The position numbers and the translations under genes were made by a program. A stretch of DNA of 64,000 nucleotides from the NCBI RefSeq assembly GCF_937958655.1, contig NZ_CALGNH010000014.1, positions 1 through 64,000 of the forward strand, read 5' to 3'. The notes beneath the pieces are model-generated. The model searched no databases. It was given only the letters and a program-made list of their open reading frames with translations, and was not told the origin of the DNA. This stretch comes from an uncultured Winogradskyella sp. (GTDB lineage: Bacteria; Bacteroidota; Bacteroidia; Flavobacteriales; Flavobacteriaceae). Shown one piece after another: positions 1 through 64,000 of this stretch (positions within the stretch are counted from its first letter, which is position 1; each line of letters starts with the position of its first letter).

Positions 1-422
1 GGTGGGTTAGCTACTCTTTCTTCGTCTATTTCGCCTTTAACCAACATATACTTATCCAAAATTGCTTTATAATCTTCGGATGTTTTTGCACTTAGGTTTT
101 TAGCATCACCTTTTAATAAGTTAAGAATTTCCGTAAATGTCGAACGCATATTTTTTTGTTCTTGTTCATCTAGGACTTCGGCGAGATATTTATCAATAAA
201 CTCTACTGCATTAACCTCTGATGCAGACGGTAAATCTTCTGTTTTAGGAATTATAATATCAACTATATTTTTAACAAAAGTTGCTTCATCTGTATTTAAG
301 AACGTAGGTTTCCACCCTTCTGGAGTAGAGCTACAACTCTGTAATAAACTAATTAGCGATGGTGTTACAACTACAAAACCTGTTGCTAAACCTAAATTTT
401 TAAGTGCTTCTCTTCTATTCAT
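1..422 (-). CDS. gluconate 2-dehydrogenase subunit 3 family protein (partial, runs off left edge)
   Basis: Reverse-strand reading from the ATG at 420-422: MNRREALKNLGLATGFVVVTPSLISLLQSCSSTPEGWKPTFLN..., a Tat-like twin-Arg and lipobox N-terminus. It lies directly downstream of a GMC oxidoreductase. Confidence 0.75.
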   Translation of the reverse strand, partial: MNRREALKNLGLATGFVVVTPSLISLLQSCSSTPEGWKPTFLNTDEATFVKNIVDIIIPKTEDLPSASEVNAVEFIDKYLAEVLDEQEQKNMRSTFTEILNLLKGDAKNLSAKTSEDYKAILDKYMLVKGEIDEERVANP

Positions 423-433
423 TATCAATAAGG

Positions 434-2149
434 TTATGCGTTATTTTTTTTAAATTCCTTTACAGCATAATCAACCGCTCTTGCCGTAAATGCCATATAG
501 CCTAATGATGGATTATGGCATGCAGATGAGGTCATAAAAGAGCCGTCTGTAACATATACGTTAGTGCAAGCATGTACTTGATTCCATTTGTTTAATACCG
601 AAGTTTTTGGGTCATGGCCCATGCGTGCAGTACCCATTTCGTGTATGCCTAAGCCTATGGCAAACTTTTCTCGTTTATCATAACCCTTCACATTTTTAAA
701 GCCAGCCTTCTCTAACATTTCTATGGCTTGGTTTTTCATATCCTCGCGCATTGCAATTTCATTCTCTCCAAAAGCAGCATCAAACGTGACTGTTGGTAGT
801 CCCCATTCATCTAGTTTGTTGTAATCGAGGTACATTCTGTTATTGTGGTCTGGTAAAGCTTCACCAAAGGCGAGAAGATTCATTTGCCATTTTCCAGGTT
901 TTAAAACTTCTTCTTTTAAATCTCTACCGTATTTTAATTCCGCAACCATTTCCGAAACATCACCACGACTTGCACCGCCTTGGTAGCCATAGCCTCTTAA
1001 GAATTTATTAGTGTTTGTTTTGCCGCCAATATTTCTAAATCTCGGAATGTAAATACCGTTTGCTCTACGTCCTTTAGTGTATTTGTCGTCAAAACCTACA
1101 GCATCACCCTTAGCACCAACTTGAAAATGATGATCCATTATATTGTGCCCTAATTCGCCACTGTCATTTCCTAAACCATTTGGAAAACGTTCTGATTTAG
1201 ATTGTAAAAGTATAGACGCAGAAGCAATTGAAGAAGCGCACAAAAAGATAATTTTGGCCTTAAATTCAATTTTTTCTTTGGTCTCAGCGTCAATAATTCT
1301 CACACCAGTCGCTTGTTTTGTATTGTCATCATAGATAACTTCATAAGCTATAGAATTTGGTCTTAAGGTCATGTTACCTGTGGCTTCAGCAGCTGGTAAG
1401 GTAGAAGAATTACTGCTAAAATAAGCTCCGAAAGGGCAGCCACGCATACATCTATTTCTGTACTGGCAAGTACTACGACCGTTACCTGGTTTTGTGCCCT
1501 CGGTGATATGTGCTGTACGACCAATGGTTAAAACTCGGCCGTCGTTGTACTGCTCGGCAATATTTTCTTTTAAATGTTCCTCAACACAGTTAAGATTCAT
1601 TGGTTTTAAAAGATTTTGATCAGGGAAATGTTTTAAACCTAAATTCTCTCCACTTACACCTATATAATCTTCAACATAGTCGTACCAAGGTTCTATATCT
1701 TTATAGCGTACTGGCCAATCAACAGCGATGCCTTCTTTTTTATTAGCCTCAAAATCCATATCGCTTAACCTGTAGCTTTGTCTTCCCCACATTATAGAGC
1801 GACCTCCAACATGGTAGCCACGCATCCAATCGAAACGTCGATCTTCATTGTAAGGGTGTTTTATATCATCTACAAAGAAGTGTTGGTGGGCTTCATTGGT
1901 TGTGTAACCTGTTCGATTTTGTTTAAATTTTCTGCGAATTGTTTCAGCAGTTGGCTTGCCACCATTTGGTAAATCCCAAGGATCCAGATTTGCCGTTGGG
2001 TAGTCCTCTCTATGCTTTACCATTCTACCACGTTCAAGAACTAAGGTTTTAAGGCCTTTTTCGCAAAGCTCTTTAGCAGCCCATCCACCTGAAATTCCGG
2101 TACCTACGACTATGGCATCAAATTGTGCTGTTTCTACTTTTGTATCCAT
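434..2149 (-). CDS. GMC family oxidoreductase
   Basis: FAD-binding N-term DAIVVGTGISGGWAAKELCEKGLKTLVLERG; C-term GIHEMGTARMGHDP...VTDGSFMTSSACHNPSLGYMAF typical of the GMC C-terminal domain. Confidence 0.92.
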   Translation of the reverse strand: MDTKVETAQFDAIVVGTGISGGWAAKELCEKGLKTLVLERGRMVKHREDYPTANLDPWDLPNGGKPTAETIRRKFKQNRTGYTTNEAHQHFFVDDIKHPYNEDRRFDWMRGYHVGGRSIMWGRQSYRLSDMDFEANKKEGIAVDWPVRYKDIEPWYDYVEDYIGVSGENLGLKHFPDQNLLKPMNLNCVEEHLKENIAEQYNDGRVLTIGRTAHITEGTKPGNGRSTCQYRNRCMRGCPFGAYFSSNSSTLPAAEATGNMTLRPNSIAYEVIYDDNTKQATGVRIIDAETKEKIEFKAKIIFLCASSIASASILLQSKSERFPNGLGNDSGELGHNIMDHHFQVGAKGDAVGFDDKYTKGRRANGIYIPRFRNIGGKTNTNKFLRGYGYQGGASRGDVSEMVAELKYGRDLKEEVLKPGKWQMNLLAFGEALPDHNNRMYLDYNKLDEWGLPTVTFDAAFGENEIAMREDMKNQAIEMLEKAGFKNVKGYDKREKFAIGLGIHEMGTARMGHDPKTSVLNKWNQVHACTNVYVTDGSFMTSSACHNPSLGYMAFTARAVDYAVKEFKKNNA

Positions 2150-2289
2150 ATTTTTAATTTAAACAATATTATGGTGAAATTGATAATGTTTTCCGTATTA
2201 ATTTGAGAAAAGTTTATTAATTAACAAATAAATTCTTAGAAAAAAGAAAATTAGCTATTTTGCTACTCATATTTGTTTAAATTTTTTCA

Positions 2290-3333
2290 GTGAAAGTAAA
2301 TATACAAGAAATAGAACCTTATGAGGCAGATGGAGTAATGTATCATGCAGATACGTGTTTGCCATTAATTGATGCTTATAATAGGAGGAAAATTAAATTT
2401 AAAGCCTTAGCAAGACATACCTATCCAGGCGATCGGTTAGATGACAATACATTGGGTTTAAATAGTATAGGGTATTGGGATGCTAATGAGCCGCAAGATT
2501 GGGGTTTAGATTGGCATAGAAATGAAGGTATAGAATTTCATTTCTTAGAGTCTGGTACAATGCCTTATTCACAAGAAAATAAAGAAGTAGTTTTAACTCC
2601 AAATCATTTGACCATAACTAGGCCTTGGGAGGCGCATAAAGTGGGTAACCCTAATATAGGTATGGGGAAATTTTACTGGGTAATATTAGATTTAGGAGTA
2701 AGACGTCCGCATCAAGATTGGGTATGGCCAGATTGGATTACACTTACAGAATCCGATTTGGGTCAATTAACTACCTTTCTAAGACAAAATGGGCAATCAA
2801 TTTTAAAGACGGATCAGCGTATGCGCGACTGTTTTAAGCGTATTAATTTAGCCGTAAACTCAGACGAAAATGGGAGCAATGCATCTAAAATTAGACTGTT
2901 AGTTAACTATGTGCTAATATTAATTTTAGATCTTCTTAAAACACAAAATATAGAGCTTAACGAATCCTTAATTGATAGTTCTCGAAGTGTGCAGTATTTT
3001 TTAAAAGAATTAGATAAGAAATTATCTGAGGATTGGACGATAGAGCGTATGTCTAAAAGCGCAGGTGTAGGTCTAACTCGTTTTACGCATCACTGTAAGC
3101 AGTTAACAAATTTAACACCAATGCGTTATCTTACAATGCGTCGTTTAGAAATGTCTAAAAAAATACTATTAGAGAATGAAAAATTAACTGTAGGTGATGT
3201 TGCATATTCTTGTGGTTTTACCACGAGTCAATATTTTTCAACCGTTTTTAAAAAGCACGAAAAATGTTCGCCTAACGCCTATAGAAAACTTCATAAGTAT
3301 AACACCTCTTTAACTGCATATCCTGAAATTTAA
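2290..3333 (+). CDS. AraC family transcriptional regulator
   Basis: C-terminal double HTH: WTIERMSKSAGVGLTRFTHHCKQLTNLTPMRYLTMRRLEMSKKILL...VGDVAYSCGFTTSQYFSTVFKKHEKCSPNAYRK. GTG start. Confidence 0.9.
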   Translation: MKVNIQEIEPYEADGVMYHADTCLPLIDAYNRRKIKFKALARHTYPGDRLDDNTLGLNSIGYWDANEPQDWGLDWHRNEGIEFHFLESGTMPYSQENKEVVLTPNHLTITRPWEAHKVGNPNIGMGKFYWVILDLGVRRPHQDWVWPDWITLTESDLGQLTTFLRQNGQSILKTDQRMRDCFKRINLAVNSDENGSNASKIRLLVNYVLILILDLLKTQNIELNESLIDSSRSVQYFLKELDKKLSEDWTIERMSKSAGVGLTRFTHHCKQLTNLTPMRYLTMRRLEMSKKILLENEKLTVGDVAYSCGFTTSQYFSTVFKKHEKCSPNAYRKLHKYNTSLTAYPEI

Positions 3334-3424
3334 ATTGTTTAAATTCTTTCACTGAATAAAAGTAAACAACAGTAGTAGTTTTATTATATAAATTACGTCA
3401 AACTAAAAAAATCTATTAAATTTC

Positions 3425-4387
3425 ATGAGACGATTATTAAGTATTCCAATTATTACGTTGTTATTTCTAGCTCAGGGTTGCCAAAACGCTACAAAAGAAG
3501 AACAAGGGAAAATAAAAGAAGGAACTGAATCTGTTATAAGTAAAGATAAAATACACACTATTTCCTTAGCACAATGGTCTTTACATAGAGAAATTGAAAC
3601 AGGTAAATTAGATCCGTTTGATTTTCCGAAAGCAGCCAAAGAACTTGGTTTTAATGCCGTTGAATGGGTAGATCAATTATACCAAAAAGAAATTGATAGT
3701 CTAGGTTTTGACGCTGTAATAGAGCGATGGAAAACAGAAAGCGAAACGTATGATGTTGAAAACGTACTGATTATGGTAGATCGTGCGGGTAATTTATCGT
3801 CTTCAGATGAAAAAGAACGCAATGAGGCTATAGAAAAGCATAAAAAATACGTTGATGCAGCAGCTTATTTAGGGTGCCATGCCATAAGAGTAAATACTTT
3901 TGGAACATTTGATGCAAATGAATGGGTGGCGGCTACTTACGATGGCCTCAAAAAACTATCAGAGTATGCAGCAACAAAAAACATTAATGTTCTTCCTGAA
4001 AATCACGGTTGGTATTCTTCTGATCCCAGAGTGTTAATGCCAGTAATTGAAAAAATAAATATGGACAATTGTGGTACACTAGCAGATTTTGGTAACTGGT
4101 GTATTAAAAGGACTAAAGAAGAAAAATGGGGCGAATGTGCAGAGGAGTATCCTGATAAATATGAAGGATTTGAAAAGTTAATGACTAGAGCCCATGCGGT
4201 CAGTGCCAAAGCATACGAATTTGATGAAAATGGAAATGAAACAACACTTGATTTTGAAAGATTTGTTAAAATCATTAAGGACTCTGGTTATGATGGCCCT
4301 ATAAGCGTTGAATATGAGCACGAATCGTTAAATGAAAGAGAAGGTATTTTGGCTACTAAAAAATTATTATTAAGGCATTTAAAATAA
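3425..4387 (+). CDS. sugar phosphate isomerase/epimerase (TIM barrel), lipoprotein signal
   Basis: Lipobox LAQGC; HTISLAQWSLHREI...LGFNAVEWVDQLY...ILPENHGWYS...GPISVEYEHES, AP-endonuclease-like TIM barrel. Confidence 0.85.
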   Translation: MRRLLSIPIITLLFLAQGCQNATKEEQGKIKEGTESVISKDKIHTISLAQWSLHREIETGKLDPFDFPKAAKELGFNAVEWVDQLYQKEIDSLGFDAVIERWKTESETYDVENVLIMVDRAGNLSSSDEKERNEAIEKHKKYVDAAAYLGCHAIRVNTFGTFDANEWVAATYDGLKKLSEYAATKNINVLPENHGWYSSDPRVLMPVIEKINMDNCGTLADFGNWCIKRTKEEKWGECAEEYPDKYEGFEKLMTRAHAVSAKAYEFDENGNETTLDFERFVKIIKDSGYDGPISVEYEHESLNEREGILATKKLLLRHLK

Positions 4388-4393
4388 TTTAAT

Positions 4394-5623
4394 ATGAAAT
4401 CAATAACATCTACAAAATTATCTATAATGATGTTCCTCGAATTCTTTATTTGGGGAGGCTGGTTTGTGACAATGGGTTCTTTTCTGGGAAACAACTTAAG
4501 TGCGTCTGGAGCTGAAACTGCGATGGCATATTCTACACAATCTTGGGGAGCAATCATTGCCCCTTTCATCATTGGGTTAATAGCCGACCGTTTTTTTAAT
4601 GCCGAAAAAATATTAGGTATACTTCATATAGCTGGTGCTATCTTAATGTATTTAATGTCTCAAACTACTGATTTTAGTGTCTTTTATCCATATGTCTTAG
4701 GTTACATGATTGCATATATGCCAACACTTGCACTAGTAAATTCGGTTGCATTTAACCAAATGAACGATCCTGCGAAACAATTTCCTCATGTAAGAGTTTG
4801 GGGAACAATAGGATGGATTTTAGCAGGCTTGGTTATAAGTTTTGTGTTCAAGTGGGATTCTATTGAGAATATTGCCAATGGTATGTTATCTAATACATTT
4901 TTAATGGTGGCTATTGCTTCGGCTGTTTTAGGTGTTTTTAGTTTTACGCTACCAAAAACACCGCCAAGTATTTCTAAAGATGATAAGGTAGGTCTTTCAG
5001 ATATATTAGGGTTAGATGCTCTAAAATTATTAAAGGATACTAACTTCTTAGTTTTCTTTATGTCTTCAGTTTTAATATGTATTCCTTTAGCCTTTTATTA
5101 TCAGAATATAAGTCCGTTTTTAACAGAATTTAAAGTTGAGAATTCAACAGCATGGGCTTCTTTAGGTCAAATGTCTGAAGTGTTATTTATGTTATTATTA
5201 CCTTTTTTCTTTAAAAAATACGGTTTTAAGAAAACAATTCTATTCGGAATGTTAGCTTGGGGAATTAGATACTTATTGTTTGCTTATGGAAATGCTGGTG
5301 AGTTATTCTTTATGATTGTATTAGGGATTGCTTTGCATGGCATTTGTTATGACTTCTTCTTTGTGTCTGGACAAATCTACACAGACTCTAAAGCTGGTGA
5401 GAAAGTAAAAAGTGCTGCTCAAGGTCTTATAACTTTGGCAACATATGGTGTAGGCATGTTAGTTGGGTTTTGGGTAGCCGGACAAATTGTAGATAAAAAT
5501 TTAATAAGTGAAGGCCTACATAGTTGGAAAGATATATGGGTATTCCCAGCAATCTTTGCAGGTGCTGTTATGCTTCTGTTCGCTTTCTTATTTAAAAATG
5601 AAAAAATAGAATATAAAGATTAA
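4394..5623 (+). CDS. MFS transporter, nucleoside:H+ symporter (NupG/XapB)-like
   Basis: 12-TM pattern; LSIMMFLEFFIWGGWFVTMGSFLG...GIALHGICYDFFFVSGQIYTD typical of the Bacteroidota NupG-like family. Confidence 0.85.
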   Translation: MKSITSTKLSIMMFLEFFIWGGWFVTMGSFLGNNLSASGAETAMAYSTQSWGAIIAPFIIGLIADRFFNAEKILGILHIAGAILMYLMSQTTDFSVFYPYVLGYMIAYMPTLALVNSVAFNQMNDPAKQFPHVRVWGTIGWILAGLVISFVFKWDSIENIANGMLSNTFLMVAIASAVLGVFSFTLPKTPPSISKDDKVGLSDILGLDALKLLKDTNFLVFFMSSVLICIPLAFYYQNISPFLTEFKVENSTAWASLGQMSEVLFMLLLPFFFKKYGFKKTILFGMLAWGIRYLLFAYGNAGELFFMIVLGIALHGICYDFFFVSGQIYTDSKAGEKVKSAAQGLITLATYGVGMLVGFWVAGQIVDKNLISEGLHSWKDIWVFPAIFAGAVMLLFAFLFKNEKIEYKD

Positions 5624-5631
5624 TAAATAAC

Positions 5632-6774
5632 ATGAGTAATAAAATACGACTTGGCATTTTAGGTGGAGGAGGAGATTCGCTTATAGGAGTATTGCACAGA
5701 GTTGCATCTTCAATGTTCGATAGATATCAACTCGTTGGAGGTTCTTTTAACCCATCGCTAGATGAGAGTATTAAGTTTGCCAATCAGATAGGTATTCCCA
5801 CAAAGCAAGTTTATAAAGATTTAGATACATTAATTGAAAAAGAACTAGCACTTCCCGCAGATAAACGTATGGAAGTGGTGTCTATTTTAACACCAAATTT
5901 TTTGCATTTTCCAATGGCCAAAAAGCTGTTAGAAAATGGATTTAATGTTATTTGCGAAAAGCCAATGACAACAACTTATGAGGAGGCAAAAATTCTTCAT
6001 GAAATCCTTAAAAAATCAAATACTGTATTTGCGGTGACTTATACGTATACGGGTTACCCTATGGTAAGGCAAATGCGCCACATGATTGCTAATGGAGATA
6101 TTGGTAAAGTGCAGAAGATCGATGCACAATATTATCAAGGGTGGATAAATCCAATTATCCATGATAAAGATAAGCGTAAAAACACATGGAGACTGGATCC
6201 TGAAAAATCAGGTATCAGCTGCTGCATTGGCGATATTGGTACCCATGCTTTTGATATGGTTGAGTATATGTCTGGTCTTAGGGTTAATTCAATTTTAGCC
6301 GATTTAAATTACCTCTATGAAGATAATCAAATGGATATTGATGGTACAGTTCTAATTGATTGTGATAATGATGTTAAAGGTGTTATTAGAGCCAGTCAAA
6401 TAGCAACGGGTGAAGAAAATAATTTTACAGTACAAATTTATGGTGATAAGGCTGGATTAAAGTGGGAACAAGAAAACCCTAATTACCTTTATTTATTAGA
6501 AGATGGTCATCCATTGAGAGTGTTAAAACCAGGAAACGATTATAATAGTGACCTATCCTTAGACGGCACCAAATTACCTCCAGGACATCCAGAAGGTATA
6601 TTTGATTCTATGGGAAATATCTATAAAGGTGTTGCTAAAGCCATTAGAAACGAAAAATATGACCATGGTGAATTTCCGACTATTATAGATGGTGTTCGTG
6701 GTATGAATTTTATAGAGAAAGCAGTTGAGTCTCATAAAAAAGGAAATGTTTGGGTTGAGATTGATGATTTGTAA
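5632..6774 (+). CDS. Gfo/Idh/MocA family oxidoreductase
   Basis: IRLGILGGGGDSLIGVLHR Rossmann start; NVICEKPMTTTYEEA motif; GDIGTHAFDMVEYMSG. Confidence 0.92.
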   Translation: MSNKIRLGILGGGGDSLIGVLHRVASSMFDRYQLVGGSFNPSLDESIKFANQIGIPTKQVYKDLDTLIEKELALPADKRMEVVSILTPNFLHFPMAKKLLENGFNVICEKPMTTTYEEAKILHEILKKSNTVFAVTYTYTGYPMVRQMRHMIANGDIGKVQKIDAQYYQGWINPIIHDKDKRKNTWRLDPEKSGISCCIGDIGTHAFDMVEYMSGLRVNSILADLNYLYEDNQMDIDGTVLIDCDNDVKGVIRASQIATGEENNFTVQIYGDKAGLKWEQENPNYLYLLEDGHPLRVLKPGNDYNSDLSLDGTKLPPGHPEGIFDSMGNIYKGVAKAIRNEKYDHGEFPTIIDGVRGMNFIEKAVESHKKGNVWVEIDDL

Positions 6775-6791
6775 GCTTGTATAATAGTGTT

Positions 6792-6887
6792 TGGTGAATT
6801 GGTGAATTGGTGGATTGGTGGATTGGTGGATTGGTGAAGTAGTGGGATGGTGAATTTGTAAAATGGTAAATTGGTTAATTTGTGTAT
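6792..6887. repeat. degenerate octamer tandem array, 12 units of consensus TGGTGAAT/TGGTGGAT
   Basis: Consecutive 8-mers: tggtgaat tggtgaat tggtggat tggtggat tggtggat tggtgaag tagtggga tggtgaat ttgtaaaa tggtaaat tggttaat ttgtgtat. Confidence 0.9.
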
Positions 6888-7250
6888 TATTTAGAAGATT
6901 TAGAGGTTTATAAATTGTCAGTTGAAATTAGAAGAGATTTTTCTCAGTTTACGAAGTCTTTGCCAGATGAAGAAAAGTATAAACTAAAAGATTAAATAAT
7001 AAGAGCTTCGCGATCAGTTACTGCAAATATTGCAGAAGGTTATGGTCGCTATCATTTTCAAGAGCAGATACAATATTGTCGCATGGCAAGGGGTTCGTTA
7101 TTTGAATTAAAAGATCACTTAGGTGTAGCACTTGAAGAAAATTATATGAACTTAGATGCTTATAACCTTAAAATTAAGAATATCGAAAATGTAGTTAAAA
7201 AACTAAACGGTTACATTAAGTATCTTCAAACACAAAAAAGTAAAAAGTAG
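6882..7250 (+). pseudogene. four helix bundle protein (S23/TIGR02436-like) interrupted by an in-frame TAA at 6993-6995
   Basis: Single frame read: VYYLEDLEVYKLSVEIRRDFSQFTKSLPDEEKYKLKD*IIRASRSVTANIAEGYGRYHFQEQIQYCRMARGSLFELKDHLGVALEENYMNLDAYNLKIKNIENVVKKLNGYIKYLQTQKSKK. Family normally has DQ at the stop position, so CAA>TAA is likely. Confidence 0.85.
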
Positions 7251-7288
7251 TAAAATGAATAAGACACTTTTTAATTGGATTACAATTC

Positions 7289-7312
7289 TACCAATTTACC
7301 AATTTACCAATT
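7289..7312. repeat. 3 units of octamer TACCAATT, inverted relative to the 6792-6887 array
   Basis: taccaatt taccaatt taccaatt; its reverse complement aattggta matches late units of the upstream array (tggtaaat). Confidence 0.85.
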
Positions 7313-7322
7313 AACTAAAACA

Positions 7323-8375
7323 ATGAAAACAATAAAAGGACCTGCTGTATTTTTAGCACAATTTATGGATGATAAAGCACCATTTAATTCATTAGATGGA
7401 CTTTGTCAATGGGCAAGTGCTTTAGGCTATAAAGGCATACAAATACCAACAGACTTAAGTCTAATAGATTTAGCAAAGGCGGCTGAGAGCCAGACTTACT
7501 GTGATGAATTTAAAGGAAAGATTAATTCCTATGGATTAGAAATAACCGAATTATCGACCCATCTACAAGGGCAGTTAGTAGCTGTACATCCTGCTTACGA
7601 TGCTATGTTCGATAATTTTGCGCCAGAGCATTGCAAAGGAAAACCTAAGGCAAGAACCGAGTGGGCTATTCAACAGGTAAAAGATGCAGCAACAGCAAGT
7701 CGTAGATTAGGGTTAAAAGCGCATGGTACGTTCTCTGGGTCATTACTTTGGCATACGATGCATCCTTGGCCGCAGCGTCCAGATGGATTAGTAGAAATGG
7801 GATTTGAAGAACTTGCAAAACGATGGATACCAATTCTTAATCATTTTGATGAACAAGGGGTTGATGTCTGTTATGAGGTACATCCTGGTGAAGATATACA
7901 TGATGGTGTAACCTTTGAACGTTTTTTAGAAGCCACTAATAATCATAAGCGTGTTAATATACTCTACGATCCATCCCATTTTGTTCTACAACAATTAGAT
8001 TATATTGAATATATAGATCATTACCATGAGTTTATTAAAGCTTTTCATGTAAAGGATTCTGAGTTTAATCCAACAGGTAAAAAAGGAGCTTTTGGTGGTT
8101 ATGGAGATTGGAGAGATCGTGCAGGGAGATATAGATCTTTAGGTGATGGGCAAGTTGACTTTAAAACCATTTTTACAAAGTTAACCAAATATGGCTGCGA
8201 CGTTTGGGCTGTTATGGAATGGGAATGTTGCATTAAGAGTCCAGAACAAGGTGCTAGAGAAGGAGTGAAATTTATAACAGATCATATCATAGAAGCGACG
8301 GAAAAACGTTTTGATGATTTTGCGGGATCAGAAGCAGACGATGCGCATTTAAGAAAAATATTAGGATTAAATTAA
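7323..8375 (+). CDS. sugar phosphate isomerase/epimerase
   Basis: MKTIKGPAVFLAQFMDDKAPFNSLDGLCQWASALGYKGIQIPTD...CYEVHPGEDIHDGVTFERFL...NILYDPSHFVLQQLDY. The ATG at 7323 is preferred over the ORF-track start at 7275. Confidence 0.9.
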   Translation: MKTIKGPAVFLAQFMDDKAPFNSLDGLCQWASALGYKGIQIPTDLSLIDLAKAAESQTYCDEFKGKINSYGLEITELSTHLQGQLVAVHPAYDAMFDNFAPEHCKGKPKARTEWAIQQVKDAATASRRLGLKAHGTFSGSLLWHTMHPWPQRPDGLVEMGFEELAKRWIPILNHFDEQGVDVCYEVHPGEDIHDGVTFERFLEATNNHKRVNILYDPSHFVLQQLDYIEYIDHYHEFIKAFHVKDSEFNPTGKKGAFGGYGDWRDRAGRYRSLGDGQVDFKTIFTKLTKYGCDVWAVMEWECCIKSPEQGAREGVKFITDHIIEATEKRFDDFAGSEADDAHLRKILGLN

Positions 8376-8437
8376 CGTAATAACGCAGTCTGAAAAGCTC
8401 AAGATTGTAAAGTATTAATTCCTTAAAAAACAAAACA

Positions 8438-9187
8438 ATGCATACAAAACATATAATACTTATTCTATTGTTAATGGTTACAGTTTTTAATTGCAAAAGC
8501 GAAAAAGAATCTGAAATAAAGGTAGCCAATAATTCAGAGCAAGAAATTTCAAATGAAAGTGAAGCAGAGTGGAAAGTACTTTTTGATGGTACCACGACGG
8601 ATGCCTTTAGAGGCTACAAAAAGGATAGTATTTATCCGCAATGGACTATTGAAGACGGAAGTTTAGCGTTTACACCTGGCGGTGAAGGCAATAAAGATAT
8701 TATCTCTAAAGAAAAATTCACCAATTTTATTTTATCGCTAGAATGGAAGGTGTCTGAGGGAGGAAATAGCGGCATTTTTTGGGGAGTGCATGAAGATGAA
8801 AAATACCCTGAAGCCTATATGACAGGGCCAGAAATACAAGTTCTTGACAATGAAAGACATCCTGATGCTAAAGTTGCAGAAGGGACGCATAAAGCAGGAT
8901 CTTTATATGATATGATTGCCTGTTCTGATGAACACATTAATCCTGCGGGAGAATGGAATCTCTGTGTTATAGAAATTAATCAAGAGGCTAATGAGGCCAA
9001 AGTATCTATGAATGGTACGCAAGTAATGACGTTCCCTTTACATGGTGAAAAATGGGATGAAATGATAGCCAATTCAAAATTTACAGCTTGGGAAGGTTTT
9101 GGAAAGTACAAAACAGGTCATATAGCACTGCAGGATCATGGTGACAAGGTTTGGTACAGAAATATTAAAGTTATGGAACTTGATTGA
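8438..9187 (+). CDS. DUF1080 (3-keto-disaccharide hydrolase domain) lipoprotein
   Basis: WKVLFDGTTTDAFRGYKKDSIYPQWTIEDGSLAF...FILSLEWKVSEGGNSGIFWGVHE...GPEIQVLDNERHPDA...IALQDHGDKVWYRNIKVMEL. Confidence 0.92.
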   Translation: MHTKHIILILLLMVTVFNCKSEKESEIKVANNSEQEISNESEAEWKVLFDGTTTDAFRGYKKDSIYPQWTIEDGSLAFTPGGEGNKDIISKEKFTNFILSLEWKVSEGGNSGIFWGVHEDEKYPEAYMTGPEIQVLDNERHPDAKVAEGTHKAGSLYDMIACSDEHINPAGEWNLCVIEINQEANEAKVSMNGTQVMTFPLHGEKWDEMIANSKFTAWEGFGKYKTGHIALQDHGDKVWYRNIKVMELD

Positions 9188-9197
9188 TAGCGAATAG

Positions 9198-9229
9198 TCC
9201 TGCAAGATATTTATTAGATCTTGTGGGTC
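9198..9229. terminator. bidirectional terminator-like hairpin between convergent genes
   Basis: cctgcaagat-atttattag-atcttgtggg inverted repeat between stop at 9187 (+) and stop at 9229 (-). Confidence 0.6.
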
Positions 9230-10890
9230 TATATTAATTTCCGTAATTGTGCCTCCCACGGCAATAAAGTGGATTTAAATTTACCCTCCTCTAAATTTGA
9301 AATCAATAATTCACTTTGATTTAAGTTTAGAGGATTTGTTTTTAAGGCTTGCGGTTTGTTACTGAAGTTTAATAGAATGATGTAACTACTTTTCTCATCC
9401 CAACGTTTGTAAATAAACAGATTGTTGTCTTCTGGATAAAGGCATTTATAATCTCCATAAACCATTACAGAATTTTCTTTTCTAAAGCGTATCATGGTTT
9501 TGTAAAAATTAAGAATAGAGTTGGGATTATTGATTTGAGCTTCTACATTAATTGAGTTGTAGTTAGGATTTACTTTAAGCCATGGATTTCCTTCTGAAAA
9601 TCCTGCGTTTTTGGAGGAATTCCATTGCATAGGAGTTCTGGCATTATCCCTACTCTGTCTATGCACTAATTTTAAAAAGGCATCCATATTTTCGCCTCTA
9701 GCTTTGGCGTCATTCCAACTGCCAAGGGTTTCAACATCGTTATAATCTTCAATTGAAGGGTATGCAACATTCGTCATTCCTATTTCATCTCCTTGATAAA
9801 TATAGCTCGTGCCACGCATAGTTAACAATAGCATGGCAAGCAGTTTTGCAGATTCTAGATGATAGTCTTTGTCATTTCCAAATCTAGAAACCATACGAGA
9901 AAAATCATGATTACCTAAGAAGATACTTCCCCAGCCTTTCCCTTTTAATTTTTCATCCCAATCTGTAAAAACCTTTTTAAACTTTGGCAATGCTACGTCA
10001 ATAGGATCATACTTTCCGCCAGGACCGTTGTCTATAAACATATGATCAAAATGAAAAATCATGTTGAGTTCATTTCTGCGCTCGTCAACGTAATCTAAGC
10101 CATTATTAAGGTCAATACCAGGCCCTTCACCAACAGTCATAATATCGTACTTTGAGAGTACTTTTTTATTTAGCTCATTGAGATATTCATGAATGCGAGG
10201 GCCATTGGCGTAGTAGTTTTTAATGGTGTTACCATAATCTTTAGGGCAGGGACTGTCAGGGAAATCCAATTGTTTAGAAATTAAAGAAATAACGTCCATT
10301 CTAAAACCATCAACTCCTTTCTTGCACCAAAATTCTACGATGTCATGGATTTCTTGTCTTACTTTTGGGTTTTCCCAGTTAAGATCGGGTTGCTTTTTGG
10401 TGAATAGATGTAAGAAATATTCGTCGGTTAATTCATCCTTTTTCCATGCTGAACCAGAAAAAAAGGATAGCCAATTATTAGGTGGATTTTCATCTTTTGA
10501 AGGTTTCCAGAAGTAGTAGTCGCGATATGGATTGTCTTTAGATAATCTAGATGCTTTAAACCACTCATGTTCATCTGAGCTATGGTTAAGGACTAGATCC
10601 ATAACCAATTTAAGCCCTCTTTTATGCATACCTTTTAGCAACTTATCAAAAGCATCCGACCCTCCAAAATCTTCAGAAATTGCTCTGTAATCTGAAATGT
10701 CATAACCATTATCGTCATTCGGTGATTGGTAAACTGGGCAAAGCCAAATGATATCCACACCAAGTGATTTTAAATAATCCAGTTTTTCTATGATACCGTA
10801 AATATCGCCAACACCGTTACCTGTAGTATCCTTATAAGACCGTGGGTATATTTGATATACTATACCTTCTTTCCACCATGTTTTATTCAT
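9229..10890 (-). CDS. GH13 alpha-glucosidase (oligo-1,6-glucosidase-like)
   Basis: MNKTWWKEGIVYQIYPRSYKDTTGNGVGDIYGIIEKLDYLKSLGVDIIWLCPVYQSPNDDNGYDISDY...DGFRMDVI...FLGNHDFSR. Confidence 0.95.
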   Translation of the reverse strand: MNKTWWKEGIVYQIYPRSYKDTTGNGVGDIYGIIEKLDYLKSLGVDIIWLCPVYQSPNDDNGYDISDYRAISEDFGGSDAFDKLLKGMHKRGLKLVMDLVLNHSSDEHEWFKASRLSKDNPYRDYYFWKPSKDENPPNNWLSFFSGSAWKKDELTDEYFLHLFTKKQPDLNWENPKVRQEIHDIVEFWCKKGVDGFRMDVISLISKQLDFPDSPCPKDYGNTIKNYYANGPRIHEYLNELNKKVLSKYDIMTVGEGPGIDLNNGLDYVDERRNELNMIFHFDHMFIDNGPGGKYDPIDVALPKFKKVFTDWDEKLKGKGWGSIFLGNHDFSRMVSRFGNDKDYHLESAKLLAMLLLTMRGTSYIYQGDEIGMTNVAYPSIEDYNDVETLGSWNDAKARGENMDAFLKLVHRQSRDNARTPMQWNSSKNAGFSEGNPWLKVNPNYNSINVEAQINNPNSILNFYKTMIRFRKENSVMVYGDYKCLYPEDNNLFIYKRWDEKSSYIILLNFSNKPQALKTNPLNLNQSELLISNLEEGKFKSTLLPWEAQLRKLI

Positions 10891-10911
10891 AGATTAAATA
10901 AAAAAAGAGAC

Positions 10912-12597
10912 TTAGAATATGAAGTATGTGGACAAAACCAATATAGTAATAAACAAACCTATAGGAATTGTATATTTCCAAGGTGTAGTATCAATGATTT
11001 CTGTTACTTCAGGAATATAAATGTCCTCATCCTGTTTAGGTTTTACATATCTAAAAATTAACATTATAAACATGTTGATAACAAATAATATACCCATAAT
11101 ATGTAGGAAATGTGGGTAAGCTTTTGCTTTTATAATGGCTAATTCATTTGCATCTGTAACACCATTGGTAGTGGCTTGTGCAAGTGCTGCATCAATAGTG
11201 TTAGGGCCTAAGTAAAGTAAACTAAATAGGTACATTAAAACACCAACAATTAAAACTGTTTTTGCTCCAACGGCAGGAACTCTTTTAGATATAATCCCGG
11301 TTAACACTACAGCCAAAATAGGGACACTTAAGCTTCCTAAAGCTTGTTGTATATAACTAAACAAGCCATCTGGTGCATTAGCAATAAAAGGAGCAATGCT
11401 CATGCTAATTAATGCCAATATGAGACCAGCGATTTTCCCAGCTTTTACAGATTGTTTTTCTGTTGCATTTTTATTAAAATTTTGCTTGTATAAATCAGAG
11501 CCAAATAGTGTTGCGCTACTATTTAGTAAACTGTTAAATGAACTCAACACTGCGCCAAACAATACAGCAGCAAAGAACCCAATAAATGCAGTTGGTAAAA
11601 CTTTTTTAACTAGCGCAGGATAGGCTTGATCTGCATTTTCTAGATTTCCTTCAAAAACATGCCATGCAATAATTCCTGGTAATACAACAATTACAGGGAT
11701 TAAAAATTTCACAAAGGCAGCAGCTATCACTCCCTTTTGTCCTTCTGCTAGATTCTTAGCACCAAACACACGTTGTAAGATAGATTGGTTAGTGCCCCAA
11801 TAATAAATTTGTGCAATCATCATACCCGTAAAAATTGTTCCAAATGGAATGGATGAAGTCACATCCCCTGCTGCATTAAACTTTTCAGGATTACTGTTCC
11901 ATAACGTATCTAGACCATCCATCACATTTCCGTCACCAATGACACTTAATCCAAAAATGGGAATAAGAAGTCCGCCAACCATTAAGCCAATAGCATTTAT
12001 TAAATCGGAAACCGCAACTGCTTTTAAGCCACCAAAAATCGCATAAATAATACCTATGATACCGATACTCCATACGCATAGCCAAATAACAGCGGATTGC
12101 GACATGCCTAATAACTCAGGTAGATCAAACATGGTGCTAAATGCTAATGATCCTGAGTATAATATTGTTGGTAATAATACAATTCCAAATGCAATTAAAA
12201 ACAAAACAGCCATAATAGCCCTCGTTTGCTGATCAAAACGTCCTTCTATAAATTCCGGGATTGTGGTAATACCCGAACGCATGTATTTTGGCAATAAAAA
12301 AATAGCTGTAGCAACCATGGCAATTGCTGCTAGTGTTTCCCAGGCCATTACTAAAATACCTTCTGTAAATGCTTGTCCGTTAAGACCAACGATTTGTTCT
12401 GCGGACAGATTGGTAAGTAGTAGCGACCCTGCAATGGTTAAGGCACCTAAACTTCTCCCTCCCAAGTAAAATCCATCTGCTGAGGTTTCATCCGTGTTTC
12501 TGGTAGAATACCAAGCTACAATAGCTACTATAGCCGTAAAGCCAATAAAAGTTACAATTGATAACATAAAAGTTGAGTTAGTTTTTAGAACTTTCAA
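10912..12597 (-). CDS. SSS family sodium:solute (sugar) symporter
   Basis: WYSTRNTDETSADGFYLGGRSLGALTIAGSLLLTNLSAEQIVGLNGQAF, SLC5-type; multi-TM. Confidence 0.93.
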   Translation of the reverse strand: MKVLKTNSTFMLSIVTFIGFTAIVAIVAWYSTRNTDETSADGFYLGGRSLGALTIAGSLLLTNLSAEQIVGLNGQAFTEGILVMAWETLAAIAMVATAIFLLPKYMRSGITTIPEFIEGRFDQQTRAIMAVLFLIAFGIVLLPTILYSGSLAFSTMFDLPELLGMSQSAVIWLCVWSIGIIGIIYAIFGGLKAVAVSDLINAIGLMVGGLLIPIFGLSVIGDGNVMDGLDTLWNSNPEKFNAAGDVTSSIPFGTIFTGMMIAQIYYWGTNQSILQRVFGAKNLAEGQKGVIAAAFVKFLIPVIVVLPGIIAWHVFEGNLENADQAYPALVKKVLPTAFIGFFAAVLFGAVLSSFNSLLNSSATLFGSDLYKQNFNKNATEKQSVKAGKIAGLILALISMSIAPFIANAPDGLFSYIQQALGSLSVPILAVVLTGIISKRVPAVGAKTVLIVGVLMYLFSLLYLGPNTIDAALAQATTNGVTDANELAIIKAKAYPHFLHIMGILFVINMFIMLIFRYVKPKQDEDIYIPEVTEIIDTTPWKYTIPIGLFITILVLSTYFIF

Positions 12598-12653
12598 TAT
12601 ATAAAATACAATTGGGATATATTTACAAACCTATACCTGGGCATATTTAAATT

Positions 12654-12676
12654 AAACGAAAACCTTTTCGTTGTTT
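12654..12676. promoter_or_regulatory. palindromic operator candidate in divergent intergenic region
   Basis: AACGAAAA-CC-TTTTCGTT (12655-12672), between the divergent symporter and the sucrose-phosphorylase-like gene. Confidence 0.45.
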
Positions 12677-12753
12677 AAATAAATGGTTTTTTTAAAAAAA
12701 TTGAATATATCCTTTAATTGCTTCCTTAATTTAGCACTGCAAAGCTATTGTGT

Positions 12754-14328
12754 ATGAAAGAAAATGAACAAACTAGTAATAATAAAAATGCTAATGGTGT
12801 TATGCTTAATGCTTACCCAGATAGTATAGGTTGTAATTTGAGCGATACCATAACCATGTTGCAATTGCCAGAGTTTAAAGATGTATTTTCACTATTTTAT
12901 GTATTACCAACTTTTTTTAATAGTGATCTAGATCGCGGTTTTTCAATAATAGACTACAATATAAATAAAGATTTGGTCTCAGAGAAAGATTTAAATGCCT
13001 TAGAAGAACTTAATATTCAATTAAAATTCGACATTGTTTTAAACCATTTATCAGTAGGATCTCCACAATTTAAAGATCTTTTAAAACATGGCAAAAATTC
13101 TAAATACAAAGATTTTTTTATTAACTGGAATTCTTTTTGGGAAGGCAATGGGAACAAAAATGAAGATGGCGTAATTATACCGCATGAAGATTTTTTAAAG
13201 AAATTGTTTATGCGAAAATCTGGACTTCCAATACTAAAAGTAAAATTTCCTGATGGTACAGAACAACCCTATTGGAATACCTTCTATCAAAAAGTAGATA
13301 CTGAAAAAGGAACCTATTTAGGTCAAATGGATGTTAATGCCAAGTCAGATTTGGTATGGGAGTTCTATGAAGACACTTTAAAAAAGTTAAGCGACTACGG
13401 ATGTAAAATTTTACGGTTAGATGCTTTTGCTTATTTGCACAAAGCAGTAGGGCAATCTAATTTTTTTAATGAACCAGGGACTTGGGACTATCTAAACAGA
13501 ATTAAACGCATTGCAGATAAAAACGGTTTAGAATTATTACCAGAAATTCATGCCGAGTACGGAGCCAATTTGCACCACAAGGTGGCGAAGAATGGCTTTA
13601 AGATTTATGATTTTTTTCTTCCAGGATTGGTTATTCATACCCTAGAAAGTAAATCGAGTTTAGCACTTTTAAAATGGGCAAAAGAAATAGTAGACAAAGG
13701 TTATAAGGTTGTAAATATGTTGGGTTGCCATGATGGCATCCCAGTATTAGATCTTAAAGGAAAAGAAGTTAATGGTATTTACAACAAAGGGCTACTAACA
13801 GATGATCAGATTGAAGCTATAATGAATGTTGTGTTAGACCGTGGAGGTAAAGTGAAGAATCTCTATGGTTCAGATGGTAAAAAAATATCTTATTACCAGG
13901 TCAATGCTACATTTTTTAGCGCGCTTGGTGAAGACTCAAAAAAAATGGTAGTGGCAAGAGTAATTCAATTATTTATGCCAGGGATTCCACAGATTTGGTA
14001 TTTAGATATTTTTGAAGGTAAAAATGACTATAAAGCGGTTGAAGCGGCAGGAGAAGGAGGGCATAAAGAGATTAATAGAAGTACAATAACATTAGATGAT
14101 ATTAGAGCTAAATTAAAAAACGATGCTGTTGCAGCGCAACTCAATTTAATTAGATTGCGAAATACGCACGTAGCTTTTAATGGACAAATTAAAATAAAGG
14201 ATCACGTACCATCAGTAATTGATATCACTTGGACAAATAACAGCCATTACGCTAAGCTATTCGTAAACTTAGAGTCTTTAGAATATACGGTTAAATATTC
14301 GTCTAAATCATCCGAAATAACATTGTAA
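12754..14328 (+). CDS. GH13 sucrose phosphorylase-like / glycosyl phosphorylase (GH13_18-like)
   Basis: VMLNAYPDSIGCNLSDTITMLQLPEFKDVFSLFYVLPTFFNSDLDRGFSIIDYNINKDLVS...LRLDAFAYLHKAVG...LLPEIHAEYG...NMLGCHDGIPVLDLKG. Confidence 0.85.
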   Translation: MKENEQTSNNKNANGVMLNAYPDSIGCNLSDTITMLQLPEFKDVFSLFYVLPTFFNSDLDRGFSIIDYNINKDLVSEKDLNALEELNIQLKFDIVLNHLSVGSPQFKDLLKHGKNSKYKDFFINWNSFWEGNGNKNEDGVIIPHEDFLKKLFMRKSGLPILKVKFPDGTEQPYWNTFYQKVDTEKGTYLGQMDVNAKSDLVWEFYEDTLKKLSDYGCKILRLDAFAYLHKAVGQSNFFNEPGTWDYLNRIKRIADKNGLELLPEIHAEYGANLHHKVAKNGFKIYDFFLPGLVIHTLESKSSLALLKWAKEIVDKGYKVVNMLGCHDGIPVLDLKGKEVNGIYNKGLLTDDQIEAIMNVVLDRGGKVKNLYGSDGKKISYYQVNATFFSALGEDSKKMVVARVIQLFMPGIPQIWYLDIFEGKNDYKAVEAAGEGGHKEINRSTITLDDIRAKLKNDAVAAQLNLIRLRNTHVAFNGQIKIKDHVPSVIDITWTNNSHYAKLFVNLESLEYTVKYSSKSSEITL

Positions 14329-14431
14329 TTTTAAGATTGTATCTTAAAAATAATATGGTTAAAAGGGATTGGTATATCCTATTTACGTGCGTTATACTAA
14401 AAAGCAGAGTTGTTAAGGCTAATTATAGAAC

Positions 14432-14462
14432 CAAAAAACCCAATTCAAAAGAATCGGGTTTT
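14432..14462. terminator. bidirectional rho-independent terminator
   Basis: aaaaaacccaattcaaaagaatcgggttttt hairpin between the convergent GH13 gene and tRNA-Phe. Confidence 0.65.
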
Positions 14463-14465
14463 TGA

Positions 14466-14541
14466 TGGTGGTGCCTCCAGGAATCGAACCAGGGACACAA
14501 GGATTTTCAGTCCTTTGCTCTACCAACTGAGCTAAGGCACC
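14466..14541 (-). tRNA. tRNA-Phe (GAA), CCA encoded
   Basis: Reverse complement GGTGCCTTAGCTCAGTTGGTAGAGCAAAGGACTGAAAATCCTTGTGTCCCTGGTTCGATTCCTGGAGGCACCACCA: 7-bp acceptor stem, anticodon loop CTGAAAA, GGTTCGATTCC T-arm. Confidence 0.97.
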
Positions 14542-14642
14542 AATTGCTTAATTAAGCGAGTGCAAATATAAATTCATTTTTAGTATTACCAAAAAGAAAT
14601 CGTAAAATTTGATTTTATAAATTTGTGAAATAGTTTTTGTGT

Positions 14643-15371
14643 ATGAATCTTATTATTGATGTTGGGAATACCTTTGTAAAGTTTGCGGTTTTTGAAAACC
14701 ATGTATTAATGCATAAAATTAGCTTTGAGTTGGCTGATTTTAAGATAAAATACAAAGCACTACAAAACGTATTTCCAGATATCCATAACTGCATTGTTTC
14801 TTCAGTTGGGCGTTTAAAAGATCAACAAATAGACGATGTAAAAGAGGATTTAAAAGTGCTAGAGTTAAGCCATAAGACAAAAATGCCCTTCAAAAACTCA
14901 TACCAAACACCAAAGACTCTTGGTGTAGATCGTATAGCATTAGCTAGTGCCGCTGTAGATCAGTTTCCAAATAATAATGCACTTATAATAGATGCTGGTA
15001 CCTGCATAACTTACGATTTTGTTACGGATAAAAATGAATACTTAGGTGGAGCTATTTCACCTGGTATTAGATTGCGTTATGAGGCACTACATAATTTAAC
15101 GGCTAATTTGCCGTTATTGGAAAAAGACCAGCCCAAAACAATTATTGGTAATACTACAGAATCTTCAATTCATTCTGGGGTAATTGTAGGAATACTCAAA
15201 GAAATAGATGGCATAATTGAAGATTACAAGCAAAAACACCAAGATTTAACAGTTATTTTAACAGGTGGTGATGCCAAATTTTTGTCAAACCAATTAAAAA
15301 ATAGCATATTTGTCAATTCAAATTTTCTTTTAGAAGGTTTGAATTTTATTTTAGATTTCAATTCAAAATAA
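14643..15371 (+). CDS. coaX: type III pantothenate kinase
   Basis: MNLIIDVGNTFVKFAVFENH...LGVDRIALASAA...ALIIDAGTCITYDFV...GGAISPGIRLRYEALH...LTGGDAKFL. Confidence 0.96.
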   Translation: MNLIIDVGNTFVKFAVFENHVLMHKISFELADFKIKYKALQNVFPDIHNCIVSSVGRLKDQQIDDVKEDLKVLELSHKTKMPFKNSYQTPKTLGVDRIALASAAVDQFPNNNALIIDAGTCITYDFVTDKNEYLGGAISPGIRLRYEALHNLTANLPLLEKDQPKTIIGNTTESSIHSGVIVGILKEIDGIIEDYKQKHQDLTVILTGGDAKFLSNQLKNSIFVNSNFLLEGLNFILDFNSK

Positions 15372-16678
15372 TGATTAAAAGACTCATTGTAGTTTACCTT
15401 TTATTTGCTAGTTTCATGACTTTTGCTCAGCAAGGCACCTCCTCACCATATTCATTTTATGGCATAGGAAGTTTAAAATTTAAAGGTACAGTAGAAAACC
15501 GAAGCATGGGCGGCATTAGTACCTACTTAGATAGTATACACGTTAATTTAAGAAATCCAGCATCTTATGCAGGGGAAAGCTTAAAAGGTATTGCTTTTGA
15601 GGGAGAAAGTAGACCTGTTAAATTTACATTAGCAGGCACCACATCAAACGTAAATTTAAAAGGAACATCGGCAGATGCTCAAGTTAATACTTCAACTTTT
15701 GACTATTTAGCATTATCTATTCCTGTTGGTAAATTTGGTTTTGGTTTTGGTTTACTTCCGTTTAGTTCTGTGGGCTATAGGCTCGATGATATTAATGATA
15801 ATGATGATTTGGTTAATAGATTTTCGGGTGAAGGTGGTGTTAATAAAGCTTTTGTTGGTTTTGGCTATCAAATAAGCAATACCTTAAGCGCAGGTGTAGA
15901 TGTTAATTACAACTTTGGTAACATTCAAAATACGGCAATAGCCTTTGCCTATACACCAGAAGGAGACCTCGTACAATACCAAACCAGAGAAAATAATAGA
16001 TCAGATCTAAGTGGATTAAATTTTAACTTTGGATTGGCCTATAAAAAAATGGTGACTAAAAATTTAGAGTTGTCTGCAACAGCAACGTATGCGCCAGAGA
16101 GTACATTAACCTCTCAAAACCAGCGTTCATTCTCTACTATTTTAATAAATGTACAGAACGATGTTGAGACCGAAATAAATACCATAGAAGCTGGTATTGA
16201 AGAAAAGTCAGACATCAACCTTCCTTCACGTTTATCCTTTGGTGCAGGTTTGGGTAAGCCTAAATCATGGTTTGTGGGAGCTGAGTACACATTTCAGAAC
16301 ACCAGTAGTTTTTCTAACCCAGTTTTAGATAACGATATTTCTACGTTTGAGAATGCGTCTCAAATTGCCGTTGGAGGTTTCTATATACCTAAGTACGATG
16401 CGTTTTCTGGGTATTTTAATAGGGTCGTATATAGAGCCGGATTTAACTTTGCCAATACAGGTTTAGTCATAAAAGATGAGTCAATAAATGAGTTTGGCAT
16501 ATCTTTTGGTTTAGGATTACCAGTTGGTAACCGAAGTTTATTTTCTAATGCTAATATTGGCTTTGAATATGGACAACGAGGCACAACTAACCAAAACCTT
16601 ATTCAAGAGAATTTTATAAACTTAAATTTAAGTTTATCCTTAAACTCTAGATGGTTTAGACAAAGAAAGTACAACTAA
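15371..16678 (+). CDS. outer membrane protein (beta-barrel, flavobacterial coaX-linked)
   Basis: Signal peptide; SSPYSFYGIGSLKFKGTVENRSMGGISTYLDSIHVNLRNPASYA; repeated aromatic beta-strands. Confidence 0.75.
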   Translation: MIKRLIVVYLLFASFMTFAQQGTSSPYSFYGIGSLKFKGTVENRSMGGISTYLDSIHVNLRNPASYAGESLKGIAFEGESRPVKFTLAGTTSNVNLKGTSADAQVNTSTFDYLALSIPVGKFGFGFGLLPFSSVGYRLDDINDNDDLVNRFSGEGGVNKAFVGFGYQISNTLSAGVDVNYNFGNIQNTAIAFAYTPEGDLVQYQTRENNRSDLSGLNFNFGLAYKKMVTKNLELSATATYAPESTLTSQNQRSFSTILINVQNDVETEINTIEAGIEEKSDINLPSRLSFGAGLGKPKSWFVGAEYTFQNTSSFSNPVLDNDISTFENASQIAVGGFYIPKYDAFSGYFNRVVYRAGFNFANTGLVIKDESINEFGISFGLGLPVGNRSLFSNANIGFEYGQRGTTNQNLIQENFINLNLSLSLNSRWFRQRKYN

Positions 16679-16692
16679 CAATTTAAATTAAG

Positions 16693-18060
16693 ATGAAGAC
16701 GAGAATTACATTAATAATGGTATTGTCACTTTTTATGAGCTTTAACTTAGGTTTTGCTCAACAAGATGAAGAGTGTATGAACAACCTATCTATTTTTGAT
16801 AGTTATGTGAAAAGTAAAAAATATGATGATGCGTATGAGCCATGGAAATTAGTGCGCGAAAAGTGTCCAAAATTCAATAGAGCTATCTACGTACATGGAG
16901 AAAAAATCCTTACACACAAAATAGAAAACGCTACTGGTGCGGAGCAAGTAGCTTTTATTAAAGACCTTATGTTATTGCATGACCAAAGTAGAGAGCACTT
17001 TGCTTCTAAATATGATTTGGCAGATGTGTTAGTAGATAAAGGCAATTTAGCTTATAAGTATCGTGAGGAATTAGGCATGTCCTTAGAAGATGATTATAAA
17101 CTTTTCGATGAAGCCTTTACTCAGGATAAAGAGCATTTTACTAATGCAAAAGGATTATATACTTATTTTTCATTAGCAGTAGATTTATTTGATTCTGGTA
17201 AAATGCCTGCCCAAGATATGTTTAATAAATATGATGATATTATTGAAATAATAGAGAATATTATCAGTAAAAATACCACAGGTCTTAATAAAATTATAGA
17301 AAAAGAAAATGCGGATGAGACTTTAACAAAAAAAGAAGGTAAACTAAAAAAATATTACGAGTCTAGTATAAAAGCATTTGAAGAGCAAGTGATACCTAGT
17401 ATGGATAAGAAGCTTGGAGATAGAGCAACTTGCGAAGTGCTAGTACCATTGTACCAAAAAGACTTTGAGCAAAATAGATCTAATGGAGTTTGGTTACAAA
17501 GAGCAATGAACCGTATGTTCGCTAAAGGCTGTAAAGAAGATCCGTTATTTTTAAAGTTGGTACAGCAAAAAAATAGCATAGAGCCAAGTGCAGATACAGC
17601 GTTTTACCTTTACTTATTAACTGGTGAGCAAAAATATTTTGACCAAACGGTAGAATTAGAAACGGATCCTTTAAAGAAAGCAAGGCTATACAAAAAGTTA
17701 GCTCAAGAACTTAAAGCTAAAGGTAGTTACAGTAAAGCGAGACAATACTATAATGAAGCATTGCGCTTGAATCCGTCAGATGGTTCTCCGTACTTAGCTA
17801 TTGCAGCGATGTATGCAAAGAGTGCAAATAACTGTGGCGATAGTAACTTTAATAAAAGAGCAGTGTTTTGGTTAGCTGCGAGTACTGCTGAAAAAGCAGG
17901 TAGAGTAGATGGTCGTTTAAAATCTGTATCAGCAAAAACAGCAGCAAGTTATAGAGGAAGTGCACCGTCAAAATCAGATATTTTTTCTGCAGGTAACTCA
18001 GGGCAAAGTATTAAGATTGGGTGTTGGATCGGACGTTCAGTAAGCGTGCCAAGTATCTAA
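16693..18060 (+). CDS. TPR-repeat secreted protein
   Basis: Signal peptide; C-terminal AQELKAKGSYSKARQYYNEALRLNPSDGSPYLAIAAMYAKS is a TPR. Confidence 0.8.
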   Translation: MKTRITLIMVLSLFMSFNLGFAQQDEECMNNLSIFDSYVKSKKYDDAYEPWKLVREKCPKFNRAIYVHGEKILTHKIENATGAEQVAFIKDLMLLHDQSREHFASKYDLADVLVDKGNLAYKYREELGMSLEDDYKLFDEAFTQDKEHFTNAKGLYTYFSLAVDLFDSGKMPAQDMFNKYDDIIEIIENIISKNTTGLNKIIEKENADETLTKKEGKLKKYYESSIKAFEEQVIPSMDKKLGDRATCEVLVPLYQKDFEQNRSNGVWLQRAMNRMFAKGCKEDPLFLKLVQQKNSIEPSADTAFYLYLLTGEQKYFDQTVELETDPLKKARLYKKLAQELKAKGSYSKARQYYNEALRLNPSDGSPYLAIAAMYAKSANNCGDSNFNKRAVFWLAASTAEKAGRVDGRLKSVSAKTAASYRGSAPSKSDIFSAGNSGQSIKIGCWIGRSVSVPSI

Positions 18061-18644
18061 TGCAAAGCACAAACATATATATATTTAAAAGCATAGTCAC
18101 AGCATTTGTTGTGACTATGTTTTTTGGTTGTAAAAATAACTTTAGTGAGGTTCAGAAAGTGGGAGTTTTACAAAACCAACCCATTGGCGAAGCAGAGCAA
18201 ATAGATCTTAAGTACACAGAACTAAAAGAGGAAGATACTACCGTTCATTTATTGGCAAACCTTAAGAGTCCTAAAATGTTAGACTATTCTAATAGAGCAT
18301 TTTCATTTTCTGAATTTCCAGAGGGTATAGAGCTTAAGGTTTACGATGAAAATGGCAATCTAACCACCATAACATCAGATTATGCAATAGTCTATAACGA
18401 TACAGATATTATTGACTTAAGAGGAAACGTAATCATTGCAACCCACGAAAAAGATTCACTCTTTACAGAGCAACTGTATTACAACGAAAAACTAGAGTGG
18501 GTGTTTACCAACGAATACTTTGACTTTAAGCGAACCACAGGGCCGCTCCACGGTAATGGTTTTGACGCAGATAAGAGCCTTAAGAAATATCAGGTTTTAG
18601 AAATGGGAGGCAGTGTCCCTTTAGATAATAATGTACCTTTTTAA
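18060..18644 (+). CDS. lptC: LPS export ABC transporter periplasmic protein LptC-like
   Basis: FGCKNNFSEVQ lipobox; FPEGIELKVYDENGNLTTITSDYAIVYNDTDIIDLRGNVIIATHEKDSLFTEQLYYNEKLEWVFTNE, LptC repeats. TAATG overlap with the previous stop. Confidence 0.8.
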   Translation: MQSTNIYIFKSIVTAFVVTMFFGCKNNFSEVQKVGVLQNQPIGEAEQIDLKYTELKEEDTTVHLLANLKSPKMLDYSNRAFSFSEFPEGIELKVYDENGNLTTITSDYAIVYNDTDIIDLRGNVIIATHEKDSLFTEQLYYNEKLEWVFTNEYFDFKRTTGPLHGNGFDADKSLKKYQVLEMGGSVPLDNNVPF

Positions 18645-18670
18645 AACTTACTTAAAAGACAATACGTTTT

Positions 18671-18862
18671 ATGAAAATACTTCGATTATTTCAGTATGCC
18701 TATATTGCATTTGCAGCACTCTTTTTATGGGATGCCATAAAAAACTGGTCTATGGATAGAAATAGATCTTACATGTCTTTATTTTTTGTAGCCCTTGCTG
18801 TATTTATGTTTTTCTTTAGAAAGCGATTCGCAAAGAAATTTAAGGATAGAGACAAAGCGTAA
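18671..18862 (+). CDS. small membrane protein of unknown function
   Basis: 63 aa, two hydrophobic segments; ORF tightly spaced in operon. Confidence 0.7.
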   Translation: MKILRLFQYAYIAFAALFLWDAIKNWSMDRNRSYMSLFFVALAVFMFFFRKRFAKKFKDRDKA

Positions 18863-18865
18863 TAT

Positions 18866-20155
18866 ATGACTGTGGATATAGTCATTATTGTAACAACACT
18901 TTTATTATCTGCTTTTTTTTCGGGTATGGAGATTGCTTATGTGTCTTCCAATAAAATACATATTGAGCTAGAGAAAAAACAAGACGATTTCCTAGGTAAA
19001 ATTTTAACAAAACTTACAGCAAAACCTTCAAAGTATATTGCTACAATGCTTATTGGTAACAATATAGCATTAGTTATCTATGGGCTTAAAATGGGTGATG
19101 TTTTGGTCACATGGTTTCAGTCCCTTTTACCGATCGAGAGCACTGCTCTAAGTTACGTTTTGGTAGATTTACAATTGCTAATCCAAACGGTAATATCTAC
19201 ACTAATAATCCTCGTCACAGCAGAGTTTTTGCCTAAAGTTTTTTTTCAGATTTATGCCAATACGCTTCTAAAAGTACTAGCGCTCCCAACCTATATTTTC
19301 TATGTGCTATTTAGTTGGGTTTCAGATTTTGTGCTTTGGATTTCTGATATGGTTTTAAAATATGTGTTTAAAGCCAAAGGTGAAGATGTGGTGTTGGCAA
19401 TGACAAAAGTTGAGTTGGGTAATTTTATCAGTGAGCAGATGCAATCTGTTGACGATGATACAGCTGTAGATAGTGAGATTCAAATTTTTCAGAATGCTTT
19501 AGAGTTTTCAGACGTTAAAGCAAGAGAGGTAATGATACCAAGAACAGAGATTACCGCTGTAGAACTCTCGGATTCTATTGATAATTTAAGGCAATTATTT
19601 ATAGAAACAGGGAGAACCAAAATTTTGGTGTATAAGAATAATATCGATGATATATTAGGATATGTTCATGCTTTTGAACTTTTTAAAAAGCCAAAAAACA
19701 TAAAGTCTATTTTAATACCAATAGGTTTTGTGCCTGAGACAATTCTTATAAAGGATGTGCTAAATATCCTTACCAAAAAGCGCAGAAGTATTGCTGTGGT
19801 TATTGATGAGTATGGAGGTACATCTGGTATTATGACCGTAGAAGACATTATAGAAGAACTATTTGGTGAAATTGAAGACGAGCATGATACTGTAGCATTA
19901 ATAGAAGAGCAAATTGATGCCTTTACCTTTAGATTTTCAGCAAGATTAGATGTAGACTATATTAACGAAGTTTACAAACTTAATTTGCCAGAAGAAGAAG
20001 CTTATGAGACTATTGGTGGTTTAATTGTTAATGCAACTGAGCAAATCCCAGAAAAAAAGGAGGCTGTTGTTATAGATAATTTTAAGTTTATTATAGAAGA
20101 AGTATCTTCTACTAAAATTGATGTTGTTATTCTTAAAATTCTTAATGAAGACTAA
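18866..20155 (+). CDS. CorC/HlyC-type hemolysin family protein (CNNM + CBS)
   Basis: LLSAFFSGMEIAYVSSNKIHIELEKK; AREVMIPRTEITAVE; RRSIAVVIDEYGGTSGIMTVEDIIEELFGEIEDEHD. Confidence 0.95.
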   Translation: MTVDIVIIVTTLLLSAFFSGMEIAYVSSNKIHIELEKKQDDFLGKILTKLTAKPSKYIATMLIGNNIALVIYGLKMGDVLVTWFQSLLPIESTALSYVLVDLQLLIQTVISTLIILVTAEFLPKVFFQIYANTLLKVLALPTYIFYVLFSWVSDFVLWISDMVLKYVFKAKGEDVVLAMTKVELGNFISEQMQSVDDDTAVDSEIQIFQNALEFSDVKAREVMIPRTEITAVELSDSIDNLRQLFIETGRTKILVYKNNIDDILGYVHAFELFKKPKNIKSILIPIGFVPETILIKDVLNILTKKRRSIAVVIDEYGGTSGIMTVEDIIEELFGEIEDEHDTVALIEEQIDAFTFRFSARLDVDYINEVYKLNLPEEEAYETIGGLIVNATEQIPEKKEAVVIDNFKFIIEEVSSTKIDVVILKILNED

Positions 20156-20249
20156 TCGCTTAACTCGCCCATAAATTCTAAGCTTCTCCTTTTATTATTT
20201 AAGAGAAAATACTATTTTCGCAGACTTATTTGTATGAAAAATTTAGACT

Positions 20250-22394
20250 ATGGCAATTTTAAATAAAATTAGACAACGCTCATTAATCCTTATACTAGTA
20301 ATAGCATTAGCGCTATTTGCATTTGTTATACAAGGAGTCATTGATAATCCAAATGCATTTTCAAATACACAGGGTGTTATCGCCTCAGTAAACGGAACTG
20401 ATATTGATAGAATGGATTTTCAGCAAAAAGTTAAAAACTATCAAGATAGAGTAGGTGGCAGAGTTACGGCAACCCAAGCTATGAATACCATATACAACCA
20501 AGAGCTTAGAACCATTATAATGAAAGATGAATACGAAGCCCTAGGATTGTCTGTAGAAAAAGACGAGATGAGAGATTTGTTAAAAAACAGCTTTCAGTCT
20601 TACCCAGAGTTTCAGGATGAAAATGGGATATTTGATGTTAACCGCTTAAATGCTTTTATTTCTAACCTAAAAGATCTTAAAGGAGAAGCTGCGCCTTTAG
20701 GTAATTTTATGGTAAATTATGAGAGTTGGTCTAATAATGAGCAAACTATTGCTGCTAATGCAATGCAACAATCGTATTACAGTATGATTAAGGCTGGTGT
20801 AGGTGCTACAATAGAAGAAGCTAAAGACGAATACATAGCAGATGCAAAAACAGTAGATATTAGATTTATACAACTTCCTTATACAAGTATAGCAGATAGT
20901 TTAGTAGAAGTAAAAACTTCGGATGTAAAAGCCTATATAGATAAAAACAAAGAGCAGTTTAAGGTAGATGCCAACCGAGAAGTTGTTTATGTTGAGTTTA
21001 AAGAAGAGGCTTCAAAAGAAGATGAAGAAATCATTAAAGCAGGTCTTTTAGGTTTAAAAGCGGATAAAGCAGAATATAATGAAAGCAGTAAAAATACAGA
21101 TACCATTCCTGGTTTTGATACCGTTACTGATGTTGCAGAATTTGTAAACTCTAATTCAGATATTAAATATAATGACTCTTATCTAAGAGCTGCTCAGTTA
21201 CCAGCCGTTGCCAAAGATACTTTAATGCAACTCGGAGTAGATCAATATTATGGGCCTTATAAAGACGGTCAATACTTTAAACTTTCTAAAGTCATAGATA
21301 GTAAAAGACTACCAGATTCTGTTAAAGTAAGACACATATTAATTCCTTTTGTTGGTGGGCAACGTGCGGATGTATCCGTTACAAAAACACCAGAGGAGGC
21401 TAAGAAAACAGCAGATAGTATCTTAACCGCTATAAAAAGAGGTGCCAAGTTTATGGATTTATTAGAGTTGTCTTCTGATCAAGTGAGTAATGAAAAAGAC
21501 GGTGAAATAGAGTTTGCTTATAATGCTGGGATGGCACCAGAATTTAAAGCGTTTTCATTTGAAAACAAAAAAGGAGATATTGATGTTGTGCAAACATCAT
21601 TTGGTTATCATGTTATTGAAATTTTAGAGCAAAAAAGTTTTAATAAAGCTATAAAACTGGCAACAGTAGCGCATAAAATTGAACCTTCTGACAAGACATT
21701 ACAAGACGTTTTTAACAAAGTGTCTAAGTTTGAAATAGCAGCTAAAGATGGAGATTTTAATGCATTAGCTGAAGAAAGAGAGCTAACCGTTAAGCCAGTA
21801 ACTTTTAAAGCACTAGACGAAAATATTCCTGGACTTGGTAGTCAAAGACAGGTAGTGCGTTGGGCTTTTGAAGAAGGTACTGATGTTGGAGAGTTTAAGA
21901 GATTTTCAGTATCTGGTTTTGGATTTATCGTTGCTAAATTGGTAGAGAAAAATGAGGAAGGTCTAATGAGTGTAGAAGATGCTTCAGTTAGCGCTGCACC
22001 TGAAATAAGAAAAGCGAAGAAGGCAGAAATGATTAGAAATAAAGTAACAGCTTCTACATTAGCAGATATTTCAAAAAATCAAGGTCAAAGCATTAGAACC
22101 GCAGCCGCTGTAACTATGAAGAATACAACGCTTGCAGGTGCAGGTGTTGAGCCTAAAGTTATTGGTGCTGCCTTTGGTTTAAAGCAAGGTGAGACATCAA
22201 AACTAATTGATGGCGAACGCGGTGTATATGTTATAGAAGTTACTAAAATTACTGAAGCTAACGAATTAGATAATTATACGTCTATAATGAACAGGTTGAG
22301 TGCTGCTAGAAAAAATACAGTACAAGGAAAAGTATATCAAGCATTAGAAAAAGCAGCTGATATAGAAGATAATAGAGCTACGACAGTATACTAA
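20250..22394 (+). CDS. peptidylprolyl isomerase (SurA-N / PpiD-like)
   Basis: MAILNKIRQRSLILILVIALALFAFVIQGV; parvulin motif VKVRHILIPF...DGEIEFAYNAGMAPEFKAFSFENKKGDIDVVQTSFGYHVIEIL. Confidence 0.92.
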   Translation: MAILNKIRQRSLILILVIALALFAFVIQGVIDNPNAFSNTQGVIASVNGTDIDRMDFQQKVKNYQDRVGGRVTATQAMNTIYNQELRTIIMKDEYEALGLSVEKDEMRDLLKNSFQSYPEFQDENGIFDVNRLNAFISNLKDLKGEAAPLGNFMVNYESWSNNEQTIAANAMQQSYYSMIKAGVGATIEEAKDEYIADAKTVDIRFIQLPYTSIADSLVEVKTSDVKAYIDKNKEQFKVDANREVVYVEFKEEASKEDEEIIKAGLLGLKADKAEYNESSKNTDTIPGFDTVTDVAEFVNSNSDIKYNDSYLRAAQLPAVAKDTLMQLGVDQYYGPYKDGQYFKLSKVIDSKRLPDSVKVRHILIPFVGGQRADVSVTKTPEEAKKTADSILTAIKRGAKFMDLLELSSDQVSNEKDGEIEFAYNAGMAPEFKAFSFENKKGDIDVVQTSFGYHVIEILEQKSFNKAIKLATVAHKIEPSDKTLQDVFNKVSKFEIAAKDGDFNALAEERELTVKPVTFKALDENIPGLGSQRQVVRWAFEEGTDVGEFKRFSVSGFGFIVAKLVEKNEEGLMSVEDASVSAAPEIRKAKKAEMIRNKVTASTLADISKNQGQSIRTAAAVTMKNTTLAGAGVEPKVIGAAFGLKQGETSKLIDGERGVYVIEVTKITEANELDNYTSIMNRLSAARKNTVQGKVYQALEKAADIEDNRATTVY

Positions 22395-22419
22395 GATATA
22401 TATATAATAATCAAAATTT

Positions 22420-22452
22420 AAAAGAGGTCTTGCATTATGTGAGGCCTCTTTT
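22420..22452. terminator. bidirectional terminator hairpin
   Basis: aaaagaggtcttgcattatgtgaggcctctttt between convergent genes. Confidence 0.75.
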
Positions 22453-23377
22453 ATTTTACCATATTAGTATACGGAATAATAGTTTTAAATCCTTTTTTGT
22501 AGAAGTAATCTTTTGGATTGCTAGTTGAACTAACCAATATAAAGTCTCCGCCCCAAGCACCAAGACTTTTAATTTCGCCATTAAAATCGCTAAACAATCG
22601 CTGCTTTATGGGTTGTTGTTGTATGAGATGGGCTATAATAGTTTCATGCTTTACGATTAGGCTTTCAAAATCAGTGAGCGAAGTACAATCAACTAAAGAT
22701 TGTGTAATGGCATTTATAGTTGTAAGTGTGGTGCTTTTAATTTTACCTAATGTTTTATAAGCCTTAATACCGTCTCTACTGTTTTGTTTTTTGTTGAGAT
22801 AAACAAAATACAAATGGTCTTTAAAAATTGGGTTAAAAACTGCGGTATTAACAACAGGTTGTGCATCTTTTATTCGATACAAAATGGGCGTAGTATGCTG
22901 AGCGCAAGCAATATCGTAACCGCTACCACCAAATGTTTTTTTCAATAGCAGGTATGGGTCAATCTTTGCCCAATTAGCTATGTTATTTATTAGTGTAGAG
23001 GATGTGCCCAAACCCCAATGTCTATTAAAATCTAAATGGGTAGAAATGGTATAGCCCGTGTTAGAATTTAAAAATTTAGGATTTAATTGTTTTGTTGCGT
23101 TAAGAATTTCTAATAACCGAGAGGTTATTGGGTTGTCATCCTGTCCCGAAAACTTTTGGGATTGTTTCAGAATCTCATTTCCGTTCACTGTAAATTCATC
23201 CTCAAACCAAAGCAACCCCTTTTCATTATAGCTTTTCCATTGTATACCTCGTGTATTATTCGCTTCAATAGTTAGGTTCTGTCCATATGTAGTCGGTACC
23301 GCTAAAGCAGTAGCACCATCTAAAACAACATACTCGGCTGTTAACAAAAGCTTACCGTTGCTTCTAAGCGTTTTCAT
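22451..23377 (-). CDS. GYDIA family GHMP kinase
   Basis: RSNGKLLLTAEYVVLDGATALAVPTTYGQ; HWGLGTSSTLINNIANWA; FGGSGYDIACAQ (signature). Confidence 0.93.
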   Translation of the reverse strand: MKTLRSNGKLLLTAEYVVLDGATALAVPTTYGQNLTIEANNTRGIQWKSYNEKGLLWFEDEFTVNGNEILKQSQKFSGQDDNPITSRLLEILNATKQLNPKFLNSNTGYTISTHLDFNRHWGLGTSSTLINNIANWAKIDPYLLLKKTFGGSGYDIACAQHTTPILYRIKDAQPVVNTAVFNPIFKDHLYFVYLNKKQNSRDGIKAYKTLGKIKSTTLTTINAITQSLVDCTSLTDFESLIVKHETIIAHLIQQQPIKQRLFSDFNGEIKSLGAWGGDFILVSSTSNPKDYFYKKGFKTIIPYTNMVK

Positions 23378-24679
23378 TTAGCTCCTTAGATTTTCAATAG
23401 CATCTAGTACAGCGCTATGTGTAACAACATTGGTTTTAAAATGTTTAATGAGTTGTTCTTTTTCTTGGTGAGTTGCCTCAAACTGATTTAAGATATTCAT
23501 TAAATGCATTTTCATGTGTCCTTCTTGAATGCCTGTGGTTGTTAAGGACTTTACAGCTGCAAAATTTTGAGCAAGTCCAGCAACGGCAACAATTTGCATG
23601 AGCTCTTTTGCAGAAGGTTTTCCCAGTAATTCTAGTGCAAATTTAACCAGTGGATGTAAACTAGTTAGACCGCCAACAGTGCCTAAGGCTAAAGGTATTT
23701 CAATCCAAAATTTAAAAGTGTCATTTTCAATCGAGCAGTGCGTTAGGCTAGCATATTGACCATTTCTTGCGGCATAGGCATGCACTCCTGCTTCAATAGC
23801 CCTAAAGTCATTTCCTGTGGCTAGCACAACAGCATCAATGCCGTTCATTATACCTTTATTATGTGTAACTGCTCTATGAGGTTCAACTTCGGCAATGTTC
23901 ACCGCTTGTTTAAACTTCTCTGCAAATAGCTGAGGGTTTTTAATATCCTTACTAGTAAGTTCTGTAATTGGGCAAGCCACTTCTGCACGCACAAGGCATT
24001 GCGGTACATAATTAGATAAGATGCTCATAACGATATCGAGTTTCTTATCTAAATGCTGTTCTGCTTCACGTTTAAAGGTGTTTGCAAATTGCTCTAAACA
24101 CGAATTAATAAAATTAGCGCCCATTGCATCCAAGGTCTCAAAAGTTGCGTGCAATTGGTAGTAATTTTCGAGGGAATTGGTTTTATCTTTTAATTCAATA
24201 TCTAAAATGCCACCACCACGCTTTTCCATATTTTTAGTGATGCTAGAACTTTCTTTAAATAATAAAGGTTTTACAGCTTCAAAAAATACTTGTAAATCCT
24301 TTAATTTCCCATGATAGGTAAAATGAACCTGGCCAATTTTTTCGGTAGAAAATACTTCTGCCTTAAACCCACCTCTATCTAACCAAAACTTAGCGGCTTT
24401 ACTGGCAGCGGCAACCACAGAGCTTTCCTCAATAGCCATTGGTATGCTATATAGTGTTTTATTGATTAAAAAATTAGGAGCCACGCCAAGAGGAAGATAA
24501 TAATTACTAATGGTGTTTTCTATAAACTCGTCATGTAACTTTTGAAGTTTTTCGTCGGAATTCCAGTATTGCTTTATAAGTGTTCTTGCGGAGTCTTTAT
24601 CCTTAAAATAAGCGCCTAAGAGCCACTCAATTTTTTCGGATTTAGAGAGCTTAGAAAAGCCAGAAATAGCGTTTGGCAT
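23378..24679 (-). CDS. hydroxymethylglutaryl-CoA reductase, degradative type
   Basis: ISGFSKLSKSEKIEWLL; VAPNFLINKTLYSIPMAIEESSVVAAASKAAKFW; THNKGIMNGIDAVVLATGNDFRAIEAG. Confidence 0.94.
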   Translation of the reverse strand: MPNAISGFSKLSKSEKIEWLLGAYFKDKDSARTLIKQYWNSDEKLQKLHDEFIENTISNYYLPLGVAPNFLINKTLYSIPMAIEESSVVAAASKAAKFWLDRGGFKAEVFSTEKIGQVHFTYHGKLKDLQVFFEAVKPLLFKESSSITKNMEKRGGGILDIELKDKTNSLENYYQLHATFETLDAMGANFINSCLEQFANTFKREAEQHLDKKLDIVMSILSNYVPQCLVRAEVACPITELTSKDIKNPQLFAEKFKQAVNIAEVEPHRAVTHNKGIMNGIDAVVLATGNDFRAIEAGVHAYAARNGQYASLTHCSIENDTFKFWIEIPLALGTVGGLTSLHPLVKFALELLGKPSAKELMQIVAVAGLAQNFAAVKSLTTTGIQEGHMKMHLMNILNQFEATHQEKEQLIKHFKTNVVTHSAVLDAIENLRS

Positions 24680-24828
24680 AGATGAATTATGTTTTGCTCA
24701 CAAAGATACTTAGGATTGGTATAAAATGTGTGCCTAATCTTTTAATATTACCGATTTACTGTTAATAATATCTGTTTTTTGCATAATTTTTAGTAAACTT
24801 GGCTTTGCGTTATTGAAAAAAGAATTAC

Positions 24829-27060
24829 ATGACATTGAGACACTTTATTGCCGTTATTGGTTTTTTGACCACCTCCCTAATATATTGTCAAAATAAGCAA
24901 ATTACACTTCAAGAAATTTGGAGTGGTGCCTTTAGAACAGAAGGTATGCAAGCCTTACATTCTATGAAAAACGGACAGCAGTACTCTGTTTTAAATTACA
25001 ATAGGCAAAACGGAACATCTTCTATTGATATTTATGATTATAAAACCTTAGAAAAAGTAAAAACCTTGGTGTCTTCTGCGGATATAGCAGAAATTCAAGG
25101 TTTTTTTGATTACACTTTCAGTGCTGATGAATCTAAGCTTATTCTAACGACTAATGAGGTTCCTGTTTTTAGACGTTCTAGATTGGGTACCTATTATGTG
25201 TACGATATTGCTACTAAAGCTGTAACTAAAGTTTCTGAAAATTTAATACAAGAACCAACCTTGTCTCCAGATGCTACTAAAATCGCCTATGGTTTTGAGA
25301 ATAATCTGTATGTAAAAGATTTAACCTCTGGTGTTGAAAAACAGATTACGACAGACTGTATTAAAAACAAAATAATTAATGGAATAACCGACTGGGTTTA
25401 CGAAGAGGAGTTTGGTTTTGTTAGAGCTTTTGACTGGAGTGTAGGCAGCGACAAAATTGCCTTTATAAGATTTAATGAAACTGAGGTGCCTCAATTTTCA
25501 ATGGATGTCTTTGGCTCTGGGTTATACCAAACACAGCAAGTTTTTAAGTACCCTAAAGCAGGGGAAGTAAACTCAAAGGTTTCACTACATGTATACGATT
25601 TAAACACAGATGTTTTATCTGATGTAAAGGTTGATAAAGCGTATTCGGACGTTTACATTCCAAGAATTAAGTGGACAAAAGATACTGACGTTTTAAGTGC
25701 GCAGTATATGAATAGACATCAAAATGAATTAGATCTATGGATGATTAATACCAAGTCCATGACAACTGATTTGGTTTTAGCGGAAACGGATAAGGCGTAC
25801 ATTGATGTTACTTTTAACCTAACCTTCCTAAAAGACAATAGTTTTATCTGGACGAGTGAAAAGGACGGTTATAATCATATTTATCACTATTCAAAAGATG
25901 GTGACTTAATCAATCAGGTTACGGATGGAGATTGGGAAGTTACTAATTATTATGGCTTTAACGAAAAGGAAAATACAATCTATTATCAGTCCGTTGAAAA
26001 TGGATCTATAAACAGAGATGTTTATGCTATTAAACTTAATGGAAAAAACAAAAAGCGATTGACTAAAACCGATGGTACAAATAGCGCATCCTTTAGTGCT
26101 GACTTTACATACTTCATCAACACACACAGCAGCGCTGCAACACCACCAGAATATACCTTACATAATTCTAAGTCTGGCAATTTGGTTAAAAGAATAAAGG
26201 ATAATGATCGTTTAGCACAAAAAGTAGGTGATTATAAAACTTCTAAAAAAGAATTCAGCACTATAACTATCAATGGTAATGATTTAAATATGTGGATGAT
26301 TAAACCTGCTGATTTTGATGAACGTAAGGAGTATCCATTGTTTATGTATCAATATTCAGGTCCTGGCTCACAGCAAGTAGCCAATCGTTGGAATGGAGCT
26401 AACGACTACTGGTACCAAATGTTAGCCCAACAAGGCTATATTGTAGTTTGTATTGATGGCAGAGGAACAGGGTTTAAGGGAGCAGAATTTAAAAAAGTAA
26501 CACAGAATGAATTAGGTAAATACGAAGTTGAAGACCAAATTGCAGCGGCTAAAAAATTAGGTGAATTGCCATATATTGACGCATCTCGTATAGGAATCTG
26601 GGGCTGGAGTTATGGGGGTTTTATGAGTAGTAATGCTTTGTTTAAAGGTAGCGATGTCTTTAAGATGGCCATAGCAGTAGCACCAGTAACAAGTTGGAGG
26701 TTTTACGATACCATTTATACCGAACGTTACATGACAACTCCACAAGAAAATCCGAGTGGTTATGATGAGAACTCACCAATTAATCATGTCGATAAATTAG
26801 AAGGTGATTTTCTTTTAATTCATGGATCTGGTGATGATAACGTGCATTTACAAAATACAATGCGCATGGTAGAGGCTTTAGTTCAAGCCGATAAGCAATT
26901 TGAATGGATGATATATCCGGATAAAAACCATGGTATCTATGGTGGAAATACAAGATTACATCTTTATAAAAAAATGACCAATTTTATTAATAGAACTTTA
27001 GGGGATAAGCTCGATAAAGAAGAAATGGAAGAGCAAGAAGCATCTAAGATTAAAGGATAA
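24829..27060 (+). CDS. S9 family peptidase, dipeptidyl peptidase IV
   Basis: ITDWVYEEEFGFVRAFDWS; GIWGWSYGGFMSSNALF (catalytic Ser); GSGDDNVHLQNTMRMVEALV; PDKNHGIYGG. Confidence 0.96.
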   Translation: MTLRHFIAVIGFLTTSLIYCQNKQITLQEIWSGAFRTEGMQALHSMKNGQQYSVLNYNRQNGTSSIDIYDYKTLEKVKTLVSSADIAEIQGFFDYTFSADESKLILTTNEVPVFRRSRLGTYYVYDIATKAVTKVSENLIQEPTLSPDATKIAYGFENNLYVKDLTSGVEKQITTDCIKNKIINGITDWVYEEEFGFVRAFDWSVGSDKIAFIRFNETEVPQFSMDVFGSGLYQTQQVFKYPKAGEVNSKVSLHVYDLNTDVLSDVKVDKAYSDVYIPRIKWTKDTDVLSAQYMNRHQNELDLWMINTKSMTTDLVLAETDKAYIDVTFNLTFLKDNSFIWTSEKDGYNHIYHYSKDGDLINQVTDGDWEVTNYYGFNEKENTIYYQSVENGSINRDVYAIKLNGKNKKRLTKTDGTNSASFSADFTYFINTHSSAATPPEYTLHNSKSGNLVKRIKDNDRLAQKVGDYKTSKKEFSTITINGNDLNMWMIKPADFDERKEYPLFMYQYSGPGSQQVANRWNGANDYWYQMLAQQGYIVVCIDGRGTGFKGAEFKKVTQNELGKYEVEDQIAAAKKLGELPYIDASRIGIWGWSYGGFMSSNALFKGSDVFKMAIAVAPVTSWRFYDTIYTERYMTTPQENPSGYDENSPINHVDKLEGDFLLIHGSGDDNVHLQNTMRMVEALVQADKQFEWMIYPDKNHGIYGGNTRLHLYKKMTNFINRTLGDKLDKEEMEEQEASKIKG

Positions 27061-27079
27061 ACTAACTAAATTTAATTAT

Positions 27080-28516
27080 ATGTCAAGCGTAACTGAAATT
27101 AAGCAAAGAGAACTTTTTGGACATCCAATAGGACTTTATGTATTGTTTTTTGTTGAAATGTGGGAGCGTTTCTCTTATTATGGAATGAGAGCATTACTTA
27201 CATTATTTTTAGTGGCACCAATAATTACAGGAGACCCACAATCTGGTTATGGTTGGTCTAATGCCGAAACCATATCATTCTATGGGACTTATACAATGTT
27301 TGTTTATTTAACCTCGATTCCAGGAGGTTGGATCGCTGACCAATTCTTAGGTCAAAAAAAGGCTGTTATGCTAGGTGGTTTGCTTTTATGTTTAGGTCAT
27401 GGTATTTTAGCCATTGACGCTCAATGGGCATTTTTTACTGGATTGATTTTAATTGTTATTGGAGTAGGCTTTTTAAAGCCAAACATATCTTCTATGGTTG
27501 GAGGTCTATACAAAAAGGGCGATGATAGAAGGGATAGAGGTTTTTATATCTTCTATATAGGTATTAATCTTGGTGCTTTTCTTGGAGCATTATTAGTTGG
27601 TGCTGTGGCTGCAAAATATGGCTGGCATTATGGTTTCGGTCTAGCAGGTATTGGTATGGCATTAGGTCAAATAGTTTATTTATATGGCCAGAAATTTTTA
27701 ATAGGAGTTGGTGAATTTTCGGGTGGTTCTAAAGCATCAGTTGAGGAGCAGGAAGCAAGAAAAAGACCATTAACTAAAATTGAAAAAGATAGAATGTTAG
27801 TAATGTTTCTATCGTTTTTAATAATTATAGTGTTTTGGGGAGCTTTTGAGCAAGCTGGTGGTTTAATGAGTATTTATACCGAGCAAAAAACCGATAGAAT
27901 GTTGTCGTTTTCATTACCATTTATAGATAATGAGGTTCCTGCGGCTGTATTTCAATCAATTAATGCATTTTTTATAATTACTCTTGGGACACTCGTTGGT
28001 ACATTTTGGTATAAATGGGGTAAAAAAGGGAAAGAATCATCGTCATTATTTAAAATGGCAATAGGTGTTATAATTATGGGCTTTGGATTTTTCTTTATGA
28101 CGAAGGCATCTACAGAAGTTGTGATGGATGGTGACCAAGTTGTTGAAAAATCGGCCATGATTTGGTTAGTATTGGCATATCTTTTTCATACGTTAGGAGA
28201 ATTGTGTGCGTCGCCAGTAGCGTTATCTTTTATCACTAAATTAGCACCATTAAAATATGCATCTTTTATGATGGGTGCTTACTTTGCAGCAACAGGTTTA
28301 GGTAATAAATTGGCCGGACTAGTTGGTGGACTCTCTGAAGGAGCAGGAGAATTTCAAGTATTCACAGGAATTGCGATTTTTTGCACATTATTTGGGCTTC
28401 TAATTATAGCAATTCTTAAACCACTTAAACGTCTTACGCATGGCGCAGAGGATAATGAACGTGTTATGTTAGAAGCAGAAAAATACGAATTGGCAGACCC
28501 AGATATCAACAATTAA
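27080..28516 (+). CDS. POT family peptide MFS transporter
   Basis: GHPIGLYVLFFVEMWERFSYYGMRALLTLFL; IFYIGINLGAFLG; AYLFHTLGELCASPVALSFITKLAP. Confidence 0.96.
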   Translation: MSSVTEIKQRELFGHPIGLYVLFFVEMWERFSYYGMRALLTLFLVAPIITGDPQSGYGWSNAETISFYGTYTMFVYLTSIPGGWIADQFLGQKKAVMLGGLLLCLGHGILAIDAQWAFFTGLILIVIGVGFLKPNISSMVGGLYKKGDDRRDRGFYIFYIGINLGAFLGALLVGAVAAKYGWHYGFGLAGIGMALGQIVYLYGQKFLIGVGEFSGGSKASVEEQEARKRPLTKIEKDRMLVMFLSFLIIIVFWGAFEQAGGLMSIYTEQKTDRMLSFSLPFIDNEVPAAVFQSINAFFIITLGTLVGTFWYKWGKKGKESSSLFKMAIGVIIMGFGFFFMTKASTEVVMDGDQVVEKSAMIWLVLAYLFHTLGELCASPVALSFITKLAPLKYASFMMGAYFAATGLGNKLAGLVGGLSEGAGEFQVFTGIAIFCTLFGLLIIAILKPLKRLTHGAEDNERVMLEAEKYELADPDINN

Positions 28517-28525
28517 AAAGCATAA

Positions 28526-28561
28526 AAAGCCCAAGCATTGACATAGTGCTAGGGCTTTTGC
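28526..28561 (+). terminator. rho-independent terminator between tandem POT genes
   Basis: aaaagcccaagcattgacatagtgctagggcttttgcatttt hairpin. Confidence 0.6.
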
Positions 28562-28586
28562 ATTTTACTAACTAAACAATCAATAT

Positions 28587-30362
28587 ATGAATTCTTCTAA
28601 AGAAAACTTTTTTGCAACAAAGGTTATGGGACACCCTGCAGGTCTGTTTGTTCTTTTTTTTACAGAAATGTGGGAGCGTTTTTCCTACTATGGCATGCGT
28701 GCTATTTTAGTAATCTTCTTAACAGGTGTTGTTACTGGTGATAATCCTGGGTGGGGTTGGGATAAACCAGCAGCATTATCCTTATTGGGTACTTACGCCA
28801 TGTTTGTTTACCTAACCCCAATAGTTGGCGGTTGGTTAGCAGATAACAAAATTGGCTATCGTATGGCTGTTGTCATAGGTGCTTTACTAATGACATTGGG
28901 ACATGCTTCTATGGCCATTGAAACTCCACTGTTTTTATATATCGGTATCACATTTTTGATTCTTGGTAATGGATTTTTTAAGCCAAATATGACATCAATA
29001 ATTTCTAAAATGTATGAAGGTCATGATGAAAAGAAGGATGGTGCATATAATATCTTCTATATGGGTGTAAATGCCGGAGCTTTCTTGGGTATTATGTTAT
29101 GCGGTTGGCTCGGTGAAAATGTTGGTTGGAGTTATGGTTTTGGGCTTGCAGGAATTTTCATGTTCTTAGGTATGGTTCAGTTTTACTATGCACAACCATT
29201 ATTTGGTGATGTTGGTGCTAAACCAAAAGATGAAGACAAAGGTATTATAGATACACTTACTAATAACCTTGATGATACATCGCAGAAGATATCCGTAAAA
29301 CTTAATAAATTTCTAACAGTAGATTATATCTTAATTACCATATTTATTATTTCGGCATTAATATTTATTGTAAATGATCCACTTAGTAAAATTGGAAATA
29401 TTAATGCTTTAAATTTTACGGTTGCTGGAATGACCGATTCATTATTTTTTGCTTTATTAGCAGCCATAGTTTTTGTCATTATTTTAATAGTTAGAATCCC
29501 AAGATATGAGCGCATAGTTCGCGATCGCATGGTTGCATTTACTATCTTCTGTATATTTACTATTTTCTTTTGGGCAGCTTTTGAGCAGGCCGCCGGATCC
29601 TTACCAATTTATACTAGAGATTTTACAGATAGAGTTTTAGAAGGTAATGCAGCGTCTATTTTTAAAATCATCGATTTAATAGTTACTATAGTGCCTATAG
29701 GAATTATCACTTACGTTTTAATTAGGCTATTTAAACAAACGTTCGATAGAATTAGTTTATCTAATATAGTACTTGCCATTAGTTTTGTCATTATTTGGGC
29801 TTTAGTAATATATAAATTATATGTTAACTTTAGTGTAGAAGCTAAAGAGGTAGAAATTACTTGGTTTGCTATTTTAAATTCTTTGTTCATTATTATTTTT
29901 GCACCATTGTTTACCAAATGGTGGGATAGTAAATACAATCCGCCAGCCTCTGTTAAGTATGCTTTAGGTCTCATTGTAATGGCTATTGGTTTTGGGCTAT
30001 TGGCATTTGCTACTCGTAATGTGCCTTTAGGTGCTGAAACAGCTAAGTTGAGTATGATTTGGTTAGTTTTAGCTTATTTGTTTCATACTTTAGGTGAATT
30101 GTGTTTATCTCCAATGGGCTTGTCATATTTAAGTAAGTTGGTGCCAGCTCGTATGGTTGCCTTTATGTTTGGTGTTTATTATTTAGCAATTGCAATAGGA
30201 AATAAAATGGCACATTATGTAGGAGGAGATATCGAGAAAATTACTAAAGAAGATGGATTGTCTTATTTCTTCTTAATATTTACTATTGTACCAATAGGAC
30301 TTGGTTTAGTTTCTTTGGCCTTACATCCTTTATTAAAAAAACTAATGCACGGAGTACGTTAA
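28587..30362 (+). CDS. POT family peptide MFS transporter (second paralog, longer)
   Basis: GHPAGLFVLFFTEMWERFSYYGMRAILVIFL; IFYMGVNAGAFLG; AYLFHTLGELCLSPMGLSYLSKLVP. Confidence 0.95.
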   Translation: MNSSKENFFATKVMGHPAGLFVLFFTEMWERFSYYGMRAILVIFLTGVVTGDNPGWGWDKPAALSLLGTYAMFVYLTPIVGGWLADNKIGYRMAVVIGALLMTLGHASMAIETPLFLYIGITFLILGNGFFKPNMTSIISKMYEGHDEKKDGAYNIFYMGVNAGAFLGIMLCGWLGENVGWSYGFGLAGIFMFLGMVQFYYAQPLFGDVGAKPKDEDKGIIDTLTNNLDDTSQKISVKLNKFLTVDYILITIFIISALIFIVNDPLSKIGNINALNFTVAGMTDSLFFALLAAIVFVIILIVRIPRYERIVRDRMVAFTIFCIFTIFFWAAFEQAAGSLPIYTRDFTDRVLEGNAASIFKIIDLIVTIVPIGIITYVLIRLFKQTFDRISLSNIVLAISFVIIWALVIYKLYVNFSVEAKEVEITWFAILNSLFIIIFAPLFTKWWDSKYNPPASVKYALGLIVMAIGFGLLAFATRNVPLGAETAKLSMIWLVLAYLFHTLGELCLSPMGLSYLSKLVPARMVAFMFGVYYLAIAIGNKMAHYVGGDIEKITKEDGLSYFFLIFTIVPIGLGLVSLALHPLLKKLMHGVR

Positions 30363-30465
30363 TTATAGCGTTAAATAAAATGAAAATTCACCTTAAAAGG
30401 AGCATTTTTTGTAAGTTCGGTACGAGATTTGCAACCATTAGGTTACCAAATAAAGTGAGGATAAA

Positions 30466-31029
30466 ATGAAACAAATAGGATTAGTACTTCTTGTTGTGGT
30501 TTTAACAGCATTTAAGCCAACCACAGAAGCCGCAGAAAATAAAATTAATTGGGTAACAATAGAAGAAGCATTAGAGCTTCAAAAAAAAGAGCCTAAAAAG
30601 ATTATTATGGATGTTTACACCAAATGGTGTGGGCCATGTAAAATGTTAGATAAAAATACATTTGGTAATGCTGATGTTGCAGATTATATAAATAAACATT
30701 ACTACGCCGTAAAGTTTAATGCAGAAGGTAATGACGAGGTCAGGTTTATGGATAAAACATTCAAAAACCCAGATTACGATCCTGCAAAAGCCAATAGACG
30801 AAATAGTCAGCATGAATTTGCAAGATATCTAAAGGTAAGAGCATATCCTACTATGGTCTTCTTTGATGAAGAAGCAAAGTTTATAGCCCCAATTTCAGGA
30901 TATCTTAAACCGCAAAATTTAGAATTGTACCTAAAAATGTTTAAAAGCGATAAACACAAGGAAATGGATACACAAGAAAAATTCAACGAATACTACAAAT
31001 CTTTTAAGCCTTCTTTTAAAGAGTTATAA
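30466..31029 (+). CDS. thioredoxin family protein
   Basis: IIMDVYTKWCGPCKMLDKNTFGNADVADYINKHYYAVKFNAEG (WCGPCK). Confidence 0.93.
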   Translation: MKQIGLVLLVVVLTAFKPTTEAAENKINWVTIEEALELQKKEPKKIIMDVYTKWCGPCKMLDKNTFGNADVADYINKHYYAVKFNAEGNDEVRFMDKTFKNPDYDPAKANRRNSQHEFARYLKVRAYPTMVFFDEEAKFIAPISGYLKPQNLELYLKMFKSDKHKEMDTQEKFNEYYKSFKPSFKEL

Positions 31030-31088
31030 AAAAAATAAGCAATTGGAAAAAAATCTGGTTAAGCCCAGTTAAAACCTAATTTTTCTTT

Positions 31089-33119
31089 TTATTTAAGTAT
31101 AAAAGCACCCTTTTCATTCGTATAATGAAAAGGGTGCTTTTTTTCTTTGCAAGTTACCTTCCAGCGTTTTACATAAGTTTTGTAATTGCTTGCGTCAGCA
31201 ATGATGAGTCTTGGGTTGAGACTGTCGATAACACGATTAAGGTTAATCTTAGGAGAGTTTCTGAGCAATATTAAATTAGGTTTAAATGATAATCCTTCAT
31301 AAACGCCAATGCTATCAATAACTAGAATAGTTTGGTCTTTAAATTTGTAAAAGGACTCTAGACGACCCATAGTGACTTCATCTAATAATTCCCCAACCTT
31401 GTAATTTTTAATGGCATTGTCGGTTTTCTGTTTTAAGGAATCCAAATTATGATGAACTGTTAATTGCTCATTTGCTTTTTGACCTATTATGGTAAAACGA
31501 CTTTTATTAAATACTATAATAGCAGTATCCTGACTTTTAAATTTGTTATAAAATAATAGGGACTGAAACCCAATAACACCAATCAAACACAACGCCAACC
31601 ATTTAAAGTTTTTGAATTTGTAGAACTGTACCAAAGCCGCAATAATAAAGTAGCTCAATACCACTTGTAATAAAGTAAACGGAATATCTCTTAATAGAAA
31701 ATCCTCAAATTGTGCCACCCATGCAATAAAGCCATTTAGGCTTTCAATAAAATAGCTATAAGTTGTAACAATTGTATCTGTGAGTAAGTTTAATAATGAT
31801 AGTACAATGACCAACAGTCCAAAGCCTAAAATCAAACCTAAAAATGGAATGACCACCAAATTTGAAATAAAAAACAAACCCGGAAACTGATGAAAATAAA
31901 ACAAACTGATAGGCACAACACCAAACTGAGCAGCAAGTGTAACGGTAAAGATTTGCCATGGTTTATCTAAAATCCAGTATTTGGGTTGCCACAGTTTGTA
32001 TAAGATGGGTTGAATACTCACAATACCCAAAACGGCTAAGTAGCTCATCTGAAACCCTACTTCAAATAAAAAAGTTGGCTTAAAAAGCAATATAAAAAAT
32101 GCCGAAATGGCTAACGTATTATAAATATTAGCTGGTCGTTTTAAGTGCATTGCAATACTGATAATGCTAAACATAGCAACAGCTCTTGTTACCGAAGGAG
32201 AGAGGCCAGCAATAATAGCAAAACACCATAATAGAACGACCATGATTAAAGGTCTCAAGACACGTCCATGCTTTAAGTAGAGTAGTGGTTTAAAAAGAAA
32301 ATTAAGAATCAACAATAAAATCCCAACATGAAGCCCAGAAACTGCCAAAATATGTATGGTGCCAGAATTAACATAGTTGTTATAAATTGTTTTGTCTATC
32401 GTTTGACGTTGCCCAAGCAGTAGTGCATTGATGATACTTAGAGTCTCATCCTTAAAACCGGCAGTAACAAGCTTTTCGTTTATGGTTGTTCGTAACTTGT
32501 CTGCAAAACCATAGATGGAAGTTTTAGAATCTGAAAGTAATAGTAGTTCACTATGTTTGAGATAGAGTTGATTATAGACCTGTTTAAGTTCTAAATACTT
32601 ACTATAATCAAATTGGTGAGGATTTAATGGTTTTTGAATCTTTTTAAGTTCTGTAGAAGCATAGAAAACGGCATCTACTGGTAAAATTGAATTTATAGAG
32701 TCGTGATTTATGTTTATTAATAATTTTCCATGAGCAGTCTTATCATTTAGTGCTAATACAGATGCTATATATTTAGTATTATAAGCATCTGGTTTGAGGC
32801 GTTCTTCTATTTTAACAATTACAGTCTTAAAATTCTCATTGGTCGCTAAACTAGTGTAGTGATAAGGTCTTAAGGTTTCATTCTGTATGTTAACGGCATT
32901 AATACCAATACTTATCATACATAAATAAGCTAGTAATGTAAAATAAGGTTGACGGTCAATTTTTCCATTGAGGAGAAACCAATACATACCCAAGAAAGTA
33001 ATCAATGTAACGGTAACGAAAAGTATAACCTCAAAATCAAGATGAAAATAATGTGCGAACGCTATACCAATGATTAGGCAAGCGGTTAATTTTATGATGG
33101 TGAAATTGAGTAACTTCAT
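31089..33119 (-). CDS. comEC: ComEC/Rec2 family competence protein
   Basis: LINALLLGQRQTIDKTIYNNYVNSGTIHILAVSGLHVGILLLIL; LSPSVTRAVAMFSI; multi-TM. Confidence 0.93.
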   Translation of the reverse strand: MKLLNFTIIKLTACLIIGIAFAHYFHLDFEVILFVTVTLITFLGMYWFLLNGKIDRQPYFTLLAYLCMISIGINAVNIQNETLRPYHYTSLATNENFKTVIVKIEERLKPDAYNTKYIASVLALNDKTAHGKLLININHDSINSILPVDAVFYASTELKKIQKPLNPHQFDYSKYLELKQVYNQLYLKHSELLLLSDSKTSIYGFADKLRTTINEKLVTAGFKDETLSIINALLLGQRQTIDKTIYNNYVNSGTIHILAVSGLHVGILLLILNFLFKPLLYLKHGRVLRPLIMVVLLWCFAIIAGLSPSVTRAVAMFSIISIAMHLKRPANIYNTLAISAFFILLFKPTFLFEVGFQMSYLAVLGIVSIQPILYKLWQPKYWILDKPWQIFTVTLAAQFGVVPISLFYFHQFPGLFFISNLVVIPFLGLILGFGLLVIVLSLLNLLTDTIVTTYSYFIESLNGFIAWVAQFEDFLLRDIPFTLLQVVLSYFIIAALVQFYKFKNFKWLALCLIGVIGFQSLLFYNKFKSQDTAIIVFNKSRFTIIGQKANEQLTVHHNLDSLKQKTDNAIKNYKVGELLDEVTMGRLESFYKFKDQTILVIDSIGVYEGLSFKPNLILLRNSPKINLNRVIDSLNPRLIIADASNYKTYVKRWKVTCKEKKHPFHYTNEKGAFILK
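31101..31144 (+). terminator. strong intrinsic terminator for the thioredoxin-like gene, embedded in the 3' coding end of comEC
   Basis: aaaagcacccttttcatt-cgtat-aatgaaaagggtgctttttttt: ~18-bp perfect arms followed by a T tract on the + strand. comEC stop is at 31089. Confidence 0.8.
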
Positions 33120-33137
33120 TCAAAATAAATACAATCG

Positions 33138-33377
33138 TTAGTTAAAATCGAATAAATCACCAATTGAAATATTTAAGGCCTTTGAAATGCTAAGAAGAGT
33201 AGTTATTGTTGTGTTTATCTCACCACGTTCAATGCGGCCAACTTGGCTTATAGGAATATCCGCATCATTAGCAAGATTTTCTTGAGATAAGTTCCTTTCT
33301 TTTCTAAGTTTCCTCAAGTTTTTACCAAATCCACATAGATATTGATGATGACGTCGACTCACGTCACAATATTGCAA
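33138..33377 (-). CDS. XRE family HTH regulator
   Basis: GKNLRKLRKERNLSQENLANDADIPISQVGRIERGEINTTITTLLSISKALNISIGDLFDFN. Start uncertain (TTG 33377, GTG 33362 or internal). Confidence 0.88.
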   Translation of the reverse strand: MQYCDVSRRHHQYLCGFGKNLRKLRKERNLSQENLANDADIPISQVGRIERGEINTTITTLLSISKALNISIGDLFDFN

Positions 33378-33395
33378 CTCAAAACTATTTTTATA

Positions 33396-33411
33396 AACGC
33401 ATATATGCGTT
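33396..33411. promoter_or_regulatory. perfect 16-bp palindrome, operator candidate
   Basis: AACGCATATATGCGTT between the divergent XRE gene and the small secreted protein gene. Confidence 0.55.
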
Positions 33412-33462
33412 ATTTAATTATTTTTTTATTAAATTGCATGTAATGTCAAATAATCTTAAAAT

Positions 33463-33738
33463 ATGAAAAAAATTTATTTATCTTTCGTTATGCTATTAGG
33501 GTTTATTTCAATAGCTAATACTCAAATTTGCACTTATGGTTGCGCTCAAATATTTTCTGATGTTATAGTTGGTTATGGCTATTCTTGGGAAATTGGTGAA
33601 AATGAAAAATGTGGTTCTCGACCTCCTTCAGGTGGTGATGTGTATTTTGCCGTTGTTATAGGTAGTAACAATTCTAATCAAAATATTGTAGTAGACCAAG
33701 GAGTTTACGATTCGTATAATGGTGCTACGGCATGCTAA
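33463..33738 (+). CDS. small secreted Cys-containing hypothetical protein (91 aa)
   Basis: MKKIYLSFVMLLGFISIANTQ signal peptide, then ICTYGCAQIF...EKCGSRPPSGGDVYF...YNGATAC. Confidence 0.65.
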   Translation: MKKIYLSFVMLLGFISIANTQICTYGCAQIFSDVIVGYGYSWEIGENEKCGSRPPSGGDVYFAVVIGSNNSNQNIVVDQGVYDSYNGATAC

Positions 33739-33749
33739 ATTTTAAAATT

Positions 33750-34418
33750 ATGAGAAATTTCAAAACACAATTATTTACATTTTTATTAATATTATTGGTT
33801 TTTAGTTGTAGCGACCAAAATAATGAAAATGTTAATACCAGTATGTTAAATAAGAAAGTGGATAATTTAACCGGGTCACATAAATCATTTATAAATTTTA
33901 ATGATAATTCTTATAAGGATCAATTGCCATATGTCAATGGAGATTATGATATATCAAAACTTTCTTTAGAATTAAAATTAAAAGACATTATAAATTCTGA
34001 TAATTATTCATGGGAGTATTTCAACAAGCTTTATAATGAAGATTTTAATGTTTCTGAAAAACAATTTATATCTTACATAATCCTTGCGAAGAAAGATTTA
34101 ATTGGCGATTTTATTGCTAACCCAAATAAAAGAAAGTCTGCTTTAGTATTAAAGTATACAGGAGTTTTAGTCAATTCAGAATATATTGGATATAATGTAT
34201 TGTATAATAGTTTAATTAGTTTAAATCAATCAAATGAGGATTACTCTGATTATATTCAAAGCTTTAAGGATAATATAAGTATCTATTCTGTAAATGATAC
34301 TTTTCATAAAGATTTTATTAATTCTGACGTAGAGGGAAGTAATTTATCGCATTACTCGAAAAAAATTAAGTCTAATTATGAATTTTTAAATAGGATTAAT
34401 GATATTGTTGTGAAGTGA
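33750..34418 (+). CDS. hypothetical lipoprotein
   Basis: MRNFKTQLFTFLLILLVFSCSDQNN lipobox; start chosen at 33750 rather than 33732. Confidence 0.7.
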   Translation: MRNFKTQLFTFLLILLVFSCSDQNNENVNTSMLNKKVDNLTGSHKSFINFNDNSYKDQLPYVNGDYDISKLSLELKLKDIINSDNYSWEYFNKLYNEDFNVSEKQFISYIILAKKDLIGDFIANPNKRKSALVLKYTGVLVNSEYIGYNVLYNSLISLNQSNEDYSDYIQSFKDNISIYSVNDTFHKDFINSDVEGSNLSHYSKKIKSNYEFLNRINDIVVK

Positions 34419-34443
34419 TATCTTTATTTAAAACTACTTATAT

Positions 34444-34477
34444 ATTGAGCAATCAAATTATGATTGCTCAATTTTTT
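34444..34477. terminator. terminator hairpin between convergent genes
   Basis: ttgagcaatcaaattatgattgctcaatttttt. Confidence 0.75.
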
Positions 34478-34505
34478 ATGCATAAAAAAGGGCTTCTGAT
34501 CAAAT

Positions 34506-35018
34506 CTAATTCAATACTCTCCTCGCCTGCACATAGGCAAAATACCAATACTTTTCCGCTAAGGACGATATCATAACACCTCTGCTGCTTGAGGCATGTA
34601 TAAACTCAACATTACCAGGGCGTATATTAGTGACGATGCCAACATGGTTGACTTTTCGGCTGTTTTTTTTGGTAGCAAAAAAGACCAAATCACCAACATT
34701 AACGTCCTTAACATCTATCCAATCTCCATAGGATTTAAGGTTGGCCGTTGTTCTTGGTACAGATACATTATGGTCTTTAAAAGACGTGTAAACCAAACCA
34801 GAACAATCCATCCCACGTTTGCTAGTACCACCGTATTTGTAACGGGTACCATTAAATTTCTTAGCGTATTTAGCAATGCTCTCGGCTTTTGCAGAGGCTT
34901 TAGTGTTGGTGTTAACTTTTACGGTATGCGTTTGTCGTTTTTTACTAGAATAGGTTTTTTTGGATTTACAACTGCAGCACAATAAAATTATCAGTAGAAT
35001 GGGTAAAATTTGTTTCAT
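34506..35018 (-). CDS. C40 family peptidase (NlpC/P60) lipoprotein
   Basis: LLCCSCKSKK lipobox; GTRYKYGGTSKRGMDCSGLVYTSFKDHNVSVPRTT; NVGDLVFFATKKNSRKVNHVGIV. Confidence 0.94.
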   Translation of the reverse strand: MKQILPILLIILLCCSCKSKKTYSSKKRQTHTVKVNTNTKASAKAESIAKYAKKFNGTRYKYGGTSKRGMDCSGLVYTSFKDHNVSVPRTTANLKSYGDWIDVKDVNVGDLVFFATKKNSRKVNHVGIVTNIRPGNVEFIHASSSRGVMISSLAEKYWYFAYVQARRVLN

Positions 35019-35020
35019 TT

Positions 35021-35160
35021 CTCTAATCTCTAATCTCTAATCTCTAATCTCTAATCTCTAATCTCTAATCTCTAATCTCTAATCTCTAATCTCTAATCTC
35101 TAATCTCTAATCTCTAATCTCTAATCTCTAATTTCTAATTTCTAATCTCTCATCTCTAAT
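35021..35160. repeat. heptamer tandem array (CTCTAAT)x20: 16 perfect units then TTCTAAT, TTCTAAT, CTCTCAT, CTCTAAT
   Basis: Direct count: 35021-35132 is 112 nt (16 perfect units) and 35133-35160 is 4 variant units. Confidence 0.97.
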
Positions 35161-36261
35161 CTTTTCATAAATCAATCGTGCAGCAGTGGCGCTGGCTCCT
35201 TTGCCGCCAAGCTTTTTTTCTAAATCGTAATAATCTAAGAAAAGTTGTTCTCGTTTTTCCGAATTTAAGATCGTAGTCAATTCTTTATTAAGGCGCTTTT
35301 TATTTAAATCACCTTGTATGAGTTCGGTAACTACTTCACGATCCATAATCAAATTAACTAACGAAATAAATTTAAGCGTTATTATACGTTTAGCAATCTG
35401 GTAAGAAAGCCAATTCGCTTTATAGCATACGACTTGCGGTACTTTAAATAATGCCGTTTCCAATGTTGCAGTGCCAGAAGTAACTAAGGCAGCATAAGCA
35501 ATACTTAATAAATCGTAGGTTTTGTTAGAAATAAAACTCACATTATCTTGTTTTATAAAAGGCTTATAAAAATCATAATCTTGGCTAGGTGCTCCAGCAA
35601 TAACGAACTGATAATCTTCAAAATCGTTAACTAAGCTCAACATAACTCCGAGCATTTTGGTGATTTCTTGCTTACGGCTGCCAGGTAATAAAGCAATAAT
35701 AGGTTTGGTGCTTAATTTATAGGTGTTTCTAAATTCAATTTCATTAATCTGAGGTCTATTCGCAATTGCATCAATCAGGGGATGGCCCACAAAGTGGACG
35801 TTGTAATTATATTTTTTGTAGAAGTCCTTTTCAAAAGGTAGAATACAATACATGGCATCTACGTCGCGTTTAATTTTTTCAACACGTCCAGCTCTAGAGG
35901 CCCAAACCTGTGGGGAAATATAATAATGGGTTATAAAATTTTTCCCTTTTGCCCATTTGGCAATTCTAAGATTAAAGCCCGAGTTGTCAATAAAAATGAT
36001 AACATCGGGTATAAAGGCTTCAATATCTTGTTTACAAAATTTGAGATGACTAGAGATTTTCTTAAGGTTTAAGATGACCTCGGCAAAGCCCATAAATTGA
36101 CGCTCTTTGTAATGCATTACCAATTCACCGCCAACGGCTTTCATTAAATCTCCTCCCCAAAATCTTATGGTTGCTTTGTTATCTTCCTTAAATAGAGCCT
36201 TCATGAGGTTAGAACCGTGTAAATCGCCCGAAGCTTCGCCAACAATGATGTAATATTTCAT
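35128..36261 (-). CDS. lpxB: lipid-A-disaccharide synthase
   Basis: MKYYIIVGEASGDLHGSNLMKALF; FWGGDLMKAVGGELV; ALLPGSRKQEI; SGTATLETALFKVPQVV. C-term EKIRDERLEIRN is encoded within the heptamer array. Confidence 0.96.
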   Translation of the reverse strand: MKYYIIVGEASGDLHGSNLMKALFKEDNKATIRFWGGDLMKAVGGELVMHYKERQFMGFAEVILNLKKISSHLKFCKQDIEAFIPDVIIFIDNSGFNLRIAKWAKGKNFITHYYISPQVWASRAGRVEKIKRDVDAMYCILPFEKDFYKKYNYNVHFVGHPLIDAIANRPQINEIEFRNTYKLSTKPIIALLPGSRKQEITKMLGVMLSLVNDFEDYQFVIAGAPSQDYDFYKPFIKQDNVSFISNKTYDLLSIAYAALVTSGTATLETALFKVPQVVCYKANWLSYQIAKRIITLKFISLVNLIMDREVVTELIQGDLNKKRLNKELTTILNSEKREQLFLDYYDLEKKLGGKGASATAARLIYEKIRDERLEIRN

Positions 36262-36268
36262 GTGTTTG

Positions 36269-36595
36269 TTAATTCATGAATTTAATAATCATGGTAATTA
36301 CAAAGACCAAAATTGTTGCAATTAGTACACCTTTGGCTCTGTTGTCTCTGTTTTTCTTTAGAAATAAAAAGAATGCACCTAGATTTAAAAGTGCTCCAAT
36401 ACTCATAAGTTTAGTTAAGGTGCCGTTTGCAATGGCTGAGGCAACAACATTAGACCAATCATCTGATTTTCCAAATATTTGAATGGCAAAGACCAGTCCA
36501 AAAACTGCAGCAATTAAGCCAACACCGAATCCTATTAAAATTTCTTTTTTCATATTAATTTGCCGCTTAAAGCGGTAATCTTTTAAAAGTGTCAA
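36269..36595 (-). CDS. small membrane protein of unknown function
   Basis: Hydrophobic ORF between lpxB and surE; likely start MKKEILIGFGVGLIAAVFG. Confidence 0.65.
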   Translation of the reverse strand: MTLLKDYRFKRQINMKKEILIGFGVGLIAAVFGLVFAIQIFGKSDDWSNVVASAIANGTLTKLMSIGALLNLGAFFLFLKKNRDNRAKGVLIATILVFVITMIIKFMN

Positions 36596-36598
36596 TAA

Positions 36599-37369
36599 CT
36601 AATTCAACTTCCAAGTATTCAGCTTCTGTATTTCGCGATAAGCAGTTAAATCAAACTGTACAGGTACTACAGAGACGTAGCCATTGGCTAGTGCCCATTC
36701 GTCTGTATCCTCGCCATTGTCCATATTTACAAATGTTCCTGCTAACCAATAATAGTCGCGTCCCATTGGGTTAGTGCGTTTATCAAATTCCTCTTCCCAA
36801 TTAGCACGTGCTTGGCGACATACTTTAATACCTTTTATTTCTTTTTCTTTAATATTTGGTAAATTAACGTTTAATACCACACCGTCTGAAAGTCCGTTCT
36901 CTAAAACCTGACGTGTTATGGTTTCTACAAAGGATCTACAATGTTTAAAATTAGCACTCCAGTTGTAATCTAATAACGAAAACCCAACCGCAGGTATGCC
37001 TTCTATACCAGCCTCTATAGCAGCGCTCATTGTACCAGAATAAATAACATTGATAGATGAATTTGAGCCATGGTTAATCCCAGAAACACAAATATCTGGT
37101 TTACGATCTAAAATCTCCCTTACAGCTAGTTTTACACAATCTGCCGGAGTACCAGAGCAGCTATATTCAGGCTGTTTACCATCAATATTTACGTTTTCTA
37201 AATGTAGCGTAGCGTTTACTGTAATAGCATGTCCCATGCCGCTTTGAGGGCTGTCTGGTGCCACCACAATGACGTCTCCAATTTGTCGCATTATAGAAAT
37301 TAGCATTCTAATTCCTGGTGCTGTAATTCCATCATCATTGGTCACTAAAATCAAAGGACGTTTAGACAT
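36599..37369 (-). CDS. surE: 5'/3'-nucleotidase SurE
   Basis: PLILVTNDDGITAPGIRMLISIM...VVAPDSPQSGMGHAITV; VSGINHGSNSSINVIYSGTMSAAIEA. Confidence 0.97.
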   Translation of the reverse strand: MSKRPLILVTNDDGITAPGIRMLISIMRQIGDVIVVAPDSPQSGMGHAITVNATLHLENVNIDGKQPEYSCSGTPADCVKLAVREILDRKPDICVSGINHGSNSSINVIYSGTMSAAIEAGIEGIPAVGFSLLDYNWSANFKHCRSFVETITRQVLENGLSDGVVLNVNLPNIKEKEIKGIKVCRQARANWEEEFDKRTNPMGRDYYWLAGTFVNMDNGEDTDEWALANGYVSVVPVQFDLTAYREIQKLNTWKLN

Positions 37370-37533
37370 GTTTATAAGTTTAGTTTAGATACTGTAAAAA
37401 TACTAAAAAGCTCAAGAATGACCAGTAATTGTAGCTTTAACAAAAAATTAGTGCCTCCTTTTTTCTTGGCATGGTTTTTTCTTCTATTTTAGTAATCTGT
37501 AGAAATGCCACTAATCATTTTAAAAAATAAACT

Positions 37534-39708
37534 ATGCGAGGGAATTATAAGTTTTTGTTATTAGCATTATTAATAGCATTTGCATCATGCAGCTTTACCA
37601 ACAAAACGTTTGAAAATCCTGACAAAGATAAATTGTTAATACAGTTAATCACCTATGTTCTCAACCAAGGGCATTTTAATCCGCAAGATATTAATGATGA
37701 TTTTTCAGCCAATGTGTTTGATGATTACTTAAATCAGCTAGACCCGTTTAAGCGCTATTTTTATCAATCGGATATCAAAGAATTTGAAGCTTATAAGAAT
37801 CAAATAGACGATCAGATTAAAGCTTATGACGTCACCTTTTTCGATTTAACGCATAATAGATTATTAATGCGTATTGAGGAATCTAAAAAACTGTATGCTA
37901 AAATTTTAGATAAGCCATTCGATTTCAATCAAAATGAAACGTATTCTGCGGATTATGAAACCTTAGATTATGTAGATAGTAAGCGTGAAATGAAAGAGCG
38001 TTGGAGACAACAGCTTAAATTTTCTACAATCGCAAATTATGATGATGCTATTTCTCAGCGTAATTCTAATTTAGAAACTAATAATTTACCAGAAGGTGCG
38101 TTTTCTTCACAAAATGATAAACCAAAGTCCATAAAGAAGAAATCGTTAAAAGAGCTTGAAAAAGAAGCGCGAGAAGTAACAAAGAGATCACTTGATGAAT
38201 TGTACGATTTTATAGATGATAGACAGCGTAAAGATTGGTTTGCGGTATATATAAACGCTATTGTAGAAGAATTTGATCCGCATACCTTCTATTTTGCACC
38301 AGAAGACAAAGACCGCTTTGATGTGGCCATGTCGGGTAAGTTTGAAGGTATTGGAGCAAGACTTCAAAAACGAATGGATGCAATTTTGGTGAATGAAATA
38401 ATTAGCGGTGGCCCTGCTTGGAGAGCTAATGAATTAGAAGTTGGTGATCAAATCCTAAAGGTAAGACAAGAAGAGGAAGTTGAGGCGGTTAATATTGTAG
38501 GTATGCCTTTAGATGAGGCTATTAAATTAATTAAAGGAACCAAGGGTACCACCGTTGTTTTAACACTAAAAAAAGTAGATGGGACAATAGAGGATATTTT
38601 TATTACAAGAGATATTGTAGAATTAGAGGAAACTTATGCAAAGTCTTCTACAGTGAATAAAGACGGTAAAACCTATGGTATAATAAATTTACCTAAATTT
38701 TACGTAGACTTTCAGAGTTACGATAATAGAAATGCGGCTTCAGATATTAAACAAGAAATTATTCGTCTTAAAGAACAAGGCATGGAAGGCCTTGTCTTAG
38801 ATTTAAGAAATAATGGAGGTGGTTCCTTGCAAACCGTTGTGGATATTGTAGGGCTATTTATTGAACAAGGTCCTGTGGTACAGGTAAAAACTACTGGAGA
38901 ACCAAAAGAAGTATTGAGGGATCAAGACAGTACGATATATTGGGATGGTCCGTTAGTAGTAATGGTGAATGAATTATCCGCTTCGGCATCTGAAATTTTA
39001 GCGGCAGCCATGCAAGATTATAAACGCGCTATTATTATAGGAAGCAAACAAACCTATGGTAAAGGCACAGTTCAAAACGTGTTTGATCTTAACCGTATGG
39101 TGCGTAATAACTCTAATGGAGATATGGGAGCTTTAAAGTTTACAACCCAAAAGTTTTATAGAATCAATGGTGGTTCTACACAATTAGAAGGGGTAAAGAG
39201 TGATGTTGTAGTGCCAGATCGTTATAGCTACATAGATATTGGAGAAAAAGACCAAGAAAACCCACTGCCTTGGGATAAAATAGATGCTGTAGATTACGAA
39301 TTTTGGGGCAATTATTTTGATTATGATGCCACTATTGAAAAAAGTAAGGCACGTATGGCTTCTAACCAGCAGTTAAAATTAATAGATGCTAATGCTCAAT
39401 GGGTTAAAAAGATAAGAGATAGAGAAGTATATTCTTTAAAATACGAAGACTACAAAAAAGTGATGGAGCTTAATGAGGAGGAAGCAAAACGATTTGAAAA
39501 GCTCTCAGAATACAAAACCGATTTAACCTTTAGTTCTTTACCTTACGAAATGAAGTTGATGGATGAAGACTCGGTTTTAAAAGAAAAGCGCACACGTTGG
39601 CATAAGAGTTTGTCTAAGGATGTTTACATTGAAGAAGCTTTAAATGTATTAAACGACTTAAAAACGACTTATGCTATTAAAAACAAAGTAGCGGAAGTAA
39701 AAAACTAA
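37534..39708 (+). CDS. carboxy-terminal processing protease (tail-specific, PDZ-S41)
   Basis: DPHTFYFAPEDKDRFDVAMSGKFEGIGARLQ; GLVLDLRNNGGGSLQTVVDIVGLFI; NELSASASEILAAAMQDYKRAIIIGSKQTYGKGTVQ. Confidence 0.96.
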   Translation: MRGNYKFLLLALLIAFASCSFTNKTFENPDKDKLLIQLITYVLNQGHFNPQDINDDFSANVFDDYLNQLDPFKRYFYQSDIKEFEAYKNQIDDQIKAYDVTFFDLTHNRLLMRIEESKKLYAKILDKPFDFNQNETYSADYETLDYVDSKREMKERWRQQLKFSTIANYDDAISQRNSNLETNNLPEGAFSSQNDKPKSIKKKSLKELEKEAREVTKRSLDELYDFIDDRQRKDWFAVYINAIVEEFDPHTFYFAPEDKDRFDVAMSGKFEGIGARLQKRMDAILVNEIISGGPAWRANELEVGDQILKVRQEEEVEAVNIVGMPLDEAIKLIKGTKGTTVVLTLKKVDGTIEDIFITRDIVELEETYAKSSTVNKDGKTYGIINLPKFYVDFQSYDNRNAASDIKQEIIRLKEQGMEGLVLDLRNNGGGSLQTVVDIVGLFIEQGPVVQVKTTGEPKEVLRDQDSTIYWDGPLVVMVNELSASASEILAAAMQDYKRAIIIGSKQTYGKGTVQNVFDLNRMVRNNSNGDMGALKFTTQKFYRINGGSTQLEGVKSDVVVPDRYSYIDIGEKDQENPLPWDKIDAVDYEFWGNYFDYDATIEKSKARMASNQQLKLIDANAQWVKKIRDREVYSLKYEDYKKVMELNEEEAKRFEKLSEYKTDLTFSSLPYEMKLMDEDSVLKEKRTRWHKSLSKDVYIEEALNVLNDLKTTYAIKNKVAEVKN

Positions 39709-39856
39709 TTTTTAGCCAAAAATGATATTCTGTGGAGTTAAAATCTTGGTTATCGAATAAAGGTAAACAATGAATTGTATTCTCTAGGATTATTGAAATG
39801 ATAATATATTTTAATTGAAGATACCTAGCGTAGCTAATTAGATGTGTGTCCGCATA

Positions 39857-40948
39857 ATGAATAATCACAAATCACTTACAGGTTTAGCGCTTCAAAAGTT
39901 TAAAACAAACTTTTGGGGCGTTTTTAGTTTAAGTCTTACCGCTTGTATTGGGTTAATTTCAGTTTTCGCTTACGTTTTAGCGCCAGATGCCTCTAAGAAT
40001 GCCAATCAAATGCATTTGTCTATTCATTCTAAACCACCTAGGTTTGAAGTGCAAATGCTAACTATGCCTTCGAGTATAGAGTCTAATCAAAACCTTTTAT
40101 CTCGGTTGTTTTTTGGTAAGATAAATACGGATACGGAGATTCCTATTCAGTCTTATAAGGTTATTGGAGATAAGCTGCACTATGTAGAATATGCATCAGA
40201 TGGTTTGCAAGGGTTAGAAAAACAAGTTAATTTAAGTCAATTTCCAAATTCAGATTATAAATTTTTTATTAATAATCGAAGCTTTATATTTGGTACAGAT
40301 AAATATGGACGCGATTATCTTAGCCGTATTTTAATCGGATCTCGAATCTCATTTTTTATTGGCTTTGTTGCTGTATTTATTTCGCTCATAGTTGGGCTTT
40401 TAATGGGAAGTTTAGCTGGTTATTATGGGGGAAAGGTCGATGCTGTGATTATGTGGATTATAAATGTAACGTGGTCCATTCCTACCTTATTATTAGTTAT
40501 CGCCATAACTTTAGCCTTAGGTAAAGGGTTTTGGCAAGTGTTTATTGCAGTCGGTTTAACCATGTGGGTTGAGGTAGCGAGGGTTGTGAGAGGGCAAATT
40601 ATCAGTGCTAGGGAAATGCAATATGTCACGGCTGCTAGAGCTTTAGGATATCGGGATTATCGAATAATCACGAAACATATTTTACCAAACATTTTTGGGC
40701 CTTTAATTGTAATTTCTGCAGCAAATTTTGCTGCTGCAATTTTAATAGAAAGCGGTTTAAGCTTTTTGGGTATTGGGGCGCAACCACCAATGGCAAGTTG
40801 GGGTGCAATGATAAAAGACCATTACAATTACATCATTCTTGGGAAACCTTATTTGGCATTAATACCAGGAATATGTATTATGCTATTGGTAATGGCTTTT
40901 ATGTTGGTTGGGAATGCGCTTAGGGATGCTTTGGACGTTAAAACCTAG
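39857..40948 (+). CDS. ABC transporter permease (Opp/Dpp C-type)
   Basis: FIFGTDKYGRDYLSRILIGSRISFFIGFVAVFISLIVG; VRGQIISAREMQYVTAARALGYRDYRIITKHILPNIFGPLIV; LSFLGIGAQPPMASWGAMI. Confidence 0.93.
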   Translation: MNNHKSLTGLALQKFKTNFWGVFSLSLTACIGLISVFAYVLAPDASKNANQMHLSIHSKPPRFEVQMLTMPSSIESNQNLLSRLFFGKINTDTEIPIQSYKVIGDKLHYVEYASDGLQGLEKQVNLSQFPNSDYKFFINNRSFIFGTDKYGRDYLSRILIGSRISFFIGFVAVFISLIVGLLMGSLAGYYGGKVDAVIMWIINVTWSIPTLLLVIAITLALGKGFWQVFIAVGLTMWVEVARVVRGQIISAREMQYVTAARALGYRDYRIITKHILPNIFGPLIVISAANFAAAILIESGLSFLGIGAQPPMASWGAMIKDHYNYIILGKPYLALIPGICIMLLVMAFMLVGNALRDALDVKT

Positions 40949-40954
40949 TATGTT

Positions 40955-41368
40955 TTATGCCGTCCCATTTTCTAAAGCATTGACTTTTCGCATTAGCATT
41001 TCAATCCTAATATCTTTAGAGTTTACAAGCGCATTAAGATCCTTAATTCTTGCCTTTAGTTGGTCTATTAGCTCATAGGGTAAATTAGTGTTAATACCAT
41101 TATATAATTCGTCATTACTTATTTTTGGATAAGCCGTCGTAATATCTTTTACGGTCTTTGTGTCTGTTTTGTTGATGCGTTGCATAAAATCAGTCACCTC
41201 AATATTATAGATAGTGGCTAGCTTGTAAAGATGCTCTAAAGTTATTTTAGCTTTACCACACTCTAAATTAGAGTAAGTCTTTTGTGAAATGTTAAGCTCG
41301 TGGGCGATAAAACTTTGGGTGTAATTTTTGTCTAGCCGAAGTATTTTAATGTGTTGAGCGGCAATCAT
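40955..41368 (-). CDS. XRE family HTH regulator with C-terminal coiled coil
   Basis: HIKILRLDKNYTQSFIAHELNISQKTYSNLECGKAKITLEHLYKLATIYNIEVTDFM plus heptad-like tail. Confidence 0.88.
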   Translation of the reverse strand: MIAAQHIKILRLDKNYTQSFIAHELNISQKTYSNLECGKAKITLEHLYKLATIYNIEVTDFMQRINKTDTKTVKDITTAYPKISNDELYNGINTNLPYELIDQLKARIKDLNALVNSKDIRIEMLMRKVNALENGTA

Positions 41369-41500
41369 AGGTAGTTAAGTCGTTTGAGTGATCTGTCATT
41401 AGATATCAGTGTGCTTTAAATGATTGATTTGGTAACTAACGCAAAATCAGTATAGTTAATAGCTTTTAATAAGCAATTTACTACAAAAATTTGTTTCTCA

Positions 41501-41541
41501 ATTACGGTTTTTCCGTAACACCTTTACGGAAAAACCGTAAT
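41501..41541. promoter_or_regulatory. nested perfect inverted repeat upstream of the XRE gene
   Basis: ATTACGGTTTTTCCGTAA-CACCT-TTACGGAAAAACCGTAAT: 18-bp perfect arms, each arm itself TTACGG-N5-CCGTAA. Confidence 0.75.
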
Positions 41542-42030
41542 CTGTAAGTATGGTAAGGGTTCTGGGGCTAAAAAAATCACTAAAAAAACAGCATTTTTTT
41601 GTTTTTAGTAAAATTTTAATGATGTATACCTACCCAAACCACCTAAAAATTAAGTGCCCTAGTAAAAATTTACAGTAGCATAGAACGAGTTTACTTAGAC
41701 CTTAGTAAAAATGGTATCACTTAGTAAATCTTTACTAGGTCAATTTACAAATGCTATATAATTTAGCCTCAAACAAAAAATAACACTAACCAAACTCATG
41801 TTGCCAATGACATAGTTCAATTACCATAAAAAGAGAAAGCCTCTACTAGGTAGAAGCTCTCACAGTTTTTCGTTAAGTAGATAAACTTGCGCTTATTTAT
41901 AATGCAAGTATATAAAAATTTTGTGATATAAGAAGTAGGTTTTATTTACAGGTGCAGAGCTTAAGCACCTTAATAAGCCGCTAATGCTCAATAGCGAAGA
42001 AAATGGGCAAAATCTTATAAAACAAATTAA

Positions 42031-42771
42031 ATGAAAAATTTAAAAAATATAATTTCAACTTTGGTAATGAGTCTTATGTTAATGCTATCTTTAAATGTAG
42101 ATGCACAAAAAAATACATCAACAAGTTTAGATGATATTATAAGATTAATAAAAGAAGGCTCGCCGACTTTTCCAGGTGCTATAGAGTTTCAAAATAGAAG
42201 TAATGACTCGTTTGAAGGCAAGGAAGCTGCAGATTTATTTATTACAAATTTTAAAAATTCTTTAACTGCTGTTCACAATGCTAAGGATAAGAGAAAAGCG
42301 CTTGAGGTTCATTCTTTAGGTAAATCTAAGTTGGAGTATTCGAATCTAGATGAATATGTGAGAAATAATAAAAAAGATGCTTTTGCATCTGAGTTAAATT
42401 TAATTATTAATAACAGTACCTCGGCTGAGGATTTTAACAATAAACTCTCTGATTTATCTAAAAGGGATTTAAAGGGTAGAGATAAGCAATTGGTATACAT
42501 AATGGTAAATATTATGGATATTCTAGAGCAGCATAATTCAACATACAGAAGTTCTTCTCAAGTTAAATGCAGTGGATGGTGGAGCTGTTGGGGGCAATGT
42601 GTTGCAGGAACAATAGGAGGTGCAGTTACAGGTGCCGCGACTCTAGGTATTGCTGGTGCTGCTGTGGGTACAGTAACTGTTCCTGTTGTTGGTACTGTTG
42701 CATTAGGGGCTGTAGGTACAATTGCTGGCGGTATTGGTGGTGCGCTAACGGGAGCTGCTGCTTCTTGTTAA
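42031..42771 (+). CDS. secreted protein with glycine-zipper, Cys-bounded C-terminus (bacteriocin-like)
   Basis: Signal peptide MKNLKNIISTLVMSLMLMLSLNVDAQ; C-term CSGWWSCWGQCVAGTIGGAVTGAATLGIAGAAVGTVTVPVVGTVALGAVGTIAGGIGGALTGAAASC. Confidence 0.7.
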   Translation: MKNLKNIISTLVMSLMLMLSLNVDAQKNTSTSLDDIIRLIKEGSPTFPGAIEFQNRSNDSFEGKEAADLFITNFKNSLTAVHNAKDKRKALEVHSLGKSKLEYSNLDEYVRNNKKDAFASELNLIINNSTSAEDFNNKLSDLSKRDLKGRDKQLVYIMVNIMDILEQHNSTYRSSSQVKCSGWWSCWGQCVAGTIGGAVTGAATLGIAGAAVGTVTVPVVGTVALGAVGTIAGGIGGALTGAAASC

Positions 42772-42795
42772 GATAACTTTTGAAAAATAAAAATT

Positions 42796-42978
42796 ATGGA
42801 AAAAAATAAATTACCAATAGTTTTAATTTTAGTTTTGTGGATTTTATTCACTTTGTACATCTTTATTTCAAAAGGAATTAAAAGTGGTTATACCTCATGG
42901 CAGTTTTATGCGTCATTACTAGGATTGGTTATCTCAATAGTTTTTTTGGTCATGGTTTTTCGAAAAATTAAAAGTTAA
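42796..42978 (+). CDS. small two-TM membrane protein (60 aa)
   Basis: MEKNKLPIVLILVLWILFTLYIFISKGIKSGYTSWQFYASLLGLVISIVFLVMVFRKIKS. Confidence 0.6.
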   Translation: MEKNKLPIVLILVLWILFTLYIFISKGIKSGYTSWQFYASLLGLVISIVFLVMVFRKIKS

Positions 42979-43131
42979 TTTTTAAAGGAGAGCAGGCGCT
43001 TGTTCTAAGTGTCTGTTCTTTTTTTAGAATGAAAAGTATATGACTTTTCCTTAACAAGTACACTGTTTTTTTAAAATAATAGACCATACTAAACTTAACT
43101 ATTGTGGCTTAATTAAATTAAAAAACAAAAA

Positions 43132-43302
43132 ATGAAAAAGTTATCCGGAATAATACTGGCACTAGCGTTAATTGCTTTGTCGATTGACCAACTCATATCA
43201 TTAGATTTTGAATCTAACAAAGTTAGTGTTGCAATTAATAGTATAGCACTCATATTCTTTTTGGGACTAATTATATACTATCTGTTTTCAAAGAAAAAAT
43301 AA
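43132..43302 (+). CDS. small two-TM membrane protein (56 aa), absent from supplied ORF track
   Basis: MKKLSGIILALALIALSIDQLISLDFESNKVSVAINSIALIFFLGLIIYYLFSKKK*, read directly. Confidence 0.55.
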   Translation: MKKLSGIILALALIALSIDQLISLDFESNKVSVAINSIALIFFLGLIIYYLFSKKK

Positions 43303-43348
43303 GTCAAAACTAAAAATTTGAACAAATCTTTTTAAAAATAATTATCAA

Positions 43349-43780
43349 ATGAAAAATCTAATATACATAATAACACTCTGTTTGCCAATGCTAATCATTG
43401 GCCAAAACGAAATACAGACAGAAGTCAACTTTAATGGGCATCATTGCCGAGGTACAAATGGTCTCTGTACCATAGGCTCTGGAGATATGGCTAAAAACAA
43501 TGTTAATTCCACATTGGTCTATGATGCCAAAAAAGGCCTTTTGTTAACTATTAAAATGGACAATCTCACCGATGAAGAACTGTCCAAAGCATTCGGAAAG
43601 GTTGTAAATAGAAAGAACAATAACGAGGAACTACAGTTAATCGTAGAGGGGGATTTTGAGCTAGACCAAAATCTATTAAAAACACTTAAAGTACCTAAAA
43701 AAAGAATAACTATCAAGGCAGGAAATTATCCTGTCAACAGAAAAGATAATATCGCAACGGTGCTTTTTAGTGTAGACTAA
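43349..43780 (+). CDS. secreted hypothetical protein (143 aa)
   Basis: Signal peptide MKNLIYIITLCLPMLIIGQ; NFNGHHCRGTNGLCTIGSGD. Confidence 0.65.
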   Translation: MKNLIYIITLCLPMLIIGQNEIQTEVNFNGHHCRGTNGLCTIGSGDMAKNNVNSTLVYDAKKGLLLTIKMDNLTDEELSKAFGKVVNRKNNNEELQLIVEGDFELDQNLLKTLKVPKKRITIKAGNYPVNRKDNIATVLFSVD

Positions 43781-43804
43781 ATTTTAAAAATTAAAAAAGC
43801 AAAG

Positions 43805-44839
43805 ATGAAAACTATAATAAAATATACCATTGTAATAGTCGCTATTGCCATGTGTAATTTTGGTTTTTCGTCTACAAAAGAAGAAAAACCAATAGAACGC
43901 ATCATAGAGGAACTCATAAGCGAAATCAAGTTGGCAAAGATAGAATACGATAAGCTGTATTACGGCCTCTATGCAGAACTCAACGCTACTAGCCATGCTA
44001 TAAGCAAAGCAGTTTCAGATAAGGATAAGTTAGACCTGTTGGTGTCCAAACACCAATTAGAGGCGGAATTGGAGCTGGTAAAAATGGATGAAGCGGCTGA
44101 GATTAGTAAAATCCGATATTTAAAAGGCTTACAGATTATTAAAATTTTATATGAAAAGACCTTGTCTTTGGATCACCATTTTGCCTCTGTGGCCACCTTT
44201 AATGAGATTAACAACTTAAGTAACCCTAATCAATATCCAGAGTTCATCAAGCTAAAGGAAAATTTAAGTGCTTCTGGTAACAAGAAAACAGGGTTTAGTT
44301 TGTCTTCCATATTGGGTGATAACATCTATACCTCAGTGGTACACTCTTTTGTGTCCTTGTTTAATAATGAGGATAAGTCCAAGAAAGAAAAAGAGGAGAA
44401 CCTGGAAGATGTAGAGTGTATTTTAGACTTTACCTTGCGTATGCATAACGACCTTAATACGATTTATTTTGAGACCGCTTTTTTACAAAAAAGCAATGAT
44501 AATATCATGGCAGAGTTGCAACAATTGTTCGTGGATTTTACAAAGCCCATAAAGTACAACACGGCTTTAAGCGACTGTCGTAATACTGATGATTGGGATA
44601 GGGTTAGGGAAAACCTTAATGGTTATTTAGACCAAATGGATAAAGCCTCAAGAGATGATGATATGCGCTACAAAGCGCATAAAATGCGTATCAATTTAGA
44701 GTTTCCCATAGACCGATTGTTGCAATTTATTACACAATACAACACCTTTAAAGACCAAGGATCCAAATTTTACGAGAAGTTCGGTATTATGTTAAGCAGT
44801 TACGAAAATGAAAAACAATGTGCCACAAAATACCTTTAG
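43805..44839 (+). CDS. secreted helical hypothetical protein; C-terminus possibly frameshifted
   Basis: MKTIIKYTIVIVAIAMCNFGFSSTKEEKP signal region; mostly helical; a -1 frame continuation reads on to 44964. Confidence 0.65.
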   Translation: MKTIIKYTIVIVAIAMCNFGFSSTKEEKPIERIIEELISEIKLAKIEYDKLYYGLYAELNATSHAISKAVSDKDKLDLLVSKHQLEAELELVKMDEAAEISKIRYLKGLQIIKILYEKTLSLDHHFASVATFNEINNLSNPNQYPEFIKLKENLSASGNKKTGFSLSSILGDNIYTSVVHSFVSLFNNEDKSKKEKEENLEDVECILDFTLRMHNDLNTIYFETAFLQKSNDNIMAELQQLFVDFTKPIKYNTALSDCRNTDDWDRVRENLNGYLDQMDKASRDDDMRYKAHKMRINLEFPIDRLLQFITQYNTFKDQGSKFYEKFGIMLSSYENEKQCATKYL

Positions 44840-44976
44840 AGTATGGTAAACTAAAGGAAAGTGTCAATATCGCTATTGAAAAGTTTAATACAGCTTATAA
44901 ACCTGTAGAGATTAATGGTAGTAAAATGAAGGAGATCCTTTACGGAATTAACGAGTACAATTAAAAGGAAGAGAAG

Positions 44977-45372
44977 TTGAATTTAAACACCCTTATATCA
45001 CCTGATTTAAAAACTTTAAATGTCACTGTACCAAAATTAGAAGGTACAGTGGCACTTAATTTGTTTTTGATTAAGTATGGTTTAGATTTTAATCGCTTAC
45101 TTTTTTTTAAGGATATAAAAAGTTATATAGAATCTTATAACAATGGGATGATTGCGCTACCCAATGCATATTTTTTTGATGAATACGGCAATGAGTTAGC
45201 GCTAAACCAAGAAGCAATGTTGAATGAAGATGATGCCTTTGCTTTTAAGTTGGCACGATTAATAGAAGATGCCAAGGCATATAATGTTAACATAGAATTT
45301 TACTTGCTTAATTGCGATATGTTAAGACATTGGGATTATAGTGAGTATAAAATGAAATCAGAAAAAAAATGA
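44977..45372 (+). CDS. hypothetical protein (131 aa, TTG start)
   Basis: Purine-rich AAAGGAAGAGAAG precedes TTG; ORF continuous with operon spacing. Confidence 0.55.
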   Translation: MNLNTLISPDLKTLNVTVPKLEGTVALNLFLIKYGLDFNRLLFFKDIKSYIESYNNGMIALPNAYFFDEYGNELALNQEAMLNEDDAFAFKLARLIEDAKAYNVNIEFYLLNCDMLRHWDYSEYKMKSEKK

Positions 45373-45551
45373 ATAATAAAGGAAGATTAATATTTGTGAT
45401 TGTGGTTGTAATAGTCACTTTACTTTTAAAGCACGGATTTCATATTTCAGAAATCACAATCAAAGATGTAGTGTTTACAATCCTTGGTGCTATTATAGCA
45501 GTTTTAATAATCGGTTTTTTGCAGCGAAACAAGAGCAAGCATCAAGCTTAA
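45369..45551 (+). CDS. small two-TM membrane protein (60 aa)
   Basis: MNNKGRLIFVIVVVIVTLLLKHGFHISEITIKDVVFTILGAIIAVLIIGFLQRNKSKHQA; ATGA overlap with previous ORF. Confidence 0.55.
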   Translation: MNNKGRLIFVIVVVIVTLLLKHGFHISEITIKDVVFTILGAIIAVLIIGFLQRNKSKHQA

Positions 45552-45580
45552 GAGTGTAAGCATAATTGAAAAATATAAAA

Positions 45581-45814
45581 ATGAAAAAATCTTTAAATTT
45601 AATCCCGTTTATTTTAATAGCATTATTCTATCTATTTGTTCGAGAAAACGAAGGTTTGTCATTTTTAGTCAAAATGGTTGTTCTAGCTGCAATAATTTTA
45701 GTGTCGTCCTATATGTTTTGGCAGAAGATGAAAAATCAAAGAATAGATAAAAATAGAATTGGATTACTGCTGCTCTTTATTATAATTGCGGTTGGGAGTT
45801 ATTGTATTCAATAA
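45581..45814 (+). CDS. small multi-TM membrane protein
   Basis: MKKSLNLIPFILIALFYLFVRENEGLSFLVKMVVLAAIILVSSYMFWQKM... Confidence 0.55.
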   Translation: MKKSLNLIPFILIALFYLFVRENEGLSFLVKMVVLAAIILVSSYMFWQKMKNQRIDKNRIGLLLLFIIIAVGSYCIQ

Positions 45815-45854
45815 ATTATATTGACTGAAAATTTGAGACAATGGAAATTAGAAA

Positions 45855-46469
45855 CTACTGCTTCCTTAACTGTTCAATTTCTTCATTAGTAGCTTCAATG
45901 AAATCTAATACATCATCTTGACCAATCTTCTTGCTAGAAGAGGTGATAAAATAAGGTGGTAACTCTTCCCATGTTTCTAATAATACCTTGCAATAGTCAT
46001 TTACATGCTTATCTGTAGCGTTTGACTTTAACTTGTCAGCTTTAGTAAATATGATGCCAAACGGAATGCCACTTTCACCTAAATACTTCATAAATTCTAA
46101 GTCAATAGGTTGAGGTTTGTGTCTTATGTCTACCAAAACAAATGCTGAAACTAATTGTTGACGCTGTTCAAAATAGTTGGTAATAAACTTTTGAAATTTC
46201 TTTTTAGAGGTTTTTGAAACGCGAGCATACCCATAGCCAGGTAAATCTACCAAAAACCAATTGTCATTGATTATAAAATGATTAATCAACTGCGTTTTAC
46301 CAGGTCTTCCAGAGGTTTTAGCAAGACTTTTACGATCGGTAAGCATATTGATAAGTGAAGACTTGCCAACATTACTTCTCCCAATAAAAGCATATTCTGG
46401 TATGGTATTCTTAGGGCATTTTGCCACTTCAGAATTACTCATTACAAATTCAGCAGACTTTATTTTCAT
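45855..46469 (-). CDS. engB: ribosome biogenesis GTP-binding protein YihA/YsxC
   Basis: EYAFIGRSNVGKSSLINMLTDRKSLAKTSGRPGKTQLINHF; DLPGYGYARVSK; FTKADKLK. Confidence 0.95.
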   Translation of the reverse strand: MKIKSAEFVMSNSEVAKCPKNTIPEYAFIGRSNVGKSSLINMLTDRKSLAKTSGRPGKTQLINHFIINDNWFLVDLPGYGYARVSKTSKKKFQKFITNYFEQRQQLVSAFVLVDIRHKPQPIDLEFMKYLGESGIPFGIIFTKADKLKSNATDKHVNDYCKVLLETWEELPPYFITSSSKKIGQDDVLDFIEATNEEIEQLRKQ

Positions 46470-46519
46470 CTTCAGTTCCCGTGAAAAAGGGAATCTCATT
46501 TTAATTAAACTTAAGTGTT

Positions 46520-46550
46520 ATGCTTTGCGTCTTAGCGCCTTTGCGAGACT
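46520..46550. repeat. REP-like intergenic sequence TGCTTTGCGTCTTAGCGCCTTTGCGAGACT
   Basis: Internal TTTGCG...TTTGCG repeat, locally GC-rich; resembles repeats I recall from Bacteroidota genomes (not searched). Confidence 0.4.
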
Positions 46551-46558
46551 TTTATATT

Positions 46559-47323
46559 CTAAAACCCTCTTTTTTCAAGCCAGCCATTCAAAATCTTATT
46601 AAATTCTTCAGGATGTTCCATCATAGCAGCATGGCCACATTTGTCTATCCAAAACAAATCAGAATCAGGTAGCAATTTATTAAATTCGTCTGCAACCTCA
46701 GGTGGTGTTACAGTATCATTTTTTCCCCAAATAATGCATGTTGGTGTTTGCATTTTGGGTAAGTCCTTGGACATGTTATGTCGTATGGCACTTTTAGCAA
46801 TGGCTAGTGTTTTAATAAGTTTGTTTCTGTCGTTTACAGTTTCGTATACCTCGTCAACAATGGCTTTGGTTGCTACAGCTGGGTCATAAAACACGTCTTG
46901 TGCTTTTTTCTTTATCACCTCATAATCACTACGTTTAGTGTAGCCACCACCCATAGCGCTTTCGTAGAGGCCAGAGCTTCCGGTAATAACTAATCCTTTT
47001 ACTTTTTCTGGGTAGAGTTTTGTGTGGTATAAACCGATATGGCCTCCTAGAGAATTACCTAAAAGTATAACCTCGTTAAAACCTTTATAGTCTATAAAAT
47101 CTCGAAGATAATTCGCAAAATTTTTAACATTGGTTTTTAAAAGTGACATGGAATAAATAGGTAATTCAGGAATCACAACTTTATAGCCGTTAGAACCGAA
47201 AAAATCGGTTACTGCTTCAAAATTACTTAATCCACCCATTAAACCATGAAGCACAATTATTGGTGTACCTTCACCTACTTCAATATACCTATAATCCTTT
47301 TCTTTTTTTAAAAGGTGTGCCAT
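46559..47323 (-). CDS. alpha/beta hydrolase
   Basis: GTPIIVLHGLMGGLSNFEAVTDFF; VILLGNSLGGHIGLYHTKLYPEKVKGLVITGS; IDKCGHAAMMEHPEEFN. Confidence 0.94.
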   Translation of the reverse strand: MAHLLKKEKDYRYIEVGEGTPIIVLHGLMGGLSNFEAVTDFFGSNGYKVVIPELPIYSMSLLKTNVKNFANYLRDFIDYKGFNEVILLGNSLGGHIGLYHTKLYPEKVKGLVITGSSGLYESAMGGGYTKRSDYEVIKKKAQDVFYDPAVATKAIVDEVYETVNDRNKLIKTLAIAKSAIRHNMSKDLPKMQTPTCIIWGKNDTVTPPEVADEFNKLLPDSDLFWIDKCGHAAMMEHPEEFNKILNGWLEKRGF

Positions 47324-47660
47324 CTATAACGTTAGTGGTTTGTGTTAAAAACAAAAGTACATGATTTTTTTCATTTATAATTTTTTAAAATAAATGAAAT
47401 AAAAACATGAACTAGCCTAGTGGTTACTGAGGTAAAATTAAATTTTGTAGACTTTATAGCAAAATTTATTTGTTATGGAAGACATATAGTTAAATCCTTT
47501 AGAATATAAATAAATCACTCAGTTTTCAATTTTTTTTTAAGATTTCTTTTTAGTACGCTGCTGTTAATATCTACCACGCCACTCATATGGCTTTAATAAG
47601 CCTCTTTGTGAGGTTTTTTAGGTGAGAAAAACTAAACTATTTAAAACTTATCAACAAAAG

Positions 47661-47685
47661 TGGGAGTAAGTGGTAATATGTGGTA
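47661..47685 (+). promoter_or_regulatory. MraZ-binding direct repeats
   Basis: TGGGAgtaag TGGTAatatg TGGTAtttt: three TGGKA motifs at exact 10-nt spacing (47661, 47671, 47681) upstream of mraZ. Confidence 0.75.
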
Positions 47686-47735
47686 TTTTTTTCAATATAT
47701 TTGAATCTAAATCGTTTAAATCGTTAGTTAAAAGG

Positions 47736-48203
47736 TTGAATTCATTTATAGGAACATACGAGTGTAGAGCAGATGCTAAAGGAAGATTAATGATTCCGGC
47801 TGCTTTAAAGAAGCAACTCTCCGCAGCTTTGCAAGATGGCTTTGTGCTAAAGCGTGCAGTGTTTCAGCCGTGTTTAGAACTCTATCCTATGGCAGAATGG
47901 AATACACTTATGGCTAAGGTTAATAAACTCAATCGCTTTAAGAAAAAGAACAATGATTTTATAAGACGATTCACAGCAGGTGTTAAAGTTGTAGAGGTTG
48001 ATAGTGCAGGTCGCTTATTAATTCCAAAGGATTTAATTGGGTTTTCAGGCATTGTAAAGGAAGTGGTCTTAGCGTCTGCGGTTACTATTATTGAAATTTG
48101 GGATAAGGCTAAGTATGAGCAAGCCATAGATGATGCCGCTTCTGATTTTGCAGACTTAGCGGAAGAGGTAATGGGACAAGATGATGACGATGGACTATCA
48201 TAA
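47736..48203 (+). CDS. mraZ: division/cell wall cluster transcriptional repressor MraZ (TTG start preferred)
   Basis: NSFIGTYECRADAKGRLMIPAALKKQL...VKVVEVDSAGRLLIPKDL, two SpoVT/AbrB-like halves. The ORF-track start at 47670 would overlap the MraZ boxes. Confidence 0.94.
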   Translation: MNSFIGTYECRADAKGRLMIPAALKKQLSAALQDGFVLKRAVFQPCLELYPMAEWNTLMAKVNKLNRFKKKNNDFIRRFTAGVKVVEVDSAGRLLIPKDLIGFSGIVKEVVLASAVTIIEIWDKAKYEQAIDDAASDFADLAEEVMGQDDDDGLS

Positions 48204-49086
48204 TGCAGTTTTACTTAAAGAAACGGTAGAAGGTTTAAATATAAAACCAGATGGTGTGTATGTGGATGTCACTTTTGGTGGAGGGGGTCACAGTAAGGCC
48301 ATTCTATCTAAACTTGGTGCGGACGGAAAATTATTTGCTTTTGACCAAGATAAAGATGCATTAGCAAACACAATTGAAGACGATAGGTTTGTTCTCATTA
48401 ATGAGAATTTTAGGTATATAAAAAGGTTCTTAAGATTTTATGGAGTAAAAGCGGTTGATGGTGTGTTGGCAGATTTTGGAGTGTCTTCTCACCAATTTGA
48501 TGTTGCTGAGCGCGGGTTTTCTACACGGTTTGAGGCACGATTAGATATGCGGATGAATCAAGACAACAAGTTGTCGGCTTACGAGGTTATTAATGATTAT
48601 GAGGAGGAGCAACTGCGGACAGTTTTATTGCAATATGGTGAGTTAAGGCAAGCACCGGCTATGGCAAGAGTTATTGTTTCTGAACGTAAAATTGCACCAA
48701 TTGAAACCAGCGAACAGTTAAAGATTGTACTTAATAAATTTCTAAATCATAGAAAAGAAAACAAGGTATTGGCGCAAATTTATCAAGCTATAAGGATAGA
48801 GGTAAACCAAGAGATTGAAGTGCTAAAAGAATTACTGTTGCAAATGCCCGAAATACTAAAACCAAAAGGAAGGTTAAGTTTTATATCCTACCACTCTTTA
48901 GAAGATAGGTTGGTAAAACGTTTTATTAGAAATGGTTTGTTTGAGGGTGAGCCAGAGCGCGACGTCTTTGGAAATTTTGAAGTACCGTTAAAGAAAGTAG
49001 GTGGTCTTGTAGTGCCATCCAAAGAAGAGATAAAATTGAATAATAGAGCACGGAGTGCAAAGCTTCGTATTGCTGAGAAGATATAA
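48181..49086 (+). CDS. rsmH: 16S rRNA (cytosine(1402)-N(4))-methyltransferase
   Basis: YHNAVLLKETVEGLNIKPDGVYVDVTFGGGGHSKAIL; DGVLADFGVSSHQFDVAERGFS; SFISYHSLEDRLVKRF. Confidence 0.97.
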   Translation: MMTMDYHNAVLLKETVEGLNIKPDGVYVDVTFGGGGHSKAILSKLGADGKLFAFDQDKDALANTIEDDRFVLINENFRYIKRFLRFYGVKAVDGVLADFGVSSHQFDVAERGFSTRFEARLDMRMNQDNKLSAYEVINDYEEEQLRTVLLQYGELRQAPAMARVIVSERKIAPIETSEQLKIVLNKFLNHRKENKVLAQIYQAIRIEVNQEIEVLKELLLQMPEILKPKGRLSFISYHSLEDRLVKRFIRNGLFEGEPERDVFGNFEVPLKKVGGLVVPSKEEIKLNNRARSAKLRIAEKI

Positions 49087-49091
49087 ACGGT

Positions 49092-49121
49092 ACTGTCATG
49101 CTGAGCGCAGTCGAAGCATCT
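49092..49121. repeat. REP-like sequence ACTGTCATGCTGAGCGCAGTCGAAGCATCT
   Basis: Locally GC-richer intergenic sequence between rsmH and ftsL; resembles a dispersed flavobacterial repeat (recall, not searched). Confidence 0.5.
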
Positions 49122-49153
49122 AAGTTTTTAGAATTAAGTAAAATAAATTAAAT

Positions 49154-49175
49154 GAGATTCCTGCCTACGCAGGAA
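49154..49175. repeat. REP-like hairpin GAGATTCCTGCCTACGCAGGAA
   Basis: TTCCTGC-CTAC-GCAGGAA inverted repeat 5 nt before the ftsL ATG. Confidence 0.6.
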
Positions 49176-49180
49176 GTAGC

Positions 49181-49504
49181 ATGAAAAAAAACATCTACAG
49201 CATATTACGTGGAAAGTTCCTAATCAGTGATGATTCGTTTAAAAACTGGCGCATCATCATTTTTATTTCATTTCTGGCAATAGTAATGATAGCGAGTTCG
49301 CATAGTGCGGATAAGAAAGTGCATCAGATTGCAAAATTAACCAATGAGGTAAAAGAGTTGCGTTCGGCATTTGTAGATGGGCGTTCAAAATTAATGCAGC
49401 TCAAAAAAGAATCCTATATGGAAGTGGTAATGAAAGAAAAAAACATCAGCATTTCATTAAATCCACCAACAAAAATTAGAGTTAAATCATCCAAAGAAGA
49501 TTAA
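49181..49504 (+). CDS. ftsL: FtsL-like cell division protein
   Basis: Position between rsmH and ftsI; one TM then coiled coil (KKVHQIAKLTNEVKELRSAFVDGRSKLMQLKKES). Confidence 0.8.
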   Translation: MKKNIYSILRGKFLISDDSFKNWRIIIFISFLAIVMIASSHSADKKVHQIAKLTNEVKELRSAFVDGRSKLMQLKKESYMEVVMKEKNISISLNPPTKIRVKSSKED

Positions 49505-49507
49505 ACT

Positions 49508-51520
49508 GTGGCAATAACAGAAACCAACATATTAAACAGATTGTACTTTGTAGCAGGCTGCATGTTTGTGTTTGCGCTTGCTGTAGTTTTTAAGTTATGT
49601 AGCATACAATTTATAGAAGGTGATCTCTATAGAGAACTTGCAGAAAAACGTACCGTAAAACATTTTGATATTGAGCCAAATCGTGGTAATGTTTACTCTG
49701 TAGATGGGAGTTTGCTAGCAACGTCTATTCCTAAGTACGATATTAGAATAGATGCCATCCAAGCCAAGCAAACTGTTTTTGATGACTATTTGCCGGCTTT
49801 AGCAGATTCACTTTCGGCCTATAAAGGTAAATCAGCGTCTTATTATAAAGATATACTTAGAAAAGCACGCGCTAAGAAGAATCGATATTTTCTTTTGGCT
49901 AGGAATATTAGCTATTCAGAGTATTTAAGAATGCGCAATTTTCCGCTCTTAAATAAAGGTGCTATTGGTGGAGGCTTAATTGTAGAACAAACAACCAGGC
50001 GAGAGCATCCAATGGGAGAAATTGCAGCACGGTCAATAGGTTACGAGCGTATCGATGAAAATAATTATGCAACTCGTGTAGGCATAGATGGTGCCTTTGG
50101 TGAAAAGTACCTTCAAGGTAAAAAAGGGAAGCGCCTGAAACAAAAAATAGGAAATGGGCAATGGAAACCCATAGCAGATTTTGACCAAGTTGAGCCTAAA
50201 GATGGCTATGATGTCTATACGACTATAGATGTCAATGTTCAGGATATTGCACATCATTCACTTTTAGGGCAGTTAGAAAAGTACGAAGCCGAGCATGGTT
50301 GTGTAGTGGTTATGGATGTAAAAACTGGTGAGATAAGGGCAATTTCAAATTTGGCAAAAACCTCTAAAGGTACCTATTACGAAAAGTTGAATTATGCTGT
50401 TGGTGAAAGTCATGAGCCTGGTTCAACCTTTAAAACCATTGCCATGATGGCTGCTCTAGAGGATAAGGTGATTGACACCTCTACGGTGATTGATACCAAA
50501 AACGGAAGGAAAATGTTTTATGGTAGACCAATTAACGATTCTGGTAAAGGGCATGGCAAAATATCTGCCGCCAAAGCCTTGGAAGTGTCTTCAAACATTG
50601 GGTTAGCTACTATTGTAAATGACCATTACTCTAAGAAACCAGAAAAGTTTTTAGACCGATTGAGCAAATGGAAATTAGACCAACCACTAGGTGTTTCCAT
50701 TATAGGAGAAGGCCAGCCAGATATCCCAAGACCAGGTGCCGAAAACTGGAGTAGAAATGCTTTGCCGTCCATGGCCTATGGCTATAATTTAACAATGACA
50801 CCACTACAAACATTAGCATTTTATAATGCTATTGCAAATGATGGTGAGTTGATTAAACCACGTTTTATAAGGGCTGTAAAATCGTTTGATAAAAATATTG
50901 AAACCTTTAAAAAAGAGGTTTTAGTGGATAAATTATGCTCAGACAAGACCTTAAATGAAATAAAGGATATACTTAAAAATATTGTAATTCGTGGTACAGG
51001 AAGTCGTATGTATTCTGAGACCTTTTCCATGGCAGGTAAAACAGGTACTGCACGCACAGATTATGCCAATTATGAAGAATGGAAAAAGGATAAAAAGTAC
51101 ATCTCGTCTTTTGCAGGATATTTTCCAGCGGACAATCCAAAATATTCGTGTATTGTGGTTATTCATAAGCCAAGTACTCAGGTTGGATATTATGGTGCGG
51201 ACGTTTCAGGCCCTGTCTTTAAGCGTATTGCTCAAAAAATCTACACAGACACACCGCTTATAGATGAGGTTAACAAATTAGACTTTGATAATATTCTCGT
51301 GGAGCAAGATTTTGAAAACTATTTCACTAATGCTAATAATTATAAAGCGTTGATGCCAAGTGTGGTTGGTATGCCTGCGATGGATGCTATTGCGTTGCTA
51401 GAGAATCTTCAGGTTAAAGTAAAAGTAAAGTTAAATGGTAGTGGAATTATTAAAACCCAATCCATAATAAAACATCAAAAATTAAAGCCTAACCAAACAA
51501 TAATCTTAGACGCATCATGA
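49508..51520 (+). CDS. ftsI: penicillin-binding protein (FtsI/Pbp2-type) with C-terminal PASTA
   Basis: RTVKHFDIEPNRGNVYSVDGSLLATS; SHEPGSTFKTIAMMAAL; MAGKTGTA; PSVVGMPAMDAIALLENLQVKVKVK (PASTA). Confidence 0.96.
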   Translation: MAITETNILNRLYFVAGCMFVFALAVVFKLCSIQFIEGDLYRELAEKRTVKHFDIEPNRGNVYSVDGSLLATSIPKYDIRIDAIQAKQTVFDDYLPALADSLSAYKGKSASYYKDILRKARAKKNRYFLLARNISYSEYLRMRNFPLLNKGAIGGGLIVEQTTRREHPMGEIAARSIGYERIDENNYATRVGIDGAFGEKYLQGKKGKRLKQKIGNGQWKPIADFDQVEPKDGYDVYTTIDVNVQDIAHHSLLGQLEKYEAEHGCVVVMDVKTGEIRAISNLAKTSKGTYYEKLNYAVGESHEPGSTFKTIAMMAALEDKVIDTSTVIDTKNGRKMFYGRPINDSGKGHGKISAAKALEVSSNIGLATIVNDHYSKKPEKFLDRLSKWKLDQPLGVSIIGEGQPDIPRPGAENWSRNALPSMAYGYNLTMTPLQTLAFYNAIANDGELIKPRFIRAVKSFDKNIETFKKEVLVDKLCSDKTLNEIKDILKNIVIRGTGSRMYSETFSMAGKTGTARTDYANYEEWKKDKKYISSFAGYFPADNPKYSCIVVIHKPSTQVGYYGADVSGPVFKRIAQKIYTDTPLIDEVNKLDFDNILVEQDFENYFTNANNYKALMPSVVGMPAMDAIALLENLQVKVKVKLNGSGIIKTQSIIKHQKLKPNQTIILDAS

Positions 51521-52980
51521 GGATCCTAAAAGACATATTGTATAAGGTTACTATAAATGCTGTTGTTGGGAGTACAGGTATTTCGGTGAATAAAATTGAA
51601 TTCGATTCAAGAAAAATTGAAATCAATGACGTTTTTGTGGCCATTTCAGGTACGTTAACAGACGGTCATAAATTTATTGAAAAAGCGATTAAAGATGGCG
51701 CTAATACGGTGGTTTGTGAAACACTTCCAGAGAAGCTAATTGATGGTGTAACTTATATTGAAGTTGAAAATTCTAACCAAGCATTGGCCTACATGGCTGC
51801 TAATTTTTATGAGCATCCTTCAGAGAATTTAAAACTTGTTGGTGTTACAGGTACTAATGGAAAAACAACCGTAACCAGCCTTTTATATCAGCTCTTTAAA
51901 AAAGCTGGTTACAAAGTCGGCTTGTTGTCTACTGTAAAAATAATGGTAGATAATACCACTTATAAAGCAACGCATACAACGCCAGATTCCTTAACTATTA
52001 ATAAATATCTAGAGTTAATGAATGATGAGGGTGTGGAGTTTTGTTTTATGGAAGCAAGTTCGCATGGTATACATCAAAGCAGAACAGAGGGTTTAAAATT
52101 TACAGGAGGCATTTTTACGAATCTATCGCACGACCATTTAGATTATCACGAAACATTTGCGGAATATAGAGATGTGAAGAAATCCTTTTTTGACGGCTTG
52201 CCAAAAGATGCGTTCGCTTTTTCTAATATGGACGATAAAAACGGCTTAGTGATGTTGCAAAATACCCTTGCTAAAAAATACACCTATGCCTTAAAAAACT
52301 ACGCAGACTTCAGAGCTCAAATATTAGAAAATGAATTTAGCGGATTACTGTTAAAGTTGAATGAAAGTGAATTGTGGACACGCTTAATTGGAAGCTTTAA
52401 CGCCTACAATGTATTGGCAATATACGGAGCAGCAGAACTTTTAGGTTTAGAAAAAGATGAAATATTAAGGTTGATTAGTGAGCTCGAAAACGTATCAGGA
52501 CGCTTTCAATATTTCATTTCAGAAGAAAAGATTACAACTATAGTTGATTATGCGCACACGCCAGATGCGCTTAAGAATGTATTGGAGACCATAAATAGCA
52601 TTCGCACTAAAAATGAGGAGCTGATTACAGTGGTTGGTTGCGGTGGCGATAGAGATAAAACCAAACGTCCCAAAATGGCGCACATAGCTTCTGCATTAAG
52701 CAATAAGGTCATTTTTACAAGCGATAACCCACGGAGTGAAAATCCCGAAACCATAATTGAGGACATGGAGAAAGGTGTGGAGCCTCAAAATTTTAAAAAG
52801 ACCTTATCCATAACCAACAGACGTCAAGCTATTAAAACGGCATGTCAGATGGCAGAAGCAAAAGATATTATTCTTATTGCTGGTAAAGGACACGAAACCT
52901 ATCAGGAAATAAAAGGAGAACGTTTCGATTTTGATGATTATAGAATTGTACAAGATTTTTTAAAACAATTACAAAAATAA
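51517..52980 (+). CDS. murE: UDP-N-acetylmuramoyl-L-alanyl-D-glutamate ligase
   Basis: VGVTGTNGKTTVTSLLYQLF; SSHGIHQSRTEGLKFTGGIFTNLSHDHLDYH; DYAHTPDALKNVLETI; DNPRSENPE. Confidence 0.97.
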   Translation: MRILKDILYKVTINAVVGSTGISVNKIEFDSRKIEINDVFVAISGTLTDGHKFIEKAIKDGANTVVCETLPEKLIDGVTYIEVENSNQALAYMAANFYEHPSENLKLVGVTGTNGKTTVTSLLYQLFKKAGYKVGLLSTVKIMVDNTTYKATHTTPDSLTINKYLELMNDEGVEFCFMEASSHGIHQSRTEGLKFTGGIFTNLSHDHLDYHETFAEYRDVKKSFFDGLPKDAFAFSNMDDKNGLVMLQNTLAKKYTYALKNYADFRAQILENEFSGLLLKLNESELWTRLIGSFNAYNVLAIYGAAELLGLEKDEILRLISELENVSGRFQYFISEEKITTIVDYAHTPDALKNVLETINSIRTKNEELITVVGCGGDRDKTKRPKMAHIASALSNKVIFTSDNPRSENPETIIEDMEKGVEPQNFKKTLSITNRRQAIKTACQMAEAKDIILIAGKGHETYQEIKGERFDFDDYRIVQDFLKQLQK

Positions 52981-53039
52981 AGCGAAAATAAGTTTGAAGT
53001 GCGAAGTATCATTTCTGAAGAATTTTAATCATTGTGATT

Positions 53040-53064
53040 GTCCCCTTGAGGGGACTTTAGGGGT
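53040..53064. repeat. REP-like element GTCCCCTTGAGGGGACTTTAGGGGT
   Basis: Perfect palindrome GTCCCCTTGAGGGGAC-type hairpin plus GGGG tail, murE-mraY gap. Confidence 0.75.
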
Positions 53065-53109
53065 GTTTTGATATGTTAAGAGAAAAAAATAAAAACAATG
53101 AAAGCCAAA

Positions 53110-53144
53110 AATCGTAAATCGTAAATCAACAATTGTAAATCAAA
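53110..53144. repeat. degenerate heptamer array: AATCGTA AATCGTA AATCAAC AATTGTA AATCAAA
   Basis: Five consecutive 7-mers ending 3 nt before the mraY ATG (53148). Confidence 0.75.
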
Positions 53145-53147
53145 TTA

Positions 53148-54389
53148 ATGTTATACTATCTTTTTGAATATTTAGAACAACAGTTTCAGATTCCTGGAGC
53201 TTCACTCTTTGGGTTTTTAACCTTTAGAGCTGCTGTGGCTATAATTTTATCCTTGTTAATTTCTACGATTTATGGTAAACGTATCATCCGTTTTTTACAG
53301 AAAAAACAAGTAGGTGAAACGATAAGAGATTTAGGGTTAGAAGGGCAAGTTGAAAAAGCAGGTACGCCAACTATGGGAGGTATTATTATCATATTGGCTA
53401 CACTTATTCCGGTATTACTACTTGCAAAACTCGAAAATATTTACATCATTCTACTTATAGTAACAACCTTATGGATGGGTGGTATTGGGTTTTTAGATGA
53501 TTACATTAAGAAGTTTAAAAATGACAAAGAGGGCTTAAAAGGCAAGTTTAAAGTACTTGGCCAGGTAGGTTTGGGTATTATCGTTGGTGCAACGCTTTAT
53601 TTTCATGATGATGTTACCATAAAAGAGAAGTTGCCTATAGCGCAGCAAAAAGTATTGCTGGCAGAAAACCCAGATATACCAGCAGCTAAATTATTTGAGC
53701 CAGAAGAAAAATCAACCAAAACTACAATTCCGTTTGTAAAAGGAAATGAGTTTGATTATTCGAGTTTAATAACATGGATAAATCCAAAATTTGAGAAATA
53801 TGCTTGGATTATTTTCATTTTAGTTACCATAATTATAGTTACAGCAGTTTCTAACGGAGCCAATCTTACAGATGGTATAGACGGTTTGGCAGCAGGTACG
53901 TCTGCCATAGTGGTACTGACTTTAGGAATTTTTGCGTGGGTTTCTGGTAATATTATTTTTTCAGAATATCTCAACATTATGTATATCCCAATGGTTGAGG
54001 AAATTACCATATATATTGCTGCATTTGTGGGTGCATTAGTCGGTTTCTTATGGTATAACGCTTACCCAGCACAAGTATTTATGGGTGATACAGGGAGTTT
54101 AACTATTGGTGGAATTATAGCGGTAATTGCCATTGCAGTTAGAAAAGAGTGGTTAATACCATTGCTGTGCGGCATCTTTTTAGCAGAAAATCTTTCGGTA
54201 ATGCTTCAGGTGAGTTATTTCAAGTACACCCGAAAAAAATATGGTGAGGGCCGTCGAATTTTTAAAATGTCGCCCCTGCATCATCACTATCAAAAATCAG
54301 GATATCACGAAAGTAAAATTGTAACACGATTTTGGATTGTGGGCATTCTATTGGCGATTATTTCGATAGTAACCTTGAAAATAAGATAG
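53148..54389 (+). CDS. mraY: phospho-N-acetylmuramoyl-pentapeptide-transferase
   Basis: [81 protein letters not shown]. Confidence 0.98.
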
Positions 54390-54390
54390 A

Positions 54391-54421
54391 AAGCCCATCC
54401 TAGCCTTCCCAGAGGGAAGGA
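54391..54421 (-). repeat. REP-like element copy A (inverted orientation)
   Basis: Reverse complement TCCTTCCCTCTGGGAAGGCTAGGATGGGCTT; same family as 54512, 55873 and 58319. Confidence 0.85.
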
Positions 54422-54475
54422 ATTAATAGAGGTGTAAAAAAAGACAGGCAATAATGTAGGTAAGTACTAAGCAAG

Positions 54476-55870
54476 ATGAAAAATGAAAAAAGTCAGCAAA
54501 AAATAAAGAAGTTCTTTCCTTTTGGGGAAGGATTTAGGAAGGGGCTTTTAGTGATACTTGGAGGAGGAGAAAGTGGAGTCGGTACTGCACTTTTAGCAAA
54601 GGCAAAAGGATACGACGTTTTTGTTTCTGATAAAGGAAAAATCAAAGAAAAGTACCGAAACGTTCTTTTAAATAATGAGATTGAATTTGAAGATGAGAAG
54701 CATACAGAATCACAAATTCTAAATGCAGACATTGTCATGAAAAGTCCTGGAATTCCAGATAAAGTCGCTTTGGTAAAACAAATTCGTGATGCTGGTATAA
54801 AAGTAGTTTCGGAGATTGAATTTGCGTCAAACTACACAGAGGCAAATTTGGTTGCAATTACAGGGAGTAACGGTAAAACAACTACAGCAACTTTAACACA
54901 TCATTTGCTTAAGCAACAATTAAATGTTGGATTAGCAGGAAATATTGGTGACAGTTTTGCAAAGCAAATTCTTGAAAAAAATCATAAAAACTATGTTCTC
55001 GAAGTAAGTAGTTTTCAATTGGATGACATTCATGATTTTAAACCAAAAGTTGCTGTTTTAACTAATATCACACCAGATCATTTAGATAGGTATGATTACA
55101 AGTTTGAGAACTATATCGCTTCAAAATTTAGAATTGTAGAGAACCAAACAAAGGCAGATTATTTTATCTATGATGCCGATGATGAGGTGATTGCAGAGTG
55201 GATTCAGAATAATAAAGTTCAATCTAAAAAACTGCCTTTTTCATTAACTAAGATTATTGAACAAGGTGCATACTATAAAGACAATAAGATAATAATAACA
55301 ATTGATAATAATCAAATCATTATGCCAACAGAAAACATAACATTAGAAGGTAAACATAACATTAAAAATGCAATGGCAGCCTCTACTGTGTCGCATTTAC
55401 TCAAAATAAGAAAGCAGACCATACGAGAGAGTTTGGAAAACTTTCAAGGGGTTGAGCATCGTTTGGAGCATGTGTTAAAGATTAATAAAGTACAGTATAT
55501 CAATGACTCTAAGGCTACCAATGTTAATGCAACATATTTTGCTTTAGAGAGTATGGATGCGCCAACGGTTTGGATTGTTGGTGGTGTAGATAAAGGTAAT
55601 GATTATAAAGAATTATTTCCGTTTGTAAACGAAAAAGTTAAGGCGATTATCTGCTTAGGTGTAGACAATGAAAAGTTATTTAATGCCTTTGGTAATATGG
55701 TTGATGTTATTATAGAAACACAGTACATGAGCGAAGCTGTAAAGATTGCTTATAAAGTGGCTAATGCAGGAGATAATGTACTGCTATCACCAGCATGTGC
55801 AAGTTTCGATTTGTTTGAAAATTATGAAGATAGAGGACGTCAGTTTAAAAATGCAATACGTAATTTATAA
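54476..55870 (+). CDS. murD: UDP-N-acetylmuramoyl-L-alanine-D-glutamate ligase, with repeat-derived N-terminal extension
   Basis: VILGGGESGVGTALLAKAKGYDVFVSDKGKIKEKY; ITGSNGKTTTATLTHHLL; NITPDHLDRYDYKFENYIASKFRI. Confidence 0.97.
   Translation: MKNEKSQQKIKKFFPFGEGFRKGLLVILGGGESGVGTALLAKAKGYDVFVSDKGKIKEKYRNVLLNNEIEFEDEKHTESQILNADIVMKSPGIPDKVALVKQIRDAGIKVVSEIEFASNYTEANLVAITGSNGKTTTATLTHHLLKQQLNVGLAGNIGDSFAKQILEKNHKNYVLEVSSFQLDDIHDFKPKVAVLTNITPDHLDRYDYKFENYIASKFRIVENQTKADYFIYDADDEVIAEWIQNNKVQSKKLPFSLTKIIEQGAYYKDNKIIITIDNNQIIMPTENITLEGKHNIKNAMAASTVSHLLKIRKQTIRESLENFQGVEHRLEHVLKINKVQYINDSKATNVNATYFALESMDAPTVWIVGGVDKGNDYKELFPFVNEKVKAIICLGVDNEKLFNAFGNMVDVIIETQYMSEAVKIAYKVANAGDNVLLSPACASFDLFENYEDRGRQFKNAIRNL
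54512..54549 (+). repeat. REP-like element copy B, inside murD CDS
   Basis: TTCTTTCCTTTTGGGGAAGGATTTAGGAAGGGGCTTTT encodes FFPFGEGFRKGLL. Confidence 0.8.
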
Positions 55871-55872
55871 AA

Positions 55873-55904
55873 AAGCCCATCTTAATCTTCCCAAAGGGAA
55901 GAAA
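55873..55904 (-). repeat. REP-like element copy C (inverted), just after murD stop
   Basis: Reverse complement TTTCTTCCCTTTGGGAAGATTAAGATGGGCTT. Confidence 0.85.
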
Positions 55905-55944
55905 CGGTTGTGGCAAAACAAAAAATTAATTAATACTCAACAAA

Positions 55945-55987
55945 TTTTTCCCTCTAGGGAAATGCCTGAAAGGCAAAGGGGTCTGTT
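55945..55987 (+). repeat. REP-like element, second subtype, abutting ftsW ATG
   Basis: TTTTTCCCTCTAGGGAAATGCCTGAAAGGCAAAGGGGTCTGTT: two successive hairpins plus GGGG tail. Confidence 0.75.
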
Positions 55988-57187
55988 ATGAATAACATAT
56001 TTTCACAAATAAAAGGAGATAGAGCCATTTGGGCAATAGTAACGCTATTGGCTATTTTCTCGTTTTTACCTGTATATAGTGCAGCTAGTAATCTAGCCAA
56101 TTATGGAGACGGTGGTAATACCTTTTCCTTTTTTGTAAAACATTTTATGCATTTATCTTTAGGATTTGCCATAATGTTTGCGGTACACAAGATTCCTTAT
56201 AAATATTTTAAGGGACTTTCTATGATACTTATTCCGGTGGTTTTAGTGTTGTTGTTAATCACCATTTTACAAGGCTCAACAAATTCAGCAGGTACTAATA
56301 CTAGCCGTTGGATAAATATTCCTGTGGTAAATATGTCTTTTCAAACATCTACCTTGGCTGCTGTAGTTTTAATGGTGTATGTGGCGCGTTATTTATCTAA
56401 GATAAGAGAAAAAACAATGGCGTTTAAAGACACAATTTTACCATTGTGGTTACCCGTATTTTTTGTGCTTGTTTTAATACTGCCAGCCAATTTTTCTACA
56501 ACAGCAATTCTATTTACAATGGTGATGATGTTGACCTTTATTGGTGGTTATCCAATAAAATATTTATTGGTAATTATAGGCACAGGAGTCCTCTCGTTGG
56601 TGCTTTTTGTTTTGGTAGCAAAAGCGTTTCCTGAGGCTATGCCAAACCGTGTAGATACATGGATGAGTAGAGTAGAAAATTTTTCGGATAAAGCAGATAC
56701 TGAAGAAGATTACCAAATACAGCGGTCTAAAACTGCAATTGCTTCGGGTGGAATTTTTGGTTTAGGACCAGGTAAAAGTCCAACAAAATATTTATTACCA
56801 CAGTCGTCATCAGATTTTATTTTTGCTATTATTATTGAAGAATATGGATTAGTTGGTGGCCTATTTTTATTGGTGTTATACTCATGGTTGTTGTTTAGAA
56901 TAGTCATAGTTTCTCAAAAGTCAGATACAATTTTCGGAAAACTTTTAGTCTTAGGTGTTGGTTTGCCCATCGTGTTTCAAGCATTAATAAATATGGCTGT
57001 TGCTGTAGAATTGTTTCCTGTTACAGGTCAAACGCTTCCCTTAATTAGCAGTGGAGGGACTTCTATTTGGATGACCTGCTTAGCGATTGGTATTATTTTG
57101 AGCGTAAGTGCAAAGCGTCAAGAAATTAAGGAAAATGAAATTTTTGAAGGTGATAATCCTTTAGACATATTAAGCGAAACGATTTAA
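55988..57187 (+). CDS. ftsW: FtsW/RodA/SpoVE family cell-cycle protein
   Basis: [86 protein letters not shown]. Confidence 0.96.
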
Positions 57188-58281
57188 TGAGTAACTATAA
57201 ATTCATATTATCAGGTGGAGGTACAGGAGGTCATATTTATCCTGCCATTGCCATTGCAGACGAATTAAAGACGCGCTATCCTAATGCAGAGTTTTTATTT
57301 GTTGGTGCTTCGGACCGCATGGAAATGGATAAAGTACCGCAAGCAGGTTATAAAATTGAAGGCTTATGGATTTCTGGAATACAGAGAAAACTAACGCTAA
57401 AAAATTTAATGTTTCCATTTAAATTAATGACGAGTTTATTGCGGTCGCGAAAAATTATAAAAGATTTTAAGCCAGATGCTGTAGTTGGTACAGGAGGTTT
57501 TGCTAGTGGCCCGTTATTGCAAGTAGCAACATCAAAAAAGATTCCTAGTTTAATACAAGAACAAAATTCATATCCAGGAATTACTAATAAATTATTGGCT
57601 AAAAAAGTGAATACAATTTGTGTGGCTTACGAAGGTTTAGAAAAGTTTTTTCCAAAGCATAAATTAAAACTTACAGGTAATCCTATTAGAAAAGATTTAC
57701 TCAAAATAAAAGGAAAGCAAAAAGAGGGCAAAGCTACTTTTAATCTTAAACACAATATACCAACACTTTTGGTTTTGGGAGGGAGTCTAGGCGCGAGACG
57801 AGTCAATCAACTTATCGAGGCTAATCTTGCTTTTTTTAAAGCGCAGAACGTAGAGTTGGTTTGGCAATGTGGTAAATTGTATTACGATGCATACAAACAA
57901 CATAATGAATTAGACCACGTGCAAGTTCATGCGTTTTTAAACACTATGGACATGGCCTATGCTGCTGCAGATATAATAATCTCAAGGGCAGGTGCAATAT
58001 CGGTTTCTGAGTTATGTATTGTTGGTAAGCCAACGATTTTTATACCGTCGCCGAATGTTGCAGAAGACCACCAAACAAAGAATGCTAAAGCCGTAGCAGA
58101 TAAAAATGCAGCAGTTTTAATACGAGAAAAAGATTTAGATGCTGAGTTTCAAAATGAATTTGCAGCATTGATTTCAAAACAAGAAAAACGAAAAGAACTA
58201 AGTAATAATATTGAAGCTTTAGCTTTAGTGAATGCTACAAATGCTATTGTAGATGAAGTAGAAAAGCTTATCAATAAATGA
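57187..58281 (+). CDS. murG: undecaprenyldiphospho-muramoylpentapeptide beta-N-acetylglucosaminyltransferase
   Basis: [69 protein letters not shown]. Confidence 0.98.
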
Positions 58282-59684
58282 GTGCAAGCAATAAAAATAC
58301 ACGTTCTAGTGAGAAAGCCTTTTCTTCTGGGAAGGGTTTAGAATGGGCTTCTAATGTCTATTTTATAGGTGTTGGAGGCATAGGTATGAGTGCTTTGGCG
58401 CGTTATTTTGTGGCTAAAGGAAAGCAGGTTGCAGGTTATGATAAAACAGCAACCGACATCACAAAAGGATTAGAAGCCTTGGGAGTAGATATCTGCTTTA
58501 ATGATACTGTCAATGAAATAGGTTCGCAGTACTTAAATAAAGATGAAACTTTAGTGGTTTACACGCCAGCAATTCCTAATTCACATTCTCAATTAAATTA
58601 TTTTAAGACCAATGGTTTTAGGGTGTTAAAGCGTTCTGAGGTTTTAGGCGATATTACTAAACAAACAAAATGCTTAGCTGTAGCAGGGACGCATGGCAAA
58701 ACAACAACGACAAGTATACTTGGGCATTTGCTTAATGCATGTGATGTGCCAGTTACGGCTTTTTTAGGCGGTATTAGTGAAAACTATAATTCTAATTTAA
58801 TATTAAATGGCACTGATGTTACGGTTGTAGAAGCCGATGAATTTTACCGTTCGTTTTTAACCTTATCGCCAGATATGGCGTGCATTACATCCATGGATGC
58901 CGACCACTTAGATATTTATGGTAACGTTTTAGAATTAGAGAAGTCTTTTAAGGATTTTTCAGAATGTATAAAACCTAATGGGAAGTTATTCGTTAAAAAT
59001 GGTTTACCGTTAGAAGGTATTACTTATGGAGTTGAAGACGATTCAGACTATAGTGCAAAACATGTAAAAATAAATAACGGAAGTTATGTGTTTGATGTGC
59101 AAACACCTAACGGACTATATAAAGATTTTCAATTTAACCTACCTGGTAGACATAATTTGTCGAATGCAATAATCGCCTTGGCGATGGCTGTTAATTTTGG
59201 ATGCCCTCACAACCAGCTCGCCAAGGGTTTAGCATCTTACAAAGGGGTTAAACGCAGATTTACTTACCAGATTAAAACAGACGATTTTGTGTTTGTAGAT
59301 GACTACGCTCATCATCCTGAGGAAATTAATGCCGTACACCAAGCAGTTAGAGAAATGTATCCAGAAAAAAAGGTGTTGGTGATTTTTCAGCCACATCTCT
59401 ATACGAGAACGCGAGATTTTGTTGATGGCTTTGCAGAAAATCTTTCAAAATTTGATGAACTTTTGTTGTTAGATATTTATCCGGCAAGAGAGTTGCCGAT
59501 AGCTGGAGTAACTTCAAAATGGTTATTAGAAAAAATTAATAATCCAAACAAAAAGTTGATAACTAAGTCACAGTTAATAGATAGTATAAAAACATCCGAT
59601 GCACAAGTTGTTTTAACCATTGGTGCTGGTGATATTGGTGCAGAAGTAAAACATATAAAAGAGGCATTTAGTGTTGCGAATTAA
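58278..59684 (+). CDS. murC: UDP-N-acetylmuramate-L-alanine ligase, with repeat-like N-terminal extension
   Basis: [84 protein letters not shown] overlap with murG. Confidence 0.98.
58319..58350 (+). repeat. REP-like element copy D, inside murC CDS
   Basis: CTTTTCTTCTGGGAAGGGTTTAGAATGGGCTT encodes (A)[10 protein letters not shown](S), same frame as copy B in murD. Confidence 0.7.
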
Positions 59685-60393
59685 TTATAACTATATAAAA
59701 ATCATTGGTTTATTGCTTTTGGTGAGTTTCTTGTTTGCGTTTTCGAGGTATAGAAATGCTAAAAGAAAAGTCCCAAAACCAAGCATAGAATTCTTGGGTG
59801 AAAACAAATTATTTATCACTGAGGCAACTGTTAGTAAATTGTTAATACAAAATCAGCAGCCGGTTGCGGGACAGCCTAAAGAAATTATAGATTTGAATGA
59901 GTTAGAAACTGCCCTAAGTTCTAACCCAATGATAAAGAAAGCAGAAGTGTTTATGTCAGTAAACGGTGAGCTTTCCGCAGAAATTGAACAAAAACGACCT
60001 ATTGCAAGAGTAAGCACAAATGCATCATATTACATAGATGATGAGGGTTTATACATGCCTTTGTCATCTAACTATACTGCTAGAGTGCCACTAGTTACTG
60101 GTGCTGTTAAGAAAAATGATTTAGAAACGGTGTTTGCGTTTGCAAAGATGGTAGATGAAGATGATTTTTTAAAAAAGCACGTCATTGAGATTCGTCAAAA
60201 CAACGATAAGACCATTGATTTTAAAATTAGAAAAAGCAGTTTTACAGTGCATTTAGGGAGTTTAAAAATGCTCAAAAAAAAGATAAATAATTTAAAAGCT
60301 TTTTATCAAAAGGCAACGAAAGATAAGATATTGAATAATTATAAACTTGTAAATCTAAAATTTGATAAGCAAGTTATTTGCACCAAAAAATAA
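59671..60393 (+). CDS. ftsQ: cell division protein FtsQ
   Basis: Single N-terminal TM; LFITEATVSKLLIQN...LNELETALSSNPMIKKAEVFMSVNGELSAEIEQKRPIARV; operon position. Confidence 0.88.
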   Translation: MLRINYNYIKIIGLLLLVSFLFAFSRYRNAKRKVPKPSIEFLGENKLFITEATVSKLLIQNQQPVAGQPKEIIDLNELETALSSNPMIKKAEVFMSVNGELSAEIEQKRPIARVSTNASYYIDDEGLYMPLSSNYTARVPLVTGAVKKNDLETVFAFAKMVDEDDFLKKHVIEIRQNNDKTIDFKIRKSSFTVHLGSLKMLKKKINNLKAFYQKATKDKILNNYKLVNLKFDKQVICTKK

Positions 60394-60396
60394 ACT

Positions 60397-61731
60397 ATGG
60401 ACAAGCACAATATTTCGGTAGGTTTAGATATAGGAACCACAAAAATTGTGGCCATGATTGGTCGCAAAAATGACTATGGAAAATTAGAAATTCTCGGTGT
60501 AGGCAAGTCTAAAAGTATGGGAGTGCATCGTGGAGTTGTAAATAATATTACACAGACCATACAATCCATTCAGCAAGCGGTTCAGGAAGCAGAAGCTGCA
60601 GCTTCTGAAAAGATTAAAGATGTTACAGTTGGTATTGCAGGTCAACATATTCGCAGCTTACAGCATAGTGATTATATTACCAGACCAAATTCAGAATTGG
60701 TTATTGACGAGACTGATATAGACCGTTTAATTAACCAAGTACATAAATTAGTGATGCTTCCTGGTGAAGAGATTATTCACGTTTTACCTCAAGAATTTAA
60801 AGTAGATGGCCAAGCCGAAATCAAAGAGCCTATAGGCATGTATGGTGGAAGATTAGAAGCTAATTTTCATGTAGTCGTTGGGCAAGTCTCTTCTATAAGA
60901 AATATTGGACGTTGTGTTAAGAGCGCAGGTTTGGAGTTAGAAGGCATTACGCTAGAGCCTTTAGCATCTGCAAATGCTGTGTTAAGCCAAGAGGAAAAAG
61001 AAGCTGGTGTAGCCTTAATAGATATAGGTGGTGGAACTACAGATTTAGCCGTATTTAAAGATGGTATTATTCGCCATACTGCAGTTATACCTTTTGGCGG
61101 CAATGTCATTACAGAAGACATAAAAGAAGGTTGTTCAATAATTGAAAAACAAGCTGAACTTTTAAAAATGAAGTTTGGTTCTGCATGGCCAGGTGAAAAT
61201 AAGGATAACGAAATTGTTTCTATTCCGGGTTTAAGAGGAAGAGAACCAAAAGAAATTACATTAAAGAACTTGTCTAAAATCATTCATGCAAGAGTTGTAG
61301 AAATTATTGAGCAAGTCTATGTAGAGATAAAAAACTATGGACACGAAGAACAAAAGAAAAAACTAATTGCTGGTATTGTTTTAACTGGAGGTGGAAGTCA
61401 ATTAAAACACCTCAAGCAGTTAGTTGAATATATAACAGGTATGGATACCAGAATTGGGTATCCTAATGAACATTTGGCTGGTGATAGCGACGAAGATATT
61501 GCAAGTCCATTATTTGCAACTGCTGTTGGTTTGGTGATGGATGGCTTAAAGCGTCAAGACCGTAAAAAGGCTGAGGAAGATGAAGAAGCGGTACAAACTT
61601 TGGCAGGTGTAGAGCAAAATATTACTGAGGCACAGCAAGAGGTTGTTGTTGAGCCACCTGTAAAAGAACGTCGTTCATTTTTAGACAAATTAACCGAGCG
61701 TGTAAAAGAGTTTTTAGATAACGCAGAATAG
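60397..61731 (+). CDS. ftsA: cell division protein FtsA
   Basis: ISVGLDIGTTKIVAMIGRKNDYGKLEILGVGKSKSMGVHRGVV; ALIDIGGGTTDLAVFKDG; GIVLTGGGSQLKHL. Confidence 0.98.
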   Translation: MDKHNISVGLDIGTTKIVAMIGRKNDYGKLEILGVGKSKSMGVHRGVVNNITQTIQSIQQAVQEAEAAASEKIKDVTVGIAGQHIRSLQHSDYITRPNSELVIDETDIDRLINQVHKLVMLPGEEIIHVLPQEFKVDGQAEIKEPIGMYGGRLEANFHVVVGQVSSIRNIGRCVKSAGLELEGITLEPLASANAVLSQEEKEAGVALIDIGGGTTDLAVFKDGIIRHTAVIPFGGNVITEDIKEGCSIIEKQAELLKMKFGSAWPGENKDNEIVSIPGLRGREPKEITLKNLSKIIHARVVEIIEQVYVEIKNYGHEEQKKKLIAGIVLTGGGSQLKHLKQLVEYITGMDTRIGYPNEHLAGDSDEDIASPLFATAVGLVMDGLKRQDRKKAEEDEEAVQTLAGVEQNITEAQQEVVVEPPVKERRSFLDKLTERVKEFLDNAE

Positions 61732-61746
61732 GGCTAAGTGTAAAGA

Positions 61747-61800
61747 AATTGTCCGGTGGACAATTTTAACGAAGAGCCAGCGCTGAGGCGAGTGCAATTG
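61747..61800. repeat. REP-like palindromic element between ftsA and ftsZ
   Basis: AATTGTCC-GGT-GGACAATT perfect hairpin followed by GCCAGCGCTGAGGCGAGTGCAATTG. Confidence 0.7.
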
Positions 61801-61889
61801 AAAAATAAAGCATGATGACTTAAATAATCATCATGTATTAAAAATAAAGTAAAGTTTAAAATATATAAAATCCCATAATCTCAAAAAAT

Positions 61890-63830
61890 ATGAGTAATAG
61901 CAACGAATTTGGAAACATTTCATTTGATTTGCCTAAGCATCAATCTAACGTTATTAAGGTTATTGGTGTCGGTGGTGGTGGTAGCAATGCCATTAATCAC
62001 ATGTTTCAGCAAGGCATAAAAGGTGTTGATTTTGTGATTTGTAACACAGATGCTCAAGCCTTACAGAATAGTGGTGTTCCTAATAAAATACAATTAGGTG
62101 TTAACTTAACCGAAGGATTAGGTGCAGGTGCAAACCCAGATGTTGGTGAGCAGGCTGCTGTAGAAAGTTTAGAAGATATTCGCAGAATGTTAGATACCAA
62201 TACAAAGATGGTATTTATCACTGCTGGTATGGGTGGAGGTACTGGTACAGGTGCGGCACCTATCATTGCAAAAATGGCAAAAGAATTAGATATACTTACC
62301 GTTGGCATTGTAACAATGCCTTTTCAATTTGAAGGTAAGATGCGTAACGAACAAGCGCAACGTGGTATCGAAAAATTGCGAGTTCATGTAGATTCGTTGG
62401 TTGTTATTAATAATAACAAACTACGAGAAGTTTATGGAAATTTAGGCTTTAAAGCTGGTTTCTCTAAAGCAGATGAGGTATTATCTACAGCTTCAAGAGG
62501 AATTGCAGAGGTAATTACACATCATTACACACAAAACATTGATTTACGCGATGCAAAAACAGTTTTAAGTAATAGTGGAACAGCCATTATGGGTTCAGCT
62601 ACAGCATCTGGACAAACCAGAGCGCAAGAAGCTATAATGAAAGCTTTAGATTCACCATTACTTAATGATAATAAAATAACAGGTGCCAAAAACGTATTGT
62701 TGCTTATCGTTTCTGGTTCACAAGAAATTACTATCGATGAAATTGGTGAAATTAATGACCACATACAAAGTGAAGCAGGTCATGGTGCCAATATTATAAT
62801 GGGAGTTGGTGAGGATGAAGCTTTACAAGAATCTATTGCTGTAACCATTATAGCTACAGGTTTTGATATAGACCAGCAAAATGAAATTTCTAATACAGAA
62901 GCCAAAAAAGTAATACACGCCTTAGAAGAAGAGGTGGTTGAGGAAGTGAGTACTCAAGAAAGAGAGCCAGCAATTATAACACCAGATATCGTTTTAGAAG
63001 AACAAAAAGAAACACCAATTGTAAAGCATGTATTGATTGATGAGGACGATATTGAGCCAAAAGTAAATACGAGTATGGATATCATTCCTACAACCGATTT
63101 ACTTAAAAATATGAGTGTAGTATATGATGAGGTATTAGATACAAAATCCGAACCCCAAATTACAAAAGTTGAGCCAGAGGAATTTATCATTACACCAATA
63201 GAAAATAAGGCTGAGGCTATTGAGATTGAGCCAGAAGAAGAACAAATTACATTAACTTTTGATTTGCCATTGTCTAATAATGAGCCAGAAAAAATTGAAG
63301 AACCAGAGGCTGATGAAGAAAAAATGTTTTTTAGTTTAGATGAAGATATAAAGAACCTTGAGGTCAATGAGCCAGTAGAAATTATTTCAGTAACCGAAGT
63401 TAATGAAGAAGGTGAGAAGCGTTATGCTTTAGAAGACGATTTTGAAACCTATGAATCTTCAATGAATACAAAAGCGGAAGGTATAGAGGTTAAAGAAGAA
63501 ATAGTTTTTGAGAAGAAAGTTTTACCTGTTGAAGACGTCGAAGAAACCTTAGAGGAAGAGATTGACCCAATGAATAGTCCAATTTCTGAGCTTATAAAGG
63601 CACGTGCTGATGAGCGAAGAAAACATATGAAAGACTTTAATTATAAGTTTAATACAGCAAAGATTGACGAAATAGAAAAAGAGCCTGCTTATAAAAGACA
63701 AGGTGTTAACTTAGAAGATGCACAGCATTCTTCAGAAACTAATGCTTCTAGGATGTCTGTCGGTACAGATGATAACGACGATATTCAATTGAGAAGTAAT
63801 AATTCATTCTTACACGATAACGTAGATTAA
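61890..63830 (+). CDS. ftsZ: cell division protein FtsZ, long acidic C-terminal linker
   Basis: IKVIGVGGGGSNAINHMFQQGIKGVDFVICNTDAQAL; ITAGMGGGTGTGAAPIIAKMAKE; Glu-rich linker; DIQLRSNNSFLHDNVD. Confidence 0.98.
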   Translation: MSNSNEFGNISFDLPKHQSNVIKVIGVGGGGSNAINHMFQQGIKGVDFVICNTDAQALQNSGVPNKIQLGVNLTEGLGAGANPDVGEQAAVESLEDIRRMLDTNTKMVFITAGMGGGTGTGAAPIIAKMAKELDILTVGIVTMPFQFEGKMRNEQAQRGIEKLRVHVDSLVVINNNKLREVYGNLGFKAGFSKADEVLSTASRGIAEVITHHYTQNIDLRDAKTVLSNSGTAIMGSATASGQTRAQEAIMKALDSPLLNDNKITGAKNVLLLIVSGSQEITIDEIGEINDHIQSEAGHGANIIMGVGEDEALQESIAVTIIATGFDIDQQNEISNTEAKKVIHALEEEVVEEVSTQEREPAIITPDIVLEEQKETPIVKHVLIDEDDIEPKVNTSMDIIPTTDLLKNMSVVYDEVLDTKSEPQITKVEPEEFIITPIENKAEAIEIEPEEEQITLTFDLPLSNNEPEKIEEPEADEEKMFFSLDEDIKNLEVNEPVEIISVTEVNEEGEKRYALEDDFETYESSMNTKAEGIEVKEEIVFEKKVLPVEDVEETLEEEIDPMNSPISELIKARADERRKHMKDFNYKFNTAKIDEIEKEPAYKRQGVNLEDAQHSSETNASRMSVGTDDNDDIQLRSNNSFLHDNVD

Positions 63831-63974
63831 TAAGTTTAAGTTAAGTATTATAATATATAATACCAAGGTCTACAACCCAAGGCATTCCCTCAATGTTTTG
63901 GGTTTTTTGTTGTGAGTTATCAAAATCAAAACTAACTTTTTTAGTATATTCGCTGTCCGTAAAATTTAAGGAAT

Positions 63975-64000
63975 ATGAGTTTACAAGATGATGTTATGGT
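63975..64000 (+). CDS. start of a downstream gene (partial; GatB/YqeY-domain protein expected from synteny)
   Basis: ATG AGT TTA CAA GAT GAT GTT ATG = MSLQDDVM at right edge. Confidence 0.4.

Follow-up and report, generated by a model that had tools for sequence, protein, structure and literature searches.

The window analysed here, a 64,000-nucleotide stretch of a contig from an uncultured Winogradskyella sp. (Flavobacteriaceae), raises the question of whether a secreted protein with a hydrophobic, cysteine-bounded tail is the precursor of an antibacterial peptide, and whether the genes around it belong with it. The open reading frame at 42031-42771 on the plus strand encodes 246 amino acids, and its translation matches the sequence quoted in a first-pass annotation, which had described a signal peptide and a helical region of ~150 residues followed by a Cys/Trp head, a Gly/Ala zipper and a terminal cysteine. 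This layout holds, and the precursor can be divided into three parts:

42031-42105 (+): Sec signal peptide of SPI type, residues 1-25, called from sequence
42106-42567 (+): helical pro-region, residues 26-179 (154 aa), fast-evolving, called from identity comparison and the AF2 model
42568-42768 (+): C-terminal bacteriocin-like domain, residues 180-246, with a CxxGWWxCWGxCVAGT head, a Gly/Ala zipper and a terminal Cys

Architecture and conservation of the precursor

Judged by eye, the signal (cleavage at ..LNVDA|QK) is of SPI type and has no lipobox; in most relatives a lipobox takes the place of the SPI site, its Cys followed by acidic residues. The pro-region helices are modelled with low to moderate confidence. 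The C-terminal domain (CSGWWSCWGQC...GALTGAAASC) runs up to the stop codon and is wholly uncharged over its 67 residues, with no D, E, K or R after K179, and hydrophobic 19-residue windows begin at about residues 194-223, in keeping with the TM-type tail proposed earlier. At the junction with the pro-region (QVK|CSGWW) a K or R immediately precedes the domain, a feature that recurs loosely among the relatives, and K179 might, at a guess, be a cleavage site. An open reading frame in an overlapping frame (42567-42776) can be discounted as a shadow of the zipper frame.

Across the 12 full-length members compared, mean identity is 53% in the tail vs 23% in the pro-region, which suggests that the tail is the functional end of the precursor. 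It is this conservation, rather than the GxxxG spacing, that argues against a chance origin of the domain, as the spacing occurs 6 times in the tail of the window protein vs 3.6 +/- 1.5 in shuffles, a moderate excess only, and shows a larger excess in the relatives' tails (12 vs 6.4 +/- 1.8). The number of tail cysteines is even in 15 of 16 members, and the two cysteines of CxxGWWxC are both present in seven, both absent in eight and discordant in one, although these sequences are mutually related and any p-values are nominal. All members keep the Cys of WGxC and a Cys at the C-terminus or close to it, and additional inner cysteines usually come in twos. Because the cysteines pair across relatives in this way, disulfides C180-C186 and C190-C246 are probable. 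The AF2 models are poor (pLDDT 53-56) and, for the C-terminal hairpin that the first-pass annotation proposed to look for, give a weak helical hairpin only.

Searches of Pfam, NCBIfam, PHROGs and the PDB returned no convincing match to the precursor. No NCBIfam family matched the window protein at E<=1 and none relevant matched among 17 relatives; the halocin C8 model matched neither the window protein (E<=1) nor the relatives. The suggested match to bacteriocin families was not found either, as PF10439 (class II bacteriocin) did not match the window protein and its best hit to a single relative (E = 0.06) lies below the cut-off. A known glycine-zipper surface family, the non-toxic possibility raised at the outset, likewise gave nothing over the cut-off, with weak sub-threshold matches to Gly-zipper_OmpA/YMGG in single relatives. 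We rejected a PADLOC match to LeoBC (E = 1.5e-4) and one to PHROG 24596 (E = 0.003) as compositional, both being low-scoring stretches over the helical/zipper tail. Nothing convincing was found in the PDB by sequence or by fold, the AF2 model being too poor for the fold search to count, and viral contigs held no relatives in profile and motif scans. The whole precursor was also unmatched by tblastn among phages and plasmids, which is weak evidence given that the filter masks residues 191-246. Ordinary searches miss the zipper family because BLAST, with its low-complexity filter on, hides everything in the tail from residue 191 onward, and this may be the reason for its absence from the libraries. 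A literature search, thin on subscription journals, found no published description of the family.

Relatives, neighbouring genes and insertion site

We scanned ~85,000 species genomes with a DNA pattern for WWxxWGxCxAGT, and additionally used profile searches. The pattern returned 17 loci, 13 of them real and four (L052, L061, L064 and L065) chance matches, while the profile searches added L032, L033 and L034. Conservation of the motif residues follows from how the scan was built; outside the pattern, what recurs is the terminal GALxGAAxxC, the zipper, the signal or lipobox and the gene next door. Hosts of the real loci are Nonlabens, Aquimarina, other Flavobacteriaceae, Cyclobacteriaceae, Flammeovirgaceae, Sphingobacteriales, Bacteroidales, Balneolales and Corynebacterium, the last with two records, both high-GC DNA. 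A search of 400 family genomes found one full-length relative (L002, 39% identity) and one tail-only relative (L003). The distribution is sporadic, scattered across Bacteroidota, Balneolota and Corynebacterium (2 of 351 Flavobacteriaceae genomes, 5 of 129 genomes of the Balneolales-type order), and the gene is absent from the 24 congeners and 15 order-level relatives searched, which answers the earlier question of whether it is a core gene: it is not.

The small membrane proteins that the first-pass annotation had noticed lie downstream, each with two TM segments, and were found together with a probable terminator and a divergent regulator:

40955-41368 (-): divergent HTH_3 regulator, candidate operon regulator, as HTH or AraC genes adjoin several relatives
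42796-42978 (+): 60-aa two-TM protein, candidate immunity protein, with SWQFYASLLG at TM2, called from the recurrence of such a gene at this position in relatives
42984-43024 (+): 19-bp hairpin with a U tail, probable terminator (fold -21.5 kcal/mol, z = -6.5)
43132-43302 (+): 56-aa two-TM protein, second candidate membrane partner, called from sequence

A two-TM protein of 54-97 aa lies directly downstream of the precursor in 14 of 16 WW-head relatives, compared with 4 of 291 background genes, namely the other genes of the relatives' loci put through the same test; at L055 and L060 the start codon of the small gene was chosen by us. The same arrangement is seen at L003 and L034, and the gene is missing from this position at L002/L054 and L059. 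Most of the two-TM proteins of Bacteroidota open TM2 with a Trp, and W[QK]FxASLL is common to the close ones. Since the hairpin with its U tail comes after the two-TM gene, the precursor and this gene look like one bicistronic operon.

Several relatives adjoin other bacteriocin-like genes. At L002:2374-2586 a class I lanthipeptide leader (NF038153, over the cut-off) lies beside the zipper precursor, and in Aquimarina (L059:1460-3150) a second lipoprotein, whose hydrophobic tail is rich in Cys, and two small peptides with GG leaders lie upstream of it, a locus that can be read as a cluster of putative peptide toxins. A secreted trypsin-like serine protease, which might serve in processing, is encoded after the zipper precursor and two-TM gene at a Corynebacterium locus (L062, minus strand, downstream of 4024). 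Of the enzymes that processing and disulfide formation might use, a clostripain-type (C11) protease and VKOR were looked for in the genome of the window itself, and neither is present.

The precursor lies in an insert at a hotspot, identified by comparison with congeners:

40949-45854 (no strand): 4.9-kb insert between convergent permease and engB genes

In 16 of 23 congeners no more than 40 nt (<=40 nt) separate the stop codon of the permease gene (39842) from that of engB (45858); six others carry different cargo of 0.3-1.4 kb, and one has an interval of 0.1 kb. One congener (L084/L097, G017; L097:1671-2325) has at this site a stretch resembling an HTH, a GA-leader peptide of 56 aa with a Cys-bounded hydrophobic core and a terminal Cys, and a 119-aa, 4-TM protein carrying SWAFYASG. 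Because this cassette occupies the same site, the permease/engB interval takes up bacteriocin-like cassettes.

Proposed function and alternative readings

The conservation of the tail against a fast-evolving pro-region, the paired cysteines, the two-TM neighbour, the sporadic distribution and the insertion at a cargo hotspot together lead us to propose, with a probability of roughly 0.7, that genes 42031 and 42796 form a Sec-exported pro-bacteriocin/immunity operon of a hitherto undescribed family. The bacteriocin idea of the first-pass description is supported by gene context, while its comparison with halocin C8 is not supported, NCBIfam giving no match and the cysteine layout being different. 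Counting against our reading are the poor AF2 models, the lack of a C11 protease and VKOR in this genome, the two relatives without a two-TM gene directly downstream, and the missing lipobox of the window precursor. As read from sequence, the precursor is exported by Sec; the pro-region would keep the peptide inert until a protease removes it, possibly at K179. The released 67-aa peptide would fold with the two predicted disulfides closing a hydrophobic glycine-zipper loop, and may then enter the inner membrane of sensitive cells as a helical hairpin and oligomerise to a pore. Judging by its position and topology, the 60-aa two-TM protein would sit in the producer's inner membrane and block insertion or the pore, and the operon would travel as horizontally exchanged cargo. 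If active, the peptide would represent an unlisted bacteriocin family spanning Bacteroidota, Balneolota and Corynebacterium that exits by Sec rather than a dedicated peptide exporter, and precursor-plus-immunity pairs of this kind would offer a ready rule for mining the genomes of Bacteroidota, a group with few known peptide toxins, for antibacterial peptides.

Gene order and topology resemble those of BcpT/BcpI (PMC9308784) and Fab1/Rfab1 (PMC8406203) of Bacteroidales, whose protoxins are exported, activated by proteolysis and encoded just ahead of a small immunity gene. Points of likeness are an exported precursor (BcpT being a lipoprotein), proteolytic activation and a C-terminal active part, both predicted for the window protein, a small gene directly downstream, for which an immunity role in the window is a candidate assignment, and horizontal spread. 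However, the active fragments of BcpT and Fab1 are about 28-30 kDa and are not described as glycine-zipper peptides, whereas the domain of the window protein has 67 aa; they are activated by C11 proteases, which the window genome lacks; and BcpI is a lipoprotein, unlike the two-TM candidate here. The Cdz system of Caulobacter (PMC5380434) consists of glycine-zipper killers with a small TM immunity protein, of which CdzC/D act at the surface, and resembles the window locus in its zipper toxin and small inner-membrane immunity protein, both of them candidates here, and in horizontal acquisition. Cdz, however, uses type I secretion, two short peptides and cell contact, in contrast to a single precursor that is exported by Sec, has a long pro-region and keeps its cysteines across relatives, and the gene content of the insert includes neither type I secretion genes nor two glycine-zipper peptides.

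Bacteroidetocins (class IIf; PMC6671954) are likewise Bacteroidota peptide toxins with Cys pairs, made with a 15-aa GG leader and a 42-aa core beside peptidase-transporter and thiol oxidoreductase genes and without an immunity gene; the window locus has no ~57-aa precursor, no 15-aa GG leader and no neighbouring thiol oxidoreductase. Class IIc/d bacteriocins and class IIa microcins (PF10439) share the hydrophobic GxxxG peptide, the Cys at both ends and a small TM immunity protein, but have a double-glycine leader and a dedicated ABC exporter in place of a 25-aa Sec signal and 154-aa pro-region; the QVK|CSGWW junction is not that of a short GG leader, and the insert contains no transporter gene. 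Microcin V is a glycine-zipper class IIa microcin. Halocin C8, too, is hydrophobic, contains Cys and forms the C-terminal part of a secreted precursor, but it is archaeal, Tat-exported and different in the number and spacing of its cysteines. Since the defining features of GG-leader class II peptides, bacteroidetocins, Cdz and halocin C8 are all lacking, we file the window protein as a new family of bacteriocin kind.

Among the alternatives, we consider it unlikely that the protein stays at the surface, as a lipoprotein or aggregate, and kills by its zipper tail on contact only, as Cdz does; most relatives are indeed lipoproteins with acidic residues after the Cys, and CdzC/D set a precedent for surface-acting zipper proteins with a small TM immunity protein, but a lipobox is missing from the window protein and type I secretion genes from its surroundings, and Cdz peptides are short and have no such pro-region (PMC5380434). 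We give little credence to a non-toxic structural or signalling role, in which the secreted helical domain would be anchored by the zipper hairpin and partnered by the two-TM protein. Zipper domains are common in envelope proteins, and the sub-threshold OmpA/YMGG matches and adjacent regulators fit such a role, but it predicts a conserved pro-region rather than tail, the reverse of what is observed; the gene is also not core and is exchanged at a hotspot, and conserved paired cysteines with a terminal Cys are unusual for a TM anchor. Lastly, a secreted peptide signal cut from the precursor and sensed by the neighbouring regulator is very improbable: divergent HTH genes in the window and at L034, and AraC-type genes near L002, L003, L056 and L063, would suit it, but these regulators are not one family (the two HTH proteins are 23% identical), a receptor kinase is absent, and an uncharged hydrophobic peptide of 67 aa would make a poor diffusible signal.

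A secreted gene pair and a possible wider system

Two further genes follow the second two-TM gene:

43349-43780 (+): 143-aa secreted protein of a conserved pair, which recurs beside other precursor/membrane-protein cassettes
43805-44839 (+): the pair's other member, a secreted helical protein of 344 aa in a frameshifted copy (relatives 380-391 aa)

The second protein is shortened because an A-run near 44830 carries a frameshift (region 43805-44964), perhaps a genuine lesion and perhaps an error of sequencing. Its relatives occur in 18 of 300 other family genomes. Ahead of them lie other precursors that carry a signal and end in a short tail rich in Cys/Trp or in Gly, each with a membrane protein or lipoprotein next in line, except at about five loci that by eye show no such pair. 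In another genus (L007/L118, a weak match) a zipper-tailed secreted precursor and a 39-aa TM protein precede relatives of both 43349 and 43805, with the order kept, and L119 has a C...C peptide precursor with a two-TM protein. Four loci (L122, L124, L126 and L127) encode secreted precursors of 187-189 aa ending in CKW[WY]xLWCHLxxVxG... and a hydrophobic helix, each with a lipoprotein of ~245 aa downstream, a candidate for another toxin/immunity pair. Three more (L125, L130 and L132) encode secreted precursors of ~200 aa with a Cys-rich NxWNSCWPxSSPCxC tail; next comes a multi-TM protein, and both of those tested, from L125 and L132, match CPBP (PF02517; E down to 5e-16). The CPBP family is known for bacteriocin self-immunity in lactic acid bacteria.

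Tentatively, these loci could reflect a polymorphic Sec-exported bacteriocin system in Flavobacteriaceae, a proposal that we hold as possible and rather doubtful. The 143-aa and 385-aa secreted pair would be shared processing, display or delivery machinery, and the precursors (GWWxCWGxC zipper, CKWWxLWCHL helix, Cys-rich NWWNSCWPxSSPCxC and others) would be exchangeable, each with its own immunity protein (two-TM, CPBP/PF02517 or lipoprotein). We rejected the stricter idea that the zipper gene always needs the pair, as other zipper loci do not have it in the flanking DNA examined. With relatives of 43805 missing from that DNA, a terminator of the operon's own and a frameshift in the 43805 gene, the pair is at most helpful to the zipper operon and not required. 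The rest of the insert (44977-45814) is filled by a 131-aa protein and two small TM proteins; the start of the 131-aa protein is uncertain and it is probably cut at its N-terminus, and by eye it resembles a 213-aa lipoprotein at L129.
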